From an uncultured Bryobacteraceae bacterium (GTDB lineage: Bacteria > Acidobacteriota > Terriglobia > Bryobacterales > Bryobacteraceae), in assembly GCA_937920635.1 (NCBI GenBank), contig CAKZUE010000002.1:1-45723 (forward strand): a DNA stretch of 45,723 nt, given 5' to 3'. This document shows, in pieces, positions 1 to 45,723 of this stretch (position 1 is the stretch's first letter; each line of letters begins with the position of its first letter). A program made the translations under genes and the position numbers. Under the pieces are notes generated by a model. It ran no database searches. It saw nothing but the letters and a program-made list of their open reading frames with translations, and was not told where the DNA came from.

Positions 1-140
1 AGATGGTGATGCCGGGCGACAACGTGTCGATCGAGGTGGAGCTGATCACGCCGGTGGCCATGGACAAGGGGTTGCGCTTCGCCATCCGCGAAGGCGGCCG
101 CACCGTCGGCGCCGGCACGGTGACCGAGATCTTTGAGTAA
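1..140 (+). CDS. tuf: Elongation factor Tu, C-terminal fragment
   Basis: Only the last 45 or so codons are inside the window; the gene is cut by the left edge. The readable frame begins MVMPGDN, continues through [20 protein letters not shown], and ends [10 protein letters not shown] before TAA. This is the signature end of domain III of EF-Tu, the GTPase that delivers aminoacyl-tRNA to the ribosome. It is followed by tRNA-Trp and secE, the common bacterial order tuf-trnW-secE-nusG-rplKAJL-rpoBC. The identification is secure even from this short piece, but nothing can be said about the G domain or upstream control. Confidence 0.95.
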
Positions 141-165
141 CGTTTTCCTGCCGCGCGGGGCGGGT

Positions 166-193
166 GCGACTTCCCGCTCCGGCGCGGTAAAAT
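166..193 (+). promoter_or_regulatory. Candidate promoter for tRNA-Trp/secE
   Basis: A TAAAAT hexamer (188-193, five of six matches to the sigma-70 -10) lies 17 bases before the mature tRNA 5' end. A weak -35 (GCGACT, 166-171) sits 16 bases upstream. The spacing would start transcription near base 200, giving a short tRNA 5' leader. The -35 match is poor, so this is only a candidate; read-through from tuf is equally possible. Confidence 0.45.
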
Positions 194-210
194 GAGAGGG
201 TCTTTGCCCC

Positions 211-284
211 AGGGGCTTAGGTTAACGGTAGACCGGCGGTCTCCAAAACCGCGAGTGGGGGTTCGATTCCCTCAGCCCCTGCCA
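211..284 (+). tRNA. trnW: tRNA-Trp (anticodon CCA)
   Basis: The sequence folds as a full cloverleaf. The acceptor stem is AGGGGCT (211-217) pairing with AGCCCCT (274-280), with discriminator G281 and an encoded CCA tail (282-284). The D-arm is GGTT/GACC. The anticodon stem is GCGGT/ACCGC enclosing the loop CTCCAAA, with anticodon CCA at 243-245. The T-arm has loop TTCGATT. CCA reads UGG, so this is tryptophan tRNA. It sits between tuf and secE, the usual place for tRNA-Trp in many bacteria. Confidence 0.97.
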
Positions 285-404
285 CCTCATCTTTATTTCA
301 CAATGACAGAGGAGTGCGGCGGCCAAAGCGGCGCCGCGGGCGAGAACGGGACGATCCGGCCCTGGCCGGATCAGGAAAATTAGCCGGACAGACAGGTGCC
401 CACC

Positions 405-662
405 ATGGCAACAATCGCAGCCAGCAGCGGCAGCCAGCCCGAAAACAAAGGCGTGGCCGGATGGCTCGCCGCGGCGAAAGAATATGTGGCCGACCTGAAG
501 GCGGAAATGCGCCGGGTCACCTGGCCTACCCGCAAGCAGGTGCAGGCGACCACCGCGGTCGTCATCGCCGCCGTGTTTCTGTTTGCCGCCTATTTCGCCG
601 TGGTAGACCTGGTCCTCGGCCGGGCCATCACCAAGATCTTCGACACGCTGGCGCGGCGTTAA
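405..662 (+). CDS. secE: Protein translocase subunit SecE
   Basis: This 85-aa protein is the small essential subunit of the SecYEG channel in the cytoplasmic membrane. The core motif EMRRVTWPTRKQV (about residues 38-50) is the conserved amphipathic/hinge region that clamps SecY. It is followed by one transmembrane helix (about 52-75, AVVIAAVFLFAAYFAVVDL). The N-terminal 25 residues are a variable cytoplasmic tail. I chose the ATG at 405, preceded by AGACAGG; an in-frame GTG three codons upstream is possible. A single-helix SecE is the normal form outside Gammaproteobacteria. nusG follows 23 bases downstream and is probably co-transcribed. Confidence 0.95.
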   Translation: MATIAASSGSQPENKGVAGWLAAAKEYVADLKAEMRRVTWPTRKQVQATTAVVIAAVFLFAAYFAVVDLVLGRAITKIFDTLARR

Positions 663-685
663 AGCGGCGAGAAACGGATCGAGAG

Positions 686-1372
686 ATGCCGGATCAGGAA
701 TTCGAACAAAACGGGCAGGCCGAGGACCGGGAGGCGGCGGCGCCGCACGGCGAGCCGGAAACGGCTGCCGCGCCCTCCGATGAAGCGTCCGGGGAGCCCG
801 CCGCGCAGGCACCGGCCGATGCCGGGCCGGCCGCCGGCGCCGGCATGAACTGGTACATCGTCCACACATACAGCGGATTCGAGCACAAGGTGGCCGAGTC
901 GCTCCGCGCGCGGGCTGAAGCGTACGGCTTCACGCACAAGATCGGACAGATCCTGATCCCCACCGAGGAGGTGGTGGAGCTGCGCAACGGCAAGAAAGTG
1001 ACCAGCAAGCGGCTGCTGTACCCGGGCTATGTGATGGTGCAGATGGCCATGGACGACGACCTTTGGCACCACATCAAGAACACGCCCCGCGTCACCGGCT
1101 TCGTGGGCGGGGGCAACACGCCTGTGCCGCTGTCGGAGGCGGAAGTCGACGCGGTGCTGAACCGCCAGGCGGCCTCCGCCGAGCGGCCGCGGCCGAAACT
1201 GACATTCGAGAAAAACGAGACGGTGCGCATTATCGACGGGCCGTTCGCCAGCTTCCAGGGCAAGGTGGACGAGGTCAACCCTGACCGGAACACGTTGCGC
1301 GTGCTGGTGACGATTTTCGGGCGCTCGACGCCTGTGGAGCTCGATTTTCTCCAGGTGGAAAAGGTAAATTAG
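686..1372 (+). CDS. nusG: Transcription termination/antitermination protein NusG
   Basis: NusG binds the RNA polymerase clamp, suppresses pausing and couples transcription to Rho or ribosomes. The NGN domain starts at residue 54 ([20 protein letters not shown]). A C-terminal KOW domain is recognisable from [18 protein letters not shown] and ends in [10 protein letters not shown]. The frame is open upstream of the usual start. From the ATG at 686 the protein is 228 aa, with a 53-residue N-terminal extension rich in Glu, Ala, Pro and Gly; from the ATG at 845 it would be 175 aa. I prefer 686 because 845 has no purine-rich ribosome-binding site and lies in GC-rich coding-like sequence. It sits between secE and rplK as usual. 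Confidence 0.93.
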
Positions 1373-1399
1373 GCGAAATTCCAGGCAGGTTTTTCAGAA

Positions 1400-1825
1400 A
1401 TGGCAAAAAAAGTCACAGCGCAGGTGAAGCTTCAGATTCCCGCGGGCAAGGCGACGCCCGCTCCGCCCGTCGGCACGGCGCTCGGGCCCCAGGGCGTCAA
1501 CATCATGGAGTTCTGCAAGGCGTTCAACGCCAAAACGGCCAGCCAGGAAGGCTTGATCATCCCCGTGGTGATCACCATCTATTCGGACCGTTCTTTCACG
1601 TTCATCACCAAGACGCCGCCCGTGGCGGTGCTCGTGAAAAAGGCCTGCAATCTCGCCAAGGGCAGCGCCGAGCCGAACCGCAACAAGGTCGCGAAGATCA
1701 CCATGAAGCAGGTGGAGGAGATCGCAAAAATCAAAATGCCCGATCTCAACTGCTTCGATCTCGAGTCTGCGGTGGCCCAGGTGAAGGGGGCTTGCCGTTC
1801 GATGGGCGTCGAGGTGGTTTCCTGA
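1400..1825 (+). CDS. rplK: 50S ribosomal protein L11
   Basis: This 141-aa protein matches the usual L11 length. The N-terminal domain shows [20 protein letters not shown] and [12 protein letters not shown], which bind release and elongation factors. The C-terminal domain (residues about 75-141, including [19 protein letters not shown]) binds the GTPase-associated region of 23S rRNA. The start ATG at 1400 follows nusG by 27 bases. L11 forms the stalk base with L10 and L12, encoded just downstream. The next gene, rplA, appears to have its own promoter, so rplK may end a secE-nusG-rplK transcription segment. Confidence 0.98.
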
Positions 1826-1836
1826 ACCGGCTTTCG

Positions 1837-1866
1837 TGGACAGCGTGTCCGCGGATGTGCTAGACT
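1837..1866 (+). promoter_or_regulatory. Extended -10 promoter between rplK and rplA
   Basis: TGGACA (1837-1842, five of six to the -35 consensus) is separated by 18 bases from TAGACT (1861-1866). A TGC immediately precedes the -10, making an extended -10. Transcription would start near 1873, giving an rplA leader of about 120 nt. The same layout (18-base spacer, TGC before TAGAxT) occurs upstream of rpoB, which supports both. Confidence 0.7.
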
Positions 1867-1943
1867 AACAAAGTCACCCGCTCTTTATCATCGCAGTGGG
1901 CGGCGCGCTGGTTGATGCGGCGCGCCGCTGGATCAAATTGGGA

Positions 1944-1975
1944 GGCGCCCGGGCCTGAAAAGACTTCGGGGCGCC
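1944..1975 (+). promoter_or_regulatory. Hairpin in the rplA leader, possible L1 autoregulatory site
   Basis: GGCGCCC (1944-1950) can pair with GGGCGCC (1969-1975) around an 18-nt loop, ending 19 bases before the rplA start. Ribosomal protein L1 is known to repress its own operon by binding a leader structure that mimics its 23S rRNA site. I see a stable hairpin in the right place but cannot confirm the specific L1 recognition motif. Confidence 0.35.
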
Positions 1976-1994
1976 GCTTGGACCAGTCACATTT

Positions 1995-2702
1995 ATGGCA
2001 AGAAAACCAGGGAAAAAGTACGCTGCCGCGGCGCAGCAGGTCGAGAAGCGGCCCTACACGCTGGAAGAGGCCATTCCCCTCGTCCAGAAGCTCAAGTTCA
2101 CCCGCTTTGACGAGACCGTCGAAGTGCACATGCGCCTCGGGGTTGACCCCCGTCACGCCGACCAGATGGTGCGCGGCACTGTCGTGCTGCCGCACGGGCT
2201 CGGCAAGACCAAGCGCGTGCTGGTCATCGCTTCCGGCGAAAAGATCCGCGAGGCCGACACCGCGGGCGCTGATTTTGCCGGCGGCGAGGAAATGATCGAA
2301 AAAATCCAGAAGGAAAACTGGCTGGATTTCGACGCCGTGATCGCCACCCCGGACATGATGCGGTCCATGGCCAAGCTGGGCAAGCTGCTCGGCCCCCGCG
2401 GCCTGATGCCGAATCCGAAGACCGGCACGGTGACTTTGGACGTGGCCAGGGCCGTGCAGGAGGTCAAGGCCGGCAAGGTGGAGTTCCGCGTCGACAAAAC
2501 GGGCGTCGTCCACGCCCCGGTCGGCAAAGTGAGCTTCCCTTCGGACAAGCTGCTGGAAAACGCCTCCACCCTGATCCAGGCCGTGGTGCGCGCCAAGCCG
2601 CCGGCTGCCAAGGGGCGCTATGTCCGCAGCGTGACGGTCTGCTCGACCATGGGGCCCGGCCTCAGCCTCGACGTCACGCCGTACAACGTGCGCGCGGTTT
2701 AG
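1995..2702 (+). CDS. rplA: 50S ribosomal protein L1
   Basis: This 235-aa protein has the normal bacterial L1 length. Family signatures include [22 protein letters not shown] near the N terminus, [15 protein letters not shown], and [15 protein letters not shown] (the L1 signature), then [21 protein letters not shown]1 binds helices 76-78 of 23S rRNA and helps release deacylated tRNA from the E site. In other bacteria it also represses translation of its own operon. The start ATG at 1995 has only a weak ribosome-binding site, which fits a translationally controlled gene. rplJ begins 21 bases downstream. Confidence 0.98.
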
Positions 2703-2723
2703 CGCGGCGCGGGAGAAACGCCG

Positions 2724-3251
2724 ATGAAAGACAGAAAGAAGAAACAGCAGGACCTCGATCAGTTGCGCCAGGATCTCCAGGGCTCGGGCGCCGTGTTCGT
2801 CACCAGCTTCAACAAGCTCACCGTGGCTCAGGACTTCGAGTTGCGCAAAGCCGTGCGCGGCGCCGGCGGCCTGTACCGCGTTGTCAAGAACACGCTGGCG
2901 GAAAAGGCCGCCGCCGGGCTGCCCGCCGAGTCCGTCCTGAAGGGGCTGAAGGGCACCACCGCCGTCGCGTTTACGGCCGGCGATCCGGTCGCGCTGGCCA
3001 AGGCCCTCAGCGAGTACGCCAAGGCCAACCCCGTGATCACCTTCAAGGCCGGCCTGGTCGAGGGCCGGGCCATCGATCTCAAGGCCATCGAGGCTTTGGC
3101 CAACATGCCGCCGAAGGCGGAGATTTACGCGAAGCTGCTCTACCTGATCAACGCTCCGGCCCAGCGCCTGTTGTCGGCGATTCAGGGAGTGGGCCGCAAC
3201 CTCGCCGTGGTCATCGACCAGGGCGTGAAGGAAAACAAGTTCGCCTCCTAG
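2724..3251 (+). CDS. rplJ: 50S ribosomal protein L10
   Basis: This 175-aa protein is slightly longer than the 165 aa of E. coli L10. The N-terminal rRNA-binding domain shows GAVFVTSFNKLTVAQDFELR and YRVVKNTLAEKA. The C-terminal helix (about residues 130-175, ALANMPPKAEIYAKLLYLINAP) is where L12 dimers dock. L10 anchors the L12 stalk on the large subunit. The start ATG at 2724 follows a GGGAG motif. L10 commonly autoregulates rplJL translation, but I could not identify a convincing operator in the very short 21-base gap from rplA. Confidence 0.97.
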   Translation: MKDRKKKQQDLDQLRQDLQGSGAVFVTSFNKLTVAQDFELRKAVRGAGGLYRVVKNTLAEKAAAGLPAESVLKGLKGTTAVAFTAGDPVALAKALSEYAKANPVITFKAGLVEGRAIDLKAIEALANMPPKAEIYAKLLYLINAPAQRLLSAIQGVGRNLAVVIDQGVKENKFAS

Positions 3252-3336
3252 CCGCAAACCCTGCGCTCATCCCTGCAAGGGCCGGGCGAGCACTATGGAG
3301 CAGGAAGGGATTACCAGATAGGGAGAATCGAGAAAC

Positions 3337-3720
3337 ATGGCTGACATCAACGCAATCGCAGAACAGATTCAGGGCCTCACGCTGCTGGAGGCTTCCGAGC
3401 TGGTGAAGCTCCTCGAGGAGAAGCTGGGCGTTTCCGCCGCCGCCGCCGCGGTGGCCGTCGCCGCTCCTGCGGCCGGCGGCGCAGCCGCCGCCGCTCCGGC
3501 CGAAGAGAAGACCGAGTTCACCGTCATCCTCACCGCGGCCGGCGCCAACAAGATCAACGTGATCAAGGTGGTCCGCGAGGTTACCAGCCTCGGCCTGAAG
3601 GAGGCCAAGGACCTGGTCGAGTCCGCGCCCAAGCCCATCAAAGAGGGCGTTTCGAAGGAAGAAGCCGAGAACATCAAGAAGAAGTTCGTCGAGGCCGGCG
3701 CCACGGTCGAAATCCAGTAA
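3337..3720 (+). CDS. rplL: 50S ribosomal protein L7/L12
   Basis: This 127-aa protein is the acidic stalk protein present in several copies per ribosome that recruits translational GTPases. The N-terminal dimerisation domain (residues 1-35, including [19 protein letters not shown]) is followed by an Ala/Gly/Pro-rich flexible hinge (about 36-57). The C-terminal factor-binding domain follows (about 58-127, [20 protein letters not shown] and [13 protein letters not shown]). The start is preceded by AGGGAGAATCGAG, a good ribosome-binding site. A hairpin follows directly (3742-3764), then a separate rpoB promoter. This is the usual way to make more L12 than RNA polymerase. Confidence 0.98.
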
Positions 3721-3741
3721 CCAAAGCCGCGCGTCCTGCGC

Positions 3742-3764
3742 GCCGGCCTCGACGCGAGGCTGGC
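3742..3764 (+). terminator. Hairpin after rplL, probable partial terminator/attenuator
   Basis: GCCGGCCTCG (3742-3751) pairs with CGAGGCTGGC (3755-3764) around a 3-nt loop, with one G-U pair. A pyrimidine-rich but not uridine-only tract follows. It starts 21 bases after the rplL stop and 41 bases before the rpoB -35. A leaky terminator between rplL and rpoB is known in other bacteria. Its efficiency here is inferred. Confidence 0.5.
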
Positions 3765-3804
3765 CGCGGGCTCTCCTCTGTCTCTCTGGCTTGCCGCCGG
3801 CCGT

Positions 3805-3834
3805 TTGACGTGCCCGGATCCGGTCTGCTAGAGT
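3805..3834 (+). promoter_or_regulatory. Promoter for rpoBC
   Basis: TTGACG (3805-3810) and TAGAGT (3829-3834) are separated by 18 bases, and TGC directly precedes the -10. Transcription would start near 3841, giving an rpoB leader of about 330 nt. The element closely resembles the promoter read upstream of rplA. Confidence 0.75.
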
Positions 3835-3840
3835 GGAAGC

Positions 3841-4168
3841 TATCCAGGAACTGGAGCCGAATCGGGAAGCGCCGCGCCTGTGCCATCCGTAAGTTGCCAG
3901 CCATCCGCGCCTGAGCGGAACGGGGCCAGACCGCCTCGTGCAGCCGCTTATCGCACTGGTTGTGCGCTCGTATGGCACGGCCCCTTCCCAGCCGGCTTTC
4001 CCATCTTTTCCCGTGCATTCCTGCCCTTGGTGACAGACGTCCCTGCGCCGGGCACTACCCTTACATCCAGGCGATCGTCAACTTTGGACAGCGCCCCGTT
4101 TGCGGAGGGGCGGCTGTGCCGCGCCCAGGCGCGACGCCTCCGGGCGTAGACACCTTAAGGAGTGGAGA
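3841..4168 (+). other. Long untranslated leader of rpoB
   Basis: No gene is seen in the 448 bases between rplL and rpoB (3721-4168). Beyond the rplL hairpin and the rpoB promoter, about 330 bases would form a 5' leader. It contains a GCCCC/GGGGC hairpin (4093-4111) and ends with a strong AAGGAG ribosome-binding site (4157-4162). The rpoB frame is open back to 4100, but the upstream codons look non-coding. Whether the leader binds a regulator is unknown. Confidence 0.4.
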
Positions 4169-8536
<4,368 letters not shown>

Positions 8537-8560
8537 ATCCGGAAAGGACAGGAGGCGAAT

Positions 8561-12790
<4,230 letters not shown>

Positions 12791-12812
12791 GCTGCCGCCT
12801 CACCCCTGACTT

Positions 12813-12855
12813 CCAGGGCGGGTTCCCCGGGGGACCCGCCCTGGTTGCATTTCCG
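12813..12855 (+). terminator. Rho-independent-type terminator after rpoC
   Basis: CCAGGGCGGGT (12813-12823) and ACCCGCCCTGG (12834-12844) form a perfect 11-bp stem, with further C/G pairing inside the loop. A T-rich tail (TTGCATTTCC) follows. It lies 22 bases after the rpoC stop and would end the long ribosomal/RNA polymerase transcript. Confidence 0.8.
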
Positions 12856-13212
12856 CCCCCCGGGGACGGTCTGCGCGGGGATTCGCCTGGCCAACTTTGG
12901 CAGCTTTGGGTTCCGTCGCAGGACGCGCCAGGATGACAGGGGCTGCCACGGCGCAGCCGCGCCCCACCCACGGGCGGCTCTCGCTCCTTCGGACAGCCTG
13001 GTCCCGTTCTCCATTTCATCGTTTCTTATTTCCGATGACACGCGCCTGAAAAGAGGGGCGTGTGATATTAGTGAAGCGCAGCGCGTGTCAAGCCTCCTCA
13101 CGCCCGACGAGAGGCTGTTGCTTGATTGCCGCCATATAGGATGGAAGTTTGCGCCAGGCAGGGAAACCAGTGCATTCCCTTCGCTGGGCATCGTCAGGAA
13201 AGGAGATCGGGC
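12856..13212. other. Intergenic region between rpoC and the TonB receptor
   Basis: Including the terminator, the gap is 422 bases and I see no gene in it. A possible weak extended -10 (GATATT at 13064-13069 with TG two bases before) lacks a good -35. An imperfect inverted repeat flanks 13038-13063 (ACACGC...GCGTGT). The receptor's ribosome-binding site AAGGAG is at 13200-13205. The promoter is not settled. Confidence 0.35.
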
Positions 13213-16200
13213 ATGGAATCACGCCAGAAAGCGCTCCGGTTATTGGGAATGGCGCTGCTGCTTGCTGGTAGCGCCTCGGGCCAGTCCTTTACGGGCAGGA
13301 TCGTGGGAACGGTGACGGATCCGAGCGGAAGCGTCGTGTCAGGCGCCGAGGTGCGGATCAGCAGCCCCTCCACAGGACTCGCCGTCTCCGTGCGCACCAA
13401 CGAGGACGGCAATTTCACGGCGGCGGAGCTGCCTCGCGGGGATTACCAGATCGAGGTCTCTCAGCCCGGTTTCAAGCAATTCCTGCGCCGCGGCATCCAG
13501 CTCTCCCTCGGCCAACAGGCCCGGGTGGACATCCGCCTGGAGGTGGGCAGCGTCTCGGAATCGGTGGAAGTCACCGCGGATGCCTCTCTTCTGGAGACTG
13601 TGGATTCCGTGCTGGGAAAGGTCGTCGACAACAAACGGATCACGGAACTCCCGCTCAACACGAGGAACGTGTTTTCGCTGCTCTATCTGACGCCCGGCGT
13701 GACCGGCTCCGTCAGCACGACTTACGGCACCGGCTTCGCCATCAACGGCGCCCGGAACTCGATGCTGGACATCCTCGTGGACGGAGTGAGCACGGCGCAC
13801 CCGACGGTGAACGGATTTTCAGGCAATTCCACATTCCCTCCCGTGGAGGCTATTGCAGAGTTTAAGGTTCTGGGTTCCAACTATCCCGCTGAATTCGGGC
13901 GTAGCAATGGCGGAATTGTCAACGTTGTCTATAAGTCAGGATCCAATGATTTTCACGGAAGCCTGTTTGAATTTCTCAGAAATTCGAAGCTGGACGCCAA
14001 CAACTTTTTCAACAACCGTGCAGGGATTCCGCTGGGCAGTTTCAAACGCAACCAGTTCGGGGCCATGGTGAACGGCCCGGTCGTCCGGAACCGCACCTTC
14101 TTCCTCGGCAGCTATGAAGGGCTCCGCGAGCGCACTCTGGGAAATACCATCTTCACCGTCCCGACGGATTTGCAGCGGGCCGGCGACTTCAGCCAGACTT
14201 TCTCCTCCACCGGGGCGCTCATACGCATCTTCGACCCCTTTTCCACGCGATCCCAGGGGTCCGGATTTGTGCGGGACCAGTTTCCCGGCAACGTCATCCC
14301 CCAGTCGATGATCGACCCAGTCGCGCGCAACGTGACGAAGTACTATCCGCAGCCGAACACCGTGTCCAACGCCGTGACCAACGTGAACAATTACATCAGC
14401 ACGGGTGTCCGCTCGTTCGACCAGGACCAGATCGACGGCCGCGTGGATCATAACTTCTCGAACCGGCGAAGGCTTTTCAGCCGGCTCTCCTGGCGGAAAA
14501 ACACAGACGCTCCGCCCGTGTTCTTCCCGCGCGACCTCGCCATCGCCGAGGGCAGGGTGATCCAGGGCGTCAAACAGCCGTCCGCCTCGATCGACTTCAC
14601 CGATACATTGTCACCCTCTGCGGTGTGGACGGTCCGGGCTGGAGTCTCCCGGTCGATCTTCGATTACAACAACCAGGGATTGGGATTCGTCCCGTCCAGC
14701 CTGGGTTTGCCCAAGGCTATTGACAACGTCGTGGACCGGCAGATGTTCCCGCGTTTTGGCGTATCCGGGTTCGTGAATCTTGGAGGCAACGACCACCGCT
14801 ACAGCACCTTCAATACCTTCACGCTCCTGTCCAACCTCGCTGTGATCCGGGGCAACCACAGCTTCAAATTCGGTTGGGAAGGCCGGCTCATCCGGGTGAA
14901 CGTCTGGGAAGCCCGCTCCGCTGGCACGTTCAATTTCGCTGCCGGCTTTACCCAGGGTCCCAACCCGAACCAGGCCAGTTCCACCGCCGGCCACGGAATG
15001 GCGTCGTTTTTGCTCGGCACCGGCACCACGGGAAATGTCCTCATCCGCAACTGGAAGAACGTGGCATCCCAGAGCTTCTATCATGGCTTCTACTTTCAGG
15101 ACGACTGGCGCATCACTTCCAGGCTGACGCTGAACGCCGGGCTGAGATATGAGGTGGATCTGCCCCGCACGGAGCGGTACAACCGGATGAACTGGTTCGA
15201 TGAGAATGCGGTCTCCCCGCTTGCCGCCGTCGTCCCCGGTTTCCCGAACCTGCGCGGCGGCGTGCGTTTCGTGGGGGTGGACGGCAACCCGCGCACGCAA
15301 TTCAACAAGGATTTGAACAACTGGGCGCCACGCATCGGCTTCGCCTACCAGGTGGATGCCAGGACCGTCATCCGCGGCGCTTACGGCCTGTTTTACGGAC
15401 CATCGAGGCAGGCGGCGCAGGGTACTGTTGGGCCTTTCGGCTTCCGCGTGGAGTATCCCTGGGTCACCACCACCGACGGAATCACGCCATTCAACCGTCT
15501 GTCAAACCCCTATCCGGAGGGCTTCCGGGATGTGCCGGGGCCTGCCGACGGCCTGCTCACCCAGGCGGGCGCCAACTTGCAGGCGTTCTGGCCAGATTCA
15601 CCCTCGCCCCTGAATAAAATGTGGAACTTCACCATCCAGCGGGAGCTGCCGGGCGGAGTCTTATTCGAGACCGCCTACGTGGGCAACCTGGGCTCGAACC
15701 TCAGCAGCAGCACGGAGGGCGGCCTCGAGTTCAACCAGCTGGATCCCCAATACCTCTCGCTGGGATCGGCCCTGAATCAGAGCGTCCCGAATCCTTTCTT
15801 CAACATTGTCAACAACGGCATCCACCTCTCCAAGACCGTTGCACGCGGCCAGCTTCTGCGGCCCTACCCGCAATTCACCAATGTCCAGCCGCTCTACCAC
15901 CCGACTTCCACGTCCAGCTACCATGCCTGGCAGAACACCTTCAAACGGCGGTTCGCGCAAGGCCTCATGTTCGAAGGCAATTACACCTGGGCCAAGCTCC
16001 TCGACACCGGCGACAGCCACCAGAACTCCTACGATGTTCAGGCCAGCCGCGCCCTTTCCTCGCAGGACATCGCCCACCGGTTTGTGGCGAGCGTCGTCTA
16101 CGATTTGCCCATCGGCCGCGGGCGGGCGCTAAACACGGGCGATTCCCGCTTCGCGCGCCTGCTGCTGGCCGGCTGGCAGTTCAATGGCATCGTCGTGTAC

Positions 16201-16620
16201 CAGTCGGGGACGCCCCTGGCCATCTCCGCCAACAACACCTCAGGGCTTTTTGCGGCGCGCACGCAGCCCAACAGCAGCGGCTTCAGCGGCAAAAAGTCCG
16301 GCCGTGTGCAGGACCGGCTCGACGGCTACTTCGACAAGGCCGCCTACACCCAACCGGCTCCGTTCACCTTCGGCAATCTTGCCCGTTTCTTGCCGGACGT
16401 GCGGAACGACATGGTTCGAAACTGGGATCTATCCCTTTTCAAGCAGTTCGCCGTCGCCGAGGCGGTTAACCTTCAATTCCGGGCCGAATTCTTCAATGCC
16501 TTCAACCGGCCGCAGTTCGGAACCCCGAACACCAGCGTGACGGCGCCTGCGTTCGGCGTCGTCAACAGCCAGGCCAATGCGCCGCGGCAGATCCAGTTCG
16601 GTCTGAAACTGCTGTTCTGA
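13213..16620 (+). CDS. TonB-dependent receptor, Oar-like, with carboxypeptidase-regulatory domain
   Basis: The 1135-aa outer-membrane protein has a signal peptide ([23 protein letters not shown]). A carboxypeptidase-D regulatory-like fold follows (about residues 27-110, [20 protein letters not shown]). The plug begins around 115 ([22 protein letters not shown], then [18 protein letters not shown]), and the rest is a long beta-barrel ending in the aromatic terminus QFGLKLLF. The start at 13213 is chosen over an upstream ATG at 13126 because AAGGAG lies seven bases before it and the signal peptide begins there. Such receptors are greatly expanded in Acidobacteriota and are thought to import large substrates such as glycans. 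No substrate can be read from the sequence or neighbours. The gene appears to be a single transcription unit between two hairpins. Confidence 0.93.
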
Positions 16621-16644
16621 GGCGGCGCGCATTCCTGCGCCGCC
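16621..16644 (+). terminator. Hairpin after the TonB receptor
   Basis: GGCGGCGC (16621-16628) pairs with GCGCCGCC (16637-16644) over an 8-nt loop, directly after the receptor stop codon. The downstream tract has few T residues, so it is a plausible but not textbook terminator. Confidence 0.5.
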
Positions 16645-16746
16645 TGATTGACCTGCCTTCCAGCTGGGGCCGCTGTTGATGCCCGGCACGGCCCCGGTTC
16701 AGCCGTGCGAGGAAGCAGGCAGCAGCGCCGTGTTGTCCGTCCGGGT

Positions 16747-17226
16747 TCATCCAGCCGCGTGCGCGAACGCCAGCACCGACGGCTTCACCAGTTGCTCCCA
16801 GTCCTCCGTGGCCATCTGGATCACGTCCCGGTGCGTGCCGGCGTTGAAGCAGATGGTCTCTTCGGCCAGCAGCAGCCCGTCCACCCACGTCGGAATGTCG
16901 AACAGCGTCCCATTGCCGAACGGAGGCATCGCTCCGAGTTCGCACTCCGGGAACAGCTCTTCCAATTCCCGTTCCGTGGCCAGGCGCATATGCCGGCTGC
17001 CGAACGCCGCCCGCAGCTCGTCCAGATCGACGATGCGGTCCGCCGGCAGCACCGCCATGGCGTAACCGTCCTCGGAATGAAGGATCACCACCTTGGCGAA
17101 GACCCGCGGCGAGACATGCTCGGCTTGCGCCGTCTCCCGCGCCGTGTAACTCAGCGGGTGGCGGTCATGCTTGTACGCCACGCCTTTCATCTCCAGGAAT
17201 GAAATGAGTCGGTCCAATGTCTTCAT
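16747..17226 (-). CDS. YbaK/EbsC-type aminoacyl-tRNA deacylase-like protein
   Basis: This 159-aa protein matches the YbaK/ProX single-domain family, which hydrolyses mischarged aminoacyl-tRNAs in trans. Diagnostic features are HPLSYTARETAQAEHV near the N terminus, VFAKVVILH with the conserved lysine of the family, and the loop ELGAMPPFG near residue 98 (family pattern G-x-x-P-P-F-G). The C terminus reads CFNAGTHRDVIQMATEDW. The specific tRNA substrate cannot be assigned. The start is fixed by a perfect AGGAGG (complement at 17232-17237). The ATGA overlap with the upstream 49-aa gene indicates translational coupling in a three-gene minus-strand operon. Confidence 0.85.
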   Translation of the reverse strand: MKTLDRLISFLEMKGVAYKHDRHPLSYTARETAQAEHVSPRVFAKVVILHSEDGYAMAVLPADRIVDLDELRAAFGSRHMRLATERELEELFPECELGAMPPFGNGTLFDIPTWVDGLLLAEETICFNAGTHRDVIQMATEDWEQLVKPSVLAFAHAAG

Positions 17227-17372
17227 GACTTCCTCCTGCCGGGCGCCGGCTTGTTGCCGGGCGCCTTGGGTCCGGCGGGCGCCGGCTTCACGGTTGCGGT
17301 TGGCTGGGCGTGGGTGCGGATGCGCTCCACCGCCCAGGTCCGGATCACATGCGGATGAGACCTCTTGTCCAT
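17223..17372 (-). CDS. Small basic Pro/Ala-rich protein (49 aa), unknown
   Basis: The 50-codon frame begins MDKRSHPHVIRTWAVERIRT and ends NKPAPGRRKS. The first 20 residues could form a basic amphipathic helix; the rest is a disordered Lys/Pro/Ala/Gly tail. I do not recognise a family. Three things support it as a real gene. A perfect AGGAGG (complement 17380-17385) lies seven bases before the ATG. The stop overlaps the start of the YbaK-like gene by four bases (ATGA). It follows the 69-aa gene with a gap of only 17 bases. The charge and composition suggest nucleic-acid or ribosome association, but that is speculation. Confidence 0.65.
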   Translation of the reverse strand: MDKRSHPHVIRTWAVERIRTHAQPTATVKPAPAGPKAPGNKPAPGRRKS

Positions 17373-17389
17373 GTTTCCACCTCCTGCCG

Positions 17390-17599
17390 TTACGATTCCG
17401 GGGCGGCTGAACTCCGCGGGATCTTGCCGAGAAGCTCCTCCACGTGGTTCAGGCGGTCGTGCAAAGCTTCACGGAACGCGCGCTTGGTGGTGTGCCGGAT
17501 CTCGGCCAGCAACTCGCGCTGCTTGTTCTCGAGCAGTTGCGCCAGCAGCTCCCACTCTTCCGGTTCGAGTTGCGGAGCCGCCATGGTCGGGCTTGCCAT
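17390..17599 (-). CDS. Small helical protein (69 aa), unknown
   Basis: The protein begins MASPTMAAPQLEPEEWELLA, and most of the rest, through the segment RAFREALHDRLNHVEELLGK, looks like two amphipathic helices with heptad-like Leu spacing. No catalytic motif is visible and I cannot name a family. The start ATG at 17599 is chosen within a longer open frame because a perfect AGGAGG (complement 17605-17610) lies five bases upstream, and the upstream codons lack coding character. It is the first gene of the operon with the 49-aa protein and the YbaK-like deacylase, so a regulatory or partner role with them is possible. Confidence 0.65.
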   Translation of the reverse strand: MASPTMAAPQLEPEEWELLAQLLENKQRELLAEIRHTTKRAFREALHDRLNHVEELLGKIPRSSAAPES

Positions 17600-17747
17600 G
17601 TTCACCTCCTGTCCAACCTTCCGCCAATAAGTTACCCCGAAACGGGCCCCGAGGGAAGGGGGAACCGGCCCCTGTGCTAAACAGGAGATGTAGGCCAGGC
17701 CGGATGGGCAGCCAGCCCCCGAACCCCCGCCCGACGGAGCGCCGCTT

Positions 17748-18587
17748 ATGAGATGGTTGTTGCTTTGCCTGCTGCAGTTCCAGCTCGATTCGGCCACCCT
17801 CCATCCCGCCTCGCTCGAAGCCTTCACGAAATACATGGCGCGCGCCGACAGCGAAATGCAGGAACGCGCCCGTCCGGGCGCCGCGCCCCGTCTCGGCGCG
17901 CCGCTGGAGCCCGCCATCGCCTCGTGGCTGCCGGAGAACCCCCGGGAGGTCCCGCACGCGCTGATCCATGACTGGCTGGGCGCGGTGTTCGTGCCCGGAG
18001 CACGAGTCGAAGACGGCATCGCCATCCTGCGCGACGTGCCCCGCTATCCGGAGATTTACAGCGGCGACATCCTGGAGGCGCGTCTGGTTTCGGGCGGCGG
18101 AGACCGCCGCCGCGTGCTGTTCCGCGTGATCAAGAAAAAGGTGATCACCGTCGTGCTTGAGACGGAATATGATGTCGAGGATCATTTCCCGGCGCCGGGC
18201 CGGGCGCAGATGTGGTCGCGCAGCATCCGCGTGGCCGAAGTCGAGGATGCGGGCAAGCCCACGGAGAAGGTCAAGCCGCCGGACACGGGTTGGGGCTTCC
18301 TCTGGCGGCTGAATTCCTACTGGCACCTGGAGGAGCGCGATGGGGGGCTGCTGATGGAATGCCGCGCCATCTCGCTCACACGCGACGTGCCTGCCGCTCT
18401 CGGCTGGATCATCAAGCCCATGGTCACGAGCCTCCCCCGGGAGGCGCTCTCCGGAACGCTCGTCAAGACGAAGACGGCGGTGGAGAGGCAGGCGGCCGCG
18501 CGCCGCGCCGCCGGTAGGCTTCATCCAGCAGTTCCACCACGTGCAGCACCCGCTGGCCCTTCCCGTGCTGCGCCACGCCCGCTTTGA
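17748..18587 (+). CDS. Exported protein of unknown function, START/SRPBCC-like
   Basis: The 279-aa protein has a short hydrophobic N terminus (MRWLLLCLLQFQL) that looks like a signal peptide. The central part includes DGIAILRDVPRYPEIYSGDI, then RVLFRVIKKKVITVVLETEY and later YWHLEERDGGLLMECRAISL. This alternation of strands and a C-terminal helix resembles the polyketide-cyclase/START lipid-binding fold, but the match is by eye only. The ribosome-binding site is weak. The last 41 codons are antisense to the end of the glcF-like gene, giving a tail-to-tail overlap of 125 bases. The C-terminal tail (AAARRAAGRLHPAVPPRAAP onward) looks low-complexity and may be a read-on extension rather than part of the fold. 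Confidence 0.6.
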   Translation: MRWLLLCLLQFQLDSATLHPASLEAFTKYMARADSEMQERARPGAAPRLGAPLEPAIASWLPENPREVPHALIHDWLGAVFVPGARVEDGIAILRDVPRYPEIYSGDILEARLVSGGGDRRRVLFRVIKKKVITVVLETEYDVEDHFPAPGRAQMWSRSIRVAEVEDAGKPTEKVKPPDTGWGFLWRLNSYWHLEERDGGLLMECRAISLTRDVPAALGWIIKPMVTSLPREALSGTLVKTKTAVERQAAARRAAGRLHPAVPPRAAPAGPSRAAPRPL

Positions 18588-19821
18588 GCTGGATCGCGCA
18601 GCCCACGTTGGCCGTCGTCACGATCGACGCGCCGGTGGAGTTTACCAGCGCCATTTTCTTCTCCAGAATCGAAGCCGCCAGTTCGTCGTGCACGATGTTG
18701 TAGACGCCCGCGCTGCCGCAGCACAGATCCGCCTGCGGCAGTTCGCGGTACTCGACGCCGGGAACCGCCGCGATGAGGTTCCGCGGCGCCTGCCGGATCT
18801 TCTGCCCGTGCGCCAGATGGCAGGAGTCCTGGTAAGTCACCGTGACAGGCAGCGGATTTTCCGGCGGCCGGATGCCGATTTCGTCCAGAAACTCTGTAAT
18901 GTCTCTGACTTTAGAGACAAATAGATGGGCTTTTCCCCGGAATTCAGGGTCGTTTTCCAGCAATTCGTGGTATTCTTTCAGCGCCGATCCGCACCCGGCG
19001 GCGTTGGTGATCACGGCGTCGAACTCCTCGGCCAGAAACGCCCGGATGTTGCGCCGCGCCAGCTCCCGGGCCTTCTCTTTCAGCCCGGAGTGCACGTGCA
19101 GCGCGCCGCAGCAGGTCTGCTCCTCCGGCACGGCCGCCTCGCAGCCGTTTTCCTGGAGCACCCGGATGGTGGCCTCGTTCAGCCGCGCCGATGTGACGTT
19201 CGCGAGGCAGCCGGCGAGAAAAGCCACGCGCTTCCTTTTCTTGCCTTTTGCCGGAAAAATCTTGCCGATTTGCGAGAAAAAGAACGGCACTTCCGCTTCC
19301 GGCGCCAGCCTTTCGATGCGCCCCAGCCTGCCCGCCAGCTTCAGCAGCCCGCTGCCCCGCGCCAGCTCCTGCAAACCGGAGGCCTGGTACAGGTACAGCA
19401 GCGCTCCCGCCGTCTTGAGCCAGCCCCGCGACACCAGCAGCTTCTCAAAGACGAACCGCCGCAGCATCCTCACATGCCACGGCCTCTCCGCGCGCGCCTC
19501 GATTTCGGCCCGCGCCGCTTCGATCAGCCGGCCGTAAGGGACGCCCGACGGGCACGCGCTCTCGCAGCCGCGGCAGGCCAGGCACAGATCGAGATGTTCC
19601 ACATAGGACGGCGTGATGTCCGCCAGCCCCGTCGCCACCTGCACCATCTGATAGATGCGGCCGCGCGGCGAATCCATCTCCAGCCCCAGTTCCCGGTAGG
19701 TCGGGCACGCGTTCAGGCACAACCCGCAGTGGACGCACTTGTCCAGGTCCGCGCCCTTCGGCGCGTCGGGATGGCGGTGCGGCAGGACCGGCGGAAAGAC
19801 AGGCGTTTCAGATGCGGCCAT
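18463..19821 (-). CDS. glcF: Glycolate oxidase iron-sulfur subunit, GlcF-type
   Basis: The 452-aa protein has two 4Fe-4S clusters near the N terminus (CVHCGLCLNACP, Cys29/32/35/39, and CLACRGCESACP, Cys80/83/86/90). Two cysteine-rich CCG domains follow (EEQTCCGALHVHSGL and DLCCGSAGVYNI). This is the layout of GlcF, which passes electrons from the FAD subunits GlcD/GlcE to the membrane quinone pool during oxidation of glycolate to glyoxylate. The start at 19821 overlaps the end of glcE by 14 bases, so both are in one operon. No glcD lies in the window. Lactate-oxidising relatives share the architecture, so the substrate is inferred. Confidence 0.88.
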   Translation of the reverse strand: MAASETPVFPPVLPHRHPDAPKGADLDKCVHCGLCLNACPTYRELGLEMDSPRGRIYQMVQVATGLADITPSYVEHLDLCLACRGCESACPSGVPYGRLIEAARAEIEARAERPWHVRMLRRFVFEKLLVSRGWLKTAGALLYLYQASGLQELARGSGLLKLAGRLGRIERLAPEAEVPFFFSQIGKIFPAKGKKRKRVAFLAGCLANVTSARLNEATIRVLQENGCEAAVPEEQTCCGALHVHSGLKEKARELARRNIRAFLAEEFDAVITNAAGCGSALKEYHELLENDPEFRGKAHLFVSKVRDITEFLDEIGIRPPENPLPVTVTYQDSCHLAHGQKIRQAPRNLIAAVPGVEYRELPQADLCCGSAGVYNIVHDELAASILEKKMALVNSTGASIVTTANVGCAIQLKAGVAQHGKGQRVLHVVELLDEAYRRRGARPPASPPPSSS

Positions 19822-20926
19822 ACAGCCTCCCGGGATTCAATATTCCCGAAGGGTCGAATGCGCTCTTGATCTTCCGCATCCATTCCAGCTCCGGCCCCGG
19901 ATCGGGCCAGTAGACTCCAGCCGGCCCGTCCGACCATTCCAGCAGGCGGCTCCACGCCGCATGCGAGGCATCGCTCATCCACTGTTCCGCCTCGCCGGCG
20001 CTGTCGAATCCGAGCCAGGAGACGCCCGTCCCCGCGCGGCTCACGCATGCGCCCGGCGCCGACTCCAGCACCGCTCGCAGATCCGACAACCGGTGCCCGG
20101 CGCGCACCACGAACCGTTGCGACGGCGCGAATTCCTCCACCGCCCGCCACAGCGCCATCTCCTGCCCGCCTTCATACCGCCGCGCGCCCTGGAGTTCCCG
20201 GTCATAGCGCTCGAGCAGCGCCTCCGGTCCGCCGGCGCGCGCCAGCAGGCAGAAGCCGTCCAGCCCGGCCAGCCGCGCGGCGGCCGGGTTCAGCGCATCC
20301 ATCGCCGCCGGCTGCAACGGTCCGCTCAAAACGGCGTCGCGCCGCGCAGCCAGCTCCGCCGCGGAATCGAACACCAGCGCATAGCTGCGCGTTTTCTCCG
20401 GCTGCGGCGCCAGTTTGAAATTCACCACCGTGATCACCGCCAGCGTGCCGAAGCTTCCGATCAGCGCCTTGTGAATGTCCAGCCCGGCCACGTTCTTCAC
20501 CACCATGCCGCCCGTTTGCGCCACCGCGCCGTCCACGGTGGCGTAGCTCATGCCGATCACCATGTCGCGCGCCGCTCCGTAGAGCCGCCTCCGCGGCCCG
20601 CTCAGGTTCGCCGCCACCACGCCGCCCACGGTGCCCGTTTCCGCGCACGGCGGGTCGAGCGGCGCCATCTGCCGGTTTTCTTCGAGCAGGGCGCAGAAGT
20701 CGCGCCACTTCATCCCCGCTTCCACGCTCACCGTCAGGTCGCGCGGGTCGTACTGCCGCACGCCTGCCATCCCCGTGGTCTCGATCAAGACATCCGCCTC
20801 CGCCACAGGGCCGCCCATGCGCCGTTTCGAACCCGCCCCGCGCACCTCCACGCGCTCGCCCTCCTCCGCGGCGGCGCGCAGCGCCTCGGCGAGTTCCTTC
20901 TCGGTAACAGGTCTCACGCAACGCAT
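19808..20926 (-). CDS. glcE: FAD-binding oxidoreductase, GlcE-type
   Basis: This 372-aa protein has a PCMH-type FAD-binding domain: VEVRGAGSKRRMGGPV near residue 25, ETGTVGGVVAANLSGPRRR, then GGMVVKNVAGLDIHKALIGS. The short C-terminal half is typical of GlcE rather than the full-length catalytic subunit GlcD. I start it at the ATG at 20926 (MRCVRPVTEKEL). The frame stays open for 61 more codons, but these run through a repeated palindrome and read GDRPACPHF and GQAGLSPVF, which are repeat-derived. The ribosome-binding site is weak. The gene is transcribed away from the Gfo/Idh/MocA gene, with the palindromic repeats between them. Confidence 0.85.
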   Translation of the reverse strand: MRCVRPVTEKELAEALRAAAEEGERVEVRGAGSKRRMGGPVAEADVLIETTGMAGVRQYDPRDLTVSVEAGMKWRDFCALLEENRQMAPLDPPCAETGTVGGVVAANLSGPRRRLYGAARDMVIGMSYATVDGAVAQTGGMVVKNVAGLDIHKALIGSFGTLAVITVVNFKLAPQPEKTRSYALVFDSAAELAARRDAVLSGPLQPAAMDALNPAAARLAGLDGFCLLARAGGPEALLERYDRELQGARRYEGGQEMALWRAVEEFAPSQRFVVRAGHRLSDLRAVLESAPGACVSRAGTGVSWLGFDSAGEAEQWMSDASHAAWSRLLEWSDGPAGVYWPDPGPELEWMRKIKSAFDPSGILNPGRLYGRI

Positions 20927-20957
20927 ACCGGGTACCGGCAAAAACCGGGCAAAAACC

Positions 20958-20979
20958 GGGGACAGGCCCGCCTGTCCCC
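20958..20979. repeat. REP-like palindrome, copy 1
   Basis: GGGGACAGGC (20958-20967) and GCCTGTCCCC (20970-20979) form a perfect inverted repeat around two bases. It lies just after a short tandem repeat (CCGGGCAAAAA units, about 20935-20957). The same core recurs at 21013-21034. It lies upstream of glcE on one strand and of the Gfo/Idh/MocA gene on the other. Confidence 0.75.
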
Positions 20980-21006
20980 AGTTTCTTGCAGAAACGTGAA
21001 GCAGGG

Positions 21007-21040
21007 AAAAGTGGGGACAGGCGGGCCTGTCCCCACTTTT
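21007..21040. repeat. REP-like palindrome, copy 2, with terminator-like flanks
   Basis: AAAAGTGGGGACAGGC (21007-21022) and GCCTGTCCCCACTTTT (21025-21040) are perfect 16-bp arms around GG. The A/T ends give a T-run on either strand, so the hairpin could act as a bidirectional terminator. The core GGGGACAGGC is shared with copy 1. Confidence 0.8.
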
Positions 21041-21090
21041 GCTTTGTTCCCTCATTCTGCCAGATGAGTGTGCGGCCCCGCATGGTTCGC

Positions 21091-21105
21091 TATGATGCCT
21101 GCATG
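21091..21105 (+). promoter_or_regulatory. -10 element placed for leaderless expression of the Gfo/Idh/MocA gene
   Basis: TATGAT (21091-21096, five of six) ends six bases before the ATG at 21103, so transcription would begin at the start codon. No ribosome-binding site is visible before the ATG, and I see no good -35. Confidence 0.45.
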
Positions 21106-22305
21106 GCATCCCGGCGGAATTTTCTCTCCACGGTGGCCTCCGGCCTCGCCACCAGCCTGGCCGCGCCCGCGTCCGTCCTGGGCGCGAACGACCGCATCCG
21201 CATCGGCATCATCGGCCCCGGCTCGCGCGGCCAGGAGCTGATGCGCCACGCGCTGGCCTGCGAAAACGCCGACATCGTGGCCGCGGCCGACGTCTACACG
21301 CGCCGGCTCGAGGAAGCCAAAGCCATCGCCCCGCAGGCGAAGACCTTTACCGACTACCGTTCGCTTCTCGAAGACCGCTCGATCGACGCCGTTCTCATCG
21401 CCACTCCACAACATCTCCACTGCGAGCACTTCATCGCCGCGCTCGAGGCGGGCAAGCACGTCTACCTCGAAAAGACGATGGCCTTCACCGTCGAGCACGC
21501 CAGGAAGATGCGCGATGCCTTCCGCCGCGCCCAGAACCGCGTGGTCCAGATCGGCCATCAGTCCTGCGCCTCCGGCATGATGGCCGACGCGCTGCGCTTC
21601 CTCGCCGAAGAGCCGATGGGCAAGATCACCGCCATCCACATGACGATGTACCGCAACACGCCGCATGGCCGGCCCCAGTGGGCGCGCCCTGTCTACCCCG
21701 ACATGACGCCGGAAAACATCGTCTGGAAGGCGTTCCTCGGCGAAGCCCCCGACCGGCCCTTCGACGCCAACCGCTACATCAACTGGCGCTTCTTCTGGGA
21801 CTACTCCGGCGGCAACGTCTATGAGAACATGTGCCACCAGATCGCGTTCTGGTACAAGGCGCTCCGGCTCTCCATCCCGCGCCGCGCCACCATGACCGGC
21901 GGCATCTATCTCTGGAAGGACGGCCGCGAGGTGCCCGACACCATGTGCGTCACGCTCGAGCAGCCCGAAGAGATGCTCATCAGTTGGAACTCCGGATTCG
22001 GCAACGACAGGCTCGGCTCCGGCGAAGACGTCCTCGGCACAGACGGCACGATTGAAAAAGCCAGCCAGATCCGCTACACGCCGCAGCGTGTCAACGTAAA
22101 AGACCGCCAGGAAAAGCTCGGCGTCAGCCGCGCGCCGCAGCACGCGCTCATGGAGGATTTCATCCGCGCCATCCGCCAGGGCGGCGAAACCGCGTGTCCT
22201 TTCGAACTCGGCTTCCGCGTCTCCATCGCCTGCCGCATGGCCGTGGAGAGTTACCGCCTGGGCCGCAGCGCCGTCTGGGACGCGCAGCGCGAAGAGATCG
22301 CCTGA
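21103..22305 (+). CDS. Tat-exported Gfo/Idh/MocA-family oxidoreductase
   Basis: The 400-aa protein starts with a Tat signal peptide ([20 protein letters not shown]). The mature N-terminal Rossmann domain follows: [16 protein letters not shown], then [20 protein letters not shown] and the family motif region [18 protein letters not shown] (EK-P-like). The C-terminal alpha/beta domain includes [20 protein letters not shown], with a histidine expected to be catalytic. Members oxidise sugars or inositols with NAD(P), often in sugar or glycan breakdown outside the cytoplasm. The substrate is unknown. ATG 21103 is chosen because the Tat motif begins there; the open frame upstream is repeat sequence. 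Confidence 0.88.
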
Positions 22306-22352
22306 TCCCCCTCTGGCGCGCCGCGCCGCGCCTGTACGATCATCAAGAACGT

Positions 22353-23231
22353 ATGTCCCATCCCAGTGCAAGAATCGGCGTCATCGGCGGCAGCGGCCTG
22401 TATTCGATGCCCGGCTTCGCCGCCCAGCAGGAAGTGAAGATCGAGACGCCCTTCGGCGATCCTTCAGATGCCTATATTGTCGGCGAGCTCGAAGGCAGGC
22501 AGGTGGCGTTTCTCGCGCGCCACGCGCGCGGCCACCGCATCAGCCCTTCGGAGCTGAACTTCCGCGCCAACATCTACGGCTTCAAACAGCTCGGCGCCGA
22601 GTGGATCATCTCCCTGTCCGCCGTCGGCAGCCTCAAGGAAGAGCACAAGCCGCTGGATTTCGTGATCCCCGATCAGTTCGTCGACCGCACCCGCGGCCGC
22701 GTCTCCACCTTCTTCGGCAACGGCCTGGTCGCCCACATCTCCTTCGCCGATCCCGTCTGCCCCGCGCTGATGAAGCTGCTGCACGAAGCCTGCCACGACG
22801 CCGGAGTCCCCTCCAAGCTCGGCGGCGCCTATCTCTGCATGGAAGGCCCCGCCTTCTCCACCAAGGCCGAGTCGAACCTCTACCGCAGTTGGGGCATGGA
22901 CGTCATCGGCATGACCAATCTTCAAGAGGCCAAGCTCGCCCGCGAGGCCGAGATCTGCTACGCCACCGTCGCCATGGTCACCGATTACGATTGCTGGCAC
23001 CCCGAGCACGACGCCGTCACGGTGGCCGACATCATCCGAAATCTTACCCACAACGCCGAGAACGCCGCCAAAGTCGTCCGCGCCGCCGTGCGCCTGCTCG
23101 ACACCAGCGCGCCGCGAAACTGCCTGTGCAGCCGCGCCCTGGAGCACGCGCTCATCACCGACAGAAAAGCCGTGCCCGCCGAGACCCTGAAGAAGCTGGA
23201 GCTGATCGTTGGCAAGTACTTCGCCGAGTGA
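22353..23231 (+). CDS. mtnP: S-methyl-5'-thioadenosine phosphorylase
   Basis: This 292-aa protein belongs to the purine nucleoside phosphorylase superfamily, MTAP branch. It splits methylthioadenosine with phosphate into adenine and methylthioribose-1-phosphate in the methionine salvage pathway. Key matches are [15 protein letters not shown], then [20 protein letters not shown] (phosphate/ribose site), [18 protein letters not shown] and [20 protein letters not shown], followed by [16 protein letters not shown] hexamer at 22335-22340 would start transcription within a few bases of the ATG. There is no clear ribosome-binding site. The last 23 bases overlap the following gene. Confidence 0.95.
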
Positions 23232-24444
23232 ACTGGCCGCGGAGCTGCTCCGCGCCTGCCTCGCGGATGAACCCTGGCCGGAGGAGGCGCTGGAAGCCCT
23301 CGTATCCGCCGCTCTGGATCCGCAGGAACGCGCCGCTGGCGAAGCCGCCCGCGCGCTGTTTGCAGAGCTCGTCGAGCCGCTCGCCGACCGGTTCGAGCCC
23401 CGCCTCTGCCACGCCTACGCCGCGCTGTTCAGCCGCGTGATCGCGCGCGCGATCACGGCACTCCGCCCCGATGACCTCCTCGCGCGTTACGAACAGGTCC
23501 GCCGCGTGCGCGCCGTGGACTTCGAACCCCGGCGCGTCTTCGTGCTCTCGCGCGTCACCCTGGGCGCGGACATCGCCGTCACCTCGGTGCTGCTCGACGC
23601 CGCGCGGCAGCGCTTCCCGCGCGCCGAGATCATCTTCGCCGGTCCGCAAAAAAGCTGGGAATTGTTTGAGCGCGCGCCGCGCCTCCGCCACCTGCCCGTA
23701 TCCTACCCGCGCCAGGGCGGGCTGGCGGAAAGGCTCGCTCCCTTCGAGCCTCTGCGCCAGACTCTCGATGCGCCGGACGCGCTCGTGCTCGATCCCGACT
23801 CCCGCCTCACCCAGCTCGGCCTGCTCCCGGTGTGCGCCGCCGAACGCCATTTTCTTTTCGAGTCCCGCGGCTACGGCGGAGACTCGGACGCCTCGCTCAC
23901 CGCTCTCGCGCAGGACTGGGCGCGGCGCGTGCTTGGCGTCGAAGAAGCTGTGCCCTGGATGCATCCGCGCTTCGCCTGCGAATTCGGCTCGCAGCCGGTG
24001 GCGGCGGTCAGCCTGGGCGTGGGAGAGAATCCCGCCAAGCGGGTCGAAGACCCCTTCGAAGAGGAGCTTCTTGTGCTGCTGTCGGCGCGCAAGGGCCTGG
24101 TGATGGCGGACGCCGGCGCGCCCGGCAGCGAGGAGGAAACGCGCGTCCGCCGCGCCGCCGAAAGGGCGCAGGCCCGCGGCGCGCGCATCGGCATCCACGA
24201 GGGCTCGTTCGCCTCGTTTGCCGCCATGATCGCCGCTGCGGATTTCTACGCCGGCTACGATTCCGCCGGGCAGCACGCAGCCGCTGCGGCGGGCGTGCCG
24301 CAGGTGTGCGTGTTCCGCGGCTATGCGTGCGAGCGCGCCGTGGCCCGCTGGGCGCCGGATGGCCCCGCCCCCGCCGCCATCGTGCGCGGGGCAGGGAAGT
24401 CCGCGGCAGAGATTCTCAGCGAGGTGCGCCGGGCTCTGGGGTAG
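23209..24444 (+). CDS. Glycosyltransferase family 9-like protein
   Basis: The 411-aa protein has weak but recognisable GT9 (heptosyltransferase-like) features. [20 protein letters not shown] near residue 105 fits the first nucleotide-fold strand and helix, and [11 protein letters not shown] follows. Near residue 345 [20 protein letters not shown] and then [13 protein letters not shown] match the C-terminal D-S-x-x-x-H-x-AA-x-G-x-P motif in degraded form. The N-terminal 100 residues are all-helical and unassigned. The start is TTG at 23209, inside mtnP by 23 bases, since no ATG or GTG occurs in frame nearby; GGAG lies about eight bases upstream. The 3' end overlaps the RsbW-type gene tail to tail by 29 bases. 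The sugar donor and acceptor are unknown. Confidence 0.55.
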
Positions 24445-24883
24445 CGCTCTTTGCAGGGCGCCTCTTCTTCACCATCCGCAGCTCGTTCTTCTGGCCCGCC
24501 ACGATGCGGTATTGCACGTCGTCCATGATGGTGCGGATCAGCCGCAGTCCCAGCCCTCCGCTGCTGCGCCGGCGGATCAGCTCCTCCACCGGCAGCGCCG
24601 GCTCCTGCGTCGGATCGAAACCGCGCCCGCGGTCGATCACTTCAAACGCGATCGCGTCCTCGTCCACCGTCACCCGCACCGTCACCTCGTGCGTCTCCTC
24701 GTTCTGGTAGGCGTGTTCGATCACGTTCGTGCAGGCTTCGTCCACCGCCAGCGCGAGTTTCAGCGTTTCGTTTTCGTCGAAGCCCGCCTGCTCGCCCACC
24801 GCCGACACAAACTCCCGGATGAGCGCCAGGTTTTCCGTCGACGACGGCACCTGAAGACAGAATGTGCGCTCGAAGCTCGCCAT
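24416..24883 (-). CDS. RsbW-type anti-sigma factor / serine kinase
   Basis: The 155-aa protein is a GHKL ATPase of the RsbW/SpoIIAB type. The N-box LALAVDEACTNVIEHAYQ carries the catalytic Glu and Asn. VIDRGRGFDP is the G1 box, and SGGLGLRLIRTIMDD is the lid and G2 region. Such proteins hold a sigma factor or another target inactive and phosphorylate a STAS antagonist on serine. It is the last gene of a five-gene minus-strand operon, three bases after the STAS gene. No sigma factor is adjacent, so its target is elsewhere or it acts only on the STAS partner. Confidence 0.88.
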   Translation of the reverse strand: MASFERTFCLQVPSSTENLALIREFVSAVGEQAGFDENETLKLALAVDEACTNVIEHAYQNEETHEVTVRVTVDEDAIAFEVIDRGRGFDPTQEPALPVEELIRRRSSGGLGLRLIRTIMDDVQYRIVAGQKNELRMVKKRRPAKSATPEPGAPR

Positions 24884-24886
24884 CGC

Positions 24887-25252
24887 CTATCCCTCGCCCG
24901 CCGCGGATCCGAACCGCGCCACGGCTTCCTCCACCGTCGGCTGGATGTCGAACAGCGCGGGGAAACCCAGCACGTCAAAGATCTGGTACACCTTCGGCTG
25001 GATCGACGCCAGCTTGATGTCGCCTCCCGCGCCCCGCGCCTCGTCGACGAACGTCATGAACACGCCCAGCCCCGCCGACGAGATGTAGTCCAGCCCGCTG
25101 CAATCCATCACCAGGCGGCTGCGGCCCCCGCGCAGTTCTTCTTCGATGGCGGCTTCGAACCGCGGCGCGGTGTGCGCGTCCAGAAACCCCTTCAGCGCCA
25201 GGATTCGAACGTCTCCCTCGTTTCTTGTTTCGATCAGAAAGCTCCGTGTCAC
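24887..25252 (-). CDS. STAS-domain anti-anti-sigma factor, RsbV-type
   Basis: The 121-aa single STAS domain shows the family core VMDCSGLDYISSAGLGVFM, with Ser59 in the position phosphorylated in RsbV/SpoIIAA. In partner switching the unphosphorylated form binds the RsbW-type kinase and frees its target; phosphorylation by the kinase breaks the complex, and RsbU-type phosphatases restore it. All three partner types lie in this operon. It starts eight bases after the stop of the membrane phosphatase gene and is followed by the kinase gene. Confidence 0.9.
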   Translation of the reverse strand: MTRSFLIETRNEGDVRILALKGFLDAHTAPRFEAAIEEELRGGRSRLVMDCSGLDYISSAGLGVFMTFVDEARGAGGDIKLASIQPKVYQIFDVLGFPALFDIQPTVEEAVARFGSAAGEG

Positions 25253-25259
25253 GGCTCCC

Positions 25260-27665
25260 TCAACCTTTATCGCCCGTCTCCTTCAGTCCCTCTTCTTCCG
25301 GCACGCTGCCGCTGGTGCATTGCACCGCCAGCAGCGTCCAGTCGTCGTGCAATTCGGACTCCCGCCGGAATGCGCGGGCTTCCTCCATGATCGCACCCGC
25401 GAGCCGCCGCGGCCCCTCGCTGGCGTGCCGCCGCACGAGTTCGGCCAGCCGCTGCTCGCCGAAGAGCTCGCCCTCCGGATTCATGTCCTCCGTCACTCCG
25501 TCCGAATACAGCACCATCATGTCGCCTGGCGCGAACTCGATGGTCTCCGTCTCCAGATTCGCTGCGAATGCCGGCCCCGCCGTCAGCCCCAGGCCGATGC
25601 CGCGCGGCCTGCGCCATTCGCACTCGCCGGTTTGCGCCCTCCAGAGCAGCGGCGGGTTGTGGCCGGCGCGGAGGTGCTCGGCGCGGCGCGCGGCAGGATC
25701 CAGCACCACGAGCGACAGGGTGATGAACATGCGTCCGCGGCCCGTCTCCGCCACTGCCTGATTCAGCCGCGAAGCCAGCGTCGCCAGCGCCGGAGCGTGG
25801 TGCGCGGCCGACGCCAGCATGCCTTTCAGCAGCGTCATGTGCAGCGCCGCCCCCAGCCCTTTGCCCGACACGTCGGCCACGCACAACATCCACCGGCCGC
25901 GTGGGCTGGGCAGATAGTCGTACAGGTCGCCGCCCACCTCCCCGGCGGGATGGCAGGCGGCTGCCACTTCAAAACCGCCAATCTGCGGCGCGCCCGCCGG
26001 CAGCAGCTCCTGCTGCGCCCTGCGGGCGACATCGAACTCGGCGCGCAGCCTTTCGCGCTGCGACCGTGGCAGGGCGGCCGCCGCCTCGCTCATCTTCGCC
26101 TCCACCGGCCGCGTGTCTGCCTCGGGCAGCAGGAACGAGGCTCCCAGCGCCGCGACGGCGAAGCCGAACGCCAGGGCCAGCGTCTGCCATCCCGCCGCTT
26201 CCAGCGACGGGGCAGGCATCTGCGCCAGGCGCACGCCCTGCACGGCGGCGTGCATGCCCAGCGGCGTCATCCACGCGCCCAGCATCCCGCCATAGCGGTA
26301 CGCCAGCAGATAGCCCCCCGTCAGCAGGGCCGCCGTGAGGTAGTTGGCCGCGTGGCCTGGCGGGAAAGCCGATCGCGGCAGGCTGGCTACCAGCGTTCCC
26401 GCCGCCACGGCCGCCGCCGCAGCCATCCACGGCTTGCGCACGCGCCCCGCCAGCCACGGATACAGAAACAGCGCCACCAGATACAACTCCCAGCCCGTGA
26501 CCAGCCCGGCCAGGGTCTCCATCGCCGGCCACGGCGCCATGATCAGGTTCGTCCCTTCCAGGAACCGCACCCGCGGCTGGCCGGTCCATTGAGCCACCCA
26601 ATACGGCGCCGCGCCCAGAAGCACGCCCGCCGCCATGCCCGTCCAGATCTGTTCGGCCGCCTGCCGGTTCTTCCACCGCCCGCGCACCAGCAGCACCGCC
26701 GGCGCCCACAGCCGCATCTGCGCCCGCGGCACGGCGGCGTAGGCGGCCGCCAGAATCAGGAACAGCCCCAGCAGGATCAACAATGCGAGCGTGATGCCGA
26801 AGATCAGCCGGCTGTCGCCCGTCAGCCCGTCTTCGAACGAGCGCAACAGCGCATCGTTTTGATAATTGCCCGACAGGAACGCCGCGGCGATCCCCGCGGC
26901 GGGAATCCACAGAAACCGCACCGCGAATCCGAACGGATCCGCGCGCCTCTGCAGAGTGACAAACAGCGTCCAGAGGATCAACACGGCGATGCCTGCCACC
27001 GAGGCGAATGTCAGCACCGTCAGCGCCGCCTGGAGCCTCGGCGGGGCCGGCGGCGCCTCGCCCGCCGCTTCGCGCGAGGCGGAGAATTCGTAACTGCTGT
27101 TCACCACGCGGCCGTTGCGCGTTACCACCACCACGCGGGCCAGCACTCCCTTCAGGTCCGGATCCACCCACTCCCAGGCGCTCCGGCTTCCCTCCAGCGT
27201 GCGCACATTCTCCGCCGTGCGGATGAACCGCTCCGCGTCCCCGCCCGCCAGCCGCAACAACTCCTGCTCGGCGGCGTCGGCGGTCGCCTCCCCCGTGAGG
27301 GTCTGGCGGCGGTCGAGAAAAGACAGCGGCCGGCCGTCGGCCGTCAGTGTCACCAGCACCGCGTCTCCCTGCTGGTTGAAGGCCAGCACGCGGATCCGCA
27401 CCGGCGTGAACCACTGCGCCACCGCGCTTTCAGGCTGCCGCTGCCGGATGCGCGCCAGCAGGGGATCCACCTCCGCCGCCGTGGCGAAGCGCCAGCCGCT
27501 GATCTCCACGCCGTGCGCGCGCGCCCATGCCGCCGCCCGGGCGATGGCTTCGTCCCTGCCCAGCGCCGGGCGCACGCCGCCCAGCGCGGCATCGAAGCGC
27601 GGCATCAGCAGCCACATCGAGACGAAGCCGGCGGCCGCACAGGCCGCGGCGATGGCCCGCTTCAT
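25260..27665 (-). CDS. Membrane-anchored PP2C (SpoIIE/RsbU) phosphatase, intact
   Basis: This 801-aa protein has an N-terminal transmembrane helix (about 4-20) and an extracytoplasmic domain (about 21-208). About eight transmembrane helices follow (212-513), then a cytoplasmic SpoIIE-type phosphatase (about 540-785). All four metal-binding aspartates are present: GGDLYD (Asp580), VADVSGKG (Asp598), YSDGVTE (Asp722) and HDDWT (Asp774). It should dephosphorylate the STAS protein encoded next, in response to an external or membrane signal. The ATG at 27665 overlaps the stop of the upstream paralogue (ATGA) and follows a GGAGGAGG tract. The extracytoplasmic segment shares ARAHGVEISGW (about 48-58) with its neighbour, pointing to tandem duplication. 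Confidence 0.88.
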   Translation of the reverse strand: MKRAIAAACAAAGFVSMWLLMPRFDAALGGVRPALGRDEAIARAAAWARAHGVEISGWRFATAAEVDPLLARIRQRQPESAVAQWFTPVRIRVLAFNQQGDAVLVTLTADGRPLSFLDRRQTLTGEATADAAEQELLRLAGGDAERFIRTAENVRTLEGSRSAWEWVDPDLKGVLARVVVVTRNGRVVNSSYEFSASREAAGEAPPAPPRLQAALTVLTFASVAGIAVLILWTLFVTLQRRADPFGFAVRFLWIPAAGIAAAFLSGNYQNDALLRSFEDGLTGDSRLIFGITLALLILLGLFLILAAAYAAVPRAQMRLWAPAVLLVRGRWKNRQAAEQIWTGMAAGVLLGAAPYWVAQWTGQPRVRFLEGTNLIMAPWPAMETLAGLVTGWELYLVALFLYPWLAGRVRKPWMAAAAAVAAGTLVASLPRSAFPPGHAANYLTAALLTGGYLLAYRYGGMLGAWMTPLGMHAAVQGVRLAQMPAPSLEAAGWQTLALAFGFAVAALGASFLLPEADTRPVEAKMSEAAAALPRSQRERLRAEFDVARRAQQELLPAGAPQIGGFEVAAACHPAGEVGGDLYDYLPSPRGRWMLCVADVSGKGLGAALHMTLLKGMLASAAHHAPALATLASRLNQAVAETGRGRMFITLSLVVLDPAARRAEHLRAGHNPPLLWRAQTGECEWRRPRGIGLGLTAGPAFAANLETETIEFAPGDMMVLYSDGVTEDMNPEGELFGEQRLAELVRRHASEGPRRLAGAIMEEARAFRRESELHDDWTLLAVQCTSGSVPEEEGLKETGDKG

Positions 27666-30115
27666 GCCGCCTCCTCCTGTTCCGCCGCCTCTTTGCACAG
27701 GCACACCAGCACCGCCGTCAGGTCGCTATCCAGCTTGCGCACTCCGGCGCGCTCCCGCAGCGCCGCCAGGACTCGCTCCAGCCACGGCTGCAGCGGCGGC
27801 GGATCTTCCGGGGGCAAAGCGGCAAGGATCTCCGCCGGGGCGCTCCTCTGCTCTCCGCCGAGGGCGTAGACTCCCTTCGTGCAGACCAGCAGCGCATCGC
27901 CGCGTTCCAGCCGCGTCCGGTACAGATCCGCCGAAAGCCCGGCGGACCACACCGGCAGCGCCGGTTCGAACGCGATCTGATTCTTCCTCCGCAGAAAAAT
28001 CCTCGGCCACGAGCCCGTCCGCGCCAGTTCCAGGCTGCCCGTGCGCGGATCGAGCACCGCCATCGCCAGGCTGATCTGGCTGCTGTCGCGCCGCAGCACG
28101 CCGCCCAGCTCCTTCTCCAGGCGAAACATCGCGTCGGCGGTGGAAGCCCCCGCCGCGTTCTCGTGCAGCAGGAAACCCTTCGCCAGGGCGATGGTCATGG
28201 CCGATGCCAGACCCCCGCCGCCTCCTCCCGCCACCACCGCGCACAGCCGCCCGTCGGCACGCGGGAAGAAGTCATAGAAGTCCCCGCTGGCCTCCTGCGC
28301 CACGTGGCAGACGGCGGCCATCGCCACCCCCGGCACTTCCGGGAGCCCCGCCGGCAGCAGCATCCGCTGCGCTTCCCGTGCGGCGGCCAGCTCCGCTTCC
28401 ATCGTCAGCCGTTCCGCCAGCCGAGCCGCGTGCGCCGGCCGCACCTCCTCATCGCGGTAGCGCCGGCCCAGCCACGCCGCGGCCGCCAGCGGCAGCGTCA
28501 GCAGGACCGCCAGCACCGCCACCACGTCCAGCCGCTCCCGCCAGTAAGGCGCCGTGGCCATCAGCGCGGCGATTTGGAGAAGCAGGTTCACCGTCGCCGC
28601 CGCCATCACCGCCGCCAGGTAGTCGAAGGTGAAGAACGCCAGCAGGAGCGCGCCGGCCACGGCCGCGGATTCGATCCACGCCGCCGCCGTAAACGAGTCC
28701 GCCGTGCGTCCCTGATGCGCCAGCAGCAGCGCCACCGCCGCCAGCAGAATGGCGCGCGCCCCCGCGTGCCTGAGATGGCGCCGCAGGAATGTCAGCGGCG
28801 CCAGCAGCACGAACACGCTCAGCGACACGGCCTGAATCGGCGTGTCTGTGTAGAGCTTCAGCATCGGCCAGCGGCCGAATGTGAATCCGATCGCTTCCAG
28901 CGTGCGCTCCGTCAGATCAGCATCCAGAGCGGCGCGCGCCAGCACAACCGCGAAGAACCACCACGACGCCCACACGGCCCCCGCCGCCACCGAAACGCCG
29001 ACGTTGGCCGAAAACAGCCGCCCCGTGAGCGCCGCGTCGAGCGATGTGATCTTGCCCGGCCATCCTTCCCGCAGCTCGCTCTCGCCTGCTCCGTAGGCGA
29101 TGCTCTGCACAGCACCTATCAGCGCCGCCGTCAGCGCCAGCACGCTCCAGCGGACCGCCGTGGCGATCCCGGTGAACTGCTGCGCGTCGAACCGGGCCCC
29201 CATCCTGTCCGGATCGGCGAATGCCAGCAGCAGGCTGGCGGCGGCGAACACCGCCGTCAACAGCAGCGCCCGGCCGTGCGGTGCTTCGTGCTCGATGCTG
29301 CGCCGGGCATACCGATAACAGGAGTACACCACCAGAAACACGATCAGCAGCAGACGCAGCGCGTCGAGGGTGTCCGCCGCGGCCGACGGCTTCGACAACT
29401 GGCTTTCCAGAAACGCCGGCGCGAACACCGGTTCCACGCTGCGCCCGATCACCCGTTCCCCCAGCACATCGACGCGCATCACCAGCTCCACCTCGGGTGC
29501 GTTGCGCGGCTCCAGACGCCATGTGTAGCGCCGCGCGCCCGCCGCGTCTCTGTCGGCGGCCACGCTCATTTCCGGCTCCTTCAAAAACCGGACCGCCATG
29601 CCGCCAATCCACTCCCGGATCTCGTTCTCCGCCGCCGCGCGCGAGACCTCCTCTGAGGGCAGACTCGCCGGGGCGCGCACATCGCGTCCCCCAACGCGGA
29701 AATCGGTGACAAATCCCCGCGGCCCCACGTTGGCCCGCACCCACATCCCGTGCCCCGGCTGGATCAGCAATACCTGAGCCACCGCTTCCGGCAGAAACCG
29801 CCTCACGCGGAATTGCTGTCCGACCTCGTGGCTGCGGAAATACGCCATTGCCGCCGAGCGGATCTCGAAGCGCACGTGCGCCTGCCAGCCCTCCGTCTCC
29901 ACCCCGTGAGTCCGCGCGGTCTCCCGGGCGATTTCCACTGCGCGTCCGCGGTCGATCATCATCCGGAACCCCGGCCCGCGCGTGCGGTGCTCGTGCATCC
30001 AGAAGCCCAGCGCCAGCACGAGCGGCGCGCCTGCCAGCAGCAGTCCCCACCACCGGCGCCAGCGCTTTTGCAGGAACGGTTCGAAAGGCTTGAGTAATGC
30101 TTCGAAATCGCTCAT
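27662..30115 (-). CDS. Membrane protein with degenerate PP2C domain (predicted pseudophosphatase)
   Basis: The 817-aa protein has the same plan as its neighbour. It has a transmembrane helix (about 22-40), an extracytoplasmic domain containing ARTHGVETEGW (67-77), about eight or nine membrane helices (252-548), and a SpoIIE-like domain (about 570-808). The metal site is mostly lost. SGDFYD keeps Asp612, but VADVSGKG has become VVAGGGGGG (Gly630), YSDGV has become CTKGV (Lys747), and DDxT has become SDLT (Ser797). It is therefore unlikely to be an active phosphatase. It may sense the same class of signal and modulate or compete with the intact paralogue. Both ends overlap neighbours by ATGA, so it is expressed in fixed ratio with them. 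The frame is intact over 817 codons, so it is not a decaying pseudogene. Confidence 0.85.
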   Translation of the reverse strand: MSDFEALLKPFEPFLQKRWRRWWGLLLAGAPLVLALGFWMHEHRTRGPGFRMMIDRGRAVEIARETARTHGVETEGWQAHVRFEIRSAAMAYFRSHEVGQQFRVRRFLPEAVAQVLLIQPGHGMWVRANVGPRGFVTDFRVGGRDVRAPASLPSEEVSRAAAENEIREWIGGMAVRFLKEPEMSVAADRDAAGARRYTWRLEPRNAPEVELVMRVDVLGERVIGRSVEPVFAPAFLESQLSKPSAAADTLDALRLLLIVFLVVYSCYRYARRSIEHEAPHGRALLLTAVFAAASLLLAFADPDRMGARFDAQQFTGIATAVRWSVLALTAALIGAVQSIAYGAGESELREGWPGKITSLDAALTGRLFSANVGVSVAAGAVWASWWFFAVVLARAALDADLTERTLEAIGFTFGRWPMLKLYTDTPIQAVSLSVFVLLAPLTFLRRHLRHAGARAILLAAVALLLAHQGRTADSFTAAAWIESAAVAGALLLAFFTFDYLAAVMAAATVNLLLQIAALMATAPYWRERLDVVAVLAVLLTLPLAAAAWLGRRYRDEEVRPAHAARLAERLTMEAELAAAREAQRMLLPAGLPEVPGVAMAAVCHVAQEASGDFYDFFPRADGRLCAVVAGGGGGGLASAMTIALAKGFLLHENAAGASTADAMFRLEKELGGVLRRDSSQISLAMAVLDPRTGSLELARTGSWPRIFLRRKNQIAFEPALPVWSAGLSADLYRTRLERGDALLVCTKGVYALGGEQRSAPAEILAALPPEDPPPLQPWLERVLAALRERAGVRKLDSDLTAVLVCLCKEAAEQEEAA

Positions 30116-31746
30116 CCGGCCTCAGACACCCTGCGGGCGACCATCACCGTGATGTCATCGTACTGGGGCGTCTCCTCCACAAAGCGGTTGACGGCTTCGA
30201 GCAGCCCCGCGCAGATCTGTTCGGCTGTGGCGCCCGCCAGTGCGCGGGCGGTGCTGCAAAGCCGCTCGATACCGAATTCGTCTCCCGATGGCGCCTGCGC
30301 GTCGGTGACCCCGTCGGAATAGATCACCAGCACATCGCCGGGCGCCAGCTTCAAACGCCGCGATTCATACTGTAAAGCTGGAAACATTCCAATGGGAAGC
30401 CCCGTGGCGTCCAACAGCTCCAGTTCTCCTCCTGCCCGCAGCAGAATCGCCTGGCATTGAGCTGCATTGACATACTCGCACTCGCCCGTCGCGGCTTCAT
30501 ACCTGGCCAACAACAGCGTGGCGTAACGGTTGCCCGGCATCGATCCGCACAGCAGCCGGTTGGCGCGGTTGGCCAGCTCCGTCAGCCCCAGCGGAAACGT
30601 CAGCAGCGCCCGCAGCGTTGCCTGGATGGTCGCCATCAGCAGCGCCGCCGACAGCCCCTTGCCTGCCACGTCGGCCACGCAGAGAAGCGGCGCCTCCGCC
30701 GCGCCCAGGACGTCATAATAGTCGCCGCCCACCAGGCGCGCCTGCCGGTTCGCCGCCGCCAGCTCCAGCCCCGCCACCCGCGGCAGCTCTTTGGGAAAGA
30801 GGTCCTGCTGGATCGCCGATGCCAGCTCCAGCTCGCGCTCCATCTGCCTCCGGTACAGCGTGTCCTGGATGCGCCACGCATTGTCCAGCGCCACCGAAGC
30901 CTGCGCCACCAGCGCCCCGCAAAACTCCACGTCCTCCGCAGAATAATCCCTGCCCGAACCCGGCGGTCCCAGCGCCACCACGCCGATGCTCGTCTCCCCG
31001 CTGCGCAGCGGCAGCAGCAGAAACGCTCCGTCGCGCGCGGGCTCGCCGTCCTGCGGCGCGGTCCTCTTCCACCGCTCAGCCTCCTCCGCGGAAAGATTCC
31101 GCAGCAGCGTCAGAGGCGTCTGCCCCGGCGGCCACGCCAGCAGCGCATGCTGGCGCACGGTCCACCGCCCGCTGAGCGTCAGCATCAGCAGCCGCGCGAT
31201 CTCTTCCGGATCGATGCTGGCCGAAAACGCCCGAGCCAGGTCCACCAGCGTGTTCAGTTCGTGGATCTTCTGCGCCAGCGCCCGGTTTGCCTCGATGATC
31301 TCTTCGTGCGCCAGCGCGTTTTCGATCGTCGCCGAGGCCAGCGACAACAGTGCCTGTAAGAACTCCCTTTCGCTCTGGTCCTCCGGCCAGCCGGGCCGCC
31401 GCGGCGGCGGCGCCGCCACAAAGCCCGCCTCCCGCGCTCCCTCCCCGATCGGCAGCCGCAGCGTCAACCCCGCCCGCTCCAGCCGCTCCGGAGTCACGGG
31501 CTCGCCCTCCCGGATGCCGGGCACGCCCCGCACAGCCGCCGCGCGCCAGCCGTCGCCGTCCCGCAGCGCGATCAGCGCGCGCGTCACCAGCAGCCGCCCC
31601 ATCAGCGTCCGCATCAGGTGGTTGAGCTGCTCGTGCAGGTCCAGCGAAGAACCCAGGATTCTGGCCGACTCGAGCAGGCTCTCCAACCGGCTCGCATCCA
31701 GCCGCGAATCGTCCGTTCTCTCGGCCACAGTCTTCCCAGAATACAA
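30112..31746 (-). CDS. GAF-GAF-PP2C (RsbU-type) serine phosphatase
   Basis: This 544-aa cytoplasmic protein has two GAF-like sensory domains (about 20-140 and 165-290), a helical linker (EIIEANRALAQKIHELN between them, RQMERELELASAIQQDLFPK after) and a SpoIIE-type phosphatase (about 315-540). The metal-binding residues are intact: GGDYYD (Asp342), VADVAGKG (Asp359), YSDGVTD (Asp478) and YDDIT (Asp530). It would dephosphorylate the operon's STAS protein in response to a small-molecule or redox signal. It is the first gene of the five-gene operon and overlaps the next by ATGA. The start is uncertain: TTG at 31746 lies beside a palindromic repeat, while GTG at 31728 has GGGAAG three bases upstream. 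Confidence 0.88.
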   Translation of the reverse strand: MYSGKTVAERTDDSRLDASRLESLLESARILGSSLDLHEQLNHLMRTLMGRLLVTRALIALRDGDGWRAAAVRGVPGIREGEPVTPERLERAGLTLRLPIGEGAREAGFVAAPPPRRPGWPEDQSEREFLQALLSLASATIENALAHEEIIEANRALAQKIHELNTLVDLARAFSASIDPEEIARLLMLTLSGRWTVRQHALLAWPPGQTPLTLLRNLSAEEAERWKRTAPQDGEPARDGAFLLLPLRSGETSIGVVALGPPGSGRDYSAEDVEFCGALVAQASVALDNAWRIQDTLYRRQMERELELASAIQQDLFPKELPRVAGLELAAANRQARLVGGDYYDVLGAAEAPLLCVADVAGKGLSAALLMATIQATLRALLTFPLGLTELANRANRLLCGSMPGNRYATLLLARYEAATGECEYVNAAQCQAILLRAGGELELLDATGLPIGMFPALQYESRRLKLAPGDVLVIYSDGVTDAQAPSGDEFGIERLCSTARALAGATAEQICAGLLEAVNRFVEETPQYDDITVMVARRVSEAG

Positions 31747-31747
31747 C

Positions 31748-31823
31748 CTTGGGGACAGCCTGAATCGAGCAGTCTGTCCCCGATACGGTTTTGCAGACCG
31801 CTCAATTCAGACTGTCCCTCAAG
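31748..31823. repeat. Large imperfect palindrome with GGGGACAG core
   Basis: The left arm (31748-31776) and right arm (31794-31823) are inverted copies with a few mismatches (CTTGGGGACAGCCTGAATCG versus the reverse complement CTTGAGGGACAGTCTGAATT). The left arm also contains its own hairpin, GGGGACAG (31751-31758) with CTGTCCCC (31774-31781). The core matches the palindromes at 20958-21040. It lies between the divergent phosphatase operon and the 96-aa gene. Confidence 0.75.
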
Positions 31824-31858
31824 TTGCCCCCGGCAGCAATCATGTTGGAGCTCATTTC

Positions 31859-32149
31859 ATGATGGATCTGAAGGACACTTCCAATGCTGATCCACCGCCG
31901 GGGCGCTGCAAGGAACGGAACGTATCGGAGCTGCTCTCTGGCCTCGTGGATGGGATTCGCAATGGGAATTCCCAAGAGCCGGTCTTGGTGGCTCCGTCCC
32001 CAGGCCAGACCTGGACGGTCACTTCCCTGAACAAATATGGCGGAGACCTGATCATGAACCTGACCGGCTGGGTTCGTGATTACCAGCAGGAAATCGCTGC
32101 GGGCAGAGCCCGTGCCAGAGCTGCACGCAAACCGACACGCAGGCGATGA
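31859..32149 (+). CDS. Small protein of unknown function (96 aa)
   Basis: The frame starts MMDLKDTSNADPPPGRCKER, has a central stretch (EPVLVAPSPGQTWTVTSLNK) and ends in an arginine-rich tail (AAGRARARAARKPTRRR). I cannot assign a family. A TTGGAG (31844-31849) lies nine bases before the first ATG. The base composition is visibly less GC-rich than the surrounding operons, and the gene follows a palindromic repeat. Both are consistent with recent acquisition, though that is inference. The open frame extends far upstream antisense to the phosphatase gene, but that part is not coding. A basic tail could bind nucleic acid; nothing else is known. Confidence 0.5.
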   Translation: MMDLKDTSNADPPPGRCKERNVSELLSGLVDGIRNGNSQEPVLVAPSPGQTWTVTSLNKYGGDLIMNLTGWVRDYQQEIAAGRARARAARKPTRRR

Positions 32150-32280
32150 CGATCAATGGATGTGAGGGCGGGGCAGCAAAACAGTACAATTCCCATCAGA
32201 TCAAGGCCGTAGTCGAACGAAACCAGATCACGGTCTTCCGGGGAAATGGAGAGATATCGGGAAACTAGGAGGACATTGCC

Positions 32281-33258
32281 ATGGCGGAAGCACAAAAAAC
32301 GATATTGCCTGTGGCGAGAATTGCCAGGAATGCCGTTCTCTGGTTGATTCGTGGCTGCATGACCTGCCTGATGCTCTCGGCCATCTCGCCGGCGGGGTCC
32401 GCCGCTTCGCAGAAAGACTTGGTGATCGATGCGCCAAGACCGCTGGATGAGTTGGTCCAGCTGCTCGAACAGAGCTATGGCGTGCCCGTTACCGTAGAAG
32501 AACCGGTCTGGTCCGGGAACGGCACGGGGAAAGCCTCCGGCGAGCAGGTCCCGGACGCGATTTACACACTCAAAGGGCGTATGCGGCTTGTCGTTCCCGC
32601 CGATCTTCTGCCGGAAGGAAGGTCGGCCTTCAATCTTGCGACTCTGAATGCGATTCTTGCCTTGTACAACCGCGAAGGATTCGATCCTGTCAAATTCGAG
32701 GCTGTCTCTTCCGAATGGGGTTTTCATATTCTCCCGGTGGCGTTCACAATGGACAATGGCGACACTATAGTGATCCGTTCGCCACTGGATTTCCCCGTTC
32801 ATGTAGAGAACAAGCGCCGGTTGGCCTCGGAGCATTTCCGGGCATTGTGCGAGGCGATCGCCACTGCCGGGGGGAGAGATATTTGGCCGTGGGGCACCTG
32901 GATGAATACCTGGTTTGCGGCCGGCGGGCTGGCGACTCGGAGGTATATCGAAAGCCTGGATCAAGAGCAGCGGGAGCCGTACACCTTCGCTTGGGGCGTG
33001 GAAGACGCCACTGGCCGCAGCGCGTTGCTGGATCTGCTGACACGTTCCTCGACGACACTTGGCTGGACTCTCTTCTGCCGCGCCGTGAAGAGCCCTACGA
33101 GCTTTTGCGTGCTGGGCGTGCATCCACTGCAAGTACGGGAGCGCGATGAGCAGGGGCGGCCGGTTCTCGACGAGAGCGGCAAGCCACGGCTCAAGTACCA
33201 GTGGTATGACCGGCTGGGCAAGGTGCCGCTGCAAGCGCCGCCCATCACCATTCAGTGA
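32281..33258 (+). CDS. Exported protein of unknown function, possible STN-like N-terminal domain
   Basis: The 325-aa protein has a long signal-peptide-like N terminus (hydrophobic around residues 15-40, NAVLWLIRGCMTCLMLSAIS). A segment RPLDELVQLLEQSYGVPVTV (about 53-72) then resembles the short STN fold of secretins and TonB receptors. The remainder, including FRALCEAIATAGGRDIWPWG and FAWGVEDATGRSALLDLLT, is not recognised. Start ATG 32281 follows a perfect AGGAGG eight bases upstream (32267-32272). The local composition is less GC-rich than average here. It ends 90 bases before the convergent SDR gene. No membrane anchor other than the signal is visible, so it is probably periplasmic. Confidence 0.65.
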   Translation: MAEAQKTILPVARIARNAVLWLIRGCMTCLMLSAISPAGSAASQKDLVIDAPRPLDELVQLLEQSYGVPVTVEEPVWSGNGTGKASGEQVPDAIYTLKGRMRLVVPADLLPEGRSAFNLATLNAILALYNREGFDPVKFEAVSSEWGFHILPVAFTMDNGDTIVIRSPLDFPVHVENKRRLASEHFRALCEAIATAGGRDIWPWGTWMNTWFAAGGLATRRYIESLDQEQREPYTFAWGVEDATGRSALLDLLTRSSTTLGWTLFCRAVKSPTSFCVLGVHPLQVRERDEQGRPVLDESGKPRLKYQWYDRLGKVPLQAPPITIQ

Positions 33259-33348
33259 CGGGAGACCCTGCGCGCGGTGCGACGCAATGGACGTCCCGGC
33301 TCTCCCGCCGGATGGAGCGTCCCTCTGCCCTTCAGGCCCGCTGTAGAG

Positions 33349-34137
33349 CTAGAAACCGATGAGCACGCCGCCGTCCACCGGCAGCACGACGCCGTTGACG
33401 AACCGCCCGGCGGGCGAACACAGGTACACCGCCGCCCAGCCGATGTCTTCCGTCGAGCCAAGCCTGCCGAGCGGCGTGCGGCTCAGCACGCGCTGCTTGC
33501 GCGCCGGGTCGGAGTCGAACGCCTTGCGCGAAATTTCGGTCTCGATGAAGCCCGGCGCGATGGCGTTGACGCGGATTCCCTTCGGCGACAGATCCACGGC
33601 CAGCGAACGCACCATGCCGAGGTAAGCGGATTTCGCGGTGGAGTAGGCGAAGACGCGCGTCAGTCCCATCAACGACGTCATCGACGCCGTGAACAGCACA
33701 TTGCCGCTGCCCCGCTCGATCATCGGCCCGATGAAGGCGCGCGTCAGCGCATAGGCGCCGGTGACGTGCGTATCGAGCATGCTCCGGAACTCCGCTTCGT
33801 CGGTCTCTTCAATCGTCTTTTTCAAGTGGTGCCCGGCGTTGTTGACGAGGACGGTCACATCGCCGTAGCGCGCCCTGACGTCTTCCGCCAGCGCCGGCAC
33901 GTGCCCCGTGTCCACCACATCGTGTACGGCCCAGCCGGCCTGCGGTCCGAGCTCCGCGGCAGCCTGTTCGAGCAATTCGCGGCGCCGTCCCACGAGAACG
34001 ACCCGCGCCCCGGCTTCAATAAAAGCCTGAGCGATCGCGCGGCCGATGCCCGTGGCGCCTCCGGTGATCAGCGCCAGCTCGCCCTTCATCGAAAACGCCT
34101 GCTCGAGCGTCATGAATGGTTGTGTGGATGATTCCAT
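33349..34137 (-). CDS. Short-chain dehydrogenase/reductase
   Basis: The 262-aa protein is a classical SDR with an intact cofactor motif TGGATGIG (25-32), NNAG (99-102), catalytic Ser152 and the Y165-x3-K169 pair in AYSTAKSAYL. It ends in the usual PVDGG loop. Classical SDRs oxidise or reduce alcohols and sugars with NAD(P). It is divergently transcribed from the UxaE-type epimerase gene with only 34 bases between starts, so a role in hexuronate catabolism (for example a hexonate dehydrogenase) is a reasonable guess but not shown. An alternative start eight codons downstream (MTLEQAF) is possible. Confidence 0.88.
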   Translation of the reverse strand: MESSTQPFMTLEQAFSMKGELALITGGATGIGRAIAQAFIEAGARVVLVGRRRELLEQAAAELGPQAGWAVHDVVDTGHVPALAEDVRARYGDVTVLVNNAGHHLKKTIEETDEAEFRSMLDTHVTGAYALTRAFIGPMIERGSGNVLFTASMTSLMGLTRVFAYSTAKSAYLGMVRSLAVDLSPKGIRVNAIAPGFIETEISRKAFDSDPARKQRVLSRTPLGRLGSTEDIGWAAVYLCSPAGRFVNGVVLPVDGGVLIGF

Positions 34138-34159
34138 GGCAGCCTGGATACTGATATGT

Positions 34160-34174
34160 TAGAACACGGCTATG
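34160..34174 (+). promoter_or_regulatory. Extended -10 element placed for leaderless uxaE
   Basis: TAGAAC (34160-34165) preceded by TGT forms an extended -10. It ends six bases before the ATG at 34172, so the transcript would begin at the start codon. No ribosome-binding site precedes the ATG. The divergent SDR start lies only 34 bases away, so the two promoters must overlap. Confidence 0.5.
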
Positions 34175-35404
34175 GAAACCGCAAACTGGCTCGGGAAATT
34201 CTCGCTCGGCATGGGCGACCGGTTCGCGCAGCAGGGCAGGGCTCAACTGGAAGCCTGTGTGATGGCGCAGAAATCGGGCCTTGACGTCACGCCCGTGTGG
34301 AACAAAAGCCATCGCGAACACGCGATCGTGGGCAGCCGGCCTGCCGATGTGCGCAGAGAGGCGGATGAAGCCGCCGCCGCGCTGGGCTGGCGCGGGGCAT
34401 ACTTCGTCGATGCCGACCACATCCGGATGGAGACCGTGGACGCGTTTCTCGAGGCGAGCGATTTCTTCACCATCGACGTGGCGGAGTCGATCGGCAGGCC
34501 GGCGCAGGCGGAACAGCTCGAGGCATTCTGCGGCGAAGCGGGCGATTGCGGCGGCGCGTTCGGTCTCACGGCGGAAAGCGTGCGGCGGATCGCGGGCAAG
34601 TATCTGGCCGCGGTCGAAGAGGCGGCGCGCATCTACCGCCGCATTGAAGCCGCCAAGGGGCGCGGCTCGTTCGTCACGGAAGTTTCCATGGATGAAACCG
34701 ATTCGCCGCAGACGCCCGACGAGCTGCTGGTGATCCTGGCGGCGCTGGCGCGCGCGGGCGTGCCCGTGGAGACCATCGCGCCGAAGTTCACCGGAAGGTT
34801 CAACAAGGGCGTCGACTACGCAGGCGACGTGGCGCAATTGGAACGGGAGTTCGAGTCCGACATCGCTGCCATCCGGCTGGCGGTGGACCGCTACGGGCTG
34901 CCGGCCAACCTGAAGCTGAGCGTGCACTCCGGCAGCGACAAGTTCTCGCTGTATCCGGCCATCCGGCGCGTGCTGGCGAAGACCGGCGCGGGCGTGCACG
35001 TGAAGACGGCGGGCACCACGTGGCTCGAGGAACTGATCGGGCTGGCCGAAGCGGGCGGCGCGGGGTTCGAAATGGCCAAACAAATCTATGCGGAAGCGTT
35101 CGATCACCGCGAGGAGCTGTGCGCCCCTTACGCGGCGGTGATCGACATCGATCCGGCGAAGCTGCCCGCACCGCAGGCGGTTGCCGCATGGGACTCGCGG
35201 CGCTTTGTGGCGGCGCTGCGCCATGATCCCACCTGCCCGGATTTCAACCCGGATCTCAGGCAACTGCTGCACGTCGGCTACAAGATCGCCGCGAAAATGG
35301 GCGGGCGGTATCTCGAGCAGGTGCGCGCCTGCGAAGAGACCGTGTCGCGCAACGTGACGATGAATCTGTTCGAGCGCCACATCCGCCCGTTGTGGCTCGG
35401 CTGA
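34172..35404 (+). CDS. uxaE: Tagaturonate/fructuronate epimerase, UxaE family
   Basis: The 410-aa protein resembles the UxaE family known from Thermotoga, which interconverts D-tagaturonate and D-fructuronate in galacturonate breakdown. Recognisable stretches are KFSLGMGDRFAQQGRAQLEA at the N terminus, VWNKSHREHAIVGS, the region FVTEVSMDETDSPQTPDELL, and KLSVHSGSDKFSLYPAIRR with candidate metal-binding His and Asp. The C terminus includes NVTMNLFERHIRPLW. I recognise the family by these patterns rather than by a search. The divergent SDR neighbour fits a sugar-acid pathway. No other uronate genes are in the window. Confidence 0.8.
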   Translation: METANWLGKFSLGMGDRFAQQGRAQLEACVMAQKSGLDVTPVWNKSHREHAIVGSRPADVRREADEAAAALGWRGAYFVDADHIRMETVDAFLEASDFFTIDVAESIGRPAQAEQLEAFCGEAGDCGGAFGLTAESVRRIAGKYLAAVEEAARIYRRIEAAKGRGSFVTEVSMDETDSPQTPDELLVILAALARAGVPVETIAPKFTGRFNKGVDYAGDVAQLEREFESDIAAIRLAVDRYGLPANLKLSVHSGSDKFSLYPAIRRVLAKTGAGVHVKTAGTTWLEELIGLAEAGGAGFEMAKQIYAEAFDHREELCAPYAAVIDIDPAKLPAPQAVAAWDSRRFVAALRHDPTCPDFNPDLRQLLHVGYKIAAKMGGRYLEQVRACEETVSRNVTMNLFERHIRPLWLG

Positions 35405-35462
35405 GCCAGAGCGGCTGCGCCCGGCGGCCGCGTCCGGCTATGATCGGCGAAAGCACGCCTGC

Positions 35463-36212
35463 ATGAATCCGGCTGAATTCCAGCACCTGGCCGCCGCCGA
35501 GGAACGCATGTGGTGGTTCCGCGGCATGCGGGAGATTTTCCGCCGGATCGCCGTGCGCCACCTGCCGTCGGGAGTCACCGATGTGCTCGACGCCGGCTGC
35601 GGCACAGGGGCGAACGCCGCGTGGATGGCGCGCACGTTCGGCTGGCGGGTGACGTGCCTGGATTTCGCCGAAGAAGGCTTGTCCTACGCCCGGCGCCGCG
35701 GGATCCTGACGGAGCTGGTCCGGGGCGACGTGCGGGCTCTGCCATTCCGGGAAGCGAGTTTTGACCTGATCACGATTTTCGATGTTCTGGCGCATCTTGA
35801 TCCGGGGCAGGAAAGGGAAGCGCTGAGGGAAGCGGCGCGCTGCCTGCGGACCGGCGGCTGGCTGTTTCTGCGCGCGTCCGCCTTCCGGTGGCTGCGCAGC
35901 CGGCATTCGGAGTTTGTGAGAGAGAGGCAGCGGTTCACGCTGCCGCGACTGATCGAGGCGGGCGAGCGCGCGGGTCTCGAGACGCGCCACTCGACTTACG
36001 CCAACTCCCTGCTTCTGCCCGCCGCGCTGGCCAAATTCCGCATCGTCGAACCGCTTGTGCGGGCGCCGGCAGCCAGCGGCGTCCGCCTGGGACCGGCGTG
36101 GCTCGAGCAGGCGCTCGGCGGAGCGCTCGAACTGGAAGCGCGGTGGATTGGCAGGGGCAGGCGGTTGCCTGTGGGGCAGTCGGCCATTCTGCTGGCGCAG
36201 AAGGAGGGCTGA
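35463..36212 (+). CDS. Class I SAM-dependent methyltransferase
   Basis: The 249-aa protein has the methyltransferase motif I VLDAGCGTGANA (41-52). An acidic residue ends strand 2 (VTCLDFAEEG), and the motif for strands 4-5 reads GDVRALPFREASFDLITIFD. The N terminus, EERMWWFRGMREIF, is a hallmark of methyltransferases associated with cell-surface polysaccharide or lipid genes, as is the C-terminal region after residue 180. The acceptor is unknown. A TATGAT hexamer (35439-35444) lies 18 bases before the ATG, so the leader would be only about 12 bases. The GT2 gene converges on it with a 12-base gap. Confidence 0.85.
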   Translation: MNPAEFQHLAAAEERMWWFRGMREIFRRIAVRHLPSGVTDVLDAGCGTGANAAWMARTFGWRVTCLDFAEEGLSYARRRGILTELVRGDVRALPFREASFDLITIFDVLAHLDPGQEREALREAARCLRTGGWLFLRASAFRWLRSRHSEFVRERQRFTLPRLIEAGERAGLETRHSTYANSLLLPAALAKFRIVEPLVRAPAASGVRLGPAWLEQALGGALELEARWIGRGRRLPVGQSAILLAQKEG

Positions 36213-36224
36213 TTCGGCCCTGGC

Positions 36225-37004
36225 TCATACAATCGTGCCGCGGGAAGCGCGGCGCGTCCAGAGCGAGGCCACGCTGCGGGCGGCGCCATGGACGGCAGGG
36301 AGAAGAACCAGCCTGATGTAGAGCCTGGCAAACTGACGCGCCGTACCGAGCAAAGACCGCCAGCGGAAAAACTGGCTGCGCCCGTACAGGCGCGGATAGT
36401 GATTGACGGCGACTTCCGCCACCTCGCAGCCGGTCATCTCGATCTTGCGCACCAGTTCCAGACAGATCGTGCCCGAGGTGGATTCCAGGTGCAGATTGTC
36501 GACCAGTGCCCGCCGGATGAGGCGGAAGTCGCAATCGATATCACGAATGCGGATACGGAACAGGAACCGCGCCACGGCGTTGTAAATCTGGCCGATGACG
36601 ATCCGGTGCCAGGGGTCCTGCCTCAGCCGTTTGTAGCCGTTCACCAATCCGAGATCGGGCGTCCACTGCTCCAGCAGAAGATGGATCTCGGCGGGATCGT
36701 ACTGTCCGTCGCCGTCGGTGTAGAACACCAGATCTTTGGTTGCCGCCTGAAATCCGCTGCGCAGCGCGCCGCCGTAGCCCCGGTTCTTCTCGTGCGTGAT
36801 GACGCGCAGGCGCGAACCGAGCTCCTGCCGCATCTGCTCGAGCACGGCGGCGGTCTCGTCGCGGCTGCCGTCATTGACGACGATCACTTCGTAATCATCC
36901 GTGGCTTCTTCGAGCGCGGCGAACGCGCGCCGGAGCAGCCCTGGCAACGAGGGAGCGTCGTTGTAAGCAGGGAAAAAGGCGCTGATGCCCTCACCCACTT
37001 TCAT
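36225..37004 (-). CDS. Glycosyltransferase family 2, dolichyl-phosphate-mannose-synthase-like
   Basis: The 259-aa GT-A enzyme shows SAFFPAYNDAPSLPGLL at the N terminus and VIVVNDGSRDET (nucleotide-sugar binding). HEKNRGYGGALRSGF and the metal-binding DGDGQYDP follow. The C-terminal QxxRW-like area is represented by YGRSQFFRW. It has no strong membrane helices except a hydrophobic stretch near residue 230. Enzymes of this group transfer a sugar to polyprenyl phosphate or to lipids in the inner leaflet. A TACGAT with TGG before it (complement of 37028-37036) is a plausible promoter. The end meets the methyltransferase gene tail to tail. Confidence 0.88.
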   Translation of the reverse strand: MKVGEGISAFFPAYNDAPSLPGLLRRAFAALEEATDDYEVIVVNDGSRDETAAVLEQMRQELGSRLRVITHEKNRGYGGALRSGFQAATKDLVFYTDGDGQYDPAEIHLLLEQWTPDLGLVNGYKRLRQDPWHRIVIGQIYNAVARFLFRIRIRDIDCDFRLIRRALVDNLHLESTSGTICLELVRKIEMTGCEVAEVAVNHYPRLYGRSQFFRWRSLLGTARQFARLYIRLVLLPAVHGAARSVASLWTRRASRGTIV

Positions 37005-37178
37005 AACCCGTTACGGTGCGTGCAAGGATCGTACCACTACTCGGGGACGAGGCGCAAATCCGCGGAGCGGATTCATAGGCTCAGGGGGCCGTGAGCTCCT
37101 CAGGGAACGCCAGCTCTCTCCCGGGCGCCGTGCGGCGGCGCGGGCGAGGGAAGAGCTGCGGCAAAGCGAGCCCGCGGC
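37005..37178. other. Short intergenic region with the GT2 promoter
   Basis: The 174 bases between the GT2 start and the end of the CigR-like gene contain no convincing gene. On the minus strand TGGTACGAT (complement 37028-37036) looks like an extended -10 for the GT2 gene, giving a leader of about 17 bases. No clear terminator for the upstream operon is seen. Confidence 0.35.
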
Positions 37179-37604
37179 TCAGGGAACCAGACTGACCACG
37201 TCGACGACCATGTTGTTCGAGTCGTCCAGCATGAGCGCCAGCGTGCCGCAGATCATGCGCCGGTAGCCGGGCGGCGGCGCGGGAAACTGCCGCGCCAGCG
37301 GCGGCGGGAACGGCTCCAGCTTGTTCGCCAGCCCCGGAGGCAGCCCTTTGCCGCGGGCGATCTGCTTCAGGATGCCGGGAGGAAACTCGTCCTTCCGGGC
37401 GATGCCGGGCGGCAGATTGCCGGAGCCGGGACGGTAGAAGTCCAGCAGGATGCGAACCTCGGCGTCGCGAAAAGACGGATATGTCAAGGCTTTTTTCGCC
37501 GGCGCGCCCGCGTCGTCGCTCCGCCCCCTTCCTTTGCCCGCTCCCTTGCCTTGGCCCAGCGCGAGAGCCGAGCCCACGAGGATGATGAGCAACAGCCGCA
37601 ACAT
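37179..37604 (-). CDS. Small exported CigR/RcnB-like protein
   Basis: The 141-aa protein has a signal peptide (MLRLLLIILVGSALALG), a basic Gly/Lys-rich linker and a repeated pattern NLPPGIARKDEFPPGILKQI, then GLPPGLANKLEPFPPPLARQ. The C-terminal strand pair reads GYRRMICGTLALMLDDSNNM. This LPPGL-repeat plus terminal strand layout is that of the CigR/RcnB-like periplasmic family, whose function is poorly known. It begins 24 bases after the second permease stop on the same strand, so it is likely the last gene of the hydrolase-permease operon. Confidence 0.7.
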   Translation of the reverse strand: MLRLLLIILVGSALALGQGKGAGKGRGRSDDAGAPAKKALTYPSFRDAEVRILLDFYRPGSGNLPPGIARKDEFPPGILKQIARGKGLPPGLANKLEPFPPPLARQFPAPPPGYRRMICGTLALMLDDSNNMVVDVVSLVP

Positions 37605-37628
37605 GGCTCTCAGCTTATCACCGCGGCC

Positions 37629-38885
37629 TTATTCGTAACGCAGCGCTTCCACCGGATCCAGCCGCGCCGCCTTGGTGGCGGGCCAGAGTCCGAAGAACAC
37701 ACCCACTCCGACGCTGACAACAACACCCAGCGCGGCAGCCCACAACGGAACGCTCGTGGGCAGCGAGGGGAAGGCGAACCGGGCGGCTTTGGAGATGATC
37801 CAGCCGAGCGTCATGCCCAGCAGTCCGCCGGCGAAGGTGAGCACCACCGCCTCGGTCAGGAACTGCACGACAATGTCGAACCGCCGCGCGCCGACGGCCT
37901 TGCGCACGCCGATCTCGCGCGTGCGCTCGGTCACCGACACCAGCATGATGTTCATCACGCCGATGCCGCCCACCAGCAGGCCGATCGAGGACAGCACCAC
38001 CATCACCAGCGCTGTGACGCTGGTCACCTGGCGGAACTGCTCCACCATCTGGTCGGCCGTGCTCAGGCCGAAATTGTCCGGCTCGTTCCATTTCACGCGC
38101 CGCTGCTGTCGAAGCACGCCGCGCACTTCTTCCACGGCCTGGGCCAGCATGCCCGGCTGCGCCACGATGATCAGCATATGCTCCACCGCGCCGGGCTCGA
38201 GCTTGCGCATCGTATGATAGGGCAGCAGAATCCGGTTGTCCTGCTGGCCGGGAAACGAGTTGGCAGGCCGCTTCATGACGCCGATCACTTCATAGCTGTG
38301 GCCGTCCACCTGGATCTGCTTGCCCAGCGCGTTGAGGCCGGAGAACAGGCTCTTGTAGATGTCTTCTCCGATTACGGCCACGGGCACGCGCCGGAGATTC
38401 TCGAAATCGGTGAAAAACCGGCCCGCCATCATCTCGGCCTGCCCGCCCTGCGCGTATTTCTCGTCCGTGCCGCCGAGGTCGATCTGCATCACCTCGTTGT
38501 TCTTGTAGCGGGCGCGGTGGATCACGTTCCAGTTCGGGAACAGATACGGACTCACCACCTCGACCGAGCGGCAGCGTTCCTGGATGGCCATGGCGTCCTC
38601 GTAGGTCAGCGGCTTGCGCTGCAATTGCTCGCGGGAGCGGCGGCCGAACTGGATGCCCAGGGGGAACTTGAACGCGATGATCGTCTCCGTGCCGAGGCTG
38701 CGGATGACGCCGGTGACGGCGCCGTCGAAGCCGGTCAGGATGCTGCCGACGCCGATGATGGTGCCGGTTCCGATAATGACGCCGAGCACGGTGAGAAAGC
38801 TGCGCAGCTTGTGCTCGCGGATGGTGGCCAGCGCCAGCCGGATGCCGGCGAGAATCAGCATCAGATTGTGGGAGCGCCGCCTCAT
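37629..38885 (-). CDS. MacB-type ABC transporter permease (second of a pair)
   Basis: The 418-aa protein has one N-terminal transmembrane helix (SFLTVLGVIIGTGTIIGVGS), a large periplasmic MacB_PCD-like domain (about residues 55-285) and a C-terminal FtsX domain of three helices. The signature GGIGVMNIMLVSVTERTREI and GVRKAVGARRFDI are present, and it ends DPVEALRYE. Such permeases move lipoproteins, peptides or drugs and work with an ATPase not encoded here. The ATGA overlap with the preceding permease gene implies that the two form a heterodimer. Confidence 0.9.
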   Translation of the reverse strand: MRRRSHNLMLILAGIRLALATIREHKLRSFLTVLGVIIGTGTIIGVGSILTGFDGAVTGVIRSLGTETIIAFKFPLGIQFGRRSREQLQRKPLTYEDAMAIQERCRSVEVVSPYLFPNWNVIHRARYKNNEVMQIDLGGTDEKYAQGGQAEMMAGRFFTDFENLRRVPVAVIGEDIYKSLFSGLNALGKQIQVDGHSYEVIGVMKRPANSFPGQQDNRILLPYHTMRKLEPGAVEHMLIIVAQPGMLAQAVEEVRGVLRQQRRVKWNEPDNFGLSTADQMVEQFRQVTSVTALVMVVLSSIGLLVGGIGVMNIMLVSVTERTREIGVRKAVGARRFDIVVQFLTEAVVLTFAGGLLGMTLGWIISKAARFAFPSLPTSVPLWAAALGVVVSVGVGVFFGLWPATKAARLDPVEALRYE

Positions 38886-40123
38886 TTTTCCGCCCTCAGC
38901 GCTTCAATGGGATCGAGCCTGGCAGCCTGCCGCGCGGGATAGATGCCGAAGAACAGCCCGACCGCCGCCGACAGGCCCACGCCGATCACGACCGAGTAGA
39001 CTGGCAACTCCATCGGGATCGGCGTCAGATGGCGCACCGCGATGGCGGCGCCCCACGCGATGAGGACGCCGATCAGCCCTCCCGTGCCCGCCAGCACCGC
39101 CGACTCGACCAGGAACTGCCAGAGAATGTCGCTGCGGCGCGCGCCCAGCGACTTGCGGATGCCGATTTCGTGCGTGCGCTCGGTGACGACGGCGAGCATG
39201 ATGTTCATGATCACCACTCCGCCCACCACCATGAAGACGCTGACCACGGCCATCGCCGTGGCGGCGATGGCGCTGGTGAGCCGGTCCCAGGCGCCCATGA
39301 TCGAGTCCGAGGTGAAGATCATGAAGTTGTCCTCCCGCTGCGGGGGCAGGCGCCGGTAGGCGCGCAGCAGCACGCGCACCTCGTCCATCGCGTCCTGGAA
39401 CCGCGCCCGGTCCACGGCCAGGCAGTTGAAGCTGAGGAAGCGCCGCGAGCCGAATTCCTTGAAAAACGTGTACAGCGGGATGGTGACGAAGTTGTCCTGC
39501 GACTGGCCGAAGACGCTGCCGATGCGCTTGGCCACGCCGATCACCTCATACGGCTTGCCGTTGATCTGCACCGTCTTGCCGATGGGGTCGACGCCCGTGA
39601 AAAACTTGTCGCGCAGGTCGGCCCCGATGAAGGCCACCATGCGGCGGCCCTGCACGTCGCCTTCGCTGATGTAGCGCCCCGTCTCGGTCTGCACGCCCGA
39701 GATCACGTTGATATTGGCCGTGGCGCCGAGAATGCGCACATCTTCCATGCGCTCGTTTTTCGCGGAGACGTCGCCGCGCGTGGAACCCGACATGCCGATC
39801 TCGCTCAGAAGCGTGGCCCGCTGGCGGATGAAGTCGTACTCGTCCGGGCGCAGTTCGGGATTTTTCCGCAGCAGCTCGAGAAACTTCTTCGGGTCCCAGT
39901 CGCCGATGAAGGCGAAGCGCACCACCGTGAAGCCGTTGGCGCCAAGGTCGGCGATCTTTTCCGCCACGTACACATCCATGCCGTGAATCACCGCCATGAC
40001 GGCGATCAGCGTGGTGGTGGAAAGAATGATGCCGAGCAGCGTCAGCGCGCTGCGCAGCTTGGCCGACCGCAGGTTGGCCGCGGCGATGCGGAACGCCTCC
40101 TGCATCTGCACAAAATGGCTCAT
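38882..40123 (-). CDS. MacB-type ABC transporter permease (first of a pair)
   Basis: This 413-aa permease has the same plan as its partner. It has an N-terminal helix (LRSALTLLGIILSTTTLIAV), a periplasmic domain, and C-terminal FtsX helices with MNIMLAVVTERTHEIGIRKS and the ending RLDPIEALRAEK. The ATG at 40123 (MSHFVQMQEAF) is preferred over codons further upstream because it overlaps the hydrolase stop by ATGA; the upstream part is antisense-like and repeats hydrolase sequence in another frame. The pair should form the transmembrane part of an exporter or lipoprotein-release complex; the ATPase is elsewhere. Confidence 0.9.
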   Translation of the reverse strand: MSHFVQMQEAFRIAAANLRSAKLRSALTLLGIILSTTTLIAVMAVIHGMDVYVAEKIADLGANGFTVVRFAFIGDWDPKKFLELLRKNPELRPDEYDFIRQRATLLSEIGMSGSTRGDVSAKNERMEDVRILGATANINVISGVQTETGRYISEGDVQGRRMVAFIGADLRDKFFTGVDPIGKTVQINGKPYEVIGVAKRIGSVFGQSQDNFVTIPLYTFFKEFGSRRFLSFNCLAVDRARFQDAMDEVRVLLRAYRRLPPQREDNFMIFTSDSIMGAWDRLTSAIAATAMAVVSVFMVVGGVVIMNIMLAVVTERTHEIGIRKSLGARRSDILWQFLVESAVLAGTGGLIGVLIAWGAAIAVRHLTPIPMELPVYSVVIGVGLSAAVGLFFGIYPARQAARLDPIEALRAEK

Positions 40124-41112
40124 CCTTGTATCGATACGCTGGCGGGAGGCTGTTTGTTCCGCGATGCCTCGAACCACTCGCACAGCACCCCGTCCAGCCA
40201 GAAGCGGCGCGCGCCGCGGGCGAGGAATCCGAGGTGCCCGCCATGCGGCACGGCCAGCAGGCGCAGGCAGGGATTGGAGCGCACTTCCTCGCGCTCGTAA
40301 AGCTCGAACGGGATCATCGGATCATCCTCCGCCTGCACGAGCAACACCGGCACGCGAATGCCGGGGAGGAAGCGCAGCGAGGACTGCGTGGCGTAGTAAT
40401 TGGGCGCGTCGCCAAAGCCGAAGAAGGGCGCCGTGACGCGGTCGTCGAATTCGAAGATCGTGCGCACCCGGCTGATGCCCCGGTCGGGAAAGCGCTGCGG
40501 ATCCGTGCGGTGGCGGCGGCGGTACCGGCGGCGCAGGCTGCGGACGAATTTCTGGTGATAGATCCAGTTGGAGGGCGCGTCGATGCGCCGCACGCAGGCG
40601 TGCAGGTCGAGGGGCGTCGAGACCGCCGCCACGCCGTCCACCAGCTCCGCCGCCGCTTCGCCCATCTCGCCGGCGAGCTTGAGCACGACGTTGCCGCCCA
40701 GGGAGAAGCCCGCCAGGAAGCGCGGCCCGCGGCCGGCGGCGCGCCACTGTTCCAGGATGCTGCGCGCGTCATGCGTGAGGCCGGAATGATACAGCGTGGG
40801 CGAGTATGGTTCGCTCAGCCCGCATCCGCGCAGGTTCATGCGGTGCACGGCGAAGCCCGCTTCCAGCAGCCTCTGCGCGAGCGAAATCAGATAGCCGCTG
40901 CGGCTGGAGCCCTCCAGTCCGTGCAGCAGCAGCACCTCGCCGCGGGCTTCGCCCGGCGGGCGGTTCTCCTCGACGGCGATGCCGACGTCCGCCGCCGTGC
41001 GGTAGAGAGTCAGCCGGGGGGGATGGCGGATCTCGTCCAGCGGGCGCGGCCAGAAATTGCCCGCCAGCGTGGCCAGATGGGCGTTGCGGAACAGGGGGAC
41101 GAAGGGCTGCAA
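40120..41112 (-). CDS. yheT: YheT/EMB8-family alpha/beta hydrolase
   Basis: The 330-aa protein matches the YheT family. FRNAHLATLAGNFWPR is at the N terminus, GEVLLLHGLEGSSRSGYL is the oxyanion-hole strand, and AGFSLGGNVVLKLAGE holds the nucleophile serine. QAEDDPMIP holds the acid and VPHGGHLGF the histidine. YheT-like proteins are esterases of uncertain physiological substrate. It heads a minus-strand operon with two MacB-like permeases and a CigR-like protein, coupled by an ATGA overlap. Whether it serves the transporter is unknown. Confidence 0.88.
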   Translation of the reverse strand: MQPFVPLFRNAHLATLAGNFWPRPLDEIRHPPRLTLYRTAADVGIAVEENRPPGEARGEVLLLHGLEGSSRSGYLISLAQRLLEAGFAVHRMNLRGCGLSEPYSPTLYHSGLTHDARSILEQWRAAGRGPRFLAGFSLGGNVVLKLAGEMGEAAAELVDGVAAVSTPLDLHACVRRIDAPSNWIYHQKFVRSLRRRYRRRHRTDPQRFPDRGISRVRTIFEFDDRVTAPFFGFGDAPNYYATQSSLRFLPGIRVPVLLVQAEDDPMIPFELYEREEVRSNPCLRLLAVPHGGHLGFLARGARRFWLDGVLCEWFEASRNKQPPASVSIQG

Positions 41113-41169
41113 ATTCCGAGTCTAGCAGGGGGCACAGAGGCACCCGCGGCCTGGCGGCCGAGGGCCGCG

Positions 41170-41931
41170 TCAGTCGCCTTCGCCTTCGGGGGCGTGCGCG
41201 CCGGGCTCGGCCGCTTTCCGCGAGAGTTCCTCGGTGAGAATGATGGCCTCGGCCAGATCCCGCATCGGGCGGCGCAGGCGGCGGCTCTCGTTGCGGAGCC
41301 GCAGATAGGCTTCTTCTTCGGTCAGGTGGAACTTGTACTGGAGGATGCCCTTGGCGCGCTCCACCAGCTTGCGCGTTTCCAGTTGCCGGCGCATCTCCTC
41401 GGCCTCGGCCGCCAGGCGTGTGTTTTCCTCCTCGAGCCGGGCGCGGACCAGCGCGCCGCCCATCTGTTCGCCGACGAAAGTCAGCAGGGCGATCTCCTGC
41501 GGCGTGTAGTCGTGGCGCTCGCGGTGGTGTACGTTGACCACCCCGATCACTTCTCCGCTCGACACCAGCGGCACCGAGCAGAAAGCTTCGTAGGTATCCT
41601 CGATCAGACCGGGGAGGCGGATGAAGCGCTGGTCCTGATACGCCTTTTCGGGAAGCGCGACCACGCTTTTGTGCTCGATCACCCATCCTGTCAGACCCTG
41701 TCCGGCGGCCATCGTCAACTGGCCGATTTCGGAGGCGTGCGGCACCTGCGAAGCCCGGAGCACGACCTCTCCCGTCGACGGCTCGATGAGGTAGACCAGG
41801 CACGCGTCGCAGCCGGTCACCTGCACGGTCATGCCGATGATCTCCCCCAGCATCTCGTCCACCGAGCGGTTGGACGCGATGATGCTGCTGATCCGGTGCA
41901 GCAGAGAGACTTCGCTTGGTAATGACTCCAT
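41170..41931 (-). CDS. GAF-ANTAR domain RNA-binding antiterminator
   Basis: The 253-aa protein has a GAF domain (about residues 12-165, including GCDACLVYLIEPSTGEVVLR and SVPLVSSGEVIGVVNVHH), a coiled-coil linker (EEENTRLAAEAEEMRRQLE) and an ANTAR domain (about 178-240, RKLVERAKGILQYKFHLTEE then AYLRLRNESRRLRRPMRDLA). ANTAR proteins bind paired hairpins in nascent RNA and prevent termination when their sensory domain is activated. The frame is open for a further 1030 codons upstream, but only this part is coding. Start is ATG at 41931, or GTG at 41949. A TACAAT (complement 41954-41959) would start transcription near the GTG, which would make the message leaderless. Confidence 0.85.
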   Translation of the reverse strand: MESLPSEVSLLHRISSIIASNRSVDEMLGEIIGMTVQVTGCDACLVYLIEPSTGEVVLRASQVPHASEIGQLTMAAGQGLTGWVIEHKSVVALPEKAYQDQRFIRLPGLIEDTYEAFCSVPLVSSGEVIGVVNVHHRERHDYTPQEIALLTFVGEQMGGALVRARLEEENTRLAAEAEEMRRQLETRKLVERAKGILQYKFHLTEEEAYLRLRNESRRLRRPMRDLAEAIILTEELSRKAAEPGAHAPEGEGD

Positions 41932-41953
41932 CAGAGGTATCGAGGCCACAGTA

Positions 41954-41963
41954 ATTGTAGGAT
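41954..41963. promoter_or_regulatory. Overlapping divergent -10 elements
   Basis: On the minus strand TACAAT (41959-41954) serves the GAF-ANTAR gene. On the plus strand TAGGAT (41958-41963, with TG immediately before) serves the TPR protein gene. The two hexamers overlap by two bases, so the two polymerases would exclude each other. No convincing -35 was found for either. Confidence 0.4.
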
Positions 41964-42000
41964 AAAAGCGGGGCGGAGCGCCGTCCAATTCAAAGTTTCT

Positions 42001-43926
42001 ATGCGGGTCATGCGAGCGCGAACCCACCACGCCATCCTGCTGTGGCTGAGGATGTTTTTGCTTGTCACGCCTCTTGCCGCCGCCTCTCCCACATGGTACC
42101 GCTTTCAATCCGGAGCATGGGAGATCTGCACCGATGCCGGCGAGCGCCGCGGGGAAGAACTGCTCCGGACTGTAGCCCAGACCTACTCTCTGCTGCGCGG
42201 CGCAGCGCCGGAGTTCAGCGCGGCGCCCGATGCCCCGCTCCGGCCTGTGCGCGTGCTGCTGTTCCGTTCCGGGCGCGATTTCGCGCCCTTCCGCCGCGGC
42301 GAGGCGCACCGCGGGCTGTACCTGTCCGGGGCCGAACGCGACTGGATCCTGTTGCCGGATTCCGGCGGCGATGCGCTGCGCGCCGCGCGCCACGAGCTGG
42401 TGCACCTGATGTTGCGCCACGCGCGCCAAGCCGCGCCACCGCCCTGGCTGGAGGAAGGGCTCGCCGATTACTACTCGGCCATGGAACTCTCCGGCGAGCG
42501 GCTGCGCCTGGGCAAGGCGCCCGCCGCGCATGCGCGGCTGCTCCAGAATCAGGCCTGGCTGGAGCCGTCCCGGCTGATGGCGATGCAGCCCGGGGAGGAC
42601 GGCTCGACGGACAGCCGCACCACAGGGCTGTTCTACGCCCAGAGCTGGGCGCTGGTGCGCTGGATGATGCTCGAAGCGGGTGGCGCCGCAAAGACGGCCG
42701 CTTTCCTGTCCTTGATGGCCGCCGGCCGGGATCAGCAGGCGGCCTTTCAGGAGACGTATGGGACGTCGCTCGCGGCAGGGATCGAGAGGGCGCGCCTGCT
42801 GCTGGAAAGAATGCCGGCCGATGCGGCGCCGGATGTCCGCCCGGTGACAGTGGCCATTGCACCAGGCCCGGTTCTGCGCGAGCCTCTGCCGGCGCCGCTG
42901 CCCGAGGCGATGAAGGTGGAGGCGATGCTCGATGCCGGCCTCGGGGGTGAAGCCGAACGCCTGGCCCGCGAAACCGCCCGGAAGCACCCGGCCAGCGCCG
43001 CCGCCGAGACGCTGCTCGGGGCCATTGCGCTCCGCAAGGCCGACTACGGCGCGGCGCGGGGCCATCTGGAGCGCGCCATTGCGCTGGGCGGCGCCGGCGC
43101 GCGCACGCAGTTTGAGTACGCCATGCTGGTGCGCGATACCAAAGGCCCTGACGCGCTGGTCGAGCAATCGCTGCGGCAGGCGGTGGCCATCGAGCCGGGC
43201 TTTGCCGAAGCGTGGCTCGTGCTCGGCAACTGGCTGCTCGAGAAAGGCCGCGCACGGGAGGCCGCGGAGTGCCTGGAAAAAGCCGCGGCGCTCGATCCCC
43301 GCCGCAGTGCGGCCTGGGAGACCTGGGGCCGGGCGCTGCTCGATCTCGGCGAAAGGCAGCGGGCGCGCGAAGCCGCCTCCGGCGCGCTCCTGTCCGCCTC
43401 CGCTCCCGAGCAGCGCGAGATGGCCCTGGCGCTGATGCGCGAGATCGAAACCCGCCCCGCTCCGGCGCCCAAACCGGCGCCCGCCGTGCAGACGCCAGCG
43501 GGCTGGCAGCCCCGCGAGGGCGACGCGCGCGCCGAGGGCCGGCTCGTCAGCATCGGCTGTGAAGACACGCGCCTGCTGTTCCGGATCGAAGTGAAACCGC
43601 GCACGGCCAAAACGCCCGCGGTGGCCGTCCTGCTCGAAACCAGCAAGCCGAACCTCGTCATGCTGCGCGGCAAGACGGAAGGGCGGCGCGAATTCGTCTG
43701 CGGCGAGCAGAAGCCCGCCCCGCTGGTGGCGGCAGGCTACATCGCCGCGCCTCCGCCTGCCGCCGAGCCGGCCAAGCCGGCGCCGGCGCCCGCGCCCGCC
43801 AAACAGGCCGCCTCTTCGAAGACCGCGAAGAAGGCTCCGGCAAGAAAGGCCGCGCCGCGCCCCGCGCCGCCCAAACCGAAGCCCGAGCCCGTGGCCGGCG
43901 AGATCGTCTGGCTCGAATTCCGCTGA
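42001..43926 (+). CDS. Exported HExxH metallopeptidase-like protein with TPR repeats
   Basis: The 641-aa protein has a signal peptide (hydrophobic about residues 10-28, ending TPLAAA). A gluzincin-like domain has the zinc motif HELVH (131-135) and a downstream EEGLADYY (151-158) supplying the third ligand. About three or four TPR units lie between residues 310 and 470 (for example AEAWLVLGNWLLEKGRAREA). The C-terminal strand domain ends in an Ala/Pro/Lys-rich linker (PAPAPAPAKQAASSKTAKKA) and then GEIVWLEFR. Similar basic-secretory-peptidase-like TPR proteins are common in Acidobacteriota; the substrate is unknown. It is divergent from the GAF-ANTAR gene. The downstream YfhO-like gene starts 42 bases after its stop. 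Confidence 0.72.
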   Translation: MRVMRARTHHAILLWLRMFLLVTPLAAASPTWYRFQSGAWEICTDAGERRGEELLRTVAQTYSLLRGAAPEFSAAPDAPLRPVRVLLFRSGRDFAPFRRGEAHRGLYLSGAERDWILLPDSGGDALRAARHELVHLMLRHARQAAPPPWLEEGLADYYSAMELSGERLRLGKAPAAHARLLQNQAWLEPSRLMAMQPGEDGSTDSRTTGLFYAQSWALVRWMMLEAGGAAKTAAFLSLMAAGRDQQAAFQETYGTSLAAGIERARLLLERMPADAAPDVRPVTVAIAPGPVLREPLPAPLPEAMKVEAMLDAGLGGEAERLARETARKHPASAAAETLLGAIALRKADYGAARGHLERAIALGGAGARTQFEYAMLVRDTKGPDALVEQSLRQAVAIEPGFAEAWLVLGNWLLEKGRAREAAECLEKAAALDPRRSAAWETWGRALLDLGERQRAREAASGALLSASAPEQREMALALMREIETRPAPAPKPAPAVQTPAGWQPREGDARAEGRLVSIGCEDTRLLFRIEVKPRTAKTPAVAVLLETSKPNLVMLRGKTEGRREFVCGEQKPAPLVAAGYIAAPPPAAEPAKPAPAPAPAKQAASSKTAKKAPARKAAPRPAPPKPKPEPVAGEIVWLEFR

Positions 43927-43968
43927 TCCCGGCGGCACGGGCGCGCCGCACTCTGGCAGGATATCTGT

Positions 43969-45723
43969 GTGTCGCGGCAGTGGATCAGTCCGGCCCGCTT
44001 TGCGGCGGCGGTTGCCCTGCCGGTGCTGCTGGCGGGATTCCACTGGCAATTGCTGCTCGGGCCGCGGGCCGTCTGGTTCGCCTCCGACGACAACGCCTAT
44101 CAGGTGTTGCCGTGGCTGGAGGTGCAGGCGCGCGCCTGGCGCGCGGGGGAGGTGCCGTTGTGGGACCCGCATCATTGGATGGGGCAGCCGCTGCCCGGAC
44201 AGGCGCAGCCGGCGGTGGCCTCGCCGCCGAACTGGCTGCTGGCGCTGAAGCCCGAAGGCGCGGCGGGCTGGCTGTTCCTGAATGTCTACTTCCTGCTGAT
44301 CCGATGGATTGGCGCGGCCGGCATGTACCGGCTGGCGCGCGGACTGGGCTGCGGGCGCGCCGTCAGCGTGCTGGCGGGCTTCGCTTATGCCGTCATCGGG
44401 AACTTCGCCCTCCATATGCGGCCGCAGATGGCGATGGGCGCCATGTGGGCGCCTTGGGGACTGCGCCATCTGCTGCGGGCGCTGGACCGTCCGCCGGGGG
44501 CTGAAAGCGCGCGCCAGGCGGCGCTCGGCGGATTCTTTCTTGGGCTTTGCTGGCTGGGCGGGCACCACCAGGCGCCGCTGTTTCTGTCGTTGGGCTTCGC
44601 ACTGGTGTGGGCCGCATCGGTGGTTCGCGATCCGCGCCGCATCCTGGCGGCGGCCGTGTTCTTCACCATGGCCGCCGCGGCCGGCGCCGCGCAGCTTCTG
44701 CCCGCCATGGAGTATGGCCGCCGGGCGGTGCGCTGGGTGGGCGCGGCTGAACCGATCGGATGGCGCGAGAAGATCCCGGTGGAGATTCACCGCCAGTACA
44801 GCCTGAAGGCGGAAGCGCTGCCGGCGCTCGTTGTGTCCGGATACAGGGGCGCCGCCACGGTGTATCACGGCGCTCTGCTGGCAGTGCTGGCGCTGGCTGG
44901 AACGTTCGCGCTGCGGCGGCGCGCGGCGCTGGCGCTGGGCGCGATGGGTCTGTTCGGCATCTGGCTGGCGCTTGGCCCCGCCGGGGGGCTGCACGCGGTT
45001 CTCTACCGCACGGTTCCGCATTTCGACAAGGCGCGCTCGCCGGAAGCGGCCCTCGTGCTGCTCAGCCTTTGTTTACCGGCGCTGGCAGCGTGTGGAGCGG
45101 AAGGGCTGGCGCGCCTCGGCCGGCCCGCCAGGCAGCGGGCCTTGACGGCCGTTGCCTTGGCTGCGGCTGCTCTCGCCGCTGCCGGGATCTGGCTCGCCCT
45201 GGCGCGCGGCGGCCTGACGGGGTGGACGGCTGCGGGCCTGGCGGCCTTGGCGGGGCTGATCTGGCTGCGCCGCTGGAGACCCGTGCCGGCGTGGATGTTC
45301 GCACTGGTTGCCGTGGCGGCGGCCGCGGCCGAGATGCGGCCGCTTTATCAGAGCGTGCTTCCCTCCACTGCGTCGGTGCATGCCGCAAGCTACCTGAACC
45401 TGCTCAAGTCCCACCGCGATATCGCCGCCTATCTCCGCACCCGCGGGGCGCACTGGCGAATCGAAGTGGATGACGCCGTGATTCCTTACAACTTCGGGGG
45501 CTGGCACGGCTTGCAGCAACATCAGGGCTACCTGGCCAGCGCCACCGAAAACATCTACCGTCACGAACTGCACACCGAGCAAGCCCAGCGCCTGTTCGGC
45601 GTGCGCTTCCGCGTGGCGCGGACGCCATCGCCCGCGCACGCGAGGGAGGTGTTCCGCGGCGCGGAGGGCGTCAACGTCTACGAGCGGGACGGCGCGCTGC
45701 CGCGCGTGTTCACGGTGCACGAG
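43969..45723 (+). CDS. YfhO-like polytopic membrane protein, 3' truncated by window end
   Basis: The frame is open from GTG at 43969 to the window edge (585 codons, no stop). It begins SRQWISPARFAAAVALPVLL. FASDDNAYQVLPWLEVQARA follows as the first extracytoplasmic loop with an acidic DD pair, then VPLWDPHHWMGQPLPGQAQP. At least ten transmembrane segments are visible. The soluble C-terminal part ends ERDGALPRVFTVHE. This matches the YfhO/GT-C glycosyltransferase-like family, thought to transfer sugars from lipid carriers on the outer face of the membrane. The substrate is not known. The start is tentative; a GTG two bases upstream is out of frame. Confidence 0.75.
   Translation, partial: MSRQWISPARFAAAVALPVLLAGFHWQLLLGPRAVWFASDDNAYQVLPWLEVQARAWRAGEVPLWDPHHWMGQPLPGQAQPAVASPPNWLLALKPEGAAGWLFLNVYFLLIRWIGAAGMYRLARGLGCGRAVSVLAGFAYAVIGNFALHMRPQMAMGAMWAPWGLRHLLRALDRPPGAESARQAALGGFFLGLCWLGGHHQAPLFLSLGFALVWAASVVRDPRRILAAAVFFTMAAAAGAAQLLPAMEYGRRAVRWVGAAEPIGWREKIPVEIHRQYSLKAEALPALVVSGYRGAATVYHGALLAVLALAGTFALRRRAALALGAMGLFGIWLALGPAGGLHAVLYRTVPHFDKARSPEAALVLLSLCLPALAACGAEGLARLGRPARQRALTAVALAAAALAAAGIWLALARGGLTGWTAAGLAALAGLIWLRRWRPVPAWMFALVAVAAAAAEMRPLYQSVLPSTASVHAASYLNLLKSHRDIAAYLRTRGAHWRIEVDDAVIPYNFGGWHGLQQHQGYLASATENIYRHELHTEQAQRLFGVRFRVARTPSPAHAREVFRGAEGVNVYERDGALPRVFTVHE

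Follow-up and report, generated by a model that had tools for sequence, protein, structure and literature searches.

In the window, the whole stretch of 45,723 nucleotides analysed here, the second gene of a five-gene operon encodes a membrane protein (A) that is a probable pseudophosphatase of the SpoIIE/PP2C type. This assignment is well supported by the sequence, from which we infer that A is catalytically inactive. We favour, with modest confidence, the reading that A is a dead paralogue of its downstream neighbour B and survives as the non-catalytic regulatory partner and gate of B. The finding extends beyond the window, and the sequences of relatives point to a conserved family of probable pseudophosphatases, each paired with an intact twin. 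A preliminary description of this DNA had proposed a pseudophosphatase within an RsbU-type operon; the census of metal sites, the loss of the AGH His and the dN/dS ratios all speak for that proposal.

Results

Organization of the operon

The five genes form a tight operon on the minus strand, in the order C-A-B-STAS-RsbW, with A in second place:

30112–31746, minus: C, a GAF-PP2C phosphatase with intact metal motifs; start codon uncertain
30112–30115, minus: ATGA, in which the stop of C overlaps the start of A
27662–30115, minus: A, an 817-residue membrane protein with a degenerate SpoIIE/PP2C domain
27662–27665, minus: ATGA, in which the stop of A overlaps the start of B
near 27662–27665, minus: GGAGGAGG, within the final codons of A, a likely (predicted) ribosome-binding site for B
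25260–27665, minus: B, the 801-residue twin with an intact metal site; ATG start at 27665
24887–25252, minus: STAS anti-anti-sigma-type protein, with a Ser within YISSAGLG
24416–24883, minus: RsbW-like anti-sigma kinase (HATPase_c_2), containing DEACTN

No sigma-70-type promoter pattern was found between positions 22300 and 32300 of the window. The Ser of the STAS protein is presumably the phosphorylated residue, assigned by analogy to SpoIIAA Ser58. Elsewhere in the window lie two ordinary neighbours, an rpoC-like gene (8561–12790, plus) and a gene for a large outer-membrane beta-barrel protein with a carboxypeptidase-regulatory domain (13126–16620, plus), and a set of glycolate-oxidase-type genes (18463–21109, minus) encoding a GlcE-like FAD protein and an Fe-S/CCG protein.

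Metal site and fold of A

The codons for the four metal positions of A are located as follows:

28280–28282, minus: D612, the sole metal Asp retained by A (SpoIIE D610)
28226–28228, minus: G630, where relatives carry a metal Asp (SpoIIE D628)
27875–27877, minus: K747, where relatives carry Asp (SpoIIE D746)
27725–27727, minus: S797, where relatives carry Asp (SpoIIE D795)

The correspondence to SpoIIE was taken from an alignment in which positions were counted by hand; D628, D746 and D795 of SpoIIE are described as metal ligands in excerpts of PMC8080068. D612 is found in every one of 57 aligned sequences, and conservation of D630, D747 and D797 reaches 90% or more. Window A reads G630, K747 and S797 and, with only D612 left, does not have the four metal Asp of an active PPM phosphatase. 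The SGKG loop and the AGH His are missing as well, with GGGG and GSWP in their place; both motifs are conserved in B and may be needed for catalysis. B carries all four metal Asp (D580, D598, D722 and D774), and both B and C are presumably active, to judge from their sequences. The three substitutions in A, the retention of a single metal Asp and the complete set in the 801-residue downstream paralogue had all been noted in the preliminary description, and the alignment bears them out.

The SpoIIE-like fold that had been ascribed to A is likewise retained, and the structure prediction and domain alignment proposed as a check agree on the PP2C fold and the substitutions. The Pfam family SpoIIE (PF07228) matches residues 621–804 (E 4e-11, 43.7 bits against a cut-off of 25), and 32 of 33 A proteins match it at E up to 0.1. 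AlphaFold2 models the PP2C domain at high confidence except for residues 711–730, with ten-residue pLDDT means of 82–96 (561–710), 72 and 55 (711–730) and 84–94 (731–810). All 50 of the best PDB matches listed by Foldseek for the model are PP2C-type structures; the top ones are the PP2C domains of Rv1364c, RssB and SpoIIE, and the TM values by target are 0.51–0.52 (3ke6), 0.71–0.78 (3f79, RssB), 0.48–0.51 (5ucg, SpoIIE) and 0.80 (3w40, RsbX).

From the N to the C terminus, the model consists of an N-terminal helix, an alpha/beta part, a low-confidence membrane helix bundle, the linker helix (559–586) and the PP2C domain. In the full-length models of A and B (pTM 0.48 and 0.46) the membrane parts are weak. 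Two helix-plus-strands modules in the modelled alpha/beta part of A resemble PepSY repeats, a reading that Pfam backs through weak single matches. RssB, which delivers sigma S to a protease, is soluble and has an N-terminal receiver domain; such a domain is absent from A, in which Pfam at E up to 0.1 finds SpoIIE alone. No Pfam family for the membrane core was found in the 33 A proteins, where the other matches are weak: DUF4293 in five members (best E 0.023), and one-member matches to the YcdB/YcdC repeat (7e-4), DUF6732 (0.0025), YPEB_PepSY1-2 (0.042) and nine more. In 29 B proteins there are four one-member matches beyond SpoIIE, the best to DMAC1_Dmo2 (0.0015). A CPBP/CAAX-type protease core, guessed from motifs, is unsupported. 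R272, E277, R282, E345, R349, E350 and D360 are invariant among the 33 aligned A proteins, and the membrane core, with the last four of these charged residues, is a candidate sensing or binding site.

Distribution of A-type and B-type proteins

We sampled 40 loci from the family (f1), followed by 19 others, of which 16 belong to other parts of the phylum and three to the family. A profile scan of contigs gave at least 80 loci, mostly general SpoIIE proteins, together with three full-length B-like proteins from KSB1/Caldithrix. A-type and B-type proteins were separated by profile scores, which yielded 46 A, 47 B and 15 outgroup rows. The outgroup, which comprises single or twin B-like proteins from other families of the phylum and from KSB1/Caldithrix, was labelled by locus (L076–L078, L218 and L220–L229) among rows that score higher with the B profile. 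Removing two A rows that are truncated (L070 and L047) left 44; three B rows are unresolved at the motifs, a fragmented A (L075, G009) stands outside the 46 A rows, and the alignments leave out the A places G127:C569, G102:C192 and G108:C93 of the family.

All four metal Asp are present in all 44 resolved B rows and in 15 of 15 outgroup rows. The 44 A rows read DEDD (19), DSES (4), DDND (4), DDDD (3), DGKS (2) and DDNE (2), with ten single patterns. Thus half of them (22/44) are acidic at all four positions, and six, the window included, have one acid left. The AGH His is found in 0/44 A rows, in 44/44 resolved B rows and in 15/15 outgroup rows. The GKG Lys is missing in 43/44 A rows, and is present in 44/45 B rows and in ten of the 15 outgroup rows, the others having His. 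None of the printed A motifs contains SGKG; one (L214) has GGKG.

Orthologues with an intact metal site, which the preliminary description regarded as evidence against a pseudophosphatase, therefore occur in part: three rows have the four Asp and 19 have D-E-D-D, and the His is lost throughout. The three (L049, L051 and L062), in which DGSS or DGGS replaces DVSG, are possibly active or reverted forms, as far as their motifs tell. The substitutions of window A, for which a search in orthologues had been suggested, are shared in full by G044 alone.

Outside the family, 22 of 297 phylum genomes besides G000 match at 1e-50, and 16 of these 22 were analysed (G264, G293, G353, G362, G488 and G520 were left out). 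Four of the 16, two each from families f72 and f11, have an A-type protein upstream of B; the remaining 12 score B-like.

Phylogeny and stepwise loss of metal ligands

In a quick tree calculated without the motif columns, A and B each form one clade (SH-aLRT 100 and 99). The tree carries warnings for long branches (L229 and L227), one long-branch join and an odd letter make-up in 21 rows; the long branch L229 is an outgroup row, and the exact branching of the A and B clades with it is tentative. By sequence, the A clade is old and separate from B. The least number of changes between Asp and other residues on this tree is one, three, five and six at positions 612, 630, 747 and 797.

Within the genus of the window, G144 and G099 have D-E-D-D, G126 has D-E-R-A, and the window and G044 have D-G-K-S; as read from these sequences, the decay of the metal ligands inside the genus is stepwise. 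The A frame is open in all five genomes of the genus, and the open orthologues in the four others (69–85% identity) exclude a spurious reading frame.

Outside the genus, stops or frame changes interrupt A in two draft genomes, G005 (L047, 6125–8821, plus) and G009 (L075, 2666–9962, minus), where decay and assembly error are both possible; C appears to be broken in L075 too.

Selection and conservation

The ratios of dN/dS given here come from the simple Nei-Gojobori method and are rough at high GC. Over the whole gene, A and B give 0.187 and 0.231 (window–G044), 0.245 and 0.225 (window–G126), 0.278 and 0.226 (G044–G126), 0.165 and 0.177 (G144–G099), and 0.353 and 0.394 (window–G144). These codon comparisons show A to be under purifying selection, and the earlier expectation that selection maintains its intact frame holds for all five pairs (0.165–0.353). 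Together with the regional ratios, they rule out a recent pseudogene.

In the second half of the PP2C domain, the three pairs among the window, G044 and G126 give 0.35, 0.52 and 0.53 for A versus 0.15, 0.16 and 0.19 for B, while the pair G144–G099 gives 0.25 versus 0.20, without clear relaxation. The second-half ratio of A is below 1 in at least 99.6% of bootstraps. In the linker and first PP2C half, the same three pairs give 0.14, 0.21 and 0.26 for A versus 0.07, 0.13 and 0.14 for B, and G144–G099 gives 0.08 versus 0.12. Taken by region and along the genus series, the ratios indicate that the frame was kept and that constraint on the catalytic half fell furthest in the lineages that lost the last acids. 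In the clade of the window the linker and first half of A are also less constrained than those of B, which argues against A as a partner of B.

Conservation in bits was computed over the 43 loci that have both genes. The regions of A that concern its possible contacts are:

29000–29110, minus: membrane-core stretch, residues 336–372, which includes the conserved YGAGE.E.RE; its conservation in A exceeds that of the aligned B columns
28358–28441, minus: linker helix, residues 559–586, more conserved in A than in B
28085–28210, minus: switch helices, residues 636–677

The values for A and B are 3.03 versus 1.74 in the membrane stretch (with A and B only 24% identical, the membrane columns of B are perhaps misaligned and its low value is partly an artefact), 3.10 versus 2.61 in the linker helix, 2.86 versus 3.02 in the first PP2C strands, 2.59 versus 3.28 around motif 2, and 1.82 versus 2.63 in the half after the switch, which is the lowest part of the PP2C domain of A. 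In the switch helices the conservation of A falls slightly below that of B (2.46 versus 2.70), a further point against the partner reading. R569, A582, Q583, L586, K646 and G647 are invariant in 44/44 A proteins, and positions 644 and 648 are filled by hydrophobic or aromatic residues. By our hand reading of the alignment, the latter two would face the SpoIIE dimer contacts L646 and I650, contacts described in excerpts of PMC5468089.

Pairing of A with B

A lies directly upstream of B wherever the contigs permit checking. Among the matches listed, from 37 of 200 family genomes, A precedes B on the same strand at 41 of 43 B places, and the remaining two begin at the edge of a contig. Conversely, B follows at 41 of at least 46 A places in the family; of the five without a full B, three end at a contig edge, one (G052) has a partial B at the contig end, and in one (G005) A is broken and a B frame comes after it. 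Start and stop overlap at 40 of 42 A–B junctions, and a GGAG/GAGG-type string lies close to the stop of A in 35 of 42.

The full five-gene set is present in 27 of 41 loci (40 relatives and the window); the remaining loci are cut by contig ends or hold A–B pairs near which C, STAS and RsbW were not found. In the 27 complete operons, the STAS Ser and the DEAxxN motif of the kinase are each present in 27/27, as in a partner-switching module. Pairs without the other three genes nearby are L053, L055, L057, L060 and L064, four of whose A proteins are D-S-E-S; L059, L067 and L072, cut by contig ends, possibly have the same form, and G100, G145 and G155 each hold this form and a full operon. Near the operon, three loci (L069, 12158–14745; L073, 12549–15000; L074, 12319–14872; all plus) carry, on the opposite strand, a frame that matches both PP2C and RsbW-like families and then a STAS frame; by its domain matches this could be a further partner-switching unit in fused form.

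Over the 27 complete operons, the distances of A and B retain a partial correlation of 0.715 after C, STAS and RsbW are regressed out, and none of 5000 permutations, run for A–B alone, is as high. The other values are 0.017 (A–C), -0.014 (A–STAS), 0.229 (A–RsbW), 0.084 (B–C), 0.047 (B–STAS), 0.272 (B–RsbW), 0.634 (C–STAS), 0.201 (C–RsbW) and 0.232 (STAS–RsbW). Adjacency alone fails to explain the coupling of A and B, because C also neighbours A and their correlation is near zero. The C–STAS value is high as well, part of the A–B correlation might come from shared fast evolution of two membrane proteins, and the pairing could serve co-expression only, which would go against the partner reading. 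Since B is coupled to STAS as weakly as A is, these distances say little about which protein touches STAS.

Discussion

We regard A as the non-catalytic partner of B because its linker and switch core are kept, its metal site is lost and its gene overlaps that of B. SpoIIE and RsbU are reported to be activated when their linkers and switch helices dimerise (excerpts of PMC5468089 and PMC12143880). By analogy, A and B chains would form a heterodimer or mixed oligomer through these same elements. The outer domain of A, PepSY-like by secondary structure, and its membrane domain would sense a signal; by making the linker ordered or disordered, this signal would set the switch helix of B. The intact site of B would then dephosphorylate the STAS protein, leaving it free to bind the RsbW-like kinase, and C would pass a signal from the cytoplasm to this STAS protein. 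Both the A–B contact and the direction of control are drawn from this analogy. More tentatively, and short of calling it probable, we suggest that the pair is a conserved two-subunit sensor phosphatase, an obligate A–B heterodimer in which A would provide sensing and the switch-helix contact and B the chemistry. Against a dead partner count the 22 of 44 A proteins with four acids, three of them with four Asp and possibly active.

The preliminary description had offered two functions for A, gating of its twin and binding of the phosphorylated STAS protein without cleavage; the former fits the pairing and coupling of A and B better, and the latter has become less likely. As a decoy, A would shield the STAS protein from B and C. 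It does keep the fold and the first Asp, and STAS and RsbW share its operon at 27 of 41 loci. STAS proteins dock to the flap and alpha3/4 loops of SpoIIE and RsbU, according to excerpts of PMC11418112, and the half of A that holds these loops, by our own mapping, is the least conserved of its PP2C domain and is relaxed in the clade of the window. The five A–B pairs near which neither STAS nor RsbW was found also speak against a decoy, and the negligible A–STAS correlation adds little weight. Such docking loops are variable by nature and B is uncoupled from STAS too, so the evidence against STAS binding is weak, and we rate the decoy as unlikely. Only slightly less doubtful is the idea that the membrane and outer parts of A are the real worker, as sensor or transporter, with PP2C as a structural remnant and the pairing with B for co-expression. 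Among the stretches compared, residues 336–372 are the most conserved in A relative to B, and the seven charged residues listed above are invariant; the conserved linker helix (3.10 bits) and the low dN/dS of the linker and first PP2C half (0.08–0.26) would be unexpected for a pure remnant.

It is quite improbable that A is still a phosphatase of low or changed activity, in which Glu or one metal alone stands in for the usual pair. The D-E-D-D and D-D-D-D rows would suit such an enzyme, as would the G144–G099 pair (D-E-D-D), in which the second half is about as constrained in A as in B. Against this, the AGH His is missing from every A protein and the GKG Lys from all except one, window A has one acid left, and known PPM enzymes are stated to require two metals (excerpts of PMC12002173). 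Least probable of all is that A is decaying toward loss in the lineage of the window. The raised second-half ratios of the three pairs, and the internal stops in G005 and G009, both outside the genus, would point that way; the same pairs nevertheless have whole-gene ratios of 0.19–0.28, their second halves stay below 1 in nearly all bootstraps, the frame is open across the genus, and the two broken copies come from draft assemblies in which errors are possible.

As the non-catalytic partner of B, A would have parallels in several characterized systems. It resembles SpoIIE, RsbU and RsbP in having a SpoIIE-type PP2C domain behind a helical linker, and its operon contains STAS and RsbW-like kinase genes. 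It differs from SpoIIE, which carries the metal Asp and becomes active on homodimerisation (excerpts of PMC5468089), in having one Asp and being paired with an intact twin. RssB is described as a PP2C-derived adaptor of the general stress response, whose E. coli form misses part of the domain; its PP2C fold is kept for a regulatory switch instead of phosphatase activity (excerpts of PMC5468089 and PMC12143880), as proposed for A, which in contrast sits in the membrane and has an intact paralogue as its pair. The eukaryotic PP2C pseudophosphatases TAB1 and PHLPP2 likewise have an altered metal site in a retained fold, with other partners and with one metal still bound in each (excerpts of PMC12002173). 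In Trypanosoma brucei, prozyme, a dead AdoMetDC paralogue, is reported to control the live one (excerpts of PMC5201418); the enzyme is unrelated, and for A such a mechanism is only proposed. PP2C-fold pseudophosphatases are thus already known, and A adds to them a probable case that is paired with an intact twin. No such pair of a pseudophosphatase and its twin was found among the listed titles and opening lines of abstracts, with few subscription journals among them, of the literature on bacterial pseudophosphatases and acidobacterial RsbU systems.

For annotation, the name 'phosphatase' given from a Pfam match alone can mislead in the case of A-type proteins. If the proposed reading is true, A and B would be a bacterial counterpart of paralogue pairs with one dead and one live member, and would represent RsbU/SpoIIE activation in heterodimeric form. 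In a natural pair with one dead partner, what the dimer does for regulation could be told apart from catalysis. Living species would then show how the metal ligands were lost step by step, and with D-E-D-D, D-E-R-A and D-G-K-S forms inside one genus, the order of loss can be studied.
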